The notes under the pieces were generated by a model. That model had not been told where the DNA came from. It did not search any database and was given only the letters and a program-made list of their open reading frames with translations. Positions 1 to 64,000 of a DNA stretch of 64,000 bases are shown piece by piece. Within the stretch, counting starts at the first letter, position 1. Each line of letters opens with the position of its first letter. Both the position numbers and the translations under genes were made by a program. This stretch comes from Arhodomonas aquaeolei DSM 8974 (GTDB lineage: Bacteria; Pseudomonadota; Gammaproteobacteria; Nitrococcales; Nitrococcaceae). The stretch spans positions 248,001 to 312,000 of the forward strand of contig NZ_KB894801.1 of assembly GCF_000374645.1 (NCBI RefSeq), read 5' to 3'.

Positions 1-305
1 GCCTGCGGGAAAACGGCGTCACGCTGCTCAACCAGACGGTGCTGCTGCGCGGGATCAATGACGCGGTGGCGACGCTCGCAGCGCTCTCCGAGCGGCTGTT
101 CGAGCAGGGGGTGATGCCGTACTACCTGCACCTGCTCGATCCGGTGCGCGGCGCCGGCCACTTCGATGTGGACGAGCGGGAGGCCGCCGGCCTGATGCGC
201 GGGCTCGCCGATCGCCTGCCCGGCTACCTGGTACCCCGGCTCGTCCGCGAGGTTCCCGGGCGCAGCGCCAAGACCCACATTGCCTGGGACACGGCCCCGC
301 CGTAA
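1..305 (+). CDS. epmB: EF-P beta-lysylation protein EpmB, C-terminal part
   Basis: This is the 3' end of a gene whose start lies before the window; the reading frame is set from base 3. The visible residues (LLNQTVLLRGIND, then PYYLHLLDPVRGAGHFDV) match the C-terminal part of the lysine 2,3-aminomutase-like radical SAM enzyme EpmB. EpmB converts alpha-lysine to beta-lysine, which EpmA attaches to elongation factor P. The radical SAM CxxxCxxC motif lies in the missing N-terminal part, so the catalytic core cannot be inspected. The general KamA family is the alternative, but the PYYLH..DPV..A.HFDV block favours EpmB. Confidence 0.85.
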   Translation, partial: LRENGVTLLNQTVLLRGINDAVATLAALSERLFEQGVMPYYLHLLDPVRGAGHFDVDEREAAGLMRGLADRLPGYLVPRLVREVPGRSAKTHIAWDTAPP

Positions 306-476
306 GGCGAACGATTCGACATACCGCGAAACCGCCGGTTGTCGCGATGGCGCAACTCGCCCACTATAGCCTCCCGGGGCCGCCTCCGGCGGGGCGCACC
401 GCTCTCCGGGGCGGCGGCAGCGCTCCGCCGCAGCAGCCACGGCAAAGGAATCCGTGACGATAACAGCCGAGAGCTC

Positions 477-2552
477 ATGCCCAGCGACCACACACTGCGC
501 CTGCTGATCGCCGAGGACTCCCTCAACGACGCCGAACGTCTCGTCAGCGTCCTGCGCAATGTCGGCTACGCCGTGCGCCCGACCCGTACCGACGACGGCG
601 AGGCATTGCAGGCGGCGCTGCACGGCCAGGCTCAGGATATCCTGATCTGCGCCCCGGGGCTGACGGACCTGCCGCTGGACGAGGCGCTGCGGGTCATACA
701 GCAGTCGGGGCACGACCTGGGGGTGCTCGTACTCACCGAGGCGGAGGATCCGGAGCTGCGCCGCGAGGTGATGGCCATGGGGGTGGCCGACCTCGTGACC
801 AAGGCCGATCCCGACCATTTCCGGTACGTGATGGACCGCGAGTTCGCGGCGCTGCAGGCGCGTCGTGCCCAGCGCCGGCTGGAGGCCGCGCTCAGCGAGA
901 GCGAGCGCCGCTGCGAGAATCTGCTGGAGAGCTCCCGCGACGCCATCGCGTACGTCCACGACGGCATGCACATCTACGCCAATCACGCCTACGCCGAGCG
1001 CTTCGGCCTGGACGACCGCGAGGAGGTGGAGGGCATGCCCCTGCTCGACCTCATCGCACCGACCGAGCAGGCGGCCTTCCGTGAGCGCTTCCGGGCCTAT
1101 GCCCGCGACGGCGAGACCTCCGCGGAGATCGCCACGCGGCTGCGCGACGCCAACGGTGAGGAACGCGACGCCCACGTCGTGCTGACCGAGGGCAGCTGGG
1201 ACGGCGAGCATGCCACCCAGATCCTCATCCGGGGCCAGCAGCAGAATGACGACGCCCTGGCCGAGCGCCTGGAGCATCTCTCGCGCCAGGACATGCTCAC
1301 CGGCCTGCTCAACCGCAACCACTTCCTCACCCATTTGGGCAAGCGGCTCACCAGCAACCATGCCGAGGAGGCCGGCACCCAGCACGGCCTGCTCTATCTG
1401 CGCATCGACCGCAGCGATACCATTCAGCACAACCTCGGCATCGGCGCCCTCGACCAGGTGATAGCGGACACCGCGGACTGCCTCGAGGCCCAGCTCCCGG
1501 AGGGGGCCGCCCCCGCGCGTTACGCGGACACCGCCTTCGTCGCACTGCTCCCCGGCGCCAACGTCCACGACGCCCTCGCCGTCGCCGAATCCGTGCGCGA
1601 GGCCGCCTCACGTCAGACCAGCGATGTCGACGGCCATACCGTGAACAAGACGGTGAGCGTGGGCATCGCCATGATCGGCGACAACGTCGCGACCGCGGAG
1701 CAGGCGGTCAACCTCGCCGCCGAGGCCATGGACCAGGCCGCCCGCGAGGGCGGCGACCGCGTCCACCTCCACCAGGGCGCCGCCGAGGCCGGCGACGATA
1801 CCAGCGCCCTCGGTCCGCGGCTGGAAAAGGCCTTGTCCGACGGCCTGATCGAGTGCCTCTACCAGCCGGTGGTCGGACTGGGCGACGATGCCCCGGCGCG
1901 TTACCAGCTCCATTACCGCCTCAGCGACGACGACGGCCTGGTCGACCAGGCCACGCTGAGCAAGGCGGCCGCCGAGGCCGGACTGGCGGCGGCGCTGGAC
2001 CGCTACATCCTCGACGCCGGCCTCCGCGCCCTCGCCGGGCAGGGCGGAGACGGGCCGAGCCTGTTCGTCCCGGTGTGCGCCGACAGCCTCGCGGACGCCG
2101 GCTTCGAGACCCTGGTCGCCGCCGCCCTGGACGAGCATGGCCTGCGCCCGCGGCAGCTGATCATCGAGCTACGCGAGTCCGTCGCGATCACGCAGTTCAT
2201 GCAGATCGGGCGGATCGCCGAGGCCTTCTCGCGCGCCGGTATCGGCCTGTGCCTGACCGAGTTCGGCACCGGCCTGGACTCCTTCCGCATCCTCTACAAC
2301 CTGCCGGTGGGCTTCGTACGCCTCGATCCGGTGCTGCTGGAGGATCTCTACGCCGGGCGCGGCGCGGACGACCACCTCAACAAGCTCGCCAGCGCCGCCC
2401 ACGAGGCGGAATGCCTGATCATCGCCGAGGGCCTGACCGAGGCAGTGCATATCGCCCGCCTCTGGCAGCTCAACATCGACCTCATGCAGGGCGAGTTCCT
2501 TCAGGGCCCCGCCCCGGCCATGGACTACGACTTCGCGGGTATGGTCATCTGA
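477..2552 (+). CDS. fimX: FimX-like REC-PAS-GGDEF-EAL c-di-GMP effector
   Basis: This 691-residue protein has the domain order and length of Pseudomonas FimX, a c-di-GMP-binding protein that promotes type IV pilus assembly and twitching. The order is REC-like (about 5-125), PAS (about 145-255), GGDEF (about 270-430) and EAL (about 445-690). The GGDEF active site is degenerate (RYADTAF near 348-354). The EAL signature is replaced by YQLHYRL near 476-482, and DDFGTG reads TEFGTG near 594-599. Catalysis is therefore unlikely, and a binding role is inferred. The ATG at 477 is chosen because the REC domain (LRLLIAEDS) follows at once; the frame is open further upstream. The gene converges on htpX. 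A pilU gene lies 56 kb away. Confidence 0.85.
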   Translation: MPSDHTLRLLIAEDSLNDAERLVSVLRNVGYAVRPTRTDDGEALQAALHGQAQDILICAPGLTDLPLDEALRVIQQSGHDLGVLVLTEAEDPELRREVMAMGVADLVTKADPDHFRYVMDREFAALQARRAQRRLEAALSESERRCENLLESSRDAIAYVHDGMHIYANHAYAERFGLDDREEVEGMPLLDLIAPTEQAAFRERFRAYARDGETSAEIATRLRDANGEERDAHVVLTEGSWDGEHATQILIRGQQQNDDALAERLEHLSRQDMLTGLLNRNHFLTHLGKRLTSNHAEEAGTQHGLLYLRIDRSDTIQHNLGIGALDQVIADTADCLEAQLPEGAAPARYADTAFVALLPGANVHDALAVAESVREAASRQTSDVDGHTVNKTVSVGIAMIGDNVATAEQAVNLAAEAMDQAAREGGDRVHLHQGAAEAGDDTSALGPRLEKALSDGLIECLYQPVVGLGDDAPARYQLHYRLSDDDGLVDQATLSKAAAEAGLAAALDRYILDAGLRALAGQGGDGPSLFVPVCADSLADAGFETLVAAALDEHGLRPRQLIIELRESVAITQFMQIGRIAEAFSRAGIGLCLTEFGTGLDSFRILYNLPVGFVRLDPVLLEDLYAGRGADDHLNKLASAAHEAECLIIAEGLTEAVHIARLWQLNIDLMQGEFLQGPAPAMDYDFAGMVI

Positions 2553-2567
2553 CGCCCGGCACGCTGC

Positions 2568-3449
2568 CTAGGCGGCACCGGCCTCCTGGAGCGCCCGGAT
2601 GCGCACCTCGATAGGCGGATGCGACATGAACAGCCGCCGCAGCCCCGGGCCGCGACCGCCGTTGATCCCGAAAGCCTCGAGCTGATCCGGCATCTCCCCG
2701 GCATGCCCCCCCTGCAGCCGGCGTAGCGCCGCAATCATCGACTCACGTCCGGCGAGCCTCGCGCCGCCCGCGTCCGCACGGAACTCGCGCTGGCGCGAGA
2801 ACCACATCACGATCATCGATGCGAGGATGCCGAACAGGATCTCCGCGGCGATCACCGCGATCCAGTAGCCCATCCCGTAGCCGCGTTCGTTGCGGAAGAC
2901 CACGCGGTCCACGAACTGGCCGACGATCCGCGAGAGCACGATCACGAAGGTGTTCAGCACGCCCTGCAGCAGGGCCAGTGTCACCATGTCGCCGTTGGCC
3001 ACGTGGCTGACCTCGTGGCCGAGCACCGCCGACGCCTCCTCCCGACGCATGCCGCGGAGCAGGCCCGCACTGACGGCAACCAGCGCGTCGTCACGGCGCA
3101 TGCCGGTGGCGAAGGCGTTCATCTCCGCACCGTCGTAGATCCCCACCTCCGGCATGCCGATGCCGGCGGCACGGGCGTGGGTACGCACGGTGTCCACCAG
3201 CCACGCCTCGGTCTCGTTGGCCGGCTGGCTGATGACGCGTACCCCCATGAAGGTCCGCGCCATCCACTTCGAGCTCGCCAGCGAGATGAACGCCCCGCCC
3301 ATCCCGAAGATGGCGGCAAGCACCAGCAGGCCACCGGTGTTGAGGACCACGCCCTGGCGGGCGAGCATCGGCTCGAGGACGTTGAGCACCGTACCCAGGA
3401 GGACGAGCACGGCCAGATTGGTCGCGAGAAAAAGCCCGATCCGCTTCAT
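2568..3449 (-). CDS. htpX: Membrane zinc metalloprotease HtpX
   Basis: HtpX is an inner-membrane M48 protease that degrades misfolded membrane proteins, alongside FtsH. The 293-residue product has two N-terminal membrane segments (about 5-25 and 40-60) and the zinc motif HEVSH at 145-149. A second hydrophobic pair lies near 160-215. The third zinc ligand is in [12 protein letters not shown], near 222. Length and domain order are normal for the family. An AGGGAG-like ribosome site precedes the ATG. The gene is transcribed alone and converges on the FimX-like gene, with about 15 bp between the stops. Confidence 0.95.
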
Positions 3450-3628
3450 AGACGCCCACTCCCTGTCGGCATGGCGACGAAACCGAATTGCGCCTGGCCC
3501 CCTCCCGCCCGGAGGCGCCCTTTACCAGCGCGGGGCGGTCCTCCCCGCCGAAGGTTCAACGGCGCGCGGGACGAATGGCCGGATCAGGATATGGGGACAC
3601 GGCGGGGCGGTTTCATCCCATCCGTCGG

Positions 3629-5875
3629 TCACTCGGCGGCGCCCAGCGCATCGACCCGCTGCAGCCCCCTCGGCAGCGCCTGGCCGCGCCGGCCGCGGGC
3701 ACCCTCGTAGGCCACGAGGTCCCCCGGGCGCAGGGTCAGGGTGCGCTTGCCGGCGGTGACCACCAGGCCCCGCCCCTGCGGAAGCACCGCCATCGCGGCC
3801 ACCCGCTCCGAACCGTCGGCGAGGCGCTCCCGCGGGATCCCGACGAGCTTGTTGCCCTTGCCCTTGGCGAGCTCCGGCAGCTCGGCGAGCGGGAAGACCA
3901 GCAGACGGCCCGCGGTGGTCGCCACCGCGAGACGGTCGCTCGCCGGGTCGTGGGCCGCCACCGGGGTCAGGACGCGCGCCCCGCCGGGTACGGTGAGCAG
4001 CGCCTTGCCCGAGCGGTTCTTGGCGAACAGGCTGGAGAGTTCGGTGACGAAGCCGTAGCCGTGGTCCGTGGCGAGCACCCAGCGCCCCTCGGGGTCGCCG
4101 GCGACCACGTGCTCGAAGTGGGCCCCGCCCTGGGGCGAGAGCCGCCCGGTGAGCGGCTCGCCCTGCCCGCGCGCAGAGGGCAGCGTATGCGCCGGCAGCG
4201 AATAGCTGCGGCCGCTGTCGTCGAGAAAGGCGACGAGCTGATTGGTTCGTCCGGGAGCGGCGTCACGGAAGCCGTCCCCGGCCTTGTACGACAGCCGCTC
4301 CGGGTCGACGTCGTGGCCCTTGGCCGCGCGTACCCAGCCCTTCTGCGAGAGGACCACGGTCACCGGCTCGCTGGGCACCAGCTCGGTCTCGGAAAGCGCC
4401 CGCGCGGAAGCGCGTTCCACCAGTGGTGAGCGGCGATCGTCGCCGTACTTGTCGGCATCCTCGCGCAACTCCTCCTGGATCAGGGCCGTCAGCCGGGCCG
4501 GCGAGTCCAGGGTCTCGCGGAGATCGTCGCGCTCGCGCTCCAGCTCCCCCTGCTCGGTGCGGATCTTCATCTCCTCCAGGCGCGCGAGGTGGCGCAGGCG
4601 CAGCTCCAGGATCGCCTCGGCCTGGCGCTCGGAGAGCCCGAAGCGCTCCATCAGCACCGGCTTGGGCTCGTCCTCCTCGCGGATGATCGCGATCACCTCG
4701 TCGATGTTGAGGTAGGCGATCAGGTAGCCCTCCAGCAGGTGCAGCCGGGACTCGACCTTGTCGAGCCGCCAGCGCAGCCGTCGGGTGACGGTGTCCCGCC
4801 GGAAGGTCAGCCACTCGGAGAGGATCTCGCGGAGGTCGCGCACCCGCGGACGGCCGTCCAGGCCGATGACATTGAGATTGACCCGGTAGGTCTTCTCCAG
4901 GTCGGTGGTCGCGAACAGGTGCTGCATCAGCTCGTCCGCGTCCACGCGGGCGGAACGCGGCGTGACCACCAGCCGGGTCGGGTTCTCGTGGTCGGATTCG
5001 TCACGCAGGTCCTCGACCATCGGCAGCTTCTTCGCCTGCATCTGTGCGGCGATCTGCTCCAGCACGCGGCTGCCGGAGACCTGGTAGGGCAGCGCGGTTA
5101 TCACTACGTCGCGCCCCTCCCTCTCCCAGCGCGCACGCATGCGCAGGCCGCCGGAGCCGGTCTCGTAGATCCTGCGGATGTCCGCCGGCGGGGTGACGAT
5201 CTCCGCCTCCGTGGGCATGTCCGGCCCGGGGATGTGCTTGCACAGCGCGGCCACGGAAGCGTCCGGCTCGTCCAGCAGGTGTATGCAGGCCGCCGTAATC
5301 TCGCGCAGGTTGTGGGGCGGAATGTCCGTGGCCATGCCCACGGCGATGCCGGTGCCGCCGTTGAGCAGGACGTTCGGCACCCGCGCCGGCAGCACCACCG
5401 GCTCGTCCAGGGTGCCGTCGAAGTTCGGCTGCCACTCCACCGTCCCCTGGCCCAGCTCGGCGAGCAGAAGCTGGGCGTAGGGCGCGAGCCGCGCCTCGGT
5501 GTAGCGCATGGCCGCGAACGACTTCGGGTCGTCCGCCGAGCCCCAGTTACCCTGGCCATCCACCAGCGGATAGCGATAGGAAAAGGGCTGGGCCATGAGC
5601 ACCATGGCCTCGTAGCACGCGGCGTCGCCGTGAGGGTGGTACTTGCCGAGGACGTCGCCGACGGTGCGGGCCGACTTCTTGTACTTCGCCGCCGCCGACA
5701 GCCCGAGTTCGGACATGGCGTAGACGATGCGGCGCTGCACGGGCTTCATCCCGTCGCCGATGTGCGGCAGGGCCCGGTCGAGTATCACGTACATGGCGTA
5801 GTCGAGGTACGCCTTCTCGGTGAACTCGTGCAGCGGGCGGCTCTCGAAGTCGGAGTACGTCTGGATGTCGGTCAT
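3629..5875 (-). CDS. parC: DNA topoisomerase IV subunit A
   Basis: ParC is the DNA-cleaving subunit of topoisomerase IV, which decatenates daughter chromosomes with ParE. The 748-residue product is the usual ParC length. The catalytic tyrosine is Y125 in [10 protein letters not shown]. The quinolone-determining region reads [13 protein letters not shown], with alanine at 85 where E. coli ParC has Ser80; the acidic residue E89 (Glu84 in E. coli) is kept. The C-terminal half is the DNA-wrapping beta-propeller. parE lies upstream on the same strand, about 200 bp away. The GyrA box expected in GyrA is not evident, which supports ParC. Confidence 0.95.
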
Positions 5876-6078
5876 CGGCGTTCCGTCGGTGATTCAGTCG
5901 GGATGTCGCGGCAAAGCTGCCACGGCGGGTGCACTATCGCAGGCTGCGGAAAGCGGGGGAGCGAAACCCGGCCCCGGACACACTGTGAATACCTCGCTGT
6001 ACGCTCGTGTGCGGCCATCCATGGCCGCACACGGTCCGGGGCCGGCCTTCCCTCCCCCATCGTGCACCGCACTCGGGG

Positions 6079-7971
6079 TCAAACCAGGGGCTCCGCCAGA
6101 TCGCCCTTGCGCTCGAGCCATTCGCGGCGGGCCGCCGCGGCACGTTTGCCGAGCAGCATGCCCATGAGCCGGTCCGTGTCCTCCGGCGCGTCCACGGTGA
6201 GCTGCACGAGCCGCCGGGTGTCCGGCGCCATGGTGGTCTCGCGGAGCTGCATCGGATTCATCTCGCCGAGGCCCTTGAAGCGGGTGGTCGTGACCTTGCC
6301 CCGCTTGCCCTCGGCCTCGATGCGGTCGTAGATGCCCTGGCGCTCGGACTCGTCGAGCGCGTAGTGGGTCTCCTTGCCCACATCCACGCGGTAGAGCGGC
6401 GGCATCGCCATGAACACATGGCCGGCGCGCACCAGCGCCGGGAAGTGGCGCAGGAACAGCGCGCACAGGAGCGTGGCGATGTGGGCCCCGTCCGGGTCGG
6501 CGTCGGCGAGCACGCAGACCTTGCCGTAGCGCAGCCGGGAGAGGTCGTCGGAGCCCGGCTCGATGCCGAGCGCCACGGCGATGTCGTGCACCTCCTGCGA
6601 GCCCATCACCTCCGCCGGATCGACCTCCCAGGTGTTGAGGATCTTGCCGCGCAGGGGCATCACCGCCTGAAACTCGCGGTCACGGGCCTGCTTGGCGGAG
6701 CCGCCGGCCGAGTCGCCCTCCACCAGGAAGAGTTCCGTGCGTGAGGTGTCCTGGCTGGTGCAGTCGGCGAGCTTGCCCGGCAGCGCCGGCCCGCTGGTGA
6801 CCTTCTTGCGGGTGACCTTGCGCGCGGCGCGCTGGCGGCGCTGGGCACTGGCGATCACCAGCTCGACGATCCCCTCCGCGGCGGCCACGTGCTGGTTGAG
6901 CCAGAGGCTGAAGGCGTCCTTGACCACGCCGGAGACGAAGGTGGCGCACTCCCGCGACGACAGCCGCTCCTTGGTCTGCCCTGAGAACTGCGGGTCCTCG
7001 AGCTTCACCGAGAGCACGAAGGCCAGCCGCTCGAAGATGTCCTCCGGGGCGATCCGCACCCCCCGCGGCAGGAGGTTGCGGAACTCACAGAACTCGCGCA
7101 CCGCCTCGGTCAGGCCGCTACGCAGGCCGTTCACGTGGGTGCCGCCCTGGGCGGTGGGGATGAGGTTAACGTAGCTCTCCTGGACGACCTCGCCGTCCTC
7201 CGGCAGCCAGGCCACCGCCCATTCCACGGCCTCGCGCTCACCGTTCACCCGCCCGGTGAACGGCGACTCGGGGATGAACGGGGTGTCCTGCAGCGCGCCG
7301 CGCAGATAGTCCACGAGGCCGTCCTCGTAGTACCAGACGGTTGACTCGCCGCTCGCCTCCTCCTCCAGGCGCACGGTGAGCCCCGGGCACAGCACCGCCT
7401 TGGCACGCAGGACGTGCTTGAGCCGCGGCACGGAGAAGCGCGCCGAGTCGAAGTAGCTCGCATCAGGCCAGAAGTGCAGCTCGGTGCCGGTGTTGCGGCG
7501 GCCCACCTCGCCGACGACCTGGAGGTCCTCGACCTTCTCGCCGTGGGCGAAGGCCATGCGGTAGCGCTTGCCGTCGCGCCGGATCTCCACCTCCAGGCGC
7601 AGCGACAGCGCGTTCACCACCGAGACGCCGACACCGTGCAGGCCGCCGGAGAACTGGTAGCTCTTGGAGGAGAACTTGCCGCCGGCGTGGAGCTTGCTGA
7701 GGATCACCTCGACGCCGGGCAGTCCCTGCTGCGGGTGGGTATCCACGGGCATGCCCCGGCCGTCGTCGCGTACGGACAGCGAGCCATCACGGTAGAGGGT
7801 GACCACGATCTCCCGGGCGTGGCCGGCAATCGCCTCGTCCACACTGTTGTCGATAACCTCGGCGGCGAGGTGGTTGGGCCGGCTGGTATCGGTATACATC
7901 CCCGGCCGGCGCCGCACCGGGTCCAACCCCGTTAGCACCTCGATGGAAGCGGCATCGTATGTCGTCGCCAT
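6079..7971 (-). CDS. parE: DNA topoisomerase IV subunit B
   Basis: ParE is the ATPase subunit of topoisomerase IV. The 630-residue product has the GHKL ATP-binding motifs EVIDNSVDEAIAG and DDGRGMPVD near the N terminus. The TOPRIM domain carries EGDSAGGSAKQARDR and PLRGKILN. The frame stays open to 8034, but the ATG at 7971 gives the conserved start MATTYDAASIEVL. It also leaves a divergent promoter region shared with xseB. parC follows on the same strand, so the two subunits are probably made together. Confidence 0.95.
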   Translation of the reverse strand: MATTYDAASIEVLTGLDPVRRRPGMYTDTSRPNHLAAEVIDNSVDEAIAGHAREIVVTLYRDGSLSVRDDGRGMPVDTHPQQGLPGVEVILSKLHAGGKFSSKSYQFSGGLHGVGVSVVNALSLRLEVEIRRDGKRYRMAFAHGEKVEDLQVVGEVGRRNTGTELHFWPDASYFDSARFSVPRLKHVLRAKAVLCPGLTVRLEEEASGESTVWYYEDGLVDYLRGALQDTPFIPESPFTGRVNGEREAVEWAVAWLPEDGEVVQESYVNLIPTAQGGTHVNGLRSGLTEAVREFCEFRNLLPRGVRIAPEDIFERLAFVLSVKLEDPQFSGQTKERLSSRECATFVSGVVKDAFSLWLNQHVAAAEGIVELVIASAQRRQRAARKVTRKKVTSGPALPGKLADCTSQDTSRTELFLVEGDSAGGSAKQARDREFQAVMPLRGKILNTWEVDPAEVMGSQEVHDIAVALGIEPGSDDLSRLRYGKVCVLADADPDGAHIATLLCALFLRHFPALVRAGHVFMAMPPLYRVDVGKETHYALDESERQGIYDRIEAEGKRGKVTTTRFKGLGEMNPMQLRETTMAPDTRRLVQLTVDAPEDTDRLMGMLLGKRAAAARREWLERKGDLAEPLV

Positions 7972-8014
7972 GCGTAATCGTGTCCCTCTCGTCGGCCCTG
8001 AGGCGTGCCGCGGC

Positions 8015-8056
8015 AGTGTAACGCAACGCAACACCCGGCGGTGTGTGCGTTACACT
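8015..8056. promoter_or_regulatory. Interrupted palindrome between parE and xseB
   Basis: Two perfect 11-bp inverted arms, AGTGTAACGCA (8015-8025) and TGCGTTACACT (8046-8056), are separated by 20 bp. That spacer holds a smaller ACACC/GGTGT inverted pair. Each arm, read outward, ends in TACACT, which resembles a -10 hexamer with an upstream TG. Symmetrical divergent promoters, or a dimeric repressor site covering both, are possible. No convincing -35 element is seen in either direction. The role is inferred. Confidence 0.5.
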
Positions 8057-8114
8057 ACGTCCTGTCCACCCCCTCCTGCCAAGGGGACGCACACCGCAGC
8101 AGCGCGCCGGAGCC

Positions 8115-8399
8115 ATGACCGACGACAGCGACAACACCAACACGGCGGACGCCGACGGCCACACCCCGGATTTCGAGACCGCACTGGCGGAGCTTGAGGA
8201 GCTGGTCGCGCGCATGGAACGCGGCGACCTCAGCCTGGAAGACTCCCTGAGCGCGTTCGAGCGCGGCGTCGGCCTGACCCGGGTCTGCCAGAAGGCGCTG
8301 ACCGAGGCGGAGCAGAAGGTCGAGGTACTGCTCGGCGACAGCGACGACGACAGCGCCGGCCTCGCGCCCTTCGACGAGGGGGAAGGCGATGGCGATTGA
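8115..8399 (+). CDS. xseB: Exodeoxyribonuclease VII small subunit
   Basis: XseB is the small subunit of exonuclease VII, which degrades single-stranded DNA together with XseA. The 94-residue product contains the family core [32 protein letters not shown], given here as its landmarks [12 protein letters not shown] and GDLSLEDSL, followed by the [13 protein letters not shown] helix. The acidic tail ([20 protein letters not shown]) is longer than in E. coli. The ATG at 8115 is chosen because upstream codons in the frame are not conserved in the family. Its 3' end overlaps ispA by 11 bp, so the two are translationally coupled. Confidence 0.92.
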
Positions 8400-9273
8400 A
8401 CAGCGCCTCTCCGAGTGCCGCGAGCGCGTGGAAGCGGCCCTCGAGCACGCCCTGCCCCCCGCGGGTCTGGCGCCCGCACGGCTGCACGAGGCGATGCGCT
8501 ACGCCGTGCTCGGCAACGGCAAGCGCCTGCGCCCCCTGCTGGTCTACCTCGGCGGGGAGGCTCTGGACGCCCCCGCCGCCGCCCTTGATGCCGCCGCCTG
8601 CGCGGTGGAATGCATCCACTGCTACTCGCTGGTCCATGACGACCTGCCCGCCATGGACGACGACGACCTGCGCCGCGGCCGCCCCACCTGCCACCGAGCC
8701 TACGACGACGCCACCGCCATCCTGGTCGGCGACGCCCTGCAGGCCCTGGCGTTCCGGCTCGTTGCCCGGACCCCGGGGGTCGGCGCCGAGGCCCGAGTCG
8801 CCATGCTCGACACCCTGGCAACCGCTGCCGGCTCGCGGGGGCTGTGTGGCGGCCAGGCCATGGACCTCGCCGCCGTCGGCCACGCGGTCACGGAGGCCGA
8901 GCTCGAGGCGATGCACATCCACAAGACGGGGGCCCTGATCCGCGCGAGCGTGCGCCTCGGCGCCCTCTGCGGCGAGGCACCGGATGCCCCGGAGCTGGAG
9001 CAGCTCGATCACTATGCCAAGTGCATCGGCCTCGCCTTCCAGGTCCAGGACGACATCCTCGACGTGGACGGCGACGCGGACGTGCTCGGCAAGGCGAGCG
9101 GCGCCGACGCCCGCCTGGACAAGCCCACCTACCCGGCTCTGCTCGGCCTCTCGGAGGCGCGGGCCTTCGCCGCGCAGCTGCGCGACGACGCCCTCGCCAG
9201 CCTGGAGCCGCTGGGGGAACGGGCCGAGGGCCTGCGCGAGATCGCCAACTACGTGATCGAACGGGATCACTGA
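8389..9273 (+). CDS. ispA: Farnesyl diphosphate synthase
   Basis: IspA condenses IPP with DMAPP and then GPP to give farnesyl diphosphate, in the cytoplasm. The 294-residue product has the first aspartate-rich motif around 84-92 ([15 protein letters not shown]) and the second at 221-225 (DDILD). It also has the GNGKRLRP substrate loop at 43-50. The start overlaps the end of xseB, as in many gammaproteobacteria. In those genomes dxs usually follows; here dxs is absent and an alcohol dehydrogenase promoter begins right at the ispA stop. Confidence 0.93.
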
Positions 9274-9310
9274 GGCAAGATCGTCCAGCTTTCGGACGCT
9301 TTCCTCAATC
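9274..9310 (+). promoter_or_regulatory. Putative AraC-type direct-repeat operator, copy 1
   Basis: GGCAAGATCGTCCA (9274-9287) is followed by TTTCCTCAATC (9300-9310), 26 bp start to start. The cores TCGTCCA (9281) and TCCTCAA (9302) form direct repeats 21 bp apart, which is two helical turns and typical of AraC/XylS-family sites. The same arrangement occurs at 12147-12183 before the aldehyde dehydrogenase gene. The AraC-type regulator encoded between them is the natural candidate to bind. Confidence 0.65.
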
Positions 9311-9395
9311 CCACGGGCACGGACGCCGGGCTAGCCTCATCGATGAGATCACGGTGCCCACAGAGGCACGCCCGTACCCAGGAGGAGGGAACGCC

Positions 9396-10559
9396 ATGAC
9401 CTACCAGATCGTGATGCCGCGGGTGATGGAGATCGGCGGCGGCGCGAGCGGCTCGCTCGCCTCGGTGCTCGAACGTCTGGGCCTGTCCCGGCCGCTGATC
9501 GTCACCGATGCGTTCATGAACACCCGCGGGCCGGTTCCCGGCCTCGTCACCCAGCTCAGGGAGGCCGGGATCACCGCCGGCGTATTCGCCGACACCGTGC
9601 CCGACCCGACCACCGCCTCCATCGACGCCGGCGTCGAGGCCCTGCGCCAGGACCGTTACGACTGTGTCATCGGCGTCGGCGGCGGCAGCCCGCTGGATTC
9701 CGCCAAGGCCATCGCCTACCTCGGCACCTTCGGCGGCACGATGCGCGACTACAAGGCGCCGCGCCAGAATGACGGGCCCGCCCTGCCGGTGATCGCCGTC
9801 CCGACGACCGCGGGCACCGGCTCGGAGGTCACGCGCTTCACCGTGATCACCGACAGCGAGAGCGGCGAGAAGATGCTCTGCGGCGGTACCGCCTTCTGCC
9901 CGACCGCGGCCCTGGTGGACTTCGAGCTCACCCTGAGCATGCCCTTCCGCCTGACCGCGGATACCGGCCTCGACACCCTCACCCACTGCATCGAGGCCTA
10001 CGTCTCGCGCCGCCGCAACCCGATCTCCGACGCCCACGCCATCGCCGGCATGCGCGCGGTCGCCGACAACCTCCGCACCGCCTGCTTCGAGCCGGACAAC
10101 CGTGAGGCCCGAGAGGCGATGATGCGTGCGGCGACCCAGGGCGGGATGGCCTTCTCCAACGCCTCCGTCGCCCTCGTCCACGGCATGAGCCGGCCCCTCG
10201 GCGCGTTCTTCCACGTGCCCCACGGGCTGTCCAACGCCATGCTGCTGCCGCGGATCACCGAGTACTCCGCCGAGGGCGAGGCGCTGCCGCGCTACGCGGA
10301 CTGCGCCCGGGCGATGGCCGTCACCGCTCCGGACGCGGACGACGAGACCGCCGTCGCCGCCCTGCTCGATGCCCTGCGCGCGCTCAACCGCGACCTGCAG
10401 GTCCCCACCCCGGCGGACTACGGTATCGACCGGGCCGAATACGAGGGCGTCCTGGAGACCATGGCGGAGCAGGCACTGGCGTCCGGCTCGCCGGGCAACA
10501 ACCCCCGCGTGCCGGACGTGCCGACCCTCAAGCAGCTCTACATGGACTGCTACGAGTAG
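9396..10559 (+). CDS. Iron-containing (group III) alcohol dehydrogenase
   Basis: This is a 387-residue NAD(P)-dependent alcohol dehydrogenase of the iron-activated family. The nucleotide loop is GGGSPLDSAKA (95-105). The expected metal ligands are D193, H197, H262 and H276 (DTGLDTLTH, VHGMSRPLG, VPHG). R266 replaces the histidine commonly found four residues after the third ligand (HxxxH in FucO-type enzymes), which marks a distinct subgroup. The strong ribosome site GGAGGAGG (9381-9388) fixes the ATG. Pairing with an MmsA-type dehydrogenase under a shared operator suggests oxidation of a hydroxy acid such as 3-hydroxypropionate, as with DddB. The substrate is not proven by sequence. Confidence 0.85.
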   Translation: MTYQIVMPRVMEIGGGASGSLASVLERLGLSRPLIVTDAFMNTRGPVPGLVTQLREAGITAGVFADTVPDPTTASIDAGVEALRQDRYDCVIGVGGGSPLDSAKAIAYLGTFGGTMRDYKAPRQNDGPALPVIAVPTTAGTGSEVTRFTVITDSESGEKMLCGGTAFCPTAALVDFELTLSMPFRLTADTGLDTLTHCIEAYVSRRRNPISDAHAIAGMRAVADNLRTACFEPDNREAREAMMRAATQGGMAFSNASVALVHGMSRPLGAFFHVPHGLSNAMLLPRITEYSAEGEALPRYADCARAMAVTAPDADDETAVAALLDALRALNRDLQVPTPADYGIDRAEYEGVLETMAEQALASGSPGNNPRVPDVPTLKQLYMDCYE

Positions 10560-10570
10560 TCCCGCGACAC

Positions 10571-10593
10571 GACGGGCCGCCCGGCGGCCCGTC
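10571..10593. terminator. Hairpin between convergent genes
   Basis: A 9-bp perfect stem, GACGGGCCG / CGGCCCGTC, with a 5-base loop lies between the stops of the alcohol dehydrogenase and the AraC-type regulator. It could act as a bidirectional terminator, but no T-run follows on either side. Confidence 0.5.
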
Positions 10594-10598
10594 GCCCC

Positions 10599-11480
10599 TC
10601 AGCCGTAGCGCATCGCCCGGTAGCGCGTAGGCGAGACCCCGACCACCTTCCGGAACAGCCGCGAGAAGTAGTAGGCGTCCTCGTAACCGAGCTCGAAGGC
10701 GATCTGCTGCACGCTCCGCGTGGATATGTCGAGCAGATAGCAGGCCCGTTCCATCTTCATGTGGATGAAGTTCTGTATCGGCGGCATCCCGGTCAGGCGC
10801 TTGTACTGACGGGCGAAGGTATAGCGCGAGAGGTTCACGCTCGCCGCCAGCGTGTCCAGGTCCAGGTGGTGGTGGAGGTTCGCCTGCATCAGCGCGTGCA
10901 CGTGATCGAGGTCGAAGCCGCCCGCCTGACGGGTCGCCGAGCGTGGCGAGACCACCGCCAGGTAGCTCAGCATCGCCCGCAGGTGGTTCGCCGCGTGCAC
11001 GAACACCGGCGGGGAGTAGCCGCTGCGACGAACCCCCAGCAGGGTCTCGAAATCGGCGAGGAGCTTCGGCGAGCGCCCGAGCCGGGCCACCGGCCGCTCG
11101 CGCTCGAAGCCGATCGCCGCCCAGAAGTCGCCGGTGCGCGTGCCATCGAAATGCACCCAGTACAGCGTCCAGGGGTCGTCGCCGGACGCGGCGTAGGCGT
11201 GGAGGACGTCGCGGGGCAGCAGCATCACGTCCCCGGCCGCCACCGGCCACTCATGGCCGTCCACGCTGAGGGTGCCGGCCCCGTCACAGCAGTAGAGCAC
11301 CAGGTGGTCAACATGGCTGTCGCGGCGCACGGCGTGGCCGGCCGCGCGGGGATAGTAGCCCATGGCGTGGGGATAGAGCTCTCGGGTGAGCGGGTTCCCC
11401 GCCAGGTGATCGCGCAGGAACGTGGGCACGAAGAAACGCACCCCCTCCGGCGGCAACGGCCAGTCAGAGGGCCCCGTCAC
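10599..11480 (-). CDS. AraC-family transcriptional regulator
   Basis: This 293-residue regulator has an N-terminal cupin-like sensor half (about 30-160) and a C-terminal double helix-turn-helix (about 190-290). The latter includes LDTLAASVNLSRYTFARQY and IAFELGYEDAYYFSRLFRK. It lies between the alcohol and aldehyde dehydrogenase genes on the opposite strand. Both of those genes carry the same direct-repeat motif with 21-bp core spacing. The inference is that this protein activates both in response to an alcohol, hydroxy acid or aldehyde. No copy of the motif is seen in front of its own gene. Confidence 0.88.
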   Translation of the reverse strand: MTGPSDWPLPPEGVRFFVPTFLRDHLAGNPLTRELYPHAMGYYPRAAGHAVRRDSHVDHLVLYCCDGAGTLSVDGHEWPVAAGDVMLLPRDVLHAYAASGDDPWTLYWVHFDGTRTGDFWAAIGFERERPVARLGRSPKLLADFETLLGVRRSGYSPPVFVHAANHLRAMLSYLAVVSPRSATRQAGGFDLDHVHALMQANLHHHLDLDTLAASVNLSRYTFARQYKRLTGMPPIQNFIHMKMERACYLLDISTRSVQQIAFELGYEDAYYFSRLFRKVVGVSPTRYRAMRYG

Positions 11481-11569
11481 CGCTGCCCCCCTTCCGCCAC
11501 CGGGACGATTTTGCCGCGTTGTTGGTGTAGGCTTGCCGCCCGTGCCCCAAGCGAACGGATGCCGGAGCG

Positions 11570-12136
11570 ATGAGCCGTCCCTGCGCGTTTTTCCGAGAGT
11601 TCCTCCGCCGCCCGGGCGAGGTGGCGTCCATGATCCCGAGCTCGCGCTTCCTGGAGGCGGGCCTGGTCGGGGCCGCCGACCTCGCCAGCGCAGCGACCGT
11701 GGTGGAGCTCGGGCCCGGCTCCGGCGGTACCACCACGGCCCTGCTCGCGGGCATGGCGGCGGATGCGCGGCTGCTCGCCGTCGAGATCAATCCACACCTG
11801 CATCGCCTCCTCGCCGGTATCGATGACAACCGCCTCGTCGCCCACTGCGGCAGCGCGACGGCCCTGGACCACGCCCTGCGGGAGAACGGCCTGCCGGCGC
11901 CGGACGTGGTCGTCTCCGGGATCCCCTTCTCCCGCATGCCCGCCGACGACGGCCGGGCCGTGATCGAGGCCGTCCGGGGCGCCCTCGCCCCCGGCGGGCG
12001 GTTCGTCGCCTACCAGCTCAGCGACCGCGTCGCACGGCTTGCCACCCCGGTGTTCGGCGCCCCGCGCATCGCGCGCTGGGAATGGCGCAACATCCCGCCG
12101 CTACGGCTGTACGTGTGGGACCGCCCGGCGGGTTGA
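11570..12136 (+). CDS. Class I SAM-dependent methyltransferase, PmtA-like
   Basis: This 188-residue cytoplasmic protein has the Rossmann methyltransferase signature VVELGPGSGGTTTALL (about 44-59) and an acidic SAM-binding end of strand 2 (LLAVEINPHLHRLL). The N-terminal IPSSRFLEAGL block and the overall length resemble phospholipid N-methyltransferases and related small rRNA-dimethylase-like proteins. The substrate is unknown. It sits between the AraC regulator (divergent) and the aldehyde dehydrogenase (same strand). The operator and leader of the dehydrogenase separate them, so it is probably an independent unit. Confidence 0.7.
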   Translation: MSRPCAFFREFLRRPGEVASMIPSSRFLEAGLVGAADLASAATVVELGPGSGGTTTALLAGMAADARLLAVEINPHLHRLLAGIDDNRLVAHCGSATALDHALRENGLPAPDVVVSGIPFSRMPADDGRAVIEAVRGALAPGGRFVAYQLSDRVARLATPVFGAPRIARWEWRNIPPLRLYVWDRPAG

Positions 12137-12146
12137 ACCGCCCCTG

Positions 12147-12183
12147 GGCAAGATCGTCCATTACCCCGTTCGTTTCGTCAATT
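12147..12183 (+). promoter_or_regulatory. Putative AraC-type direct-repeat operator, copy 2
   Basis: GGCAAGATCGTCCA (12147-12160) is identical over 14 bp to the site at 9274. It is followed at the same 26-bp offset by TTTCGTCAATT (12173-12183). The cores TCGTCCA and TCGTCAA are direct repeats 21 bp apart. The site lies about 60 bp before the aldehyde dehydrogenase start, where an activator site would be expected. Confidence 0.65.
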
Positions 12184-12242
12184 CGCCCCTCCCGGACACG
12201 GCGCCAGACTGAACGTCCGGTTAACCGCGAGGAGGAGCGATC

Positions 12243-13754
<1,512 letters not shown>

Positions 13755-13777
13755 CCACGTCCGGCACGCCGCCGGAT

Positions 13778-13807
13778 CCCGGCCCGGCCGCCCTGCGCCG
13801 GGCCGGG
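13778..13807 (+). terminator. GC-rich hairpin after mmsA
   Basis: A perfect 11-bp stem, CCCGGCCCGGC / GCCGGGCCGGG, with an 8-base loop begins 23 bp after the mmsA stop. It is followed by CAGGTTGG rather than a full T-run. It probably acts as a terminator. Confidence 0.55.
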
Positions 13808-13908
13808 CAGGTTGGAGGCCGCCCCCTGCCCATCGCGCGTCACGCCACCGCCGCATCCGCGAACGGGACCGTCCGGGCCAGGACCCGTCAGCGGTCCGTG
13901 CCGTCCGG

Positions 13909-15348
13909 TTACGCGGTTACCACACGGTTGCGGCCGTCCCGTTTGGCGGCATAGAGCGCCGCATCGACCCGCTGCATCACGGCCTCCAGCGACTCCCCGG
14001 GCGCGCACTCCGCGACCCCGATGCTCACCGTAATCCGAACGTGGGTGCCGGCCACCGGCACGGTGAGGTCCGCCAGCGCGGCACGCAGCGTCTCCGCCCG
14101 CTCGGCCGCGCCTGCCGCACTGCAGTCGCCGAGCAGAACGATGAACTCCTCACCGCCCCAACGGCAGACCGTGTCCGCCTCACGGATGTGGCGGCGCACC
14201 GTGTCCACCACGCTGCGAATGACCTGGTCCCCCGCCTGGTGGCCGTGGGTGTCGTTGATCGCCTTGAACCGGTCGATGTCCACGCTCAGCACCGACACCG
14301 CCTCGCCCCGGCGGCGTGCGCTGCGCACCACCTGGTCGAAGACCATGCCGAAGACCTGGCGGCTCGCCGCCCCGGTGAGCGGATCGGTGGTCGCCATCTC
14401 CTCGAGACGGCGCTGATAGCCGCGCACGGTGATATAACCAAGCGTGAGCACCAGCACCGTGATCGCCAGCGAGATGGCCAGATTGACCGCCAGCGTGCGC
14501 TGGATCCGCGCCTCCGCGGCCGCATTGCTCTGCTCCACGACCAGGATCCAGTCCATCTGCGGCACCAGCCGGGTGTTGACGTAGACCGTCTCGGCGGCCC
14601 CCCGGTCGAAGCGGAACGAGGTGCTGGGACTCGTCAGGATCCGGGTGGCATAGGCCCCGAGCCCCTCGCGGTCGTGGATGTTCGGGGCCACATCGAAGGC
14701 ACTGCCGTGCAGGGTCACGTCGCCCTCACGGTCGATGAAATAGATGCGGCGGCCGTAACGCCGCTGGTAATTCTCGATGAGATCGGCGACGGCGTTCACC
14801 GACAGGCCCACGCCGATGGCACCAAGATAATCACCGTCGTAGTCGAGCACACGGTAGTTCACGAAGATGCTCACCCGCCCGGGATTGGCCGTATCGGCAT
14901 CCACGTTGATCTCGTAGCGATCGTGCATGTTGCGGACGCGGAAGTACCAGGCGTCCTGCGGGTCTTCCGGGCGGACGGTCTTGAGCACGCCGCGGGGGTG
15001 GTAGTAACGCCGGCTGCGCTCGGAGACGAAGAACGCGGTGATGGTGTCGTACTTCTTGCGCACCTCGCTGAGGTAGCGGGTCATCCGCTGGACGTTGTGC
15101 TCGCCGCCGATGGCCCAGTCGCGCACGAAGGTGTCATGGGCCATGAACGAGGAGATCAGCACCGAACGCAGGAGATCGCGCTGGATCTCGGAGTAGATGT
15201 TGTCGCTGGTCAGCGGCAGCGTCTCCTCGGCGACACGCTCGGCCAGCGAATCATGGGCGACGTAGTAGCTGATCAGGCTGGTGGCCACCAGTCCCGTCGC
15301 CACCAGCAGCGCGAGTGCCACCGCGAAGTAGATCTTTCTGCGCCGCAT
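13909..15348 (-). CDS. Membrane diguanylate cyclase with periplasmic sensor
   Basis: This 479-residue protein probably makes c-di-GMP from GTP. An N-terminal membrane segment (about 6-28) is followed by a periplasmic sensor of about 240 residues, resembling a dCache fold. A second membrane segment (about 287-307) and a C-terminal GGDEF domain follow. The active site is intact, GGEEF at 398-402. The allosteric inhibition site RxxD is present (R389 to D392), five residues before it. No operon partner is seen; the next gene in its direction is more than 100 bp away on the other strand. The signal sensed is unknown. Confidence 0.88.
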   Translation of the reverse strand: MRRRKIYFAVALALLVATGLVATSLISYYVAHDSLAERVAEETLPLTSDNIYSEIQRDLLRSVLISSFMAHDTFVRDWAIGGEHNVQRMTRYLSEVRKKYDTITAFFVSERSRRYYHPRGVLKTVRPEDPQDAWYFRVRNMHDRYEINVDADTANPGRVSIFVNYRVLDYDGDYLGAIGVGLSVNAVADLIENYQRRYGRRIYFIDREGDVTLHGSAFDVAPNIHDREGLGAYATRILTSPSTSFRFDRGAAETVYVNTRLVPQMDWILVVEQSNAAAEARIQRTLAVNLAISLAITVLVLTLGYITVRGYQRRLEEMATTDPLTGAASRQVFGMVFDQVVRSARRRGEAVSVLSVDIDRFKAINDTHGHQAGDQVIRSVVDTVRRHIREADTVCRWGGEEFIVLLGDCSAAGAAERAETLRAALADLTVPVAGTHVRITVSIGVAECAPGESLEAVMQRVDAALYAAKRDGRNRVVTA

Positions 15349-15413
15349 CCGGCCCGTTCCCCCCTCTGGTCGACGCGATCACCGTCCCACCGCGCCGCCG
15401 CCCCCGGCCGCGC

Positions 15414-16328
15414 TTATCTGGCAGGCGCGCCGAAGGTTACCACGCCCGGCTCCCCGGCGCTCCCGCCCTGCTCCACCGCCGCCAGCGGGTCCTCTCCCCC
15501 GTCCGTGGCGGCCCCGTCGGCGCGCAGGCCATGGAAATCGAACAGGTCGGTATCGGCCAGCTGGGAGGGCTGCACGTTCTGCATCGCGCGCAGCATGCTC
15601 GTGAGCCGTTTCGGGTCCTCCGCCTCCCACTGCCTCAGCATCGCCTTCACCGCCTGGCGCTTTAGGTTGGGCTGGGAGCCGCAGAGGCTGCAGGGGATGA
15701 TCGGGAAGCCCTTGAGCTCGCTGTAACGCTCCGCGTAGGACTCGGGTACATGGGCCAGCGGCCGGATCACCACGTGACGGCCGTCATTGCTCTTGAGCTT
15801 CGGGGCCATCGCCGCCAGCCGCCCACCATAGAACATATTCAGGAACAGCGTCTCGAGCATGTCGTCGCGGTGATGGCCAAGTGCGATCTTGGTCGCGCCG
15901 AGCTCCGAGGCGGTGCCGTAGAGGATGCCCCGGCGCAGCCGCGAGCACAGGCTGCACATGGTCTGGCCCTCGGGGATCACCCGCTTCACCGTACTGTAGG
16001 TATCACGCTCGACGATGCGGTAATCCACGCCGAGGCCGTCGAGATATGCCGGGAGCACGTGCTCGGGGAAGCCCGGCTGCTTCTGGTCGAGGTTCACCGC
16101 CACCAACTCGAAGCGCACCGGGGCCCGGCGCTGGAGCAGCCGCAGGACCTCCAGCAGGGTATAGGAGTCCTTGCCGCCGGAGAGGCAGACCATCACCCGG
16201 TCACCGTCCTCGATCATGCCGTACTCGCGGATCGCCTTGCCCGTGAGGTAGGTCAGGCGCCGCTCCAGGGTCTTGAGATTCATGGCCAACGTGTCAGATT
16301 CCGTTGTGTCGTTGACCGGCACGGGCAC
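15414..16328 (-). CDS. ttcA: tRNA 2-thiocytidine biosynthesis protein TtcA
   Basis: TtcA thiolates cytidine 32 of certain tRNAs, using ATP and an Fe-S cluster. The 304-residue product has the PP-loop SGGKDS (50-55), the CxxC pair MCSLCSRL near 131-134, and a further CSLCGSQ in the C-terminal half. The chosen start is GTG at 16328, three bases after the trkH stop, implying translational coupling. An in-frame ATG at 16283 ([10 protein letters not shown]) is an alternative that would remove 15 residues. The C-terminal tail of about 30 residues, rich in Gly and Ala, is probably disordered. Confidence 0.92.
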
Positions 16329-16331
16329 CGT

Positions 16332-17777
16332 TCAGTGGCGCCAGAACGCCGGCGTGAAGAGCACCATCAGGGTGAACACCTCGAGGCGGCCGAGCAACAT
16401 GGCAAAGATGCCGAGCCACTTCACCATCTCCGGCATGCCCTTGAAGTTGCTCGCCACCTCTCCCAGGCCGGGACCGACCAGGTTGATGGTCGCCATCACC
16501 GCGCCGAACGCGCTCTCGAGGTCGAGCCCTGCCGCCATCATCAGGCCGGTGAGCACCAGTGAGGACAGCACGTAGAGGGTGTAGAAGCCCCACACGGAGT
16601 TCATCACGTTCTCGGCGACGGGCTTGCCGCCGAGCTTCACCGGCTGGGTGGCCCGGGGATGGATGAGCCGGAAGGTCTCCCGCGTACCCTGCTTGTAGAG
16701 CAGCACGATGCGGATGACCTTCATCCCGCCGGCGGTGGAACCGGCGCAGCCGCCGATGAAGCCCACCGCCGCGATCACCAGGGGGATGTAGACCGGCCAG
16801 TCGTTGAAGCCGGTGGTGGTGAAGCCGGTGGTGGTGATCACCGAGATCACCTGAAGTAGTGCGTGCCGCAGCGCCTCCCCGCCATTCGGGATCGCGCCCG
16901 TGACCACCAGGGTAACCGCGATCACCAGCGTCGCCACCGCAACGATGCCCAGGTACGCCCGTGTCTCCGTGTCCTGGAGGTAGCGCCGGGGGCTGCGGTA
17001 GCGCCACACGAAGAAGTGCAGCGCGAAGTTGATGCCGCCCAGCAGCATGAACACGTTCGCGACCATCTCGACGGCGACGCTGTCGTAATAGGCCAGACTC
17101 GCATCGTGGGTCGAATAGCCGCCGGTGGCGATGGTGCTGAAGGCATGGGCCACGGCGTCGAACGCCGACATGCCCGCGAGCCAGTAGCACACGGCACAGG
17201 CCACGGTGAGCCAGAGATAGACGTACCAGAGGGTGCGCGCGGTGTGCATGATCCGCGGGCTGATCTTGTCGTCCTTCATCGGCCCGGGCGTCTCGGCACG
17301 GTAGAGCGCCATACCGCCGACGCCGAGCATGGGGATGAGGGCGACGGCGAGCACGATCACACCCAGGCCGCCGAGCCACTGGAGCTGCTGGCGGTGGTAA
17401 AGCACCGACGGCGGCATGTTGTCCAGCCCGGTCATCACCGTCGCCCCGGTGGTGGTGAACCCGGAAACCGCCTCGAAGATCGCGTCGGTGAAGCCGAGGT
17501 GGGGGCCGAGCATGAACGGGATGGCGCCGAAGACGCCGAGCACGCTCCAGAACAGGGCCACCACCAGGAAGCCGTCCCGCGTGCGCAGCTCGCCGCGGTC
17601 GCCGCGCACCGGCAGCCACAGTGCCACGCCGGTCATGGCGGTGAGCGCGAAGGTCAGCAGGAAGATCACGACCTGCCCGTCACCGGCGATCAGCGCAACC
17701 ATCGCCGGCGGCAGCGCGGTCACGCTGAACATCATGAGCAGCAGTCCGATCAGCTGCTGTATGGCTGCCCACTTCAT
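16332..17777 (-). CDS. trkH: Trk-type potassium uptake protein TrkH
   Basis: TrkH is the membrane K+-conducting subunit of the Trk system and needs a TrkA gating ring. The 481-residue product has many membrane segments. The four pore loops are visible, including SGFTTTGATVMTG, STIATGGYSTHD, GGCAGSTAGGMKVIR and INLVGPGLGEV. The length matches TrkH/TrkG rather than shorter KtrB. No trkA is adjacent; the TrkA-like protein at 50.3-51.0 kb belongs to a separate KtrB-type pair. ttcA follows directly and is probably co-transcribed. Confidence 0.92.
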   Translation of the reverse strand: MKWAAIQQLIGLLLMMFSVTALPPAMVALIAGDGQVVIFLLTFALTAMTGVALWLPVRGDRGELRTRDGFLVVALFWSVLGVFGAIPFMLGPHLGFTDAIFEAVSGFTTTGATVMTGLDNMPPSVLYHRQQLQWLGGLGVIVLAVALIPMLGVGGMALYRAETPGPMKDDKISPRIMHTARTLWYVYLWLTVACAVCYWLAGMSAFDAVAHAFSTIATGGYSTHDASLAYYDSVAVEMVANVFMLLGGINFALHFFVWRYRSPRRYLQDTETRAYLGIVAVATLVIAVTLVVTGAIPNGGEALRHALLQVISVITTTGFTTTGFNDWPVYIPLVIAAVGFIGGCAGSTAGGMKVIRIVLLYKQGTRETFRLIHPRATQPVKLGGKPVAENVMNSVWGFYTLYVLSSLVLTGLMMAAGLDLESAFGAVMATINLVGPGLGEVASNFKGMPEMVKWLGIFAMLLGRLEVFTLMVLFTPAFWRH

Positions 17778-17939
17778 CTCGACGCCGTCACACCCTGATT
17801 ACCGGACGGGGGGCATTCTCGCTGCTGGCCGCCGTCATTGCCAGCGGTAAAGGAGATGACAACCTTCCGTCATGCCCCTGCCATGCGCCTGCGTCACCCT
17901 CGGCGGCAGTCACAACAGCGGGACACAGCGAGGTCCGAG

Positions 17940-18725
17940 ATGGCCGCAACTACCCTGTCACGACGCGAGACCGGCCGCTTCACCGTGGACTGGGCGGACA
18001 CCCCGGAGGCGGTCGAGGCCTGCCAGCGGCTGCGCTACCGCGTGTTCGCCGAGGAGCTCGGCGCCTCCGTGCACGCCGCCACCCCGGGGCTGGAGACGGA
18101 CCGCTACGACCGCTGGTGCCGGCACCTGATGGTCCGCGACAATGCCAGCGGCGAGGTCGTCGCCTGCAGCCGCCTGCTCGACGACCACACCGCCAGGATG
18201 GCCGGCGGGTTCTACTCCGAGGCGGAGTTCGACATGGGCTTCGTCGGCGACCTGCCCGGACGCATCATGGAGCTGGGGCGTACCTGCGTCGACCCGGCAT
18301 ACCGCCGGGGCGCGAGTATCGCCACGCTCTGGTCCGGGCTCGCCGGCCACATCGTGGACGCCGGCTACGACTACCTTATCGGCTGCGCGAGCATCCCCGC
18401 CGGCGACGGCGGCCTCGCCACGGAGGCCCTGATGCGGCGCCTGCGCAGCCGCCACATGGCCCCCGAGCCCATGCGTGTACGCCCCCGGCACGGGATGCCG
18501 GCGCTGCCCGAGGGCGACCCCGTCACCATGGCGACGCGGGTGCCGCCGCTGCTCAAGGCCTACCTCTCACTCGGCGCGCGGATCTGCGGCGAGCCCTGCT
18601 GGGACCCGGATTTCCGGGTGGCGGACGTGTTCATCATCGTCGACACGCAGGCACTGTCCGCACGCTACGTGCGCCGTTTCCTCGGCATCGACGGCACCGC
18701 CATTCCCCACGCGGCCAGCGCCTGA
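17940..18725 (+). CDS. olsB: OlsB-like ornithine N-acyltransferase (GNAT fold)
   Basis: This 261-residue protein resembles OlsB, which transfers a 3-hydroxyacyl chain from ACP to ornithine to form lyso-ornithine lipid. Family-like blocks are EACQRLRYRVFAEELGA (about 24-40), CRHLMVRDNASGEVVACSRLL, and MELGRTCVDPAYRRGASIATLW. The C-terminal part (AYLSLGARICGEPCWDPDF) is typical. The ATG at 17940 follows an AGGTCCGAG site; earlier in-frame ATGs at 17856 and 17883 cannot be ruled out. The second acyltransferase, OlsA, is not adjacent. A related PEP-CTERM-associated acyltransferase is the alternative. Confidence 0.75.
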   Translation: MAATTLSRRETGRFTVDWADTPEAVEACQRLRYRVFAEELGASVHAATPGLETDRYDRWCRHLMVRDNASGEVVACSRLLDDHTARMAGGFYSEAEFDMGFVGDLPGRIMELGRTCVDPAYRRGASIATLWSGLAGHIVDAGYDYLIGCASIPAGDGGLATEALMRRLRSRHMAPEPMRVRPRHGMPALPEGDPVTMATRVPPLLKAYLSLGARICGEPCWDPDFRVADVFIIVDTQALSARYVRRFLGIDGTAIPHAASA

Positions 18726-18793
18726 GCGCGCTGCCCGCGCCGGCGGGGATATGCTATAACGCGGGGCTTTCGGAGCACGATGCCGGAGCCCCT

Positions 18794-19705
18794 ATGGACC
18801 GACGGGTCGGGCGCGTCCTCGAGCGCGCCGGAGACATCATCCTCGGCAAGGATCACTCGATCCGACTGTCCCTCGCCTGCCTGCTGGCGGGCGGACACCT
18901 GCTCATCGAGGATCTTCCCGGCGTGGGCAAGACCACCCTCGCCCACGTCCTCGCCCGGCTGCTCGGACTGGAGATGCAGCGGGTTCAGTTCACCAGTGAC
19001 CTGCTCCCCGCCGATATCCTCGGTGCCTCCATCTACGATCGCGAGGTCCGCGGTTTCCACTTCCACCCCGGGCCCGTGTTCACCCAGCTGCTGCTCGCCG
19101 ACGAGATCAACCGCGCGACCCCGAAGACACAGAGCGCGCTGCTCGAGGCAATGGAGGAGCACCAGGTCACCGTGGACGGCACCACCCATGCGTTGCCGGC
19201 GCCGTTCTTCGTCATCGCGACCCAGAACCCCGCCGATCAGACCGGCACCTACCCGCTGCCGGAGTCCCAGCTCGACCGCTTCCTCATGAGCCTGGCCCTG
19301 GGCTACCCGGACCGCGCGGCCGAGCGCGAGCTGCTGCTGGGCGCGGACCGGCGGCAGCTGATCGACGCGGAGCCGCCGGTCCTCGGCGACGACGATCTGG
19401 ACGACCTGCGAGCGGCCGTCCACCGCGTCCATGTCGCCGGTGCCCTGGTGGACTACGTCCAGGCACTGCTGCGCGCGACCCGTAACGGCGACCGCCCCGG
19501 CGGGCTATCCCCCCGGGCGGGCCTCGCGCTCATGCAGGCCGCCCGCGCCTGGGCATTCACCGGCGGGGACACGGCGGTGCTGCCGGAGCACGTCCAGGCG
19601 GTCTTCCCCCACGTCGCCGCCCACCGCCTCCAGCACCCCGGCGAGGGACTGGCCACGGCCCGCGAGCGCTGCGGCGCGCTGCTGGCGGACGTGCCGATCC
19701 CGTGA
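18794..19705 (+). CDS. MoxR-family AAA+ ATPase
   Basis: MoxR ATPases act as chaperones for assembly of partner complexes. The 303-residue product has Walker A PGVGKTT (42-48), Walker B LLLADEIN (99-106) and sensor motif IATQNPADQTGTYPLPESQLDRF, here noted by its parts ATQNPADQ and PESQLDRF. It is the first gene of a three-gene unit: its stop overlaps the next start by 4 bp (GTGA). The MoxR / DUF58 / transglutaminase order is widespread, and its cellular role is poorly defined. Confidence 0.9.
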   Translation: MDRRVGRVLERAGDIILGKDHSIRLSLACLLAGGHLLIEDLPGVGKTTLAHVLARLLGLEMQRVQFTSDLLPADILGASIYDREVRGFHFHPGPVFTQLLLADEINRATPKTQSALLEAMEEHQVTVDGTTHALPAPFFVIATQNPADQTGTYPLPESQLDRFLMSLALGYPDRAAERELLLGADRRQLIDAEPPVLGDDDLDDLRAAVHRVHVAGALVDYVQALLRATRNGDRPGGLSPRAGLALMQAARAWAFTGGDTAVLPEHVQAVFPHVAAHRLQHPGEGLATARERCGALLADVPIP

Positions 19706-20643
19706 TCGACCTCCCGCTGTGGCTCCGGGGCTGGCTGCGACGCCGCCACGGGGACACCCGCGCCCGGGTGACGCTCCACTACCGCCGGATCTACATCCTG
19801 CCCACGGCCCAGGGCTGGGGCTTCGCCGCCCTCGTGGTGGTGATGTGGCTGACCGCAACCAACTACCGGCTGAACCTCGGCTTCGCCCTGACCTACCTGC
19901 TCGTCGGTATCGGCGTGGCCGCCATGCACCGCAGCTACCGCAATCTCGCGGGCCTGACCCTGGAGCCGGGCAACCCGGGGGCACTCTTCGCCGGCGGCAC
20001 CGCACGCTTTCCGGTCACCCTGATCAACGACACCCCGCGGGGACGAGTCGCCATCGCGCTCGACGCCGGCGACGCAAGCGTCGCCGAAGACGTCGGGCCT
20101 CATGACCAGACCGTCGTCCGCGTGCCCCGGCCGGCACCCCGCCGCGGCCGCCTCCCGGCCGGGCGCATCCGCGTGGCGACCCGCCATCCCGGCGGCCTCT
20201 TCCAGGCCTGGAGCTGGATCGAGCCGGACCGCTCCGCCGTCGTCTACCCCTTGCCGGAGGCGCACCCGCCGCCGCTGCCCGCCGGGCGAACCGGCGACGG
20301 CGGGACGGCCAGCGACACCTCCGAAGAGGACTACGCGGGCCTGCGCCGCTACCGTATTGGCGACCCGCTGCCGCGCATCGCCTGGAAGGCGAGCGAGTCC
20401 GCCGGCGAGCTCCACACCAAGGTGTTCTCCGGCACCCGCGGTGCCCAGCGCCGGCTCGCCTGGGGCGACGCCCCCGGACTCGCCCCGGAGGCGCGGATCG
20501 CGCGGCTCGCCGCCTGGATCGAGATGGCCCACGCACGGGGTGAGGCCTACACGCTGATCCTGCCCGGCTGCTCCCTCGGCCCCGGCCACGGTGAGCGCCA
20601 CCGCCACGACTGCCTGACCGCACTGGCGCTGCTACCGTTATGA
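19702..20643 (+). CDS. DUF58 (VWA-like) membrane-associated protein
   Basis: This 313-residue protein begins with GTG inside the last codons of the MoxR gene. Two hydrophobic segments lie near 38-75 (WGFAALVVVMWLTA and NLGFALTYLLVGIGVAAM). The DUF58 landmark YRIGDPLPRIAWKASE lies near 215-230. DUF58 proteins are common partners of MoxR ATPases and are thought to be their substrates or adaptors. The ATG of the next gene overlaps its stop (ATGA). The specific function is not known. Confidence 0.88.
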   Translation: MIDLPLWLRGWLRRRHGDTRARVTLHYRRIYILPTAQGWGFAALVVVMWLTATNYRLNLGFALTYLLVGIGVAAMHRSYRNLAGLTLEPGNPGALFAGGTARFPVTLINDTPRGRVAIALDAGDASVAEDVGPHDQTVVRVPRPAPRRGRLPAGRIRVATRHPGGLFQAWSWIEPDRSAVVYPLPEAHPPPLPAGRTGDGGTASDTSEEDYAGLRRYRIGDPLPRIAWKASESAGELHTKVFSGTRGAQRRLAWGDAPGLAPEARIARLAAWIEMAHARGEAYTLILPGCSLGPGHGERHRHDCLTALALLPL

Positions 20644-22610
20644 GCACAATCAGCGCCGTCGACCGCCGCACCCTGTTCTGGGCGATAGCCTTGATCGCCG
20701 GTGTCCTCGTCCCGCACCTGTTCGCCCTGCCGCCGGCGATATCCACGGCCATCGCCGCATTGCTCGGCTGGCGGCTGTGGATCGGTGTGCGCGGCTATCA
20801 TCTGCCACGCCGGCTCACCCGTGTGGCCCTGACCGCCGCCGCCCTGGCCCTGGTCGCAGCGCAGTTCGCCACTGTCGTCGGGCCGGAGGCGGGCGTCGCA
20901 CTACTCACCCTGATGGGGGCACTGAAGACACTGGAGATGCGTGGACGCCGCGATCTACGCATCGTCGCCTACCTCGCGGTGTTCCTTGCACTGACCGCCT
21001 TCCTCGATGACGAGTCGCTGCCCATGGGCGCCTATCTCCTGGCGACCGCCTGGGCGGCCACCGCGCTGCTCATTGCCGCCGGACGGGCGACGGGCGCCGG
21101 AATCGTCCGGGCGGACCTGCGTACCGCCGGTGCACTCACCGGGCAGGCGGTGCCGGTCATGCTGATCCTGTTCGCGCTCTTTCCACGCCTGCCGGGACCG
21201 TTATGGGCCCTTCCCGACGACGGCGGCACCGGGGTCACGGGCATCTCCGATACGATCCGCCCCGGCGACCTCAGCCGGCTCAGCCGCTCCGATGAGGTGG
21301 CCTTCCGGGTCCGCTTCCCCGACGGCCCGCCCCCACCGCCCGGGCAGCGCTACTGGCGGGGACCGGTGTTCGCCGCCTACGACGGTGTTACCTGGCGCCG
21401 GGGCGAGCGTCCACCGCGGACGGTCTCCGTCAGCCGCGACGGGCCGGTCCGCACCCAGGTGATCACCCTCCAGCCCCACCGGCAGCGCTGGCTCTACGCC
21501 CTGGACCTGCCCGGCGACGTCAGCGCGGAGGTGCAGCGCACGCCGGCGCTGGAATACCTCGCTGACGAGCCGGTCGCCTCGCTGCGCCGCTACCGCGCCC
21601 GCTCCTTCACCCCCGGGCGCGTCGAGCCGGACATGTCCGCACGCGTGCGACAGCGCTATACGGGCCTGCCGGCGAACGCGCATCCGCGCACCCGCGCCCT
21701 CGCCCGGCGCCTGCACGACCGCGCGGCGGGTACCGCCGGGTTCGTCGACGCCGCGCTGGCGTGGCTGCGCCAGCGCCCGTTCGTGTACACGCTGAGCCCC
21801 GGCCGCCTCGACGGCGGCCGCATCGACCGTTTCCTGTTCGATACCCGTCGTGGTTTCTGCGAGCACTTCGCCAGTGCCTTCGCCGTGCTGATGCGTGCCG
21901 GCGGGGTGCCGGCCCGGCTGGTGGCCGGGTACCTGGGCGGCGGGCGTCCGGACGGGGCGGATTACCTGGTGGTCCGCCAGTCCGACGCCCATGCCTGGGT
22001 GGAGGTATGGCTGCCCGGTGACGGCTGGCAGCGCATCGATCCGACCGTGGCCGTCGCCCCGGCCAGGGCCAGTGACGGGCTGGCGGCGTCGGTCCCGGCG
22101 GACGATCCGGTACCGCTCATGGCGCGCGGCGGCGATGGCGGTGTGCTGCGCGCGATGCGACTGGCTTGGGAGCAGGTCGACGTGATGTGGAACCGCTGGG
22201 TGCTGACCTACGGCCCGCGGGCCCAGCAGGGACTGTGGCAGCGCCTCGGCCTGACCCGGCCGTTGACCGTAGGGCTCGGCGTACTGGGGGCCCTTGGCGC
22301 CGTTGCGGCCGTCTATGCGCTCTGGGGCCTGCATCGCCGACGGGCGGCGGAGGATCCGCTATCGCGGGCCTGGCGCCGTATCCGCGCCCGTCTCCTGCGC
22401 GCGGGCATCCCCCTGGAAGCGGGGGACGGTCCGCATACGGTGGCACGGCGGGCCGATGACGCCGATGAGGCGCTGGGTGCCGTGGTCGCCGCACTCGCGC
22501 GCGACTACGTCCGGCTTCGCTACCGCGAACGCGGCGACACCGCCGAGCGTGCCGCGTTCATCCACCGGGCCCGGCGCTTTCGCGCACGTCCTCTTCGAGG
22601 GCGGCGATGA
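20640..22610 (+). CDS. TgpA-like membrane transglutaminase (DUF3488 + transglutaminase)
   Basis: The 656-residue product has an N-terminal block of membrane helices (about the first 190 residues, DUF3488). A periplasmic transglutaminase-like domain and a C-terminal membrane helix near 540-560 with a cytoplasmic tail follow. The catalytic triad is C407 (RGFCEHFASAF), H451 (SDAHAWVEVW) and D467 (RIDPTVAV). It resembles TgpA of Pseudomonas aeruginosa, an essential membrane transglutaminase. It is the last gene of the MoxR/DUF58 unit. Its last 53 bp overlap the end of the IscR-like gene on the other strand. Confidence 0.9.
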   Translation: MSTISAVDRRTLFWAIALIAGVLVPHLFALPPAISTAIAALLGWRLWIGVRGYHLPRRLTRVALTAAALALVAAQFATVVGPEAGVALLTLMGALKTLEMRGRRDLRIVAYLAVFLALTAFLDDESLPMGAYLLATAWAATALLIAAGRATGAGIVRADLRTAGALTGQAVPVMLILFALFPRLPGPLWALPDDGGTGVTGISDTIRPGDLSRLSRSDEVAFRVRFPDGPPPPPGQRYWRGPVFAAYDGVTWRRGERPPRTVSVSRDGPVRTQVITLQPHRQRWLYALDLPGDVSAEVQRTPALEYLADEPVASLRRYRARSFTPGRVEPDMSARVRQRYTGLPANAHPRTRALARRLHDRAAGTAGFVDAALAWLRQRPFVYTLSPGRLDGGRIDRFLFDTRRGFCEHFASAFAVLMRAGGVPARLVAGYLGGGRPDGADYLVVRQSDAHAWVEVWLPGDGWQRIDPTVAVAPARASDGLAASVPADDPVPLMARGGDGGVLRAMRLAWEQVDVMWNRWVLTYGPRAQQGLWQRLGLTRPLTVGLGVLGALGAVAAVYALWGLHRRRAAEDPLSRAWRRIRARLLRAGIPLEAGDGPHTVARRADDADEALGAVVAALARDYVRLRYRERGDTAERAAFIHRARRFRARPLRGRR

Positions 22611-23001
22611 TCGCCGGGTCCGCAGCGAGCGTCTCCAGGGTGATGCCGTCAAGCAGGGTATAGAGCTGGCCGGATAGCTCCGACCACAGGTCGTGGGTGA
22701 GGCACTGGGCCGCTGCGTCGTCGTCGGCGGCGCCATCGCCACCGGCCGGATCCACGGCGCTAACCACCGCCGCGACGCTGATTCCGGAGGCCGGCCGTGC
22801 CAGCCGGTAACCGCCCCCCGGGCCGCGCACACCGGTCACCAGGCGCGCACGGCGCAGCGCGGCAAAGAGCTGCTCGAGGTAGGAAAGCGAAATGCCCTGC
22901 TCCGCGCCAAGCTCCGCCAGGCTCGTCCGCCCGCCGGGCTCGCGCAGGGCGAGCACCGTCATCGCCGTGACCGCATAGCGTGCCTTGGAGGTCAGCCGCA
23001 C
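22558..23001 (-). CDS. Rrf2/IscR-like regulator lacking two Fe-S cysteines
   Basis: This 147-residue protein starts MRLTSKARYAVTAM, almost the IscR start, and has the winged helix with YLEQLFAALRRARLV and RGPGGGYRLARP. IscR binds a [2Fe-2S] cluster through three cysteines and a histidine. Here only the last cysteine and the histidine remain (C100 and H103 in CLTHDLW). The segment holding the first two cysteines is about 4 residues shorter and reads GGDGAADDDAAAQ. It may therefore work as a cluster-free regulator. No isc genes are adjacent. DUF1249 lies just upstream on the same strand (12-bp gap), so the two may share a transcript. Confidence 0.85.
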   Translation of the reverse strand: MRLTSKARYAVTAMTVLALREPGGRTSLAELGAEQGISLSYLEQLFAALRRARLVTGVRGPGGGYRLARPASGISVAAVVSAVDPAGGDGAADDDAAAQCLTHDLWSELSGQLYTLLDGITLETLAADPAIIAALEEDVRESAGPGG

Positions 23002-23013
23002 CGCCGGCTCCGG

Positions 23014-23511
23014 TCAGACGCTCCAGCGCCGTGCCAGCGGCCGGTACGCCGGGGGTTCGCCGAGCACCGGCATGAACGAGTGGCCCTCGCCCAGACAGTA
23101 CCGCAGCCAGCGGTTCAGGAACCGGTTCACCTCCCAACGCCAGGCCATGCTGCCCGTCTCGGGCCCGCGACAGTCGCGGCGGAAGCCGCTCAGGCACGAG
23201 TCCGGCAGGACTTCCGCGACTCGGGCATCGTGGTAGATGCGGACCCGCAGATCCGGCGTCACCTCGGCGGTATCCCCGCGATGGAAGTGATGGGTCAGCA
23301 CCACGCTCGTGGTGTAGGCGCAGCGCTCGACCACCCGTAGATGCAGATCGGGGGTGCCGGGCACGCGGGAGACCACGCAGTCGCCATTGCGGTCCGGTTC
23401 CGGGAGGAGCCGGCGCATGTAGATGTAGTTGTTCTCATAGAGCTCCATCAGCGCGGCGAAGCTGCGCTCGCCACGGGAAGCCGGAACGGTTTGCGGGGTC
23501 TCGATCATCAT
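23014..23511 (-). CDS. DUF1249 (YqiB-like) protein
   Basis: This 165-residue protein matches the gammaproteobacterial DUF1249 family: ALMELYENNYIYMRRLLPE near the N terminus, ERCAYTTSVVLTHHF in the middle, and NRFLNRWLRYCLGEGH at the C terminus. The function is unknown; E. coli yqiB sits next to cpdA. Two adjacent ATGs (23511 and 23508) are possible starts. The frame is open upstream, but those codons show no family similarity. The IscR-like gene follows 12 bp downstream. Confidence 0.82.
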   Translation of the reverse strand: MMIETPQTVPASRGERSFAALMELYENNYIYMRRLLPEPDRNGDCVVSRVPGTPDLHLRVVERCAYTTSVVLTHHFHRGDTAEVTPDLRVRIYHDARVAEVLPDSCLSGFRRDCRGPETGSMAWRWEVNRFLNRWLRYCLGEGHSFMPVLGEPPAYRPLARRWSV

Positions 23512-23741
23512 GTCGCGGATAGTATCACAGCGCCCCAGCGTGCATGTCCCACCGGAGGCCGGCTCCCCCGGCGTCACCCGGGTCGGTGCCGACCGTTGCC
23601 GTCCGTCGTCGGCATACGGCCACACCGGCGGGCGCTGGGCACCCCGCACCCCGAAGCACCCCGGAGGCCGTACCACTGCCGCACCGTAAGGCGCCTTCGA
23701 TCAGCTCGCCCTATAGGTTAAGTGGAAAGCCACGCCGTTTT

Positions 23742-24563
23742 TTAATAAAGTCGCCGGCGCAGCTGCCGGTTATGGATGATCGTGGTCGCGATCTCCTCGA
23801 TGGACATCGCGGTGGTGTCGGCCATCGGCAGCTTCTCGCGCTCGAACAGGCCCTCGGCCCGGGCGACCTCGTACTGACACTGGCGCAGCGAGGCGTAACG
23901 GCTGTCCGGACGGCGCTCCGAGCGGATCCGCGAGAGACGGTCCGGACGGATGGTCAGCGCGTAGAGCTTGCGTCGGTGCGGGCGGATGATGGAGGGTAAG
24001 CGCCCGCCGAGGAGGTCCTCCTCCGTGAGCGGGTAGTTGGCGGCATAGATGCCGTACTGCAGCGCGAGGTAGATGCAGGTGGGCGTCTTGCCCGAACGCG
24101 AGACGCCGACGAGGATGACATCGGCCTGATCGTAGTGACGCACCACCGCCCCGTCGTCGTGCGAGAGCGCGTAGTTCATGGCGTCGATGCGCACATCATA
24201 GCGCTGATTGTCGATCATGCCGTGGGAACGCCCGATGGTATGGCTGGAACGCTCACCGAGCTCCTGCTCCATGGGGGCGATGAAGGTGTCGAAGAAGTCG
24301 AAGACCAGCGCATCGACGTGCTGCAGGTGCTCGCGGATCTCCGGGGCGATGACGGTGCTGAACACAATGGAACGCAGGCCGTTGACGCGATTGGCCTCCT
24401 CGACACGCCGAACCGCCTGGTCGGCGCGCTCGGGGCTGTCCGTGAACGGCAGCGTAATATGATCGAACTCGTCGTTGAATTGCGTAAGCAGGCTGTGGCC
24501 GAGTGTCTCGGCGGTAATGCCGGTTCGGTCGGAGATGAAGAATACGGCGCGTTTTCCTGCCAT
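23742..24563 (-). CDS. ppsR: PEP synthase regulatory protein (kinase/pyrophosphorylase)
   Basis: PpsR inactivates PEP synthase by ADP-dependent phosphorylation and reactivates it by Pi-dependent removal of the phosphate. The 273-residue product has the P-loop-like GVSRSGKT (153-160), the N-terminal VFFISDRTGITAETLGHSLL block, and a typical C terminus. It is transcribed divergently from ppsA, its substrate, which is the usual arrangement in gammaproteobacteria. Confidence 0.95.
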   Translation of the reverse strand: MAGKRAVFFISDRTGITAETLGHSLLTQFNDEFDHITLPFTDSPERADQAVRRVEEANRVNGLRSIVFSTVIAPEIREHLQHVDALVFDFFDTFIAPMEQELGERSSHTIGRSHGMIDNQRYDVRIDAMNYALSHDDGAVVRHYDQADVILVGVSRSGKTPTCIYLALQYGIYAANYPLTEEDLLGGRLPSIIRPHRRKLYALTIRPDRLSRIRSERRPDSRYASLRQCQYEVARAEGLFEREKLPMADTTAMSIEEIATTIIHNRQLRRRLY

Positions 24564-24584
24564 CCTCGCCTCGCGGGGGTTGGT

Positions 24585-24600
24585 TGATCGTGCGCGATCA
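24585..24600. promoter_or_regulatory. Palindrome between ppsR and ppsA
   Basis: TGATCG-TGCG-CGATCA is a 6-bp inverted repeat lying 22 bp upstream of the ppsR start and about 100 bp upstream of ppsA. It could be an operator for the divergent pair. It does not match the Cra site known for E. coli ppsA. Confidence 0.35.
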
Positions 24601-24699
24601 CCTTAAACGCGCCGTGGCGCCGGCGGAAGCCCGCGGGGCCCGCCACCGCGGCGTCGGCGTCCCGTACGCAGCCGGTCTGACAATCTGGGAGGCATTACA

Positions 24700-27084
24700 T
24701 TGACCGAATACGTTGTCTGGTTCGAGTCCCTGGGCATGCAAGACGTCGACCGCGTCGGCGGCAAGAACGCATCCCTCGGGGAGATGATCAGCCATCTCGC
24801 CGCCGCCGGCGTCCAGGTGCCGGGAGGCTTCGCCACCACTGCCGGCGCGTACTGGAAATTCCTTGATGACAGCGGTCTGCGCTCGCGCATCAACGACGAG
24901 CTGGAAGGCCTCGACGTCGACGACGTCGAGCAGCTCATGGCCGTGGGCGCGCGGATCCGCAAGATGATCGTGGAGACGCCCTTCCCCGCCGAGCTCGAGG
25001 AACAGATCACCGCCGCCTACCGCGACCTCGAGAAACGCGTGGGCAAGTCGGATATGGCGGTCGCCGTGCGCTCCTCCGCCACCGCCGAGGACCTGCCGGA
25101 CGCCTCCTTCGCCGGCCAGCAGGAGACCTTCCTCAACGTGCGCGGGCTCGACAACGTCCTCCTCGCGATCAAGGACGTCTTTGCTTCGCTGTTCAATGAC
25201 CGCGCGATCTCCTACCGCGTCCACCAGGGCTTCGAGCACGAGCAGGTCGCCCTGTCGGCGGGCATCCAGGAGATGGTGCGCTCCGACGTCGGCGCCGCCG
25301 GCGTGATGTTCACCATGGACACCGAGTCCGGCTTCCGCGACGTGGTGTTCATCACCTCGTCCTACGGCCTCGGCGAGACCGTGGTCCAGGGTGCGGTGAA
25401 CCCGGACGAATTCTACGTGCACAAGTCCACGCTGGAGGCCGGCCGCCCGGCGATCCTGCGCCGCATCCTCGGCGGCAAGGCCATCAAGATGGTCTACAGC
25501 GGCGAGACCGGTCACGGCAAGAGCGTGCACACCGTCGAGGTCGCTGAGGGCGAGCGCAACCGCTACTCCCTCACCGACGCCGACGTCGAGGACCTCGCCC
25601 GCCAGGCGCTGATCATCGAGAAGCACTACGGCCGGCCCATGGACATCGAGTGGGGCAAGGACGGCGAGACCGGCCGGCTATACATCCTCCAGGCCCGCCC
25701 GGAGACGGTGAAGAGCCGCGACGGCGGCCAGGTGCTGCAGCGCTATCAGCTCAAGGAGCGCGGCCGCGTGGTCGCCACCGGCCGCGCCATCGGCCAGCGC
25801 ATCGGCGCCGGTCGCGCCCGGGTCGTCGACAGTATCGACGACATGCACAGCGTCGCCCCCGGCGACGTCCTCGTCACCGACATGACCGACCCCGACTGGG
25901 AGCCGATCATGAAACGCGCCGCGGCGATCGTGACCAATCGCGGCGGACGGACCTGCCACGCAGCGATCATCGCCCGCGAGCTCGGCATCCCGGCGGTGGT
26001 CGGTGCCGGCGATGCCACCGAGCGCATCACCGACGCCCAGGACGTCACGGTATCCTGCGCCGAGGGCGATACCGGCTATATCTACGAGGGCCGCAAGGAC
26101 TTCGAGATCAAGGAGATCAGCCTGGAGAACATGCCTGATCTGCCGTTCAAGATCATGATGAACGTCGGCAACCCGGACCGCGCCTTCGACTTCGCCCACC
26201 TGCCCAACGCGGGCATCGGCCTGGCGCGGCTGGAGTTCATCATCAACCGCATGATCGGCATCCACCCGCGGGCGCTGCTGGAGTTCGACCAGCAGAGCGC
26301 GGACATGCAGGCGGTGATCCGCAACCAGATGGCCGGCTACGACGACCCGGTGCAGTTCTACGTGGACAAGCTCGCGGAGGGCATCTCCACGCTGGCCGCG
26401 GCGTTCTGGGACAAGCCGGTGATCGTGCGCATGTCGGACTTCAAGTCCAACGAGTACGCCAACCTCATCGCCGGCACGCAGTACGAGCCGGACGAGGAGA
26501 ACCCGATGATCGGGTTCCGCGGCGCCTCGCGCTACATTTCGGACACCTTCCGGGCCTGCTTCGAGCTGGAGTGCCGCGCACTCAAGAAGGTGCGCGACGA
26601 GATGGGACTGACCAACGTCTGGATCATGATCCCGTTCGTGCGCACCGTCGACGAGGGCCAGCAGGTGGCGGACCTGCTCGCCGAGAACGGTCTCAGGAAG
26701 GGCGAGAACGGCCTCAAGCTCATCATGATGTGCGAGGTGCCCTCCAACGCCGTGCTCGCCGATGAGTTCCTCGAGATCTTCGACGGCTACTCCATCGGCT
26801 CCAACGATCTCACCCAGCTCACGCTGGGCCTGGACCGCGATTCCAGCCTCGTAGCCGAGCGCTTCGACGAGCGCGACCCGGCGGTCAAGGCGATGCTCCA
26901 CATGGCCATCCAGGCCGCCCGGCGCAAGGGCAAGTACGTGGGCATCTGCGGCCAGGGCCCGTCGGACCATCCGGACCTCGCCCGCTGGCTGATGGACGAG
27001 GGCATCGAGAGTGTCTCCCTCAACCCGGACTCGGTGGTGGAGACGTGGCTGTTCCTGGCCGGCAAGGAAGCCCCGACAGGCTGA
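24700..27084 (+). CDS. ppsA: Phosphoenolpyruvate synthase
   Basis: PpsA converts pyruvate and ATP to PEP, AMP and Pi, the gluconeogenic entry step. The 794-residue product has the ATP-grasp half (about 1-340), the swivelling phosphohistidine domain with H420 in [14 protein letters not shown], and the PEP/pyruvate domain with [12 protein letters not shown] near the end. The start is TTG at 24700, supported by GGGAGG 8 bases upstream and by the conserved N terminus [22 protein letters not shown]. Divergent ppsR encodes its regulator. The length is as in E. coli (792). Confidence 0.96.
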
Positions 27085-27103
27085 CCCGCCCCTGGCGACA
27101 GAC

Positions 27104-27130
27104 CGCGCCGGCCCTTCCGGGGCCGGCGCG
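27104..27130 (+). terminator. Hairpin after ppsA
   Basis: An 11-bp perfect stem CGCGCCGGCCC / GGGCCGGCGCG with a 5-base loop starts 20 bp after the ppsA stop. CGCCTTATCT follows, so the T-tract is weak. Confidence 0.55.
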
Positions 27131-27310
27131 CGCCTTATCTCCGTTCCACGGGCCGTATCGAGCCGAACCCACCCGCCGCACAGGCGTATCCGCGACACGC
27201 CCGGACTCGATGCCCTGATCGTGCGCATGATCGAGTAGCCTGCTTATAATCACACCCGCCGGCCGCCCCCGCGCGACCGGCATCCGATCGACCGGCATCC
27301 GGAGCCACCC

Positions 27311-28480
27311 ATGGACGCTGCCACCACAACCGCCACCGCCCCGGAGCGGACGCACACCGTCCGCCTCACCGGAATGAGCTGGGCCCATTTCCTCAACGAC
27401 GGCGCGGCCAACTACCTGCCCGGCGTGCTGCCGGCGATCCTGGTATCGCTGAATCTCTCCGTCGCCCTCGCCGGGACGATCATGGCCGCCCTGTTGATGG
27501 GCCAGGCGCTGCAGCCGCTGGTGGGGCTGCTCGCCGACCGCCTCGGCGGCCGGGTCATGATCGCGCTGGGACTCGCGGGCTCGTCGCTCGGCGGCGCACT
27601 GGTTGGGCTGACCACCAGCTTCTGGACCCTGGTCGCCGTACTGGTCCTGATCGGCATCTCCAACTCGTTCTTCCATCCCCAGGCGCTGGCCGGTGTGCGC
27701 CGCCTCGGCGGCGACCGGCCGGGCACCGCAATGTCGGTATTCCTGGTCGGCGGCGAGGTTGGCCGCGGCGTGTGGCCGGCGATCGCGAGCTGGGTCGTCG
27801 TGGAGTGGGGTCTGGGCTATCTGTGGGTGCTCGCGCTGCCCGCCCTGCTCACCCTGCCTTTCCTCTTCGGCCTGGCGCCGCACCTGCCTCCGCGCACACC
27901 GGACGCCACGCCGATCCAATGGCGTCGTCACATCGGGCCACTGTCACGGCTGGTGGCGTTCTCGGCGCTGCGCTCGCTCGTGATCCTGTCCGTGGTGACC
28001 TACGTGCCGTTGATGTGGACCGGTGCAGGCGGCTCGCTCACCACCGGCGCCAGCTTCATCACCGTCATGCTGGTGATCGGGGTCATCGGCAACGTCAGCG
28101 GCGGACGGCTTTCGGACCGGGTCGGGCGCCGGCCGCTGCTGATCGGCGCGATGACCGTGTCGGTGGCCATGCTCGCCGCCTTCCTGCTCGCGGACGGCGT
28201 GTGGCTCTGGATCGCCCTCGGCGTGCTCGGCATCTGCCTGTTCGCCACCCTGCCGCTGGGTATCCTCATCGCCCAGGACATCCTGCCGGAGAACCGCTCC
28301 CTGGGATCGGGACTGGCACTGGGGCTGTCGAACGGCCTGGCGGCGCTGGGCGTCATGGCCCTGGGCCCGGCGGCCGCCGCCTGGGGGCCGGCGGCGCCGC
28401 TGTGGATCGCGCTGGCCGGCGGTGCGGTCACCGTGCCCCTGGCAACGGGTCTGCCGGAGCACACGCGCCAGGCCGCCTGA
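27311..28480 (+). CDS. MFS transporter, Fsr-like
   Basis: This 389-residue inner-membrane protein has about 12 hydrophobic segments and belongs to the major facilitator superfamily. Landmarks resemble the fosmidomycin-resistance (Fsr) branch: SWAHFLNDGAANYLPGVLP at the first helix, SFFHPQALAGVRRL, and the A-motif-like GLLADRLGG and GRLSDRVGRRPL. These proteins export small molecules, but the substrate here is unknown. It stands alone between ppsA and the YdbH-like gene, with about 190 bp before the latter. Confidence 0.85.
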   Translation: MDAATTTATAPERTHTVRLTGMSWAHFLNDGAANYLPGVLPAILVSLNLSVALAGTIMAALLMGQALQPLVGLLADRLGGRVMIALGLAGSSLGGALVGLTTSFWTLVAVLVLIGISNSFFHPQALAGVRRLGGDRPGTAMSVFLVGGEVGRGVWPAIASWVVVEWGLGYLWVLALPALLTLPFLFGLAPHLPPRTPDATPIQWRRHIGPLSRLVAFSALRSLVILSVVTYVPLMWTGAGGSLTTGASFITVMLVIGVIGNVSGGRLSDRVGRRPLLIGAMTVSVAMLAAFLLADGVWLWIALGVLGICLFATLPLGILIAQDILPENRSLGSGLALGLSNGLAALGVMALGPAAAAWGPAAPLWIALAGGAVTVPLATGLPEHTRQAA

Positions 28481-28665
28481 CGGGTAACGGCGCCGCGTCG
28501 CGGGTACGTACACATCACCGGTAATCGCCGGCCGCCTTCGGGTAGCCGGCCCACCGCTGCGGGCACCCGCGCAGGCCGTGCACCACGCTCCCCCTTCACC
28601 GGGCCGTGACACCAGGCGCACGGGCCACGATGATGGGGCCTCAGGGGTCAATCGGAGCCAGTTCT

Positions 28666-30711
28666 ATGCCGCCGGGGCGCCTGCGTCACGGCCTCGCCGC
28701 CGTGCTCCTGTGCATAGCCACCGTCAGCAGCGCCGTCGAGACGTTCGCCGTCGACGTCGGCCGCGCGGCCGTGGGCGGCGCCGTCGTCCACGGGATACGG
28801 CTGAGCTACGGGCTCGGCGACGGCGCCCTGACCGTGAACATCGACCGCCTCGACCTGCCCGGCGACCAGCCACCGGTCAGGGACGTGCGGATCGACTGTC
28901 CGGCGGCACGGCTGGCCCCGGACCGCGTCACCTGCGCCGACGCCCGGTTGAGCGCGAGCTGGGCACCGGTCGGCACTGTCGCCGCCGATGCGGCGGCCAC
29001 CTGGCGCCGGGACACCGGTACACTGGACGTCACCCTGCCCTCGCTCCCGGTCGGCGGCTCCGGCCTCCGGGTCGCCGCACACTACGGCCCGGGCGGCTGG
29101 CGGGTGAACGCCCAGGGCAACGGCCTGGCGCCGGGCGCCATTCTCGCCCTCGCCGGCGATGCGGTTCGTGGCTGGCAGGCCGGCGGCGGCACCGTCTCGG
29201 TCAACGCCACGTTCTCCGGCGACGCCGCCGGTGTACTGCGCACCGCCGGCGAGATCGTGCTGGAAGGGCTGTCAGGCGGCAGCGCGAGCGGCCTGCAGGC
29301 CGCCGAGGGCGTAACGGGCCGCCTGTCCTGGGCGGCACGCGGCGGCGACGGCGACTGGTTCGGCCAGACGGAGGCGGCGCTCGACGGCGGGCAGGTCTAC
29401 AGCGACCCGGTCTTCGTGGACCTCGCCGCACACCCACTGACCCTGCGGACCGACCTCACGGTCCCCGAGACGCTCGACAGCGTCCATCTCTCCCGGCTGC
29501 GCGTGGATCAGCCCGGCCTCGTCAGCGGTCAGGGCACCCTTACCTGGGCGAGCGGCCGGGGCATCGTCGCCGCGGACGTCACGCCGTTGACCTTGAGCCT
29601 GCCGGCGGCCTATGCCACGTATGCACGCCCGTTCCTCACCGGCGGCGGCTTCCCCGAGGTGGCCGGCGACGGCAACGCCACGCTTCGCGCGGCGTTCGCC
29701 GACGGGGTACTCCGGAGCGTGAACCTGCGCCTCTCCGGCGTCGGGCTCGACGGTGCCGACTACCGGCTCAACGGCCTCGACGCCCGGCTGGATTGGCGGG
29801 CCGGCGACCTCGACGCGCCTGCGGCGAGCCGCCTGAGCGTGCAGGGGGGCAGCCTCCACGGCGTCCCGGTCGGGGCGTTCGACGCACGGGCCCTGCTCCA
29901 CGGCGATGGCGGCAGGCTCCTTGCGCCCCTGCGCGTCCCCATCGCGGACGGCGCGCTGGCGGTGGAGCGGCTCGCGCTATCCGGGCTCGCCGGCGATAAC
30001 CCCGCCGCCGCCCTGGACGCGCGGGTGACCCCCATCAGCCTCGGCCCGGTGACCCAGGCCCTGGGCTGGCCGCGGTTCGGCGGCACCCTCTCCGGCGAGC
30101 TGCCGACCCTGCGCTACGCCAACGGCACCGCGAGCGTCGCCGGGACCCTGCGCATCGAGGCCTTCAAGGGCCTCATCCGCCTCCAGGACCTGGTACTCTC
30201 CGACCCCTTCGGTGTGGCCCCCCGGCTTACCGGGGAGCTGACGGCGCAGGGCCTCGACCTGGAGACGCTGACGACGGCGTTCGAGTTCGGCCGCATCACC
30301 GGCACGCTGGAGGGCCGCGTCACCGGGCTGCGCCTGGTGGGCTGGCAGCCCGCCGCCTTCGACGCCTGGTTCCACACGCCGGTGGACGACCCGGTACCCC
30401 ACCGGATCAGCCAGCGGGCGATCGAGGCCCTGTCAAGCATCGGCGGCAGCGGCGCGGCCGGGGCCCTGTCCCGCGGCCTGCTCAGCGTGTTCGACGCCTT
30501 CGGCTACGCCCGCCTCGGGCTCGGCTGCCGCCTCTCGGGCGATGTATGCCTGATGCGGGGCGTCGGCCCGGCGGAGAACGGCTACTACATCGTCGAGGGC
30601 GCGAGCGTCCCCCGCGTGGACGTGATCGGGCACGTCGACCGGGTCAGCTGGTCGACGTTCATCCGCCAGCTCGCAGGCGTCACCGCCGGCGGCGCACCGG
30701 TGGTAGAGTAG
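28666..30711 (+). CDS. ydbH: YdbH-like AsmA-superfamily envelope protein
   Basis: This 681-residue protein has a signal sequence (PPGRLRHGLAAVLLCIATVSS) followed by a long beta-rich region with few membrane segments, as in AsmA/TamB-like bridge proteins. The C-terminal third (FKGLIRLQDLVLSDPFGV, LETLTTAFEFGRITGTLEG, then IGGSGAAGALSRG) resembles E. coli YdbH. YdbH shares phospholipid transport to the outer membrane with TamB and YhdP. The neighbour downstream encodes a YdbL-like protein, which supports the call. It is shorter than E. coli YdbH (about 880). The ATG at 28666 is chosen for the signal peptide; 28606 is possible. Confidence 0.72.
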   Translation: MPPGRLRHGLAAVLLCIATVSSAVETFAVDVGRAAVGGAVVHGIRLSYGLGDGALTVNIDRLDLPGDQPPVRDVRIDCPAARLAPDRVTCADARLSASWAPVGTVAADAAATWRRDTGTLDVTLPSLPVGGSGLRVAAHYGPGGWRVNAQGNGLAPGAILALAGDAVRGWQAGGGTVSVNATFSGDAAGVLRTAGEIVLEGLSGGSASGLQAAEGVTGRLSWAARGGDGDWFGQTEAALDGGQVYSDPVFVDLAAHPLTLRTDLTVPETLDSVHLSRLRVDQPGLVSGQGTLTWASGRGIVAADVTPLTLSLPAAYATYARPFLTGGGFPEVAGDGNATLRAAFADGVLRSVNLRLSGVGLDGADYRLNGLDARLDWRAGDLDAPAASRLSVQGGSLHGVPVGAFDARALLHGDGGRLLAPLRVPIADGALAVERLALSGLAGDNPAAALDARVTPISLGPVTQALGWPRFGGTLSGELPTLRYANGTASVAGTLRIEAFKGLIRLQDLVLSDPFGVAPRLTGELTAQGLDLETLTTAFEFGRITGTLEGRVTGLRLVGWQPAAFDAWFHTPVDDPVPHRISQRAIEALSSIGGSGAAGALSRGLLSVFDAFGYARLGLGCRLSGDVCLMRGVGPAENGYYIVEGASVPRVDVIGHVDRVSWSTFIRQLAGVTAGGAPVVE

Positions 30712-30743
30712 ACCCGACGCCACGACGACGAAGGAGACCCGCC

Positions 30744-31361
30744 GTGACCGCGATCAAGCGCCTGGGCCTCGTGCCGCTGTTCATGCTGCTCGCCGCCTGT
30801 GTGACCATCAATGTGTACTTCCCGGCGGTCGCCGCGGAGAAGGCCGCCGACCGCATCATCAAGGACGTCTGGGGCCCGGAGGACGGTGCCCCGCCGACGC
30901 GCGAGCAGGCCCCGGAGGGGGACGACACCCAGGGGCGAGCCCCCGGAGCGGAACGTCCCCTGGCGATACGCCTGCTCGACACGCTGATCACCCCCGCCCA
31001 CGCCCAGGAACCACGCATCGACATCTCCTCACCCGCGGTCAAGCGCCTGACCGCGAGCATGGAGAAGCGCTTCTCCCGGCTGCGTCCCTACTACGAGTCC
31101 GGTGCCGTCGGGCTCACCCGGGACGCCCTGGTCGCGGTGCGTGACCTCAACAGTGTGCCGCTCGCCGAGCGGGGCAGCGTCCGCCAGCTCGTCTCCGCGG
31201 AGAACGCGGACCGCAACGCCCTGTACCGTGAAATCGCCGTGGCCAACGATCACCCCGAATGGGAGCAGCGCATCCGCGGGGTCTTCGCGGAGCGCTGGGT
31301 GCGCAACGCCCGGGACGGCTGGTACTACCAGAACGACGGCGGCAAGTGGGTCCGCAAATGA
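30744..31361 (+). CDS. ydbL: YdbL-like DUF1318 lipoprotein
   Basis: This 205-residue protein starts with GTG after an AAGGAGA site. A lipobox LLAAC ends the signal peptide near residue 19, followed by TINVYFPAVAAEKAADRIIKDV. A low-complexity linker (about 50-80) leads to the DUF1318 domain (about 90-180, including KRFSRLRPYYESGAVGLTRDG-like sequence). The C terminus YYQNDGGKWVRK is typical. In E. coli the order is ydbH-ynbE-ydbL; here no separate ynbE exists, and the lipoprotein head may supply that part. A strong terminator follows. Confidence 0.78.
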   Translation: MTAIKRLGLVPLFMLLAACVTINVYFPAVAAEKAADRIIKDVWGPEDGAPPTREQAPEGDDTQGRAPGAERPLAIRLLDTLITPAHAQEPRIDISSPAVKRLTASMEKRFSRLRPYYESGAVGLTRDALVAVRDLNSVPLAERGSVRQLVSAENADRNALYREIAVANDHPEWEQRIRGVFAERWVRNARDGWYYQNDGGKWVRK

Positions 31362-31410
31362 CCCGCCGACGGCCCTGCTGACGGGCCCGCCTCCCCGAGC
31401 CGCCGCCGAC

Positions 31411-31440
31411 GCCCGTGCCCGATGCACGGGCGTTTTCCTT
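31411..31440 (+). terminator. Rho-independent terminator after the ydbH-ydbL unit
   Basis: A perfect 8-bp stem GCCCGTGC / GCACGGGC with loop CCGAT (31411-31431) is followed by GTTTTCCTTT. This is the clearest intrinsic terminator in the window. Confidence 0.8.
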
Positions 31441-31465
31441 TCGGCACCCCGGTCTGCTATGGTGC

Positions 31466-31480
31466 ATTGGTCAGACCAAT
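31466..31480. promoter_or_regulatory. GntR/FadR-type operator before glcD
   Basis: ATTGGTCAGACCAAT is a perfect palindrome (7-bp arms around a central A) matching the TGGTnnnACCA pattern of FadR-subfamily GntR regulators such as PdhR, LldR and GlcC. It lies 12 bp before the glcD start, just after a possible -10 (TATGGT, 31458-31463), so a bound repressor would block transcription. No GntR gene is present in the window. Confidence 0.7.
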
Positions 31481-31492
31481 GGAGGAGAGGTC

Positions 31493-32992
31493 ATGGCAGC
31501 GCCGTCCCGTTACCGTGACGAAGACACCCGTTTCTCCGTCGACCGCGACGACCTGATCACGCGGCTCTCGGCGATACTCCCCGGCGAGGGACTGATTGTC
31601 CACGAGGCGGGCCTGCGCGCCTACGAGTGCGACGGCCTGTCCGCCTATCGCCAGCTGCCGCTGGTGGTGGCCGTGCCCGAGACCGTCGAGCAGGTTCAGG
31701 CCGTGCTCCGGCTGGCCAGCGAGTGGGACGTCCCCGTGGTCGCCCGGGGCTCCGGCACCAGCCTCTCCGGCGGCGCCCTGCCCCATCCGCAGGGCATCCT
31801 GCTGTCGCTGGGCAAGTTCAACCGCATCCTGTCAGTGGACGCACAACGGCGCATCGCGCGGGTCCAGCCCGGCGTGCGCAACCTTGCGATCTCCGAGGCC
31901 GCCGCCCCCCACGGGCTGTACTATGCACCGGATCCCTCCTCCCAGATCGCCTGCTCCATCGGCGGCAACGTCTCCGAGAACGCCGGCGGCGTGCACTGCC
32001 TGAAGTACGGGCTGACCGTGCACAACGTCCTCGAGGTGACCGCAGTGACCATCGACGGCGAGCTGGTAACCATCGGCTCGGAGGCCCCGGACACCCCCGG
32101 CTATGACCTGCTGGCGCTGATGCACGGTTCCGAGGGCATGCTCGCGGTGATCGTGGAGATCGCCGTGAAGCTTCTGCCCGAGCCGCCGACGAAATCCGTG
32201 CTCATGGCCTCGTTCGACGACGTCGAGCACGGCGGCCACGCGGTCGCGGCGATCATCGCCGCCGGCGTGATCCCGGGCGGACTGGAGATGATGGACGGCC
32301 CGGCGATCCAGGCGGCGGAGGACTTCGTCCACGCCGGCTACGACACCGGGGCCGCCGCCATCCTCATCTGCGAGCTCGACGGCACCGACGCCGAGGTTGC
32401 CGACCAGCTCGAAAGCGTCCAGGCACTGATGCGCGAGCACGGCGCCACGCGCATCCAGGTCGCCGCGGACGACGCCGAGAAGGCCCGCTTCTGGGCCGGT
32501 CGCAAGGCCGCGTTCCCGGCCGTCGGGCGCATCTCGCCGGATTACTACTGCATGGACGGCACCATCCCCCGCCACCAGCTCGCCCACGTGCTCCGGCGCA
32601 TCCGCGAGCTCTCCTCGGAGTACGGGCTCGGCGTGGTCAACGTCTTCCATGCCGGCGACGGCAATCTCCATCCCCTCATACTCTTCGACGGCAACCGTCC
32701 CGGCGAGCTCGAGACCGCGGAGCGCCTCGGCGGCGAGATCCTCACCCTGTGCGTCGAGGTGGGCGGCACGGTCACGGGCGAGCACGGCGTGGGCATGGAG
32801 AAGATCAACGAGATGTGCGTCCAGTTCCGCACTGCGGAGCTCAACCAGTTCCACGCGGTAAAGCATGCCTTCGACCCCCGGGGACTGCTCAACCCCGGCA
32901 AGGCGGTCCCGACGCTGGCGCGCTGTGCGGAATTCGGCGCCATGCATGTGCACAACGGGGAACTGCCCCATCCGGAACTCGAGCGATTCTGA
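31493..32992 (+). CDS. glcD: Glycolate oxidase subunit GlcD (FAD)
   Basis: GlcD is the FAD-binding catalytic subunit of membrane-linked glycolate oxidase, which converts glycolate to glyoxylate. The 499-residue product has the PCMH FAD domain with VVARGSGTSLSGGALP and CSIGGNVSENAGGVHCLKYG. The C-terminal domain includes NVFHAGDGNLHPL and GEHGVGMEK. The ATG at 31493 sits after GGAGGAGAGG; codons upstream in frame cross the operator. glcE and glcF follow with 10- and 6-bp gaps, giving one operon. Confidence 0.94.
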   Translation: MAAPSRYRDEDTRFSVDRDDLITRLSAILPGEGLIVHEAGLRAYECDGLSAYRQLPLVVAVPETVEQVQAVLRLASEWDVPVVARGSGTSLSGGALPHPQGILLSLGKFNRILSVDAQRRIARVQPGVRNLAISEAAAPHGLYYAPDPSSQIACSIGGNVSENAGGVHCLKYGLTVHNVLEVTAVTIDGELVTIGSEAPDTPGYDLLALMHGSEGMLAVIVEIAVKLLPEPPTKSVLMASFDDVEHGGHAVAAIIAAGVIPGGLEMMDGPAIQAAEDFVHAGYDTGAAAILICELDGTDAEVADQLESVQALMREHGATRIQVAADDAEKARFWAGRKAAFPAVGRISPDYYCMDGTIPRHQLAHVLRRIRELSSEYGLGVVNVFHAGDGNLHPLILFDGNRPGELETAERLGGEILTLCVEVGGTVTGEHGVGMEKINEMCVQFRTAELNQFHAVKHAFDPRGLLNPGKAVPTLARCAEFGAMHVHNGELPHPELERF

Positions 32993-33002
32993 GGAGCATG
33001 CC

Positions 33003-34070
33003 ATGGAGACCGGCGAGGACCGGACCGAGTACATTGCCGAGGCCGTCCGCGACGCCGCGGCCGCATCCCGCGCGCTGTCCATCGCCGGCAGCGGCAGCAA
33101 GGCCTTCTATGGACGCACGCCGACGGGCACGACGCTGGACGTCTCCAGCCACCGGGGTATCGTCAACTATGCCCCCACCGAGCTGATCCTGACCGCCCGG
33201 GCGGGCACCCCGCTCGCGGAGATCGAGGCCGCGCTCGCCGGGCAGGGTCAGATGCTGCCCTTCGAGCCGCCTCACTTCGGTGGCGGCGGCACCCTCGGCG
33301 GCGCTGTCGCCGCCGGCCTCGCCGGCCCCCGGCGGCCTTTCACCGGGGCCGTGCGCGACATGGTGCTCGGCCTGCGCCTGGTGAACGGCAATGGGGAGGT
33401 CCTGCACTTCGGCGGCGAGGTCATGAAGAACGTCGCCGGCTACGACCTCTCCCGTCTCAACACTGGCGCGCTGGGCACCCTCGGCGTGATCCTGGAGGTC
33501 ACGGTCAAGGTCCTGCCGCGGCCGGAGACCGAGGCCAGTGTGCGCCTCGAGCTCCCTGCCGAGGCGCTCCACGGCGCCGTCGAGGGCTGGCTGCGCCAGG
33601 GCGTGCCGGTCTCCGCCGCCGTTCACGACGGCGAGGCCGCGCTGCTGCGGCTCTCCGGCACCCATTCCGGCGTCGAGCAGGGCCTGGCCCGCGTCGGCGG
33701 TGAGGCCCTGGCGGACGCGGCGACGGTCTGGGCCGACTGGCGGGATCACCGCCATCCCTTCTTCGCGCGCACCGACACGCCCCTGTGGCGGATTGCGCTG
33801 CCACCGGGGCAACAGCCGGAGGGTCTGCCCGGCGAAGCCGTCACGGACTGGGCGGGCCAGCAGCTGTGGCTACGCACCGACGCCGACACGGCCGCGGTAC
33901 GTGGCCCGGTCACCGCCCGTGGCGGCCACGCCGCGCTGTTCGCCGGCGGCGACCGCGACAGCGACGTCTTTCAGCCCCTGTCGCCGGTCCTCATGCGGGC
34001 GCACCGGCGCGTGAAGCAGGCATTCGACCCCGGGGCGATCCTCAACCCCGGTCGGCTGTATCCGGAGTAA
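33003..34070 (+). CDS. glcE: Glycolate oxidase subunit GlcE
   Basis: GlcE is the second FAD-binding subunit of glycolate oxidase. The 355-residue product has the family pattern: IAGSGSKAFYGR near 28-39, GGGGTLGGAVAAGLAGPRRP near 97-116, and MKNVAGYDLSRLNTGALGTLG in the FAD domain, with the ending KQAFDPGAILNPGRLY. It lies between glcD and glcF in the same orientation with short gaps. The length is normal for the family. Confidence 0.93.
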   Translation: METGEDRTEYIAEAVRDAAAASRALSIAGSGSKAFYGRTPTGTTLDVSSHRGIVNYAPTELILTARAGTPLAEIEAALAGQGQMLPFEPPHFGGGGTLGGAVAAGLAGPRRPFTGAVRDMVLGLRLVNGNGEVLHFGGEVMKNVAGYDLSRLNTGALGTLGVILEVTVKVLPRPETEASVRLELPAEALHGAVEGWLRQGVPVSAAVHDGEAALLRLSGTHSGVEQGLARVGGEALADAATVWADWRDHRHPFFARTDTPLWRIALPPGQQPEGLPGEAVTDWAGQQLWLRTDADTAAVRGPVTARGGHAALFAGGDRDSDVFQPLSPVLMRAHRRVKQAFDPGAILNPGRLYPE

Positions 34071-34076
34071 GCGACC

Positions 34077-35309
34077 ATGCAGACCCAACTCGCCGACTTC
34101 ATCCGCGACACCGAGGCCGGCCAGGAGGCGGACGCCATCCTGCGCAAGTGCACGCACTGCGGTTTCTGCCTGGCCAACTGCCCCACCTACCGGCTATGGG
34201 GCGACGAGCTCGACAGCCCCCGCGGGCGCATCTACCAGGTGAAGCAGGTACTGGAGGGCGCAGAGCCCACCGAAAGCCTTCAGACCCACCTGGACCGCTG
34301 CCTCACCTGCCGGGCCTGCGAGACCACCTGCCCGTCCGGCGTCGAGTACGGACGTCTCGCCGACCTGGGTCGCGAGATCGTCGAGCGCGAGGTGCCGCGC
34401 CCGGTGTCCACACGCGCGCTGCGCTGGGCGCTGCGCGTCGTGCTGCCGCGACGGCAGCTGTTCTCCGCGCTCCTCGGCATCGGCCGTACGGTACGGCCGC
34501 TGGTGCCGCAGCCCCTGCGCTCGAAGATCCGCCCGCGCCGCACCGCCCCGGCCTGGCCGCAGGCGACCCGCGAGCGCACGGTGCTGATGCTGGAGGGCTG
34601 CGTCCAGCCGGCCCTCGATCCCGTGATCAACCCGCAGACCGCGCGGGTCGCCGACGGTCTCGGCTTCCAGGTGATCCGTACGCCGGAGGCCGGCTGCTGC
34701 GGCGCCGTCAACCAGCATCTCGGCGACGTGGACACGGCGAAAGACCAGGCGCGGCGGAACATCGACGCCTGGTGGCCCCACGTCGAGGCCGGCGCCGGGG
34801 CGATCATCGTCAACGCCAGCGGCTGCGGTGCGCAGGTCAAAGACTACGGCCACCTCCTCGCCGGCGACCCGGACTATGCCGAGCGTGCCGAACGCGTCAG
34901 CACCCTGGCCGTGGATCCGGTGGAATTCCTGGAACACTGGCAGGCGGAGCTGCGCCCTGCCGCAGACGCACCGCGGCGCATCGCCTTCCAGAGCCCCTGC
35001 ACCCTGCAGCACGCCCAGGGCCTCGGCGGCCGGGTCGAGGCCCTGCTGGGGGCGGTGGGCTTCGAGCTGACCCCGGTGGCGGACCCGCACATCTGCTGCG
35101 GCTCCGCCGGCACCTACTCGGTGCTGCAGCCAGAGACCGCCAAGACCCTGCGCCAGCAGAAGCTCGATAACCTCAACGCGGGGGCACCGGAGCTCATCGC
35201 AACGGCCAACATCGGCTGCCTCACGCACCTGGACGAGGCCAGCGATATCCCCGTGCGCCACTGGCTGGAGCTTGTTACAGTCGAGGGCCAACCCGCCACG
35301 GAGGCCTGA
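34077..35309 (+). CDS. glcF: Glycolate oxidase iron-sulfur subunit GlcF
   Basis: GlcF carries two [4Fe-4S] clusters that pass electrons from the flavin subunits to the quinone pool. The 410-residue product has CTHCGFCLANCP (about 23-34) and CLTCRACETTCP (about 74-85). Two CCG-type motifs in the C-terminal half follow (GCCGAVNQH and CCGSAGTY). It is third in the glc operon. A rhodanese gene starts 8 bp after its stop and is probably co-transcribed. Confidence 0.94.
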   Translation: MQTQLADFIRDTEAGQEADAILRKCTHCGFCLANCPTYRLWGDELDSPRGRIYQVKQVLEGAEPTESLQTHLDRCLTCRACETTCPSGVEYGRLADLGREIVEREVPRPVSTRALRWALRVVLPRRQLFSALLGIGRTVRPLVPQPLRSKIRPRRTAPAWPQATRERTVLMLEGCVQPALDPVINPQTARVADGLGFQVIRTPEAGCCGAVNQHLGDVDTAKDQARRNIDAWWPHVEAGAGAIIVNASGCGAQVKDYGHLLAGDPDYAERAERVSTLAVDPVEFLEHWQAELRPAADAPRRIAFQSPCTLQHAQGLGGRVEALLGAVGFELTPVADPHICCGSAGTYSVLQPETAKTLRQQKLDNLNAGAPELIATANIGCLTHLDEASDIPVRHWLELVTVEGQPATEA

Positions 35310-35317
35310 ACCCAGTC

Positions 35318-36154
35318 ATGGCGAACAAGCGTCTGCCCCTGCTCGTCGAGCCCGAGACACTGGCCGAATCCCTGGACACGCCGGGCCTGCTGATCGTGGA
35401 CCTCTCGGACGCGGACGCCTACGAGCGCGCCCACATCCCGGGCGCGGTGCACCTGCGCTACAGCGACATCCTGCGCCAGGAAGGCAACGCCAAGGGGCTG
35501 ATGGCGGACGTGGACACGCTGTCACGGGTCCTCTCCGGGCTCGGCATGCGCTCGGACTGCCACGTGCTCGCCTGCGACAACGAGGGCAACGGGCGGGCTT
35601 CCCGGTTCCTGTGGACGCTGGACGCCCTGGGCCACCATGACTACTCCCTGCTCGACGGCGGCATGCGTGCCTGGGTTGCCGACGGGTATGCCACCGAGAG
35701 CGGTCCCTCGCCGTCTGTGCCCCCGAGCGAGTATCACGCGGCGCTCGCCAACCCCGATGTAGTCGCGGACAAGGCGTTCATGCTCGAGCATGTGAACGAC
35801 GACAACACCGTGATCCTCGATGCGCGGTCGCCCGCCGAGTACGCGGGCGAGGACGTGCGCGCGGCCCGCGGTGGGCATATCCCCGGCGCCGTGAACCTGG
35901 AGTGGACCGAGGTCATGGATCCCCAGCACGACTCCCGGCTGCTGCCGCCGGAGGCCCTCCGCGAGATGCTCAAGGACCGCGGTGTGACGCCGGACCGGGA
36001 GGTGATCACCCACTGCCAGACCCATCACCGCTCGGGGCTGACGTTCTTCGTGATGCGCTATCTCGGTTACCCCCGGGTCCGCGGCTACGCCGGTTCCTGG
36101 TCCGAGTGGGGCAACGACCCGGACGTGCCGATCACCGCCGGCGATCGCCCCTGA
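35318..36154 (+). CDS. Two-domain sulfurtransferase (rhodanese)
   Basis: This 278-residue protein has two rhodanese domains, an N-terminal inactive one (about 10-125) and a C-terminal active one (about 150-270). The active cysteine is C233 in THCQTHHRSG; the N-domain equivalent carries ACDNEGNGR, without the active-site cysteine position. It probably transfers sulfane sulfur from thiosulfate or a persulfide. The CQTHHR loop differs from the CRKGVT loop of classic rhodanese and the CGSGVT loop of E. coli SseA. The 8-bp gap to glcF suggests co-transcription with the glycolate operon. Confidence 0.87.
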   Translation: MANKRLPLLVEPETLAESLDTPGLLIVDLSDADAYERAHIPGAVHLRYSDILRQEGNAKGLMADVDTLSRVLSGLGMRSDCHVLACDNEGNGRASRFLWTLDALGHHDYSLLDGGMRAWVADGYATESGPSPSVPPSEYHAALANPDVVADKAFMLEHVNDDNTVILDARSPAEYAGEDVRAARGGHIPGAVNLEWTEVMDPQHDSRLLPPEALREMLKDRGVTPDREVITHCQTHHRSGLTFFVMRYLGYPRVRGYAGSWSEWGNDPDVPITAGDRP

Positions 36155-36199
36155 TCCCCCGCCGCCCCGGGCGGCCCGTCATCGTCGCGGAGATCGACC

Positions 36200-36625
36200 A
36201 TGCGTTCCGTCGCGGACCGTATCCGTCATGCCGTACTCTTCGAGCTTATCGGGGTGCTTATCGTAAGCCCTCTCGCCGGCTGGCTGTTCGAGGCCCCCGT
36301 TCACCGCGTGGGCGCGCTCGCCGTGGGCATATCCCTTTTCGCCACGGTGTGGAATTACGTCTACAACCTCGCCTTCGACCATGCCCTGCGCCGGTTCACG
36401 GGCCGTGTCTACAAGACCCCGGGCGAGCGCATCTGGCACGCCCTTGCCTTCGAGCTGGGCATGCTCGTGATCACCCTCGTGCCGGTAATGTGGTGGATGG
36501 ACTACACGCTGTCGGCGGCGCTGACCATGAACGTCGCGCTGATGCTCTTCTATCTGGTGTACACGTACCTCTACAACCTGGCCTACGATCTGATCTTCCC
36601 GATCCCGGCACACCCGCAGGCGTGA
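36200..36625 (+). CDS. PACE-family efflux transporter
   Basis: This 141-residue membrane protein has four predicted helices arranged as two tandem bacterial transmembrane pair domains. Each repeat has the pattern RIxHAxxFE (RIRHAVLFELIGV and RIWHALAFELGML) and a YNxxYNLxFD-like end (NYVYNLAFDHALRR and YTYLYNLAYDLIF). PACE proteins, such as AceI, export cationic biocides like chlorhexidine or short diamines. No regulator is adjacent. It could be transcribed from the glc unit, though a 45-bp gap precedes it. Confidence 0.88.
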   Translation: MRSVADRIRHAVLFELIGVLIVSPLAGWLFEAPVHRVGALAVGISLFATVWNYVYNLAFDHALRRFTGRVYKTPGERIWHALAFELGMLVITLVPVMWWMDYTLSAALTMNVALMLFYLVYTYLYNLAYDLIFPIPAHPQA

Positions 36626-36704
36626 CCACTACATCCGGCATGGACACGCCAGGCGTCTGCGCTATGCTGGGCGTCGTTCCATTCACCCGAGCGGGAGGCC
36701 ACCG

Positions 36705-37643
36705 ATGAACCGCGCGCTGATCCTCTCCGAGGATGCCGACGTCTATAACGATCTGCTCCAGGGTACCGAGCTGCCCGGGCTGACGCTCCACGTCGCGACC
36801 GACGCCGACCAGGGCCGTGCGCTCGCGCCGGAGTGCGACATCATCCTCGGCAAACCCGCGCTGGTGGCGCAGGTCCTGGACGCGGCCGACCGCCTGAGCT
36901 GGGTGCAGTCCACCTTCGCCGGCGTCGACGCCCTGCTCGAGGACGGGCTGCCCCGTGGCTACACCCTCACCGGCGTGAAGGACGTGTTCGGCCCGCTGAT
37001 GAGCGAATACGTGCTCGGCTGGCTCATTGCCCTGGAACGCCAGTTCTTCGCCCTGCGCGAGCAGCAGCGCGGGCACGTGTGGGCCGAGCGTCAGTACCGC
37101 GGCCTCGGCGGGCGGACCATGGGCATCGCGGGCCTCGGCTCCATCGGCCAGCACATCGCCGGCACCGCGAACCACTTCGGCCTCGATGTGATCGGCTACA
37201 AGCGCCGCGCGAGCGATGTCCCCGGCGTGCGCCGCGTCTACGCCGGCGACGAGTGGGGTGAGTTCCTTGAAGGGCTCGACTACCTCGTGCTGACACTGCC
37301 GGACACACCGGAGACTCACCACCTCGTCGACGCCGAGGCATTGAAGCGCCTGCCAGCGCGCGCCTGGGTGGTCAACGTGGGCCGCGGACCGCTGATCGAC
37401 AGCGAAGCCCTCGCCGAGGCCCTGCGCGACGGGCACATCGCCGGGGCCGTGCTCGACGTCTTCGAGACCGAGCCGCTACCGGCGGACAGCCCGCTTTGGG
37501 ACCTGGAGAACTGCTACGTGACCCCCCACGTGGCTGCCGAGAGCTTCCCGGAGGACATCGTGGAGATCTTCCGCCGCAACTACGCCAGATACCGGGACGG
37601 CGAGGCGCTCGACTATGTCATCGACTTCGCACGCGGGTACTGA
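36705..37643 (+). CDS. D-2-hydroxyacid dehydrogenase, GhrA-like
   Basis: This 312-residue NAD(P)-dependent enzyme belongs to the D-2-hydroxyacid dehydrogenase family. The Rossmann motif is GLGSIGQHIA. The catalytic arginine, glutamate and histidine are in VNVGRGPLID, DVFETEPLP and YVTPHVAAES. Glyoxylate/hydroxypyruvate reductase activity is likely by family. That would fit the nearby glycolate oxidase operon, making a glycolate/glyoxylate pair, but this is inference. Its 3' end overlaps the methyltransferase start by 29 bp. Confidence 0.85.
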   Translation: MNRALILSEDADVYNDLLQGTELPGLTLHVATDADQGRALAPECDIILGKPALVAQVLDAADRLSWVQSTFAGVDALLEDGLPRGYTLTGVKDVFGPLMSEYVLGWLIALERQFFALREQQRGHVWAERQYRGLGGRTMGIAGLGSIGQHIAGTANHFGLDVIGYKRRASDVPGVRRVYAGDEWGEFLEGLDYLVLTLPDTPETHHLVDAEALKRLPARAWVVNVGRGPLIDSEALAEALRDGHIAGAVLDVFETEPLPADSPLWDLENCYVTPHVAAESFPEDIVEIFRRNYARYRDGEALDYVIDFARGY

Positions 37644-38196
37644 CCCCGTCCGGACCTTCGCCCGCCAGGCCCAGCGGACACTGCTGGTGGGCGAATGGTT
37701 CGACGCCCTGCGCCTGGGCCACGGTTCGACGGTGGCCGACCTCGGCTGCGGCGGCGGCTACGTTGCGCTGCGCGCCGCCGAGCGCGTCGGCGCCACCGGC
37801 ACGGTATACGCCTTCGACCGCGATCCGGAGGCCATCGAGCTGCTGCGGCGCACCGCCGCACTGCACCAGCTCCACCACCTCCATGCCGCGGTGGCGGATG
37901 TCGCCGCCCTCACCGCTCTGCCGGCGCCGGTGGAGGCGGCACTGCTGACCATGGTCCTTCACCACGCCGACGACCCCGGCGCCTTTCTCGCCCACCTCCG
38001 CGGATTGCTGGCCGACGACGCCCGTCTACTGGTGGCCGAGTTCGCACCGGACGGCCCCGGGCTCGTCGGCCCCGGGCTCGCCTCGCGTATGGGCCCGGCG
38101 CACCTGAACGAGCTAGCCACTACCGCCGGCTTCGATATGGACTGGGTGGAACGTCAAACCGCCGAACACTGGTTCGGCGTGCTCACGCCGCGCTGA
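37615..38196 (+). CDS. Class I SAM-dependent methyltransferase
   Basis: This 193-residue protein has the SAM-binding motif VADLGCGGGYVALRAAE and an acidic strand-2 end (VYAFDRDPEAIELL). A later block, LTMVLHHADDPGAFLAHL, is typical of small-molecule or ubiquinone-type methyltransferases. The substrate cannot be told. It overlaps the end of the 2-hydroxyacid dehydrogenase by 29 bp in another frame, so the two are probably coupled. Confidence 0.8.
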   Translation: MSSTSHAGTDPVRTFARQAQRTLLVGEWFDALRLGHGSTVADLGCGGGYVALRAAERVGATGTVYAFDRDPEAIELLRRTAALHQLHHLHAAVADVAALTALPAPVEAALLTMVLHHADDPGAFLAHLRGLLADDARLLVAEFAPDGPGLVGPGLASRMGPAHLNELATTAGFDMDWVERQTAEHWFGVLTPR

Positions 38197-38208
38197 CCGC
38201 AGCGTATC

Positions 38209-39840
38209 CTACCCGTCCCCGCCGCGCAGCCACGCCACCAGCCCGGCGGTGGAACCGTCCAGATCCTGCCGAACCGTGTCGCTGCCAAGGCATGCCCGAA
38301 GGTCACCCGCCAGGCGCTTGCCCAGCTCCACGCCCCACTGGTCGAAGGGGTTGATCCCCCAGATCGTCGCCTCGACGAAGATACGGTGCTCGTAGAGCGC
38401 AACCAGCCGGCCGAGGTGTCCGGCGTCGGCGCGACGCATCAGAAGCGTGTTGGACGGCCTGTCCCCGACATGGGTCCTATGCGCCAGCAGGAGCCGCCGT
38501 CGTTCCGGCTCCAGCTCCGCCATGCCCTCCTCTGCCACCAGGCTCTCCGGGGCGACACCGCACATCAGCGCCCGGGACTGAGCGAGACAGTTGGCGAGGA
38601 GCTCGCGCCGGTGCGCCGGGGCGTCACGCCCGTCCTCCATGGCGCAGATGAACTCCGCCGGCACTACCTGGGTACCCTGGTGCAGGAACTGGTAGAAGGC
38701 ATGCTGACCGTCGATGGCGGACCGCCCCCAGAGCACCGCCGCGGTGCCGGTCCCCGCCGGGGTGCCGTCGACGGTCACGGACTTGCCGTTACTCTCCATC
38801 ACCGCCTGCTGAAGGTACGCGGGAAGCCGGCGCAGGCGCCAGTCGTAGGGCAGCACGACCTGGCTGGCCGCACCGAGGACCGTCGTGTTCCAGACGTTCA
38901 CCAGTGCTAGCAGCACCGGCAGGTTACCGGCAAGGGGCATATCGCGGAAATGCCGGTCCATCGCCGCACCGCCGGCAAGGAACTCACGGAAGACCGCCGT
39001 ACCGGCGGCAATCATCACCGAGACGCTGACCGCGGACCACACCGAATAGCGGCCGCCGACCCAGTCCCACAGGGGGAAGGTCCGGCCAACCTCGAGGCCG
39101 GCGTCGGCGAGGCGCTCCGGCTTCCCGGTCACGCCGACGAAATGGTGCGTCAGGGCCGGATCGCGCCCCAGTCGTGCGGCGAACCAGGACAGGGCGGTAC
39201 CGGCGTTGAGGAGCGTCTCCCGCGTGCCGCCGCTCTTGGTCGCAACCACCACCAGCGTGGTCGCAGGATCGAGGCCGGCGAGGACCGTACGCAGGGCCTG
39301 GGCGTCGGCACTGGAGACGAAATGCAGCCGCGGACCGTCGTTCTCCGGTGACAGTACGACATCCGCCAGCAGCCGCGGCCCCAGGTCGGAGCCGCCGATA
39401 CCGATGTGGATCACATCGGTGAAGGCACGGCCATCCGCCCCGGTGACCGTGCCGTCCCGCACGCCGGCGGCGAAGGCCTCCATCTGTCCGAGACAGTCCG
39501 AGACCGGCCGCGAGACCCCAGCGTGATCCGCGATCTCCGGCGTACGCAGCGCCGCGTGCAGCGCGGCGCGCTCCTCCGTCGGATTGACGACGTCGCCGGC
39601 GAACATGGCGTCCCGGCGCGCCGGCACGTCCCGCGCCCGCGCCAGCGCCAGTAACGCCTCCAGGGCGGCCACGTCCAGCCGGTTCTTGGAGAAATCCACC
39701 AGCAGCCCGTTTTCACGCCGGCTGAAGCGCTCGAAGCGTTCGGGATCCGCCTCGAACAGCGCGTCGATACGGCACTCGGCGAGCCGCCGGTGATGGGACG
39801 CCAGCTGCTGCCATGCCGGGTCCTGTTCCAGTGGGCGCAT
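38209..39840 (-). CDS. pgi: Glucose-6-phosphate isomerase
   Basis: Pgi interconverts glucose 6-phosphate and fructose 6-phosphate. The 543-residue product, close to E. coli length, contains HIGIGGSDLGPRL, DWVGGRYSVWSAVS and MESNGKSV. C-terminal landmarks are INPFDQWGVELGKRLA. The ATG at 39840 gives a start (MRPLEQDPAWQQLASH) like other Pgi proteins; the frame is open upstream but unconserved. A GGAGG-type site lies just before it. It is transcribed as a single gene. Confidence 0.95.
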   Translation of the reverse strand: MRPLEQDPAWQQLASHHRRLAECRIDALFEADPERFERFSRRENGLLVDFSKNRLDVAALEALLALARARDVPARRDAMFAGDVVNPTEERAALHAALRTPEIADHAGVSRPVSDCLGQMEAFAAGVRDGTVTGADGRAFTDVIHIGIGGSDLGPRLLADVVLSPENDGPRLHFVSSADAQALRTVLAGLDPATTLVVVATKSGGTRETLLNAGTALSWFAARLGRDPALTHHFVGVTGKPERLADAGLEVGRTFPLWDWVGGRYSVWSAVSVSVMIAAGTAVFREFLAGGAAMDRHFRDMPLAGNLPVLLALVNVWNTTVLGAASQVVLPYDWRLRRLPAYLQQAVMESNGKSVTVDGTPAGTGTAAVLWGRSAIDGQHAFYQFLHQGTQVVPAEFICAMEDGRDAPAHRRELLANCLAQSRALMCGVAPESLVAEEGMAELEPERRRLLLAHRTHVGDRPSNTLLMRRADAGHLGRLVALYEHRIFVEATIWGINPFDQWGVELGKRLAGDLRACLGSDTVRQDLDGSTAGLVAWLRGGDG

Positions 39841-40023
39841 CGATCCCCTCCTGCTCCACGTGCCCGGGCGGCGCTCACCGCGTGCGGCCCGGGAGGTGAC
39901 ACTACGTATGATCAGGGCAGTATACCGGCGCTCCGCAACAGCGTCCGGGGAGCGCCGGACATGCCGGCGCCGTGACCGCGGCGACGTCGGGCGACGACAC
40001 CCGGCGCCCGGGCGCAACGGTCT

Positions 40024-41547
40024 TCAGGGACGGTTCGTCGTGGGCGTATCCGGTGACTGCTGGACGCGATCGCGGCCGTGCGCCTTCGCGAGGTTCAGCG
40101 CCTGGTCGGCGGCGCCGATGAACACGTCCACACTGGGGTAACACCGCCCGGCATCCATGTGTGCGGCCACGCCGATGGACGTGGTGATATGGAAGGGGCG
40201 CCCCTCGCCATCCCGGTGAGCGACCGCGGCGACCGCGCTGCGCAGACGCTCGCAGACCGCCATTGCGTCGCTCAGCGTCGTACCGGGCAGCAGGACGAGG
40301 AACTCCTCGCCGCCGTAGCGAACGACGAGGTCGCGCTGGCGCAGCCGCGCCGCCATCATCCCGGCAACGCCCACCAGCACCTGATCGCCCACCTGGTGGC
40401 CGTGACGGTCATTGACCGCCTTGAACTGGTCGAGATCCACGAAACCGATACTCAGGGGCCAGCCGCTCTCGGTGGCGAGCGCGAACTCGTGCGCCATGCG
40501 CTCGTCGAAATAGCGCCGGTTGTACACCCCGGTCAGCGGGTCGTGGTTCGCCACCTCCTCCCAGTGCTTCGCCGTGCGCTCGAGCTCGTGGAAACGCAGG
40601 CGCTGCTCGCTGGTCTCCTGCAGGAGCTGGAGATTGCGCATCATCAGCATCTCGCGCGCCTCCTCGATCACCCCTGCCGCCACCCGAGCCGACGGCAGCG
40701 GGGTATCGAACAGCCGCGCCGCCTCCGGCAGCCCCTCCCCGACGCGGTCGATCACCGCGGCGACGGCGTCCCCGCCGAGCCCGAGCCACGCCGATGCGGC
40801 ATCCGCAAGCCGCGCCGAGGATTCCGCACGGTCGCTGTCATGGAGGAACAGGTCGGCGATACGGCCGGACAGCGCCACACAGCGCGCCAGCTCCCGGTCC
40901 TCGTCCGGAATCGCGTCGGTTTCCGGGTCATGGCTGCCGAGCACGGTGTTCACGAGATAGCGGGGCAGCCCCCAGCGCTCCATCAGCCAGGCGCCGACCG
41001 CGCAGTGACCGGATTGCAGATGGACGGACTCCAGTGCGACCAGGGCATCGTGGGTATCGGCCTCCGTCACCAGGGGCTCATAGAGCTCGGGGACCGCGAC
41101 CTCCAGCGCCAGGATGCCGATATCCTGGAGCAGGCCCGCGAGGAAGAACTCCTCCTTGCCCGGGTGGCCGATCTCCTCGCCGAGGATGCGGCAGGCGGTG
41201 GCGGCGATCAGTGCGCGGCGCCAGACCAGCCGAATCGCGCGCCCGTCGCCGCGCCCGCGCAGGGCATCCGCCAGCGAGAAGCTCAGCGCCAGCGTCATGG
41301 TCGTGTTCAGTCCCAGCACCATAACGGCCTGGCGGATGTTGTCGCTGCGCCGGCGCTGACCGTATAGCGGGGAATTGCTCACCCGCAGGATGCGGCTCGC
41401 CAGCGCCGGGTCCTTGACCAGCAGCGCGGCGAGGTCGGCGATATCCACCTCCGGATCGCGTCCCATCTCGAGAATACGGGTCGCGATGCCGGGCATGGTC
41501 GGCAGGTGTGGGCAGTGCTCCAGCGCGGCCTCGGTATCGGGGGTCAT
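40024..41547 (-). CDS. HDOD-GGDEF diguanylate cyclase
   Basis: This 507-residue cytoplasmic protein has an N-terminal HDOD domain (about 10-250: LPTMPGIATRILEM, LASRILRVSNSPLYG). A coiled-coil-like linker near 280-330 and a C-terminal GGDEF domain follow. The active site is GGEEF (412-416) with an inhibitory RxxD (R403 to D406). It therefore probably makes c-di-GMP under control of the HDOD sensor. The ATG at 41547 is favoured by GGGAGGG 4-5 bases upstream; the ATG at 41574 lacks such a site. A divergent DUF427 gene starts about 200 bp away. Confidence 0.88.
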   Translation of the reverse strand: MTPDTEAALEHCPHLPTMPGIATRILEMGRDPEVDIADLAALLVKDPALASRILRVSNSPLYGQRRRSDNIRQAVMVLGLNTTMTLALSFSLADALRGRGDGRAIRLVWRRALIAATACRILGEEIGHPGKEEFFLAGLLQDIGILALEVAVPELYEPLVTEADTHDALVALESVHLQSGHCAVGAWLMERWGLPRYLVNTVLGSHDPETDAIPDEDRELARCVALSGRIADLFLHDSDRAESSARLADAASAWLGLGGDAVAAVIDRVGEGLPEAARLFDTPLPSARVAAGVIEEAREMLMMRNLQLLQETSEQRLRFHELERTAKHWEEVANHDPLTGVYNRRYFDERMAHEFALATESGWPLSIGFVDLDQFKAVNDRHGHQVGDQVLVGVAGMMAARLRQRDLVVRYGGEEFLVLLPGTTLSDAMAVCERLRSAVAAVAHRDGEGRPFHITTSIGVAAHMDAGRCYPSVDVFIGAADQALNLAKAHGRDRVQQSPDTPTTNRP

Positions 41548-41743
41548 CGGCCCTCCCGGCGCCACGACCGGCATGGACGCAGTCGCATCGGCGGGGACTT
41601 GCGGTCCACGGTGACGTCGCTGCTCACAGGGTTTCCTCGGGTCGGTTCAGGATCGATGTTGTTATTATTCTCCCTACGCGGCGGGATACGAACTTCCGCG
41701 ACCCGCCCTTGGTGCTTCAACAATACCACCGGGAACGGCGAAA

Positions 41744-42100
41744 ATGGCAGCGTCGCATGCAGCGGATCGTATCCGCCTGAGACATGGTTCCGGCCGTCTC
41801 CGGGTCCTTCTGGACGGACACTGCCTGGCAGACAGCACGGACGTAATCGAACTCCACGAGACCGGTTACCCGGTGCGCTACTATTTCCCCCGGGCCGGGG
41901 TCGAGATGGGGCTTCTGACACCCACGGCAACGCGGACGCACTGTCCGCTCAAGGGTGAGGCCGAGTACTTCGGCGCCCGCACGGGTCCCGCCGTCTTGGC
42001 CGACGTCGCCTGGAGCTATCCCGCACCGCTGCCGGCGATGGCGCCCATCGCCGGCCACCTGGCCTTCGACGGGGAGCGGGTGCAGATCGTCACCGCCTGA
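41744..42100 (+). CDS. DUF427 domain protein
   Basis: This 118-residue protein matches the DUF427 family, small beta-barrel proteins of unknown function. Landmarks are LLDGHCLADSTDVIELHETGYPV near 20-42, YYFPRAGVEMGLL, and the conserved ending CPLKGEAEYFG...DVAWSYPAP...IAGHLAFDGERV, quoted here in pieces. It is transcribed divergently from the HDOD-GGDEF gene and converges on the tandem AAA gene. Confidence 0.85.
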   Translation: MAASHAADRIRLRHGSGRLRVLLDGHCLADSTDVIELHETGYPVRYYFPRAGVEMGLLTPTATRTHCPLKGEAEYFGARTGPAVLADVAWSYPAPLPAMAPIAGHLAFDGERVQIVTA

Positions 42101-42112
42101 ACCGGCGGCGCC

Positions 42113-44269
42113 TCACAGCCTGGCGGTGAAGCCGACCGGGCGCGTAGTGCCGCCCTTCTCCGAAACCTCGTCGACGAGCTCCCGATAGAGACGGTCGCCG
42201 TCCACCGGCTCGCCGAGCAGGTGCAGGCGCTGGGCGACCGCCTCGAAATCCCCCGGCGTGAGCGCATCGAGCTGGCGCAGGGCGTCAGCGAAGCGTGCCG
42301 CCTTGCCCTCGCCGCCCAGCGCCACCAGGGTGGCGTCGAACAGCCGCTCGCGCTGCCCCGGTGCGAGGGGATCGAAGCGCAGCTTGAGCGCAAAACGCCG
42401 CATGCTCGCCGGGTCCAGGTTCGACTTGAGGTTGGTGGTGGCGATAAAGACGCCCTCGAAGGCCTCCATCTGCGTGAGCAGTTCGTTGACCTGGGTGACC
42501 TCCCACTGCTGGTGGGCGCCACGCCGGTCGCCCAGGAAGCTGTCCGCCTCGTCGAGCACCAGCACCGCGTCCATCTCCGCCGCCTCCATGAACATGGCGG
42601 CAATGCTGCGTTCGGTCTCACCCACGTAGGAGCCGAGGATGCTGGAGGCGCGCCGCACCATAACCTCGCGGCCCATACTCTCCGCCAGATGGCGTGCGAA
42701 CGCGGTCTTGCCGGTGCCTGGCGGACCGTAGAAGCACAGGCTCGCGCTCGGCCGCGCGATCAGACCGTCACGCAGCGCCACCAGGTCGCGGTTGGCGTTG
42801 AGCAGGCTCAGATCGAAGGGCACGATGCCGTTGCGCCGCCCGCCGGCCGGCTGACCGCCGAGCAGCAGCGAGGTCTGGCGGAGCACATTCTCCACGGCCA
42901 CCGCCTTGGCATCCGTCCGCCCGGCCACCCGCGCTGCCTTCGCGATCGCCGCCGGGGTGTTGTGCTCGTTGGCCACCACCCGTTCGAACACCGCGTGGGG
43001 CAGGTCCAGTCCGCCCATGTGCGCCTCGGCGATGCGCCGGCGCACCACCGGCGGCACGGAGCGGAAGAACAGCGGATAGTCGAAGCGGCGCAGGTGCGCA
43101 CTGTCCACCCAGCCGAGGTCGTTCGCCACCCACACGCAGGGGACGGTGTTCGACTCGAGCAGCTCATTGATCCACGCCTTGCTGCCGGCGCTGCCTGTGC
43201 CGTCGTCGTCGCCGCCTTCCACCGCGATCATCGGCGTGGCCGCGAGCGCGTCATCGCAGTCGTCGAAGAGCACGGCCACGGACTCGCGCCCGGCAAGCAG
43301 GCGCTGGCAGGCCTTGAACGCCCGCAGCCGCATGCTCGCCTTCAGTGGCACACCGGCGCGCGTGGTGGTCGGCACCTCGTAGAGCGTCAGCCCCGCGGCC
43401 TGGGCCACGGCTCGCGCGAACTCGGTCTTCCCGAGGCCGGGCTCGCCGTGGAGCAGCACATTGCAGCCCGGGGTGTTCTGAGCCGCCGAGGCGACGAGGT
43501 AGTCCGTGATGATGGCCGCATCCCGCCGCAGGTGCGGGAAATCGCCCACCCCGAGCTTCGGCGCGGGGCTGACCCGGCCGAAACGCTGGACAATATCGTC
43601 GATGCTGCTGTTGTCCTCGAACAGGCTGTCCGCCAGCCCCTCGACCAGGGAGATCTTGGCCTCCAGCGGGCAGCGCATGCCCTGTACGCGCACGACACCG
43701 GAGGCGACCAGCGCCGTCTCGCCCTCAACGCTCGCCAGCGCGTCACGCTGGGCAACGCCGGAGAGCTCGCGGAGCAGGCCCGCGAGCTGGCGGTTGTTCA
43801 CGTCCGTCGCCACCATGCCGAAGGTATCCTCGAAGGCCGGCTCGCACTCGATCAGCGCGGCCAGTACCAGCAGGACCTTGTCGGCGTCGGAGAGCTCCAG
43901 GCGCTCGTCCAGGAGCTCGATGTTACGGAAGAGCGGACTGTCCGGATCGAGCCGCCCGTCCGGCCCCTCATGGCTGGCGAGCTGCCGGCGCAGACTCGCT
44001 TCGGCGCGCTCCGCGCGGACCTCACCGGGGTCATCCTTGTCGCCGGCCCAGGTGTCCGGCAGACCGAGATAGCCCTGGAAGGCGTCCGCATCCGCGATGT
44101 GCAGCGCGCTCGTGTGCCGCAGCGACTGCGGCCAGCCAAAGAACAGCGCCATGCGGATCAGCCAGCTCGCCCCGAGGCTGTGATATTCGTCGCGATCGTA
44201 GCCCTGGTAGTCATTCAGGTCGCCGACCGTGTCGTCGGCCCGGGTGCTGAGAAACGGCAAGTCGATCAT
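42113..44269 (-). CDS. Tandem AAA ATPase of unknown function
   Basis: This 718-residue cytoplasmic protein has a non-ATPase N-terminal region (about 1-240, with many acidic residues) and two AAA modules. Module 1 has Walker A GEPGLGKT (275-282) and an unusual Walker B, VAVLFDDCDD (331-340), with Asp at the usual Glu position. Module 2 has Walker A GPPGTGKT (515-522) and a normal Walker B, VLVLDEAD (569-576), with TTNLKSNLDPASMRRF as sensor and arginine-finger region. The ATG at 44269 is chosen because codons upstream look like non-coding sequence. The pattern resembles Cdc48-like double ATPases only in layout. No protease or substrate partner is adjacent. Confidence 0.8.
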   Translation of the reverse strand: MIDLPFLSTRADDTVGDLNDYQGYDRDEYHSLGASWLIRMALFFGWPQSLRHTSALHIADADAFQGYLGLPDTWAGDKDDPGEVRAERAEASLRRQLASHEGPDGRLDPDSPLFRNIELLDERLELSDADKVLLVLAALIECEPAFEDTFGMVATDVNNRQLAGLLRELSGVAQRDALASVEGETALVASGVVRVQGMRCPLEAKISLVEGLADSLFEDNSSIDDIVQRFGRVSPAPKLGVGDFPHLRRDAAIITDYLVASAAQNTPGCNVLLHGEPGLGKTEFARAVAQAAGLTLYEVPTTTRAGVPLKASMRLRAFKACQRLLAGRESVAVLFDDCDDALAATPMIAVEGGDDDGTGSAGSKAWINELLESNTVPCVWVANDLGWVDSAHLRRFDYPLFFRSVPPVVRRRIAEAHMGGLDLPHAVFERVVANEHNTPAAIAKAARVAGRTDAKAVAVENVLRQTSLLLGGQPAGGRRNGIVPFDLSLLNANRDLVALRDGLIARPSASLCFYGPPGTGKTAFARHLAESMGREVMVRRASSILGSYVGETERSIAAMFMEAAEMDAVLVLDEADSFLGDRRGAHQQWEVTQVNELLTQMEAFEGVFIATTNLKSNLDPASMRRFALKLRFDPLAPGQRERLFDATLVALGGEGKAARFADALRQLDALTPGDFEAVAQRLHLLGEPVDGDRLYRELVDEVSEKGGTTRPVGFTARL

Positions 44270-44445
44270 CGATCCCCTCAATGCGCATCGGCGGACCCGA
44301 CGCGTCAGCGGCAGGTCCTTCACCCGCCATGATGCCACACTCCGTCCAGTGCGGGCTGTGACCTGTACCCCCACGGATTTTGGGTCGTGACGCGCGGAAT
44401 CAACCGCCTGCAGCCGTCCGGAACGGCAATGCGTCGTCGCCCGGG

Positions 44446-44970
44446 CTACACGCTTCGACGCCGGTCCCGCCAGAGGCGATAAACGGTGAAGAGATTGGTG
44501 ACGAGGATCAGCGACTCCGCGGTCACACCACCGATGGAGCCCGCAAGGGCATTGCTGAGTATCCAGCAGGAAGCGGCGAGCGCCAGCCACAGACGCATCG
44601 CGATGCCCCGCAGCATGAACATCCCGTAGGTCCCGGCCAGTCCCGCGGCCAGCGCGGGCGCATCCTGCCAGCCCTGCCAGGTGGGCCAGGCAACCACGGC
44701 GGTCGCGGCGAGAATCGCGAGCATCACCAGACGGTGCCGGTAGTATCGCCGGACCAGCACCACGCGCAGCACAACCAACAGGGTCACGGCCGCCGCGACC
44801 CAGCTGCGGAACAGCGCGAACTGCAACGCGAAGGCGACATTCGCGGCGATCAGCAACACGAACAGCCGGTCGTCCCGACGGCTGGCGAAACCGGCAACGC
44901 ACAACCCGAGCGCGACGAGGCTGACGAGCTGCCCGGCAATCCAGCGCACCCCCGGATCCGCCGTCAACAT
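44446..44970 (-). CDS. ygjV: YgjV-family inner membrane protein
   Basis: This 174-residue protein is largely hydrophobic, with about six membrane segments starting near residues 9-28. Landmarks FALQFALFRSWVAAAVTLLV and SLILVTNLFTVYRLWRDRR match the YgjV family (bacterial inner membrane protein of unknown role). It lies upstream of the tandem AAA gene on the same strand with a 176-bp gap, so co-transcription is uncertain. Confidence 0.78.
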   Translation of the reverse strand: MLTADPGVRWIAGQLVSLVALGLCVAGFASRRDDRLFVLLIAANVAFALQFALFRSWVAAAVTLLVVLRVVLVRRYYRHRLVMLAILAATAVVAWPTWQGWQDAPALAAGLAGTYGMFMLRGIAMRLWLALAASCWILSNALAGSIGGVTAESLILVTNLFTVYRLWRDRRRSV

Positions 44971-45353
44971 GCGGCATCCCGGGCGGCCGGGAACGTTTCA
45001 ATAGGTAAGGCCAACGGCGGGGTCCCTGCTTGCGGACCGTGCAGGGTAAACGCCGCGCACGCCCCGTTGCCAGCCGTGACGCCGGCGGGGCCGCCCCTGC
45101 CACTCTCCCCCGCGTATAATCCGGCGGGCCGTCGCCTTCGGAGCCTCTGCGCGAGTAAACCGCTATCCGCACCGCAGGCGATGCGGCTCAGGGGTTCCGT
45201 GGCGACGAATGAGCGGTTCAGGAACGGACGGGGCCGTGTCCACCGGACAGTTCCTTTGCCGCTTGGCATGGCCGGTAGCCTGCCACCCGAGGGGTCCGGC
45301 GTTGCTACCGTGACACGCTCGGTGGCGGTACCGGCCCGCAGCCTTCCGTTCCG
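44971..45353. other. Intergenic region with an orphan -10 element
   Basis: This 383-bp stretch between ygjV and the nitronate monooxygenase gene contains no convincing gene. A perfect TATAAT on the plus strand (45115-45120) has no good -35 at normal spacing and no coding start shortly downstream. It could start a small RNA, or be chance. The reading frames that cross it show no protein-like features. Confidence 0.4.
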
Positions 45354-46439
45354 CTATGCACCGGGACCACCGGGGGCCGTTAACAGCTCCTGTACAAGCC
45401 GGGCAACCAGTACCCCCGCCGGCATCTCCCGGCACAGCGGCGCGCCCTGTCCCGCCCAGTTGGGGGAATAGGCTGTGCTCCCCGCCGCCCTCGCGGCCGC
45501 ATGGAGCTGTTTGGCCGCATCGTAGGCCAGCGGGTAATCGGGGACGCTGTCGTCGTCGCAACGCCCGATCTCATCCTGGAAAACACCGGCAACCCCCCGT
45601 GCCGGACGCCCGGATATCGCCCGGGTAACGGCCGTGCGCGCCGCGGAATCACTCCGCAGCGCCGTTCGGTGGGCCGCCGTCGCCGCGGATTCGGGACACG
45701 GGATGAAGGCGGTGCCGAGCTGGGCCCCTACGGCACCTAGCGCGAGCACGGCGCGTATACCCGGACCGTCCATAATCCCGCCCGAGGCGATCACCGGCAC
45801 GGACAGCCGCGCGACAAGCCGTCTCACCAGAGGCATGAGCCCCAGGGCCTCGTCCTCTCCGGCGTCGAAATTGCCCCGGTGCCCGCCCGCCTCGATACCC
45901 TGTGCGACCACCGCGTCCGCGCCAGCCGCCTCCGCCGCCTGCCCCTCCGCGGGGGTGGTCACCGAGATCAGCACTCGTCCGCCGTAACCGTGGATGCTTC
46001 GGACGATATCCACACCAGGCACGCCGAAATGGAAGCTGACCACCGGAGGCTGTTCCTCACACAGCATGGCCACCATCGCCGGATTGGCGTCGATCGGCAC
46101 ATAGATCTCGTCCAGGGACTCCGGCACCTCCGCGTGCTGCGCCTCGAAGTGCGGGCGCAGACGCTCGAGCCAGGCGCGGGTCACGGCGGGTCGGTTCCGG
46201 GGCCGGGTATGGCAGAAGAAATTCACGTTGAACGGCTGCGCGGTCAGGGCACGCAGCTCCCGGATCTGCCCGCGGGCCTGTTCGACACCGCTGCCGCCGA
46301 GCCCCAGCGAACCGAGACCGCCGGCCTCGGCCACCGCTGCCGCCAGCGCCGGCGTGGACACGCCGGCCATCGGTGCCTGGACAACGGGGTACGGGACCCC
46401 GAAGAGGGCGCGGAACGCCGCCGATTCCATACTGTTCAT
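45354..46439 (-). CDS. Nitronate monooxygenase (2-nitropropane dioxygenase family)
   Basis: This 361-residue FMN enzyme belongs to the nitronate monooxygenase family, which oxidises propionate-3-nitronate and related nitronates. Landmarks are PVVQAPMAGVSTPALAAAV near the N terminus, GLGSLGLGG, the active-site histidine region QGIEAGGHRGNF, and ASGGIMDG and GAVGAQLGTAF for phosphate/FMN binding. The ATG at 46439 follows GGAGGA by 5 bases. The gene appears monocistronic. Confidence 0.88.
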   Translation of the reverse strand: MNSMESAAFRALFGVPYPVVQAPMAGVSTPALAAAVAEAGGLGSLGLGGSGVEQARGQIRELRALTAQPFNVNFFCHTRPRNRPAVTRAWLERLRPHFEAQHAEVPESLDEIYVPIDANPAMVAMLCEEQPPVVSFHFGVPGVDIVRSIHGYGGRVLISVTTPAEGQAAEAAGADAVVAQGIEAGGHRGNFDAGEDEALGLMPLVRRLVARLSVPVIASGGIMDGPGIRAVLALGAVGAQLGTAFIPCPESAATAAHRTALRSDSAARTAVTRAISGRPARGVAGVFQDEIGRCDDDSVPDYPLAYDAAKQLHAAARAAGSTAYSPNWAGQGAPLCREMPAGVLVARLVQELLTAPGGPGA

Positions 46440-46658
46440 GCCGTCCTCCGGTGCATCGGCCCCACGTCGCACCGAACGCTATCCGGGTGAGCAGTCCACG
46501 GCAAATGAAAGGTAACGATGGCCGCAATCACGGTCCGTGATCCCGCAGGACCGCACCCTGACGGCGGCGCCTGCGCCGCCGGGTCGGCCACGACACTCGG
46601 GCATTACCGGCACCGGGTCACCGGTACCACCCACGGAACGGTACGGGGGGTCGCCCGC

Positions 46659-47120
46659 CTAGCCCTGGACCTGCCAGCTGCCGTCCGACTGACGGCAGGC
46701 GGTGCCGTACACCGTCTCCGGACGGCCGCCGATGGACGCCTCCATGGTGTACTCCCGACACGGACCGCCACTGGTCTCGTAGGTGCGTGTGGGGGTGACG
46801 ACGTACTCGTTGCCGGTATCCGGATTGCGCCAGGACGATGGCACCCCCGTGCGCACGTTCTCCAGCGCCGCCGCCGTACGGAGCCGGTCGGTCTCGTCCA
46901 TGGAGCGTCCGATGGAGCCGCCGATCGCCGCCCCCGCCAGGGTGCCCACGATGATCGCGGCCGTGCTCGCGTGCCCGTGCCGCTCCACCTGGCTGCCGAG
47001 CAGCCCACCCAGCACCCCGCCGATCACCATCCCGGACTGCTCCTGGGTGCCCTGGTAGTTCGCGCAGCCGGACACCCCGAGGGCCCCGGCCAGGATTACA
47101 CCGATAACCCGCTGTCTCAC
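46659..47120 (-). CDS. 17-kDa-antigen-type surface lipoprotein with glycine zipper
   Basis: This 153-residue protein starts at GTG (47120), preceded by GGGAGG, and has a signal peptide ending in the lipobox GVSGC. A glycine-zipper 2TM segment follows (GMVIGGVLGGLLGSQ and TLAGAAIGGSIGRSMDETDR). The C-terminal domain (YVVTPTRTYETSGGPCREY, DGSWQV) is the RT0821/Lpp0805 surface-protein type. It is probably anchored in the outer membrane. The role is unknown. The gene stands alone. Confidence 0.84.
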   Translation of the reverse strand: MRQRVIGVILAGALGVSGCANYQGTQEQSGMVIGGVLGGLLGSQVERHGHASTAAIIVGTLAGAAIGGSIGRSMDETDRLRTAAALENVRTGVPSSWRNPDTGNEYVVTPTRTYETSGGPCREYTMEASIGGRPETVYGTACRQSDGSWQVQG

Positions 47121-47338
47121 CGCTACCTCCCGCCGGCCCACGCCGGGTGCTGCCGCCACAACGCTTCCCAGCCGATGCTAGGCCGGTGATGGGCAGAGGG
47201 GTTTGACGGCGGTCATGAACACGGAAAGAAACGTTGTCCCGGCACGAGGCAGGTGCGCGCGGCGCCACCAGGGTCCGCAATGTGCCATACCCTGGCGCGT
47301 AACGGATCACTGAAGCCGTGCAGAACGGTCACATCGTC

Positions 47339-48073
47339 TTACGGCAGGCTCAGTCTCGCCGTTCGCCCGCCATCCACCGTGTACACCTGTCCCGTGATGA
47401 AGCCAGCCTCCTCGGCCGCGAGGAAGGCGACGAGGGCGGCAACCTCCTCGGGGATACCGGTTCGGGCCAGGGGGTGGATCCGGCCAATATCCCGGCGGAA
47501 CGCGTCCGGGTCTGGCGTGTTCTCGATGAAATCGACGTTCAGCTCGGTATCGATCCAGCCGGGAGCAACCGCGTTACAGCGAATGCCCTCCCCACCGTGA
47601 TCCACGGCGACGGCCCGGGTCAGCCCGTGCAGCCCGGCCTTGGAGGCGGAATAGGCCGCGTGCCCCGGGTTGGAGCCCAGGCCCTCTAGTGAACCCGTGT
47701 TCACGATGCTGCCACGGGCCTCACGCAGGTGCGGCAATGCGGCGCGGATCGTCAGGAAGGGTGCGGTCAGGTTCACGGCAAGCGTGCGATGCCAGTCCAT
47801 CACGCTCATCGCCTCGATCCCCGCCTCCTGCATAATGCCGACGTTGTTCACCAGGACGTCGAGTCGCCCGGCACGCCGAATCACCTCGTCGACGACCCGG
47901 CCGGGCCCCTCCGGGTCCGTGAAATCGGCCGTTATTCCCTCGAATTCCGCGTCCTGCCCGCGCTGTGCCGTGAACACCGTTGCCCCTTCCGTGCTCAGGC
48001 GCCGCGCTATCGCGCGCCCGATGCCGGAGCGGCCTCCGGTAACGAGCGCGACCTTGTCCTCGAATCTCCGCAT
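47339..48073 (-). CDS. Short-chain dehydrogenase/reductase
   Basis: This 244-residue NAD(P)-dependent oxidoreductase is a classical SDR. The cofactor motif is [10 protein letters not shown], the catalytic residues are Ser in NTGSLEG and YxxxK in YSASK, and NNVGIMQ is the NNAG-type block. The C terminus [19 protein letters not shown] is typical of FabG-like enzymes. The substrate is unknown. The ATG at 48073 matches the usual SDR N terminus ([14 protein letters not shown]). It lies between the lipoprotein gene and tRNA-Ser. Confidence 0.88.
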
Positions 48074-48232
48074 AAGCGCACACTCCCCTGAACAACCGCG
48101 AACAGATGGCATACCGTCCATACACCCGCCGCTCAAACGGCGGCCCTGTCCCGCATCAAGCAAGGATGCCGGAACGCTCCGTCTCAATGGGGGTGCGGGA
48201 AAGTCTCTGGAAACGGGGGTAAGACGGGATAG

Positions 48233-48321
<89 letters not shown>

Positions 48322-48386
48322 GTATTCTCGCCCCGCCGGGCTGCTGCCGACGAGGCGCTAAAGGGTAAACGACTCGGCAGGCGAGA

Positions 48387-48737
48387 TCAATTACCCTGCC
48401 CGGGATCGTTTCCGCCGCGACCCGGGCCGTACATCGACACCGGAAAGGGCGTGACGTTACCCCCCTCGGCGTCGGAGATCTTGGCGTGGCCCTCCTTCTC
48501 CACCTCGTCGACGCGGATGATGGAGTGCATGGGGATGAAGCTGCGCTTCACGCCGGCAAACTCACTCTTGAGCTTTTCCTCGGAGGGGTCAACGACGACC
48601 TGGGTGTGCTCGCCGAAGATGAGCTCCTCGATCTGCACAAAGCCCATGATGCCGCCGTCGCCCACGCTGTGTGCGTAGAGTTCGTAGACCTTGCCCTTGT
48701 TGTGGAAGATCACGCGATAGATGGTCTTGCTCGCCAT
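48387..48737 (-). CDS. DUF1820 protein
   Basis: This 116-residue protein matches the gammaproteobacterial DUF1820 family of unknown function. Landmarks are [17 protein letters not shown] near the N terminus, [31 protein letters not shown] and [15 protein letters not shown]. The tail after residue 95 is low in complexity. The ATG at 48737 is fixed by the family start (MASKTIYRV). tRNA-Ser is the next gene downstream. Confidence 0.88.
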
Positions 48738-48926
48738 GGCATTCCTGCTCTCGATGAGTCCGCGCAATGGTCGCGGACGATACCACATGCGCGCCCGGCA
48801 GGCGCCCCGTCTGCGTTCGCCGCACCTCCTGCCGCCACTCTGCGCCAATACACCGGGGGAGGGAACCGCCCTCGCCGTCCCGGCGTTAGCCTGGAACAGC
48901 GACGGCGTTTTCCGGCACCCGCCGGC

Positions 48927-50288
48927 TCAGCCGAGGTAGACACTCGCCCTCGGATAACGAAGTAGCCGGGTCGCCGGCGTGGCGAGCACGAAGCCCACCG
49001 ACAGCGGCCCCACGCGCCCGAGGAACATCAGCGCCATGATCACCCACTCGCCGAAGGTGTTGAGCTCCGGGGTTACCCCGCGGGACAGCCCGACCGTGCC
49101 GAAGGCGGACGCCGCCTCGAAGGCGATGTCCAGGAACGGCAGATTGTGCGTGGCCACCAGCAGGAACGCACCGATCATCACCGCGAGCAGCCCGATGAAG
49201 GTCAGCGCGAGGACCTTGAGCACGTCCTCCGCGCCGATGGTGCGGCCGAAGGCCACGGGCTCGTGGCGCCGGCGCAGAAACGCGCCGGTCGCGAAGATCA
49301 GCACCATGAAGGTGGTGACCTTGATACCGCCGGCCGTCGAGGTACTGCCACCACCGATGAACATCAGCGAGATCATCATCAGCGCGCTGGCATCCGTGAT
49401 GCCGCCCATGTCCACGGTATTGAACCCGGCGGTACGTGGTGTCGTGCCCTGGAACCAGGCCGCCCACAGGCGGTCGCCGGTATGCGCGAGCCCGCCCAGG
49501 GTCTCCGGATTGTGCCACTCCAGTCCGGCGAAGGCGGCAACCGCCCAGACGTTGAGCGCGATCGTGCCGATCAGCATCAGCTTGGTATGCAGCGACAGCC
49601 GGCGGATGCTGCGTCTCGCGAGCAGCTCGTTGACCACGGCGAAGCCGAGCCCGCCCGCTATGTAGAGCGCCGGGATGGTGAGGTTCACCACCGGGTCCCC
49701 CGCCCACTGCGCGAGGCTGCCGTGGAACAGCGAGAAGCCCGCGTTGTTGAACGCGGAGATCGCATGGAAGGCGGCGTTGAACAGCCCATCCCCCCAGCCC
49801 TGAACGGGCACCCAGCGTGCCGCGAGCAGCAGCGTGCCCACCAGCTCGAAGAGGATCACCTGCAGGAAGATCACCCGCACGAGGCCGACCACGTCCCCGA
49901 TGGAGGTCCGGTTGAGGTCCTCGCGCAGGAGCATCTGGTGGCTCAGGCCGATGCGGTGCCCGAGGGCGGAGAGCGCGAGTACCGCAAAGGCCATCACACC
50001 GAGGCCGCCGAGCTGGATGAGCACGGCAATGACCAGCTCGCCGAAACGCGTGAAGGTCGCCGCCGTGTCCACCACCACCAGGCCGGTGACGGTCACCGCC
50101 GAGGTCGCCGTGAAGGCGGCCTGCTGCAGGCTGATCGGCCGTATGGTCGCCCAGGGCAGGCTCAGCAGTACCGTGCCGATCACGATCAGGGCGAGAAAGG
50201 TGACCGCGAGGGTGAGCGGCGGCGGCAGCCGCACGATGCGCCGCCGGCGGCGCGAGGGCGGCCGCTGGAAACGCATCCAGTGCCTCAT
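48927..50288 (-). CDS. ktrB: KtrB-type potassium transporter membrane subunit
   Basis: KtrB is the K+-conducting subunit of the Ktr system, often coupled to Na+. The 453-residue product has a basic N-terminal tail (about 1-20) and four pore loops with the key glycines: TSAVTVTGLVVV, FNNAGFSLFH, GGSTSTAGGIKVTT and SAFGTVGLSRGVT. It is shorter than TrkH, consistent with KtrB. The ATG overlaps the stop of ktrA by 4 bp (ATGA), so the two subunits are translationally coupled. Confidence 0.92.
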   Translation of the reverse strand: MRHWMRFQRPPSRRRRRIVRLPPPLTLAVTFLALIVIGTVLLSLPWATIRPISLQQAAFTATSAVTVTGLVVVDTAATFTRFGELVIAVLIQLGGLGVMAFAVLALSALGHRIGLSHQMLLREDLNRTSIGDVVGLVRVIFLQVILFELVGTLLLAARWVPVQGWGDGLFNAAFHAISAFNNAGFSLFHGSLAQWAGDPVVNLTIPALYIAGGLGFAVVNELLARRSIRRLSLHTKLMLIGTIALNVWAVAAFAGLEWHNPETLGGLAHTGDRLWAAWFQGTTPRTAGFNTVDMGGITDASALMMISLMFIGGGSTSTAGGIKVTTFMVLIFATGAFLRRRHEPVAFGRTIGAEDVLKVLALTFIGLLAVMIGAFLLVATHNLPFLDIAFEAASAFGTVGLSRGVTPELNTFGEWVIMALMFLGRVGPLSVGFVLATPATRLLRYPRASVYLG

Positions 50289-50998
50289 AGGATGTCCGCG
50301 AGAGCGCGGAGGTGCACCTGCTTGCCAACCACGACCAGCCGGTCGCCCTCCCGCAGGGCGGTGACGGTCTTCTCGTCGCGGATCAGCTCATCGCCGCGCT
50401 TGAGTGCGAGCAGCTCGATACCGAAGCGCTCTTCCAGCTCGAGATCACCCACCGTGGAGTCGGTGACGGTCTCGCTCAGCGCCAGCTCGACCACGAAGTA
50501 GTCGCTGCCGAGGCTGATGTAGTCCAGCACGAACGGGTAGTTGAGCGAGTAGGCCACGCGCACGCCGATCTCGAACTCCGGGTGGACGATGCGGTCCGCC
50601 CCGAGCTTGCTGAGGATGCGGTGGTGTGCCGGGCTCTTGGCCTTGACCCACACCCGCGGCACGCCGAGGTGCTTGAGCCCCAGCGTGCACAGGATGTTCG
50701 ACTCCAGGTTCTCGCCGATCGCCACCACGGCGGCGTCGAAGTCCCCGAGGCCCAGCTCCTCCAGGGCGCGCTCGTCGCGCACATCCGCGGAGACGATGTG
50801 GGTGAATTCCTCGGCCAGGGTGTTCACCCGCTCCTCGTCCTCGTCGACCGCCAGCACCTCGTTACCGAGCTCCTCGAGCTGCTGCGCCACCGTGGTCCCG
50901 AAGTTGCCCAGTCCCAGCACGGCGAACTTGCCGTGTCCTGGCTTGACGTCCGGCCGTCCGGACTCGCGGCCGTTGCCGCCGGTCTTTTCCTTCGCCAT
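50285..50998 (-). CDS. ktrA: KtrA-type regulatory subunit (RCK domain)
   Basis: KtrA forms the cytoplasmic ring that gates KtrB in response to ATP/ADP and c-di-AMP or NAD-type ligands. The 237-residue product has a short charged N terminus, then the Rossmann motif VLGLGNFGTTVAQQL, a nucleotide-binding VDEDEERVNTL, and a C-terminal RCK_C domain. The ATG at 50998 is preceded by unconserved frame. It is first in the ktrA-ktrB unit. yjbQ lies 14 bp upstream on the same strand and may be part of the same transcript. Confidence 0.92.
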   Translation of the reverse strand: MAKEKTGGNGRESGRPDVKPGHGKFAVLGLGNFGTTVAQQLEELGNEVLAVDEDEERVNTLAEEFTHIVSADVRDERALEELGLGDFDAAVVAIGENLESNILCTLGLKHLGVPRVWVKAKSPAHHRILSKLGADRIVHPEFEIGVRVAYSLNYPFVLDYISLGSDYFVVELALSETVTDSTVGDLELEERFGIELLALKRGDELIRDEKTVTALREGDRLVVVGKQVHLRALADIL

Positions 50999-51012
50999 GC
51001 CGCCCCCGTGTC

Positions 51013-51423
<411 letters not shown>

Positions 51424-51500
51424 CGACCCTCCCGGTCGTCCACCGCACCTGCGGCGCTGAATGACTGACCCGCTAGGCGCCGCGCACGCGGCTGCTACGC

Positions 51501-51527
51501 GGAATCCCTTACGTAATGAACCGAATG
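51501..51527 (+). promoter_or_regulatory. Possible ECF-sigma promoter before the bufferin cluster
   Basis: GGAATC (51501-51506) and CGAATG (51522-51527) are 15 bp apart, a layout like ECF-sigma promoters, about 97 bp before the bufferin precursor start. Bufferin operons are known to be stress-induced, but the match is weak and this is a guess. Confidence 0.25.
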
Positions 51528-51623
51528 GGCGCGGCCCGCCGTGCCCACCATGATTACTCCCGAGCGTCGCGACGGCAACGCCGCGGTGCGAAACACCCGA
51601 CAACGCGCAAGAGGAGACACGTT

Positions 51624-51935
51624 ATGTCCACCACCAACCGCTACACCGCCCTCGGCCTCGCCGGCGCTTTCGCCCTAGCGTTGAGCGGTGCCGCGCTCAC
51701 GGGCACGGCCGTCGCCGCCGAAAAGGACATGGTCAAGTGCTACGGCGTCGCCAAGGCCGGCCAGAACGACTGCAAGGCCGGCCCCGGGACCACCTGCGCC
51801 GGGACCTCCTCGGTGGACTACCAGGGCAACGTCTGGAAGCTCGTGCCCGCCGGCACCTGCGAGTCCATGGCGCTGCCCGGCGGTCGCACCGGCAGCCTCG
51901 AGCCGCTGGACCGGGACGTGCCCGCCAAGGGCTAA
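51624..51935 (+). CDS. bufA1: Bufferin-type RiPP precursor (DUF2282, BufA1-like)
   Basis: This 103-residue secreted precursor has a signal peptide (about 1-32, ending TAVAA) and a short mature part with four cysteines at 39, 50, 58 and 79. The pattern [35 protein letters not shown] matches DUF2282/BufA1 bufferin precursors. In characterised bufferins, the partner DUF692 enzyme modifies cysteines (reported as thiooxazoles) and the peptide chelates copper. An AGGAGA site precedes the ATG. bufB, bufC and doxX genes follow. Confidence 0.88.
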
Positions 51936-51972
51936 CGCCGGCCGGTCAGGGACGCCGCTCATGGAGGCAATC

Positions 51973-52860
51973 ATGTCCGAAACAGCCACGCGGACGTCCA
52001 TGATGCCGCCTGCGGACCCGATGCCGGCGCGAGCCGGCGTCGGGCTCAAGGCCCGGCATTACGCGAGCGTCGTCGGCGAGCGCCCGGACGTGGGCTTCTT
52101 CGAGGTCCACGCAGAGAACTACATGGGCGCCGGCGGCCCACCCCACGCCTGGCTTGCCGCCGTGCGCGAGCGCTACCCGCTGTCCGTGCACGGGGTGGGG
52201 ATGAACATCGGCGGCGAGGGCGCCCTGGACACCGCCCACCTCGCCCGCCTCCGCGGCGTGGTGGACCGCTACGAGCCCGCGCTCGTCTCCGAGCACCTGG
52301 CGTGGTCCGGTCACGGCGGCGCCTATTTCAATGACCTCCTGCCCCTGCCCTACACGCGGGAGACACTGGTCCGCGTGATCGACCGTGTCGACCGGGTGCA
52401 GTGCACGCTGGGCCGGCGCATCCTCATCGAAAACCCGTCCACCTACGTGTGCTTCGGCGGCGATGAAATGGACGAGGTGACCTTCCTCAGCGAACTCGCG
52501 CGGCACAGTGGCTGCGGCCTGCTGCTCGACGTGAACAACGTCGCCGTGTCGGCGACAAACCACGACCACGACCCGGCCGCCTACATCGACGCATTTCCCA
52601 CCGGTCCCGTTGACGAGATCCATCTCGCCGGCCATGCCCTGGGCCACGACGACACCGGCGCCCCGTTCGCCATCGACAGCCATGACCGACGGGTCGCTGA
52701 CACGGTCTGGGCGCTCTACGAGCGCACCCTCCTCCGCAGCGGTCCAGTGCCGACACTGATCGAGTGGGACGGCGACGTCCCCGAGTTGCCGGTCCTCCTC
52801 GACGAGGCGCGGCGGGCCGACACCCGGCTCACCGACGCCCCCCGGGAGGCCACCTCATGA
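51973..52860 (+). CDS. bufB: DUF692 multinuclear non-heme iron oxidase, BufB-like
   Basis: This 295-residue TIM-barrel enzyme belongs to the DUF692/MNIO family, which modifies cysteines in RiPP precursors. Candidate iron ligands are in FEVHAENY (about 43-50), LSVHGVGMN, SEHLAW (E107, H108), LLDVNNV (about 185-190), IHLAGH and TLIEWD. GGAGG five bases before ATG 51973 supports that start over 51961. The next gene overlaps its stop by 4 bp. Context with DUF2282, DUF2063 and DoxX defines a bufferin operon. Confidence 0.9.
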   Translation: MSETATRTSMMPPADPMPARAGVGLKARHYASVVGERPDVGFFEVHAENYMGAGGPPHAWLAAVRERYPLSVHGVGMNIGGEGALDTAHLARLRGVVDRYEPALVSEHLAWSGHGGAYFNDLLPLPYTRETLVRVIDRVDRVQCTLGRRILIENPSTYVCFGGDEMDEVTFLSELARHSGCGLLLDVNNVAVSATNHDHDPAAYIDAFPTGPVDEIHLAGHALGHDDTGAPFAIDSHDRRVADTVWALYERTLLRSGPVPTLIEWDGDVPELPVLLDEARRADTRLTDAPREATS

Positions 52861-53612
52861 GCGCCTCTGCAACCCTCGAGACAGCGCTGGCCAGCGCGCT
52901 GCGCCGTCCGGGCGCACCCGCCCCCGCCGGCGTGACGCCGCCGGGACGGCTCGACATCCACCGCAACAACATCCACGTCAGCCTCGTGGAGGCATTGCGC
53001 GAGGCCTATCCGGTCACCGAACGACTGGTGGGCGAGGCGTTCTTCCACGCCATGGCGCGGACGTACGTGGCCGACGAACTGCCGGACTCACCGGTACTGC
53101 TGGCCTACGGCGCCGGCTTTCCCGCGTTCATCGAGACCTTCCGCGCCGCCGCCGGACTGCCGTACCTCCCGGACGTCGCCCGGCTCGAACGCGCCAGACT
53201 GGAGGCCTATCACGCCGCCGACGCCGACGCCCTTGCCCCGGAGGCACTCTCCAATGTGCACGCGGACGCCCTGACCGGCCTGCGGCTCACGCTGCACCCG
53301 GCCACACGGATCGTGGCCAGCCCCTGGCCGGTAACGTCGATCTGGGAGACGAACACCCACGACGAGTCCGTCCGCCCCGTGGATCTCGGCAGCGGCGGCG
53401 GCACCGCACTGGTCACCCGGCCCGTCCTCCAGGTGTACACACAGTGCCTGCCCGGCCGGGCGGACGTGTTCATCCGCGCACTCGATACGGGCCAGAGCCT
53501 GCCGGAGGCCGCGGGAACCGTGGCCGAGGCGGACGCGTCCTTCGACCTGGCCACCGTGCTTCAGGCGCTCCTGACGACCGGCGCACTCGCCGGCTACCGC
53601 CTCGACCCGTAA
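52857..53612 (+). CDS. bufC: DUF2063 RiPP-recognition partner, BufC-like
   Basis: This 251-residue protein has the DUF2063 N-terminal domain (LDIHRNNIHVSLVEALREAYPVTERLVGE, here marked by HRNNIHVSLVEAL and YPVTERLVG). A C-terminal winged-helix-like part of about 100 residues follows. In related systems this protein binds the precursor and delivers it to the DUF692 enzyme. The ATG overlaps the bufB stop (ATGA), so the pair is made together. Confidence 0.88.
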   Translation: MSASATLETALASALRRPGAPAPAGVTPPGRLDIHRNNIHVSLVEALREAYPVTERLVGEAFFHAMARTYVADELPDSPVLLAYGAGFPAFIETFRAAAGLPYLPDVARLERARLEAYHAADADALAPEALSNVHADALTGLRLTLHPATRIVASPWPVTSIWETNTHDESVRPVDLGSGGGTALVTRPVLQVYTQCLPGRADVFIRALDTGQSLPEAAGTVAEADASFDLATVLQALLTTGALAGYRLDP

Positions 53613-53634
53613 GCCTGCAAGGGAGGGAGACCCC

Positions 53635-54141
53635 ATGCGCGTCGCGACTGCACCGATCGTCACCGGGCTGAACCGGGCCTCGCGGATACCCGGGGTGATA
53701 AGCACCTGGCTCGGCCGGCTGCCGGCGAGCGTGCCCCAGCTCGTGCTGCGCCTCACCATGGCAATCCCGTTCTGGCACTCGGGGTTGACTAAATTCGACG
53801 GGTTTCTCCAGCCCTCGCCCGGCGCGGTGTGGCTGTTCACCAACGACTTCCGCCTGCACATTCTCGGCGGGACGTACGCCTACCCTTTCCCGGCGCTGAT
53901 GGCGACCCTCTCCGGCATCGGTGAGCTGGTGTTCCCCGTCATGCTGGTCCTGGGCCTGGGGACCCGCCTCGCCGCCGCCGGGATGCTTGCGATGACCGCG
54001 ATCATCCAGCTCACGATCCCGGACGCGTGGCAGGCCTACCACCTGCCCTGGGCGGCGATGCTGCTGGCGATCATCGCCCACGGACCGGGGCGGATCTCTC
54101 TGGACGCCGTCGTGGCGAGCCGCCTGATGCGGTCCGCCTGA
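53635..54141 (+). CDS. DoxX-family membrane protein
   Basis: This 168-residue protein has about four membrane segments and matches the DoxX family: LVLRLTMAIPFWHSGLTKFDG near the N terminus and LSGIGELVFPVMLVLGLGTRLAA in the middle. It follows bufC by 22 bp with a GGGAGGGAGA ribosome site. DoxX proteins are frequent fourth genes of bufferin operons, but their biochemical role is unclear. It may deal with redox or metal steps at the inner membrane. Confidence 0.85.
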   Translation: MRVATAPIVTGLNRASRIPGVISTWLGRLPASVPQLVLRLTMAIPFWHSGLTKFDGFLQPSPGAVWLFTNDFRLHILGGTYAYPFPALMATLSGIGELVFPVMLVLGLGTRLAAAGMLAMTAIIQLTIPDAWQAYHLPWAAMLLAIIAHGPGRISLDAVVASRLMRSA

Positions 54142-54210
54142 CCGGCCGCCGGTATGCCCGCCCCCCCGCTCGGTAGTAGGGTAACGGGTTTAGGGGCAGT
54201 CACGACGGGC

Positions 54211-54669
54211 ATGATGTACGGCTGGGAAGGCAAACCCTTTGCGCAGATAGAGCGGCTCACGCGTCGGCGCGATCCGCAACGCTATCCGGTAGCCGCGGTA
54301 ACCAGCGATGGCGAGAGCGAGGTCATCGAGTGGTTCCGCAACGTCGCAGAGCTGCAGCAGTACCTGGTGCGCATGGAGCCCCAGCGCTGGGGCGTCGAGG
54401 GCGGCACGCTCATCGAGCTCAAGACGGAGCTGGAACGCGCGCTCACGCCGCTGTCCGTCGCCGGCCTGGCCCCGGCGCTGCGCGAGGCCTACAACAACGC
54501 GCTCGACGGACGTTTCCGCATCATCTGGTGGGGCACGCTCGAAGAACTGGTGGAAGGCGGCACCGGCTGGCCGGCCTCGGTCCTGCGGGCCGCCGGTGCC
54601 GAAGGGCTGAACGACGACGACCGCCGGGTCCGCGTGCTGGAGTGGCTGGCCTCGCACCGGCCGGAGTAA
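54211..54669 (+). CDS. Hypothetical protein
   Basis: This 152-residue predicted cytoplasmic protein is not recognised. It begins MMYGWEGKPFAQIERLTRR and has an acidic, helix-rich body (LIELKTELERALTPLS, ALREAYNNALDG), ending in WLASHRPE. No signal peptide, membrane segment, cysteine or known motif is seen. Codon use looks like the neighbouring genes, which supports a real gene. ATGs at 54211 and 54214 are equally possible, and one at 54154 extends the frame. It follows the bufferin operon by about 70 bp and might be part of it. Confidence 0.6.
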   Translation: MMYGWEGKPFAQIERLTRRRDPQRYPVAAVTSDGESEVIEWFRNVAELQQYLVRMEPQRWGVEGGTLIELKTELERALTPLSVAGLAPALREAYNNALDGRFRIIWWGTLEELVEGGTGWPASVLRAAGAEGLNDDDRRVRVLEWLASHRPE

Positions 54670-55461
54670 CGCTCCCCGACCCATCGTCAGGTCCGGGCAC
54701 GCGGATCCGGGGCTGGACACCGGAGACGGGCGATACCCGGCCGCGCCTACGGGACCCTGCACACGAGCGCCGCCCCGGCATGCGCAGCGACACCACCTCT
54801 GGATCAGCCACCGGTGGCGTACGGCATCCCGCTGTGCCGACAGGCGCTTGGTCCACCTCTCCGTCCAGCAAACCGGACGACGCCACCGCAGCCGTAGCCG
54901 TCGTTTGCGAGGGGCAACCGAGTTACCGCTCCCGGCTTGCTCCGTCTGCGTTGGTGCTGGCAGAACGTACGCACATCGGGGTTATGTCGCGGTTGTAAGG
55001 TCGGCCGCTCAAGGCAGTCGACGTTACCAGCGCCGCAGGGCGGGATGTTGGCTGCCAGGAGCAGCCAACCTACAACACTATGGGGCTCGGGTAGGTCGGT
55101 CGCTCCTGGCAACCGACGGCCGATCGCCGGGCAGAACCTGGCGGTTGCGGGGAACCGGCCAGCCGCGTAGGCATGGACACGGCGCGTGGCCGTAGCCGAC
55201 CTACGGGCAAGGAGCCCTGGGAGGACATCGCGCGACACCCCGGCTCTACCCGATCACCGTCGGCCGACAGGACCATAACACCGAGCCGCATCGATATCGT
55301 GACACCCGCCCACGACGGTCACACCACGTAGGTCGGGCGCCGTAGGCGTGCGACATCCCGATCCCGGCCGCGGTGCCCGTCGCACACCGTCCGTGGCCGC
55401 GCCCGATCCACGGCTCCCGCCCTTCCCCCGGGCCACCGCCACGCGGACGGCGTCACGGCGG
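54670..55461. other. Non-coding region with REP-like elements
   Basis: No convincing gene lies in these 792 bp between the hypothetical gene and DUF1244. The middle holds a cluster of REP-like palindromic units, listed separately. The flanks (54670-54990 and 55357-55461) show nothing recognisable. Confidence 0.6.
54990..55356. repeat. Cluster of REP-like palindromic units
   Basis: Five related units share the head GTAGGTCGG or close variants, in alternating orientation: 54995-55022 (+), 55047-55074 (-), 55091-55117 (+), about 55170-55204 (-) and 55328-55354 (+). The first three agree on TGTAGGTyGGyyGCTCCTGGCArCCgAC, quoted here in short as GTyGGyyGCTCCTGGCA. Each folds into a hairpin, for example GTTGGCTGC / GCAGCCAAC at 55047-55069. 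The first two form an inverted pair like a REPIN. Confidence 0.65.
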
Positions 55462-55707
55462 TCAGGTCTGGTAGCGGGCCTTCCACTCCTCGTAGGGCAT
55501 GCCGTAGATGTCCTCCCGCGCCTGCTCGTAGTCCATGCCGACGCCGCGTTCCTCCGCGGCGGCGAGATACCACTTGGACAGGCAGTTGCGGCAGAAACCG
55601 GCAAGATTCATCAGGTCGATGTTCTGGACCTCGGTGTGCTCGCGCAGGTGTGCCACCAGCCGGCGGAACGCCGCCGCCTCCAGCTCGGTACGGGTCTGTT
55701 CGTCCAC
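55462..55707 (-). CDS. DUF1244 protein
   Basis: This 81-residue protein matches DUF1244, a small proteobacterial family of unknown function. Landmarks are FRRLVAHLREHTEVQNIDLMNL, quoted in part as HLREHTEVQNIDLM, then GFCRNCLSKWY and GMDYEQAREDIYGMPYEEWK. The start is GTG at 55707, preceded by GAGGAG. The CxxC pair (CRNC) may bind metal. It lies just downstream of the PAS-GGDEF-EAL gene on the same strand (10-bp gap) and is likely co-transcribed. Confidence 0.88.
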   Translation of the reverse strand: MDEQTRTELEAAAFRRLVAHLREHTEVQNIDLMNLAGFCRNCLSKWYLAAAEERGVGMDYEQAREDIYGMPYEEWKARYQT

Positions 55708-55717
55708 GCTCGCCTCC

Positions 55718-58183
55718 TCACGCGCCGTGCTGTTCGTCCCATTCGTCCCTGCCGGCCGCCGCCAGCCGTTGCGCGAACACGTCCGCGGGCGCCGGTCTCG
55801 CAAGCAGGAACCCCTGGAGGTAATCGCAGCCCAGGCGGCGCAGGTGCTCCGCCTGACCGGGCGTCTCCACGCCCTCGGCGATTACCTCCAGACCGAGATT
55901 ATGGGCCATGGCCGCGATCGTCGAAACGATCTGCGCATCGTCGTCATCGCGCTCCAGATCCTGAACGAAGGCGCGGTCGACCTTGAGCGTATCCACGGCG
56001 AAGCGCTTGAGATAGGCGAGCGACGAGTAGCCGGTACCGAAGTCGTCCAGTGAGAGGTGAACGCCCAGGCGCTTGAGCCGCTGGAGCGTGGCGCTCACCG
56101 CATCCCCCGACCCCATCAGTACCGTCTCGGTGATCTCCAGGTGCAGCCGGTCCGGCGGCAGCCCCGATGCGGCGAGCGCGGCGCCCACCCGACGTTCGAT
56201 ACCGCTGGCGTGAACCTGATGGGCGGAAAGGTTCACCGACACCCACAACGGCGCCGGGCCCTCGCTGTTCCAGCGCGCAGCCTGGCCGCAGGCGTGGTCG
56301 AGTACCCAGTCGCCCAGCGACTCGATCAGTCCCGCCTCCTCCGCGAGCGGTATGAACTGCTCCGGCCCGAGCAGGCCCTCGTTGGGATGATGCCATCGCA
56401 CCAGCGCCTCCGCGCCCACCACCCGACCGTCCCGCGCCCGGGCGATGGGCTGGTAGTGGAGAACGAGCTCGTGCTCGTCGATGGCCCGGCGCAGCTCGCT
56501 GCGCAGGCCGAGCCGGCGCTGGGCGCTCCGGGTCAGGTGTGCCGCGTAGAAGCGGTAGGTCTGACGCCCCTCGTTCTTGGCCTGGTGCAGGGCCGCATCG
56601 GCGTTGCTGATGAGCGTACCGGCGTCGTCCACCCGGTCGTCCGGGAAGATGCTGATGCCCACGCTCACCCCGAGGAGCACCTGCTCACCGCTGGACAGCC
56701 GGATCGGCTCGTCGAAGCACTGGATGATGCTCTGGGCGATGACCGCGACGCCGTCGGTACCGGGCGCCGTCTCGAGCATCACCGCGAACTGGTCGCCGCC
56801 GAGCCGGGCCAGCGTGTCCTCGTTACCCAGCCGCGAGCGCACGCGTTCGGCAAGCGCGCACAGTGCCTCATCGCCAGCCGCGTAACCGAAGCTGTCGTTC
56901 ACCACGCCGAAGCCGTCCGGGTCGATATAGAGCAGCGCCACCCGGTGGCCATGGCGGCGGGCCCGGCTCAGGGCGTGCTCGAGTCGCAGGTTCAGGAGCT
57001 GGCGATTGGGCAGCTCGGTGAGCGGATCGTAGTGGGCGAGCTGTTCCAGCTCCGCCTCGGAGTGCTTGATGCGACTGATATCGGAGAACACGCCGACGTA
57101 GTTGATCAGCGCGCCGCCGCCGTCGCGCACCGCGGTGATCGTCAGCCACTGCGGATAGATGTCACCGGACTTGCGCCGGTTCCAGATCTCGCCCTGCCAC
57201 TGGTCATGATCGACGAGCTCCTGCCACATACGGTCGTAGAACTCGCGGTCGTGGTGGCCGGAGGAGAGAATCGCGGGCGTCGCCCCGCGCACCTCCGCCT
57301 CCGAATAACCGGTGATCTCGGTAAACGCGCGGTTGACGCTCTGGATCCGGGTCTCCGGATCGGTGATGGTCACGCCCTCACGGGTCGAGGCCAGCACCCG
57401 CGCGGCCTGACGCAGCCGCACGTCGGTACGCCGGCGCTCGGTTACGTCCCTCGCCACCACCGCCACCGCCGCAGTCCCGTCCAGGTCCACCGCGCTGAGG
57501 CTGACATCCAGCCAGCAGACCGAGCCGGAACGCCGCTGCGCGGGCCACTCGAAGCGCTGGGGAGCGCCTTCGGCCGCCGCCGAGAGCCGCCTGCCGAAGG
57601 TCGCCGGGCCACCGCAGCAGCCCTCCGCGCCGAGCCCGGCGAAATCGAGGCCCTGCGCCTCCGCCGCGGTATAACCGATGAGCTCACCGGCCGCGGGATT
57701 GAGCTCCAGGACCTCGCCCTCCCCGGCGGAGAGCAGGAACACCGCATCCTGAACCGCCTCGAAAACCGCCGGCCAGCGCCGGTCATGCCCTCGCTCACCG
57801 TCGGTGGCCCGCACCGGCCGCAGGATGACGAAGTAATAGTGCCGGCCATCCGCCTCCTCGTGGAAACCCGACACCGTGACCCGCACCGGGCGCTCACTCC
57901 CGTCGCGGCAGCGCGCACCGAGCAGCCAGCCCGACCCACCCCCGCCGGCGGTGACATCGCCGGGCGCCAGGGCAGTGAGGTCGGTCACCGCGGCCCCGGT
58001 GTCGCTCGTACCCAGATGCGCGCGGATATCGGCACCCCGTAACGCCCCGGGGCGCTCCCAGAACAGCGCGGCCGCGGCCGTATTGAGACCACGTACCCGG
58101 TGCCCGCCGTCGATGAGCACCGCCGCCTCCGGCAGTGCCCGCATCATCGCCTCGACGCGCGTAAGCCACTCGCTACGCGCCAT
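55718..58183 (-). CDS. PAS-GGDEF-EAL c-di-GMP turnover protein
   Basis: This 821-residue protein has two or three N-terminal PAS domains (about 10-375), a GGDEF domain (about 385-540) and an EAL domain (about 560-805). The GGDEF site reads GGDQF, so cyclase activity is doubtful. The EAL domain is intact ([36 protein letters not shown]), which favours a phosphodiesterase. No membrane segment is seen. Starts at 58183, 58246 and 58297 are possible; 58183 ([13 protein letters not shown]) directly precedes the first PAS. DUF1244 follows on the same strand. Confidence 0.88.
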
Positions 58184-58715
58184 GCCGTCGCGGCTCCCTG
58201 TACAAGGTGTTGTATCTCCTGCACGCACCGGCGTGCCGAGTGCCATTACTGCCCCCGGCGGGAGACGTACGCGACGCCCCGCCGATAGATCCCCCATCCG
58301 GTCCGCAACGCGGGCCGCAACTTGGAAGAATACTAACCTGATCGTCCGTATTACACCTCCGGACGACCTTGGTTGATCCTCGTCAGTCGTGTCGCCGCAT
58401 ACACAGGGGGACCGGGGGTGGCCTCACCACGACATTGCTCGCGTTTTGCGTCATCGGGCCGCGCCGGTGTGAACGCGCATTGCCGCCCGCCGAACCGCTA
58501 ACGCACGCCAATACCCCCGGGACGCCCGACGCGAGGGACCGCGGCGGGACCGGCGGCACACAGGCAGGGACCGCGCCCCGGCGACCGCTTGGCACCGCAG
58601 GTGCCGCAGTGCTGTGACCCGCGTCACGTGAGGCGCTATCATGTCGCGGCAATCCAGGCTTGCCGCCGATGCCGGGGCGCACGGAGTCCGCCGGACCGCG
58701 GCGAAGGAAACGAGG
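58184..58715. other. Intergenic region between divergent genes
   Basis: This stretch separates the PAS-GGDEF-EAL gene and pilU. It contains an imperfect inverted repeat, GATCGTCCG (58340-58348) and CGGACGACC (58360-58368), next to a locally AT-richer patch that could be a promoter for the minus-strand gene. No gene is supported in it; the small frames that cross it are not protein-like. Confidence 0.45.
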
Positions 58716-59798
58716 ATGGAGCTGGACCGATACCTGCAGCTGATGCCGAAGCACAACGCCTCGGACCTGTTCTTCAGTGCCGGGGCGCCGGTAGGGATCC
58801 GCATCGACGGGCGCATCCGGGCAATCGAACCGGACCGCAAGCTGGCCGCCGACGAGATCGAGCGGCTCGCGCACTGGGTGATGACCGAGCCGCAGCGCGA
58901 GGAGTTCGAGCGGGAATACGAGATCAACCTGGCCTACTCGCCCCGGGGGCTCGGGCGCTTCCGCGTGAACATCTACCGCCAGCGCGGCTCCGTGTCGATG
59001 GTGATCCGCTTCATCACCCACGAGATCCCGGACCTGGAGGCGCTGAACCTGCCCACGCGGCTGCGCGAGCTGGTGCTCGAACCCCGCGGGCTGGTACTGG
59101 TGGTCGGCGCGACGGGCTCCGGCAAGTCCACCACCCTCGCCTCGCTGATCGACTACCGCAACACCCAGCACTCCGGCCACATCCTTACGGTAGAGAACCC
59201 CATCGAGTATCTCTACCAGCACAAGCGCTGCATCATCGACCAGCGCGAGATCGGGCTGGACACTCACTCCTACGAACGCGCGCTGGCCAACGCGATGCGC
59301 GGCTCGCCGGACGTCATCCTCATCGGCGAGATCCGCGAGCGCGAGACCATGGCGCACGCCCTCGCGTATGCCGAGACCGGCCACCTGTGCCTGTCCACGC
59401 TGCACGCGAACAACGCCAATCAGACCCTGGACCGCATCCTCAACTTCTTCCCGGAGACGGCGCACCACCAGCTGCGCAACGACCTCTCGCAGCACCTCTG
59501 CGCCATAGTCAGCCAGCGTCTCATCCCGGCCCGCGAGGGCGGGCGTGTGCCGGCCGTTGAGATCCTGCTCAACACCCCATATGTCTCAGACCTCCTGGAG
59601 CGCGGTGAAATCGACGAGCTCAAGGAGGCGATGAAGCAGGGCCTCGAAGACGGCATGCAGACCTTCGACGAATCCCTCTATCGCCTCTACGAGGCAGGCC
59701 AGATCACCCGCGAGTCGGCGCTGGAGCACGCCGACTCGCGCAACGACCTCGGCCTGCGCATCCGCCTCGGAGACGGCGGCGGCGACCTCGGCGAATGA
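58716..59798 (+). CDS. pilU: Type IV pilus retraction ATPase PilU
   Basis: PilU is a PilT-type hexameric ATPase that assists pilus retraction and twitching. The 360-residue product has Walker A GATGSGKSTTLA, the Asp box LIGEIRERETM and the His box HLCLSTLHANNA. Length and C terminus favour PilU over PilT: the helix LYEAGQITRESALEHADSRNDL is typical of PilU. The ATG at 58716 follows AAGGAAACGAGG. pilT is not adjacent. The FimX-like protein at 0.5 kb is the other type IV pilus gene in this window. Confidence 0.92.
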   Translation: MELDRYLQLMPKHNASDLFFSAGAPVGIRIDGRIRAIEPDRKLAADEIERLAHWVMTEPQREEFEREYEINLAYSPRGLGRFRVNIYRQRGSVSMVIRFITHEIPDLEALNLPTRLRELVLEPRGLVLVVGATGSGKSTTLASLIDYRNTQHSGHILTVENPIEYLYQHKRCIIDQREIGLDTHSYERALANAMRGSPDVILIGEIRERETMAHALAYAETGHLCLSTLHANNANQTLDRILNFFPETAHHQLRNDLSQHLCAIVSQRLIPAREGGRVPAVEILLNTPYVSDLLERGEIDELKEAMKQGLEDGMQTFDESLYRLYEAGQITRESALEHADSRNDLGLRIRLGDGGGDLGE

Positions 59799-59871
59799 CC
59801 CGTAGCCGGCGGCGTCCATGACACCGCCGCGCCACCCGCACCGAACACGGCCGCGAGGATACCGATCACTC

Positions 59872-61440
59872 ATGAACGCCAGCTCTAACGACCGCGCCCG
59901 CCGACTCCTCGACGGTGACGCCCCCCTGATGCTTCGCGACAGCCACAAGGGGCTGGAGAAGGAAAGCCTGAGGGTCACCCGCGACGGCACCATCTCGCAG
60001 ACCTCCCATCCGGCCTCCCTGGGCTCGGCGCTGTGTCATCCGTGGATTACCACGGACTACTCGGAGGCGCTGCTGGAGTTCATTACCCCGCCGTATCCCA
60101 CGACCCGGGAGACTGTTTCCTTTCTCACCGACGTCCACTGTTTCACCTACCACAACATCGGTGACGAGCTGCTGTGGGCGACGAGCATGCCGTGCATCGT
60201 CGGCGGCGAGGCGAGCATCCCCATCGCCGAGTACGGCCGCTCCAACGTCGGGCGCATGAAGCACGTCTACCGCCACGGCCTCGACTGGCGCTATGGCCGC
60301 GCCATGCAGGCCATTGCCGGCATCCACTTCAACTACTCGTTCAGCGACGGCTTCCTGGCCGCCGTGCAGGCCGCGGACGGTGACACCCGGCCGGCAAAGG
60401 AATACCGCTCCGGCGCCTACTTCGCACTGATCCGCAACTTCCAGCGCTACGGCTGGCTGGTGCCCTACCTGTTCGGCGCCTCGCCGGCGATCTGCCGCTC
60501 GTTCACCCACGGGGAGAACCTGCACTTCGAGACCATGGGCAAGGGCACGTTCTACGAGCCCTGGGGCACATCGCTGCGCATGAGCGACATCGGCTACAAG
60601 AACAAGGCACAGGCCGGGCTGTCGGTCTCCTACAACGACCTCGACAGCTACGTGCGCGACCTCACCGCCGCCATCTCCACGGAGGATCCGGAGTACGCGC
60701 GCATCGGCACCCATGTCGACGGCGAATGGCGCCAGCTCAACACCAACATCCTCCAGATCGAGAACGAGTACTACAGCTTCGTTCGCCCGAAGGCGGTGGC
60801 GAACTCCGGCGAGCGCCCCACCACGGCACTGCGCCGCGCCGGCGTGGAGTACGTCGAGATCCGGGCACTGGACCTCAACCCGTTCGAGCCCGTGGGTGTG
60901 GACGTGCCCCAGCTGCTGTTCATGGAGACGCTGCTGCTGTTCTGCCTGCTCCAGGACAGCCCCCCCATCGACGCCCACGAGCAGGGACGGATCAACCACA
61001 ACCAGGGACTGGTGGCGCGCAAGGGCCGCGAGCCGGGGCTGGTGCTCTACCGCGGCGACGGCAGCGAGGTAACCCTCACGGACTGGGCCCGCGAGCTCTT
61101 CGACGCCCTGGCGGCGCCTGCACGCATGCTCGACGCCCACACCGCCGACGCCCCTTACACCGCCGCCCTCGCGGAATACCGGCGGCGCGTCGAAGACCCG
61201 GCGCTGACCCCCTCCGCGCGGGTGCTCGCGGAAATGCGCGAGCACGACGAGGACTTCATCGAGTTCGCCATGCGGGTATCCCGCGCCCACGAGCACACCT
61301 TCAAGAGCACCCCGCTCGACCCCGGGCTGGCCGAACGTTTCGAGGCGGCATCGCGGGAATCCCTCGCCGAGCAGGCGGCAATCGAAGCGGACGACACCGT
61401 CTCCTTCGAGGACTACGTGGCCCACTACTTCGGCCACTGA
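59872..61440 (+). CDS. gshA: Glutamate-cysteine ligase
   Basis: GshA makes gamma-glutamylcysteine, the first step of glutathione synthesis. The 522-residue product (E. coli 518) is of the gammaproteobacterial type: DSHKGLEKESLRV near 22-34, ITTDYSEALLEFITPP, HTYRHGLDWRYG-like sequence (KHVYRHGLDWRYG), AGIHFNYSF and EVRALDLNPF-like (EIRALDLNPF). The ATG at 59872 gives the family start. It follows pilU by about 70 bp. A weak hairpin lies just after the stop. Confidence 0.95.
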   Translation: MNASSNDRARRLLDGDAPLMLRDSHKGLEKESLRVTRDGTISQTSHPASLGSALCHPWITTDYSEALLEFITPPYPTTRETVSFLTDVHCFTYHNIGDELLWATSMPCIVGGEASIPIAEYGRSNVGRMKHVYRHGLDWRYGRAMQAIAGIHFNYSFSDGFLAAVQAADGDTRPAKEYRSGAYFALIRNFQRYGWLVPYLFGASPAICRSFTHGENLHFETMGKGTFYEPWGTSLRMSDIGYKNKAQAGLSVSYNDLDSYVRDLTAAISTEDPEYARIGTHVDGEWRQLNTNILQIENEYYSFVRPKAVANSGERPTTALRRAGVEYVEIRALDLNPFEPVGVDVPQLLFMETLLLFCLLQDSPPIDAHEQGRINHNQGLVARKGREPGLVLYRGDGSEVTLTDWARELFDALAAPARMLDAHTADAPYTAALAEYRRRVEDPALTPSARVLAEMREHDEDFIEFAMRVSRAHEHTFKSTPLDPGLAERFEAASRESLAEQAAIEADDTVSFEDYVAHYFGH

Positions 61441-61448
61441 ACGGCCCC

Positions 61449-61473
61449 AACCCGGACCCATTTCATCCGGGTT
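61449..61473 (+). terminator. Weak hairpin after gshA
   Basis: AACCCGGA (61449-61456) and TCCGGGTT (61466-61473) form an 8-bp stem with a 9-base loop just after the gshA stop. Only a short T-rich sequence follows, so termination is possible but not certain. Confidence 0.4.
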
Positions 61474-61488
61474 CGGGTTGATTCAAAT

Positions 61489-61564
61489 CATGGATATTTC
61501 CGTCCGTCCATGAGTCAAGTGCCATATATGTCGGCTGCATATCCTTATGTGGCGCATATGTCGC
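61489..61564 (+). promoter_or_regulatory. Operator-rich leader of the osmoprotectant transporter
   Basis: This AT-rich patch stands out from its GC-rich surroundings. CATGGA (61489-61494) and TCCATG (61507-61512) form an inverted repeat. CATATATGTCG (61523-61533) and GCATATGTCGC (61554-61564) are near-direct repeats flanking GCATATCCTTATG. The layout suggests one or more regulator sites for the ABC transporter genes that start at 61709. Confidence 0.5.
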
Positions 61565-61708
61565 ATTATCCCCAGCCCCTCCCCGCTAACCTGAGTTCAC
61601 GCTGAAGACGCGCCGGCACAAGCGCGCCCCGCGGCGGCCCCCGTGCAACCGCCCGCGGAAGAATACGCCCACCCCGTGGACAACCCGCGTGAACGGAGGG
61701 GTCGATAC

Positions 61709-62368
61709 TTGGACATCATCACCTTCATCGCCGACAACGTCGACGTGCTGGTCAACCGCACGATCGAGCACATCGCCCTCGTGGCGGTCGCCGTCGGCCT
61801 GGCCGTCGCCACCGGTGTGCCGATCGGCATCGCCATTACCCAGAGTCAGCGCGTCGCCAACATCGTGCTCTACATCGCCTCCATGGTAATCACCGTCCCG
61901 TCCATCGCGCTGTTCGGCGTGATGATCCCGATCCTCTCGACCATCGGCCAGGGTATCGGCTACGTGCCGGCGGTGATCGCCGTACTGCTCTACTCGCAGC
62001 TGCCGATCATCCGTAACACCTATACCGCCATCAACGACGTCGACCCGGCCCTGCGCGAGGCGGCCCGGGGCGTGGGCATGAGTCCGATGCAGCGGCTGCG
62101 CATGGTCGAAATCCCGCTGGCGGTTCCGGTGATCATGGCCGGCGTGCGCACCGCCGTGGTCATGAACATCGGCGTGATGGCCATCGCCACCTACATCGGG
62201 GCCGGGGGCCTGGGGACCTTCATCAGCCGGGGCATCAGCCAGACCGATCCGCGCCAGCTCATCGTCGGCGCCGTCGCCGTGAGCCTGCTCGCGATCGCCG
62301 CCGACTTCGGCCTGCTCGGCCTGCAGCGGCGGCTCACGCCGCGCGGGCTGCAGCGCGCCGGGGGCTGA
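61709..62368 (+). CDS. Osmoprotectant ABC transporter permease (OpuCB/OpuBB-like)
   Basis: This 219-residue inner-membrane protein is a permease of the glycine betaine/choline/carnitine type. It has about five to six membrane segments and the ATPase-contact loop EAARGVGMSPMQRLRMVEIPLA. The start is TTG at 61709, supported by GGAGGGG eight bases upstream; an ATG at 61643 is in frame but lacks a ribosome site. The ATP-binding subunit follows by 20 bp and a second permease after that. It probably imports compatible solutes under salt stress. Confidence 0.88.
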   Translation: MDIITFIADNVDVLVNRTIEHIALVAVAVGLAVATGVPIGIAITQSQRVANIVLYIASMVITVPSIALFGVMIPILSTIGQGIGYVPAVIAVLLYSQLPIIRNTYTAINDVDPALREAARGVGMSPMQRLRMVEIPLAVPVIMAGVRTAVVMNIGVMAIATYIGAGGLGTFISRGISQTDPRQLIVGAVAVSLLAIAADFGLLGLQRRLTPRGLQRAGG

Positions 62369-62388
62369 ACAACGACAAGGGGAGCCGA

Positions 62389-63513
62389 ATGATCCGCATC
62401 GAGAATCTGACCAAGGTCTTCGAGACGCCGGAGGGACCGGTAACCGCCGCCGACCACATCACCATGGACGTGCCGGACGGTGAGATCTGCATCCTCCTCG
62501 GCCCCTCCGGCTGCGGCAAGACCACCACGCTCAAGATGATCAACCGCATCATCGAGCCCACCTCCGGCCGGGTGTCCATCAACGACGAGGACACCACCGG
62601 CATGAACACCACGGACCTGCGCCGCAGCATCGGCTATGTAATCCAGCAGATCGGGCTATTCCCGAACATGACCATCGAGGAGAACATATCGGTGGTGCCG
62701 CGACTGCTCGGCTGGGACCGCAAGCGCACCCGCGAGCGGGCGCGGGAGCTGCTGGACATGGTCGCCCTCGACCCGTCCGCGTTCATGGGCCGCTACCCCG
62801 GCGAGCTCTCCGGCGGCCAGCAGCAGCGCGTGGGCGTGATCCGCGCGCTCGCCGCAGACCCGCCGGTGCTGCTGATGGACGAGCCCTTCGGCGCCATCGA
62901 CCCGATCAACCGCGCGGTGATCCAGGACGAGTTCCTGCGCATGCAATCGGAGCTGAACAAGACCATCCTCTTCGTCAGCCACGACATCGACGAGGCGATC
63001 AAGATGGGCGATCGCATCGCCATCTTCCGCGCCGGCCGGCTGGTACAGTACGACCGCCCCGACGACCTCCTCGCCCATCCGAAGAACGACTTCGTGGAGA
63101 GCTTTTTCGGCGAGGACCGCGCCCTCAAGCGCATGCAGCTGGCCCGGGTGCGCGACGTCATGGAGGACGACGTACCGGTGGTCCGCCACGACGATGACCT
63201 CCGCCGGGCCCTCGAGCTCATGGACGAGCGCGGCTACCACTACGCCATCACCCTGGTGAACGAGCACCACCAGCCGGTGGGGATGGTCATGCGCTCCACC
63301 GCCGAGACGCGCCGCGGCAAATGCGGCGAGCACTATTACGGCGTGGATGCCCTCGCCCACCTGGACGACGACCTGCGCAAGGTCGCCTCGCTGATGTTCT
63401 CCCACGACACGACCTGGCTGGCCTGCGTCGACGAAGACGGGCGCCTGGCGGGCACCCTCACCCAGCGCGGGATCACCCGCTACCTGGGCGCGACCTACCG
63501 GCCGCAGGAGTAA
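62389..63513 (+). CDS. Osmoprotectant ABC transporter ATP-binding protein
   Basis: This 374-residue protein has the ABC ATPase domain (about 1-240) with Walker A GPSGCGKT, signature LSGGQQQR, Walker B VLLMDEPFGA and the H-loop FVSHDIDEA. C-terminal tandem CBS domains (about 255-370) resemble those of OpuCA/ProV-type proteins, which sense ionic strength. It lies between two permease genes, the usual OpuC/OpuB order. The substrate-binding protein is expected beyond the window. Confidence 0.92.
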   Translation: MIRIENLTKVFETPEGPVTAADHITMDVPDGEICILLGPSGCGKTTTLKMINRIIEPTSGRVSINDEDTTGMNTTDLRRSIGYVIQQIGLFPNMTIEENISVVPRLLGWDRKRTRERARELLDMVALDPSAFMGRYPGELSGGQQQRVGVIRALAADPPVLLMDEPFGAIDPINRAVIQDEFLRMQSELNKTILFVSHDIDEAIKMGDRIAIFRAGRLVQYDRPDDLLAHPKNDFVESFFGEDRALKRMQLARVRDVMEDDVPVVRHDDDLRRALELMDERGYHYAITLVNEHHQPVGMVMRSTAETRRGKCGEHYYGVDALAHLDDDLRKVASLMFSHDTTWLACVDEDGRLAGTLTQRGITRYLGATYRPQE

Positions 63514-63516
63514 GCC

Positions 63517-64000
63517 ATGCTGTTGCAGTCACCGCAGAGACTCTTCTACGGGACCGCGCTGGTGGTGATGTTCCTGCTCGGGGTGTGGACCGAGGGCAGC
63601 GGGTTCATCGACGAGTTCCTCTACTACCGCGGCGATATCACCTACCTGCTCGGCCAGCACATCGAGCTGATGCTGATCTCAGGGGGACTGGCGATCACCT
63701 TCGCCGTGCCCGTGGGCGTGCTCCTCAGCCGGCCGCGCTTCGCCCGCGTGGCGGAACCCGCGATGCAGGTACTCAACATCGGCCAGACCATCCCGACCCT
63801 GGCGGTGCTGGCGCTGTCGATGACGCTGCTCGGCATCGGTCGCGTCCCTGCGATCTTCGCGCTGTTCGTCTACACCATCCTGCCGATTGCCCGGAACACC
63901 TACGCCGGGATCAAGGCGGTGCCGCCGCACATGAAGGAGGCCGCCGCCGGCATGGGGATGAGCGCCACGCAGATGCTCTTCCGCGTGGAGCTGCCCAACG
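63517..64000 (+). CDS. Osmoprotectant ABC transporter permease, partial
   Basis: The first 161 residues of a second permease are present and the gene runs off the end. The start is ATG 63517, 3 bases after the ATPase stop. Hydrophobic segments lie near 10-28 and 45-75. The EAAAGMGMSATQMLFRVELP loop is the ATPase-contact motif. It is related to the permease at 61709 and would pair with it in the membrane as OpuCB and OpuCD do. Confidence 0.9.
   Translation, partial: MLLQSPQRLFYGTALVVMFLLGVWTEGSGFIDEFLYYRGDITYLLGQHIELMLISGGLAITFAVPVGVLLSRPRFARVAEPAMQVLNIGQTIPTLAVLALSMTLLGIGRVPAIFALFVYTILPIARNTYAGIKAVPPHMKEAAAGMGMSATQMLFRVELPN

Follow-up and report, generated by a model that had tools for sequence, protein, structure and literature searches.

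A candidate AraC-type regulator and its predicted two-part operator at a dehydrogenase locus of Arhodomonas aquaeolei

The window analyzed here, a 64-kb stretch of DNA from Arhodomonas aquaeolei DSM 8974, carries the same 14-mer ahead of an alcohol dehydrogenase gene and ahead of an aldehyde dehydrogenase gene, with a gene for an AraC-type regulator between them. This arrangement raises the question of whether the repeat is an operator through which that regulator controls both genes and, if so, which pathway the two enzymes serve.

A bipartite repeat ahead of two dehydrogenase genes

The original prediction placed copies of a bipartite motif, GGCAAGATCGTCCA-N12-TTTCsTCAAT, at 9274 and 12147, with cores 21 bp apart, and both copies are found there: the 14-mer GGCAAGATCGTCCA begins at each of these positions, the second-half words are TTTCCTCAAT at 9300 and TTTCGTCAAT at 12173, and the core-to-core distance is 21 bp in both. 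The AraC-type spacing assigned to these cores stood up to analysis, whereas the half-site itself turned out to be longer than the proposed core, at about 14 bp (in relatives roughly GCAAnATcGTCCAt then GCgATTTCGTCAAT). The regulator gene sits between the two targets, as had been noted, and a methyltransferase-like gene lies there too. The features of the locus are as follows.

9274–9309, + strand: bipartite candidate operator 5′ of the Fe-alcohol dehydrogenase gene, half-sites at about 9275–9288 and 9296–9309, 21 bp apart; orthologous site in genome G024
9332–9337, + strand: putative −10 element TAGCCT, weak, in register with the extended −10 (TGYTA) seen in relatives
9396–10559, + strand: iron-containing alcohol dehydrogenase (Fe-ADH), DddB type, 387 aa (PF00465/PF25137)
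10599–11480, − strand: AraC-family regulator, 293 aa, cupin-like ligand domain and C-terminal helix-turn-helix domain (PF02311, PF12833, PF00165)
11502–11515, − strand: lone half-site-like sequence GGCAAAATCGTCCC, 21 bp before the GTG start of the regulator gene; tentatively, a possible autoregulatory half-site
11570–12136, + strand: small methyltransferase-like gene, PmtA/OlsG-like but below family cut-offs, between the regulator and aldehyde dehydrogenase genes
12147–12182, + strand: bipartite candidate operator 5′ of the aldehyde dehydrogenase gene, half-sites at about 12148–12161 and 12169–12182; kept in relatives (see below)
12205–12210, + strand: putative −10 element CAGACT, weak, in register with relatives
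12243–13754, + strand: CoA-acylating methylmalonate/malonate-semialdehyde dehydrogenase (MMSDH), DddC type, 503 aa (TIGR01722)

Searched for by itself with up to three mismatches allowed, the 14-mer matches 17 places in the window; 100 shuffles gave 7.04 on average. Pattern-based scans of the whole genome (3,957,769 bases) found two perfect matches when position 6 of the 14-mer could be G or A. With three mismatches allowed, the full bipartite motif returned just the two window copies; the reversed motif, scanned in the same way as a control, returned none. Rather than being scattered over many unrelated loci, the motif thus occupies two places in the genome, both of them expected. Chance, or promoter DNA that was duplicated recently and has no role in regulation, is an extremely improbable source of the repeat: the two window promoters are alike past the limits of the operator, through the −10-like stretch, which favors duplication, but the motif is unique to two places in 3.96 Mb and none of 2000 dinucleotide-shuffled pairs of the two upstream regions had a 14-mer in common.

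In AraC-family systems a 21-bp direct repeat adjoins the promoter, and the operator of an AraC-type activator consists of two half-sites in direct repeat, spaced by about 21 bp, with the proximal half at −35. Both window copies have this layout, the −35 position being reckoned from the putative −10. Among relatives, 12 of 14 sites are followed by the extended −10 sequence TGYTA, which begins exactly 19 bp 3′ of them (the Fe-ADH site of G026, counted among the 12, was placed by eye); both −10 elements of the window are poor. We envisage that a dimer of the regulator, or two subunits, would bind the two direct half-sites, which lie 21 bp, or two helix turns, apart, and that the proximal half-site would end at the expected −35 position, followed by the weak extended −10. 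Because the extended −10 is weak and the proximal half-site takes the place of the −35 element, the regulator most likely substitutes for the −35 contact, so that binding would lead to activation of transcription, in a class-II-like manner, rather than to repression.

Conservation of the repeat beside orthologues of the regulator

The regulator combines an N-terminal AraC-like ligand-binding (cupin) domain (PF02311, E 1.4e-20) with a C-terminal helix-turn-helix domain (PF12833, E 4.1e-21; PF00165 in two stretches). Its orthologues are 45–66% identical to it, and 367 of the 370 genomes sampled from the class lack a match to it at E ≤ 1e-25, a sample that possibly does not include Pseudomonas aeruginosa. 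Nine AraC relatives on plasmid records (27–33% identity) were left out of the comparison. Eleven other loci encode an AraC orthologue, and at 10 of them the operator is found in the promoter transcribed divergently from the regulator gene, with half-sites 21 bp apart, bearing out the expectation that the motif would be conserved next to orthologous genes. These sites differ from the motif at 1–5 of 24 positions, versus shuffle means of 8.2–9.1, and the observed value was reached by 0 of 60 shuffles at nine of the loci and by 1 of 60 at the tenth (L043). The exception, L075, encodes an orthologue 46% identical to the window regulator and has no site, its best match having seven mismatches (equalled by 4 of 60 shuffles). 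Among diverged genomes the half-sites are kept, while the sequence separating and flanking them varies. At the level of sequence, this conservation marks the repeat as an operator, and it largely refutes both chance and duplication.

A relaxed pattern derived from these same sites was applied to 54 genomes of the order and matched 14 places, 10 of them at the regulator locus. All eight regulator-bearing genomes have the site at the locus (in two of the eight the regulator is a contig-end fragment), and 3 of the 46 regulator-less genomes carry one stray 2-mismatch match each. The four stray matches (L086, L089 and L090, L091; three in regulator-less genomes, one in G051) have no relatives of nine window proteins within their ~3-kb loci, and we treated them as chance rather than as operators. 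Six of the loci examined carry an Fe-ADH homologue and have no AraC orthologue in the 16 kb covered: at five the best match has 8–9 mismatches, and at the sixth (L074) a 6-mismatch match, reached by 0 of 60 shuffles, lies more than 1.5 kb from the Fe-ADH gene.

Could a different DNA-binding protein use these operators, with the AraC gene a bystander? The A. aquaeolei genome has other AraC-family genes (13 matches, the window regulator included), and L075 has an orthologue without a site; against this, the operator accompanies an AraC orthologue in four or more families and seldom occurs without one, and a direct repeat of 21 bp beside a promoter is itself an AraC-family layout. We regard a bystander as very unlikely, and it is highly probable that the operators at 9274–9309 and 12147–12182 are bound by the AraC-family regulator and control both genes. 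The rarity and conservation of the motif support its proposed role as an operator common to the alcohol dehydrogenase and aldehyde dehydrogenase genes.

In relatives, the predicted Fe-ADH operator is weaker than the aldehyde dehydrogenase operator. Four relatives have an Fe-ADH gene next to the regulator gene: the site is clear in G024 (locus L044; four mismatches in 24 positions), degenerate in G025 (six mismatches) and G039 (eight mismatches), and doubtful in G026, where the spacing, judged by eye, is about 20. In G035, the 18 kb covered contain no match to the Fe-ADH. G025 has TRAP transporter genes downstream and G026 a TRAP binding-protein gene, and the methyltransferase-like gene is absent from the regulator–aldehyde dehydrogenase interval in the relatives examined. 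The lone half-site at 11502–11515 was set aside as an operator: no partner was found for it by eye, and the 64 kb hold four 2-mismatch matches, itself included.

Target enzymes and the probable pathway

The aldehyde dehydrogenase scores 697 bits against NCBIfam TIGR01722 (cut-off 448.5), and in a tree of MMSDH sequences it falls within a 12-row DddC-type clade split 100/100 from three valine-type rows. The Fe-ADH has no match in its own genome other than itself at E ≤ 1e-20 and is 58.5% and 56.6% identical to the Fe-ADHs of two dddD-like clusters (L070 and L073, respectively), a homology that is the basis of its DddB-type label. At L070, Fe-ADH and MMSDH homologues occur together with a BCCT transporter, a LysR gene and an 837-aa CoA-transferase-type protein, a set with the dddBCDRT composition as outlined in PMC9327192; the gene set at L073, by eye, resembles it. 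Both window enzymes match the DddB/DddC type rather than valine-type MmsA.

We propose that the regulator would turn on both the DddB-type Fe-ADH and the DddC-type acylating semialdehyde dehydrogenase. Between them, the two enzymes would convert 3-hydroxypropionate (or a close 3-hydroxy acid) to malonate semialdehyde and then to acetyl-CoA. Judged from sequence, the two operators and their genes look like a small control circuit for growth on a three-carbon hydroxy acid. We think it fairly likely that 3-hydroxypropionate is the pathway substrate, and the probable inducer is the same compound or an intermediate of the pathway. The genome lacks a full-length DddD, the lyase whose gene defines a DMSP (ddd) cluster; the DddD-like protein of L070 has no more than two partial matches there (29% and 33%), and so no source of 3-hydroxypropionate was identified.

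With its operators still real and AraC-bound, the module might instead serve 3-hydroxyisobutyrate (valine) or a short-chain alcohol or aldehyde. At three loci (L041–L043), an AraC orthologue (47–49% identity) and the same operator adjoin valine-type genes, the gene families having been tested for L043 and assigned partly by eye for L041 and L042; at L044, a 3-hydroxyisobutyrate dehydrogenase gene (TIGR01692, 411 bits) follows the MMSDH gene; and MMSDH-family enzymes use both methylmalonate semialdehyde and malonate semialdehyde. Set against these points, a second A. aquaeolei operon, of valine type, encodes an MMSDH, an acyl-CoA dehydrogenase and an ECH_2 protein of its own and has no operator match better than eight mismatches, the window MMSDH lies outside the valine-type clade, and Fe-ADH homologues are found in dddD-like clusters. 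On balance we consider this alternative rather unlikely and favor 3-hydroxypropionate.

The presence of the operator before valine-type genes at L041–L043 raises the possibility that 3-hydroxyisobutyrate or a semialdehyde is the inducer. Given valine-type genes at these loci and the DddB/DddC-type module in the order of A. aquaeolei, it is conceivable, if somewhat short of probable, that the regulator and its 2 × 14-bp operator were kept while the controlled enzymes changed; what stayed the same would be the signal, a 3-hydroxy acid or its semialdehyde shared by the two pathways, and the regulator would be a so far undescribed AraC-type sensor of 3-hydroxypropionate/3-hydroxyisobutyrate. The window locus offers a clean, testable set of regulator, operator and targets with a clear consensus. 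Should 3-hydroxypropionate prove to be the inducer, the locus would provide an AraC-type sensor for a compound of interest to industry and to marine carbon research, as well as an example of a regulator and operator retained while the target enzymes changed.

Comparison with known systems

The mmsAB genes of P. aeruginosa are of valine type, the MmsR gene (PA3571) adjoins them, and the system is not known to include an Fe-ADH. MmsR of P. aeruginosa is presented in PMC8151288, which refers to Steele 1992 on the mmsAB operon, as an AraC-family positive regulator, and the available portion of that paper describes no operator for it. Its likeness to the window regulator lies in the AraC family to which both belong. 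A second AraC-family case is CnAraC/PacaD of Cupriavidus necator, where the regulator gene is divergent from an acaD-mmsA2-mmsB operon and 10 mM 3-hydroxypropionate gave no significant response (PMC5431877); the gene content there is of valine type, and the portion of the paper available describes no CnAraC operator.

Systems for 3-hydroxypropionate resemble the window in their enzymes and differ from it in their regulators. The dddBCDRT clusters of Marinomonas/Oceanospirillaceae, with a LysR-type DddR, and AcuZ/DddZ of Halomonas represent DddB and DddC systems for 3-hydroxypropionate, whose regulators are of LysR type, with a TetR-type AcuR as well (PMC9327192, PMC13104084). The window enzymes are homologous to those in dddD-like clusters, whereas the window regulator is AraC-type and none of the DddD, LysR or TetR genes of ddd systems adjoins the window pair. 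In Pseudomonas putida/denitrificans, LysR-type HpdR and MmsR control a 3-hydroxypropionate dehydrogenase gene and mmsA, through operators that, as far as the available text of these papers goes, contain inverted repeats and bear no evident likeness to the window motif (PMC5431877, PMC6441110). No title or abstract among the literature matches listed describes the window operator. Since the published 3-hydroxypropionate regulators, to the extent covered by these sources, are LysR- or TetR-type, the AraC-type regulator and its operator look new, while the kind of system is familiar.

Probable operator copies and their conservation beside the regulator

Both motif copies of the original prediction were located at the positions claimed for them (9274 and 12147) in contig C2:248001-312000 of the 48-contig genome, each before one of two dehydrogenase genes that lie on either side of the gene for the regulator proposed to bind them.

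Genes at the operator pair
9396-10559, Fe-ADH, iron-containing alcohol dehydrogenase (Pfam and NCBIfam searches; above the cut-off of no NCBIfam model)
10599-11480, minus strand, AraC-family regulator with ligand-binding domain (Pfam searches)
11570-12136, small methyltransferase-like protein, PmtA/OlsG-like (below family cut-offs)
12243-13754, MMSDH, CoA-acylating member of the methylmalonate-semialdehyde dehydrogenase family (TIGR01722, 697 bits; cut-off 448.5)

The Fe-ADH is unique of its kind in its own genome at E <= 1e-20. The PmtA/OlsG-like gene, between the regulator and the second target, is absent from that place in the relatives examined. Rather than recurring at many unrelated loci, GGCAAGATCGTCCA-N12-TTTCsTCAAT matched the own genome (3,957,769 bases) just at these two places when up to 3 mismatches were allowed, its reversed control matched nowhere, and none of 2000 pairs of dinucleotide-shuffled upstream regions shared a 14-mer.

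Within the order, 5 other genomes carry a full-length orthologue of the regulator (55-66% identity) and two more a fragment at a contig end (the contigs of G029 and G051 stop within the gene). Further orthologues were found at three named gammaproteobacterial records (marine gamma proteobacterium HTCC2148, L041, and two MAGs, L042 and L043; 47-49%) and once more in a sample of 370 genomes of the class (46%). Conservation of the motif beside these orthologues, which the original prediction requires, was borne out: at 10 of these 11 loci the top match anywhere in the locus falls in the interval separating the regulator from its divergent gene. It differs there at 1-5 of 24 positions, against averages of 8.2-9.1 in dinucleotide shuffles of the same loci, and it was equalled by 0 of 60 shuffles at nine loci and by 1 of 60 at L043. 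The locus without a site, L075, has a best match of 7 mismatches (equalled by 4 of 60 shuffles). Best matches at six Fe-ADH-homologue loci with no AraC orthologue in the 16 kb fetched have 8, 8, 9, 8, 9 and 6 mismatches; the last, at L074, is equalled by 0 of 60 shuffles, but over 1.5 kb separate it from the Fe-ADH gene and it is on the opposite strand.

A relaxed pattern, CAANATNGTCCA-N13-TTNGTCAAT with up to 2 mismatches, matched 14 places in 54 genomes of the order, 10 of them at the regulator locus (reversed control, 1 match). All eight regulator-bearing genomes matched there (twice each in G000 and G024, once each in six), partly by construction since the pattern was derived from these same sites, and the informative part of the scan is the scarcity of matches elsewhere. 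Strays occur once in G051 and once each in 3 of the 46 genomes in which no regulator was found; within the loci examined, none of the four adjoins a relative of nine window proteins. Two genomes from the window's family share a relaxed-pattern match with 2 mismatches (L090 and L091) in seemingly related sequence, with none of the window's gene families nearby.

Architecture and probable targets of the proposed operator

Alignment of the sites reveals a pair of directly repeated half-sites of 14 bp with a spacing of 21 bp; the halves share 12 of 14 positions in HTCC2148, and 6 and 7 of 14 in the window. TG(C/T)TA starts exactly 19 bp past the site in 12 of 14 sites of relatives (a count that takes in the G026 Fe-ADH site, positioned by eye), and at both G024 sites a similar stretch lies 1-2 bp closer. 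The window's -10 candidates, GGCTAGCCT and CGCCAGACT, keep the register of the relatives with a poorer match. The usual 17-bp spacer would put the start of the -35 element at the site's last base, with the proximal half-site adjoining that element or overlapping it slightly, which is the class-II-like arrangement of AraC-type activators.

The original assignment of Fe-ADH as a target stands firm in the window and in G024 (4 mismatches) and is weaker elsewhere, because the sites in G025 (6 mismatches) and G039 (8) are degenerate and that in G026, with half-sites about 20 bp apart by eye, is doubtful. A TGCTA -10 lies within 0-2 bp of its usual place in all four relatives in which Fe-ADH adjoins the regulator; in G035, the 18 kb fetched hold no Fe-ADH match.

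The site ends 23-36 bp before the regulator start in 9 of 10 relatives with a site (2 bp in L041), and with this proximity the operator may double there as an autoregulatory site. In the window, the methyltransferase-like gene stands between operator and regulator, and before the regulator gene the sole candidate found is a single half-site-like stretch at 11515-11502 (minus strand). By eye, a second conserved element resembling AAGCTCCATT occupies the promoter-to-RBS interval just upstream of the MMSDH start at six loci (L045, L046, L047, L048, L049 and L050). No counterpart was noticed in the window, G024 or L041-L043; the element may represent an additional half-site or belong to a leader.

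Pathway and candidate signal

Adjacent homologues of Fe-ADH and MMSDH occur at L070 (58.5 and 65.1% identity) and L073 (56.6 and 65.3%). Family searches place a BCCT transporter, a LysR-family protein and an 837-aa CoA-transferase-type protein beside them at L070, and the same set was recognised at L073 from length and translation only. This is the gene content of the dddBCDRT clusters in which, in the available portion of PMC9327192, DddB and DddC carry 3-hydroxypropionate onward, and on that likeness L070 and L073 are putative dddD clusters. The own genome holds no full-length match to the DddD-like protein of L070. A tree of 15 MMSDH proteins separates 12 rows of DddC type, including that of the window, from three valine-type rows with support 100/100; the latter are L043, L075 (a putative label) and the own genome's second MMSDH, which is 50% identical and adjoins genes for an acyl-CoA dehydrogenase and an ECH_2 protein. 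In the PDB, the window MMSDH is most similar to 4zz7, titled methylmalonate-semialdehyde dehydrogenase, which is probably DddC of Oceanimonas. TRAP-transporter genes following the MMSDH gene (P, Q and M in G025; DctP in G026) suggest uptake of an acid.

TRAP-transporter genes immediately 3' of a DddC-type gene, a candidate substrate uptake system, lie at L048:3041-6275 and L045:5188-6483. At L072:5871-10826, Fe-ADH and MMSDH are grouped with genes for enoyl-CoA hydratase and CaiB-type CoA-transferase, a content similar to that of acuNK-type acrylate clusters.

The same operator stands beside valine-type gene sets at L041-L043. At L043, the regulator diverges from a valine-type MMSDH gene that has acyl-CoA dehydrogenase and ECH_2 genes after it. 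Neither L041 nor L042 gave an MMSDH match; the divergent partner at L041 is another acylating aldehyde dehydrogenase (SauS-like, 513 bits, below the 600 cut-off), followed by what by eye are acyl-CoA dehydrogenase, enoyl-CoA hydratase-family and 3-hydroxyisobutyrate-dehydrogenase-like genes, and L042 resembles L041 up to its contig end. One operator accompanies both gene sets. Most simply, the regulator would respond to a signal common to the 3-hydroxypropionate and valine pathways.

Taken together, the sequence observations of the original prediction are correct and its regulator assignment is very probably right, to which we add a probable assignment of the enzymes to 3-hydroxypropionate and a possible sensor shared with valine catabolism. 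The regulon is new, of a well-known kind. Among the papers listed in searches of part of the literature, no title or abstract opening describes such an operator. As far as the available portions of the sources go, known regulators of 3-hydroxypropionate genes are of LysR type (HpdR and MmsR of Pseudomonas, PMC5431877, PMC6441110; DddR and DddZ/AcuZ, PMC13104084) or TetR type (AcuR, PMC13104084). In similarly partial text, an AraC gene of C. necator adjoins acaD-mmsA2-mmsB, with a 3-hydroxypropionate response that was not significant (PMC5431877), and P. aeruginosa MmsR (PA3571) is likewise AraC-type (PMC8151288).
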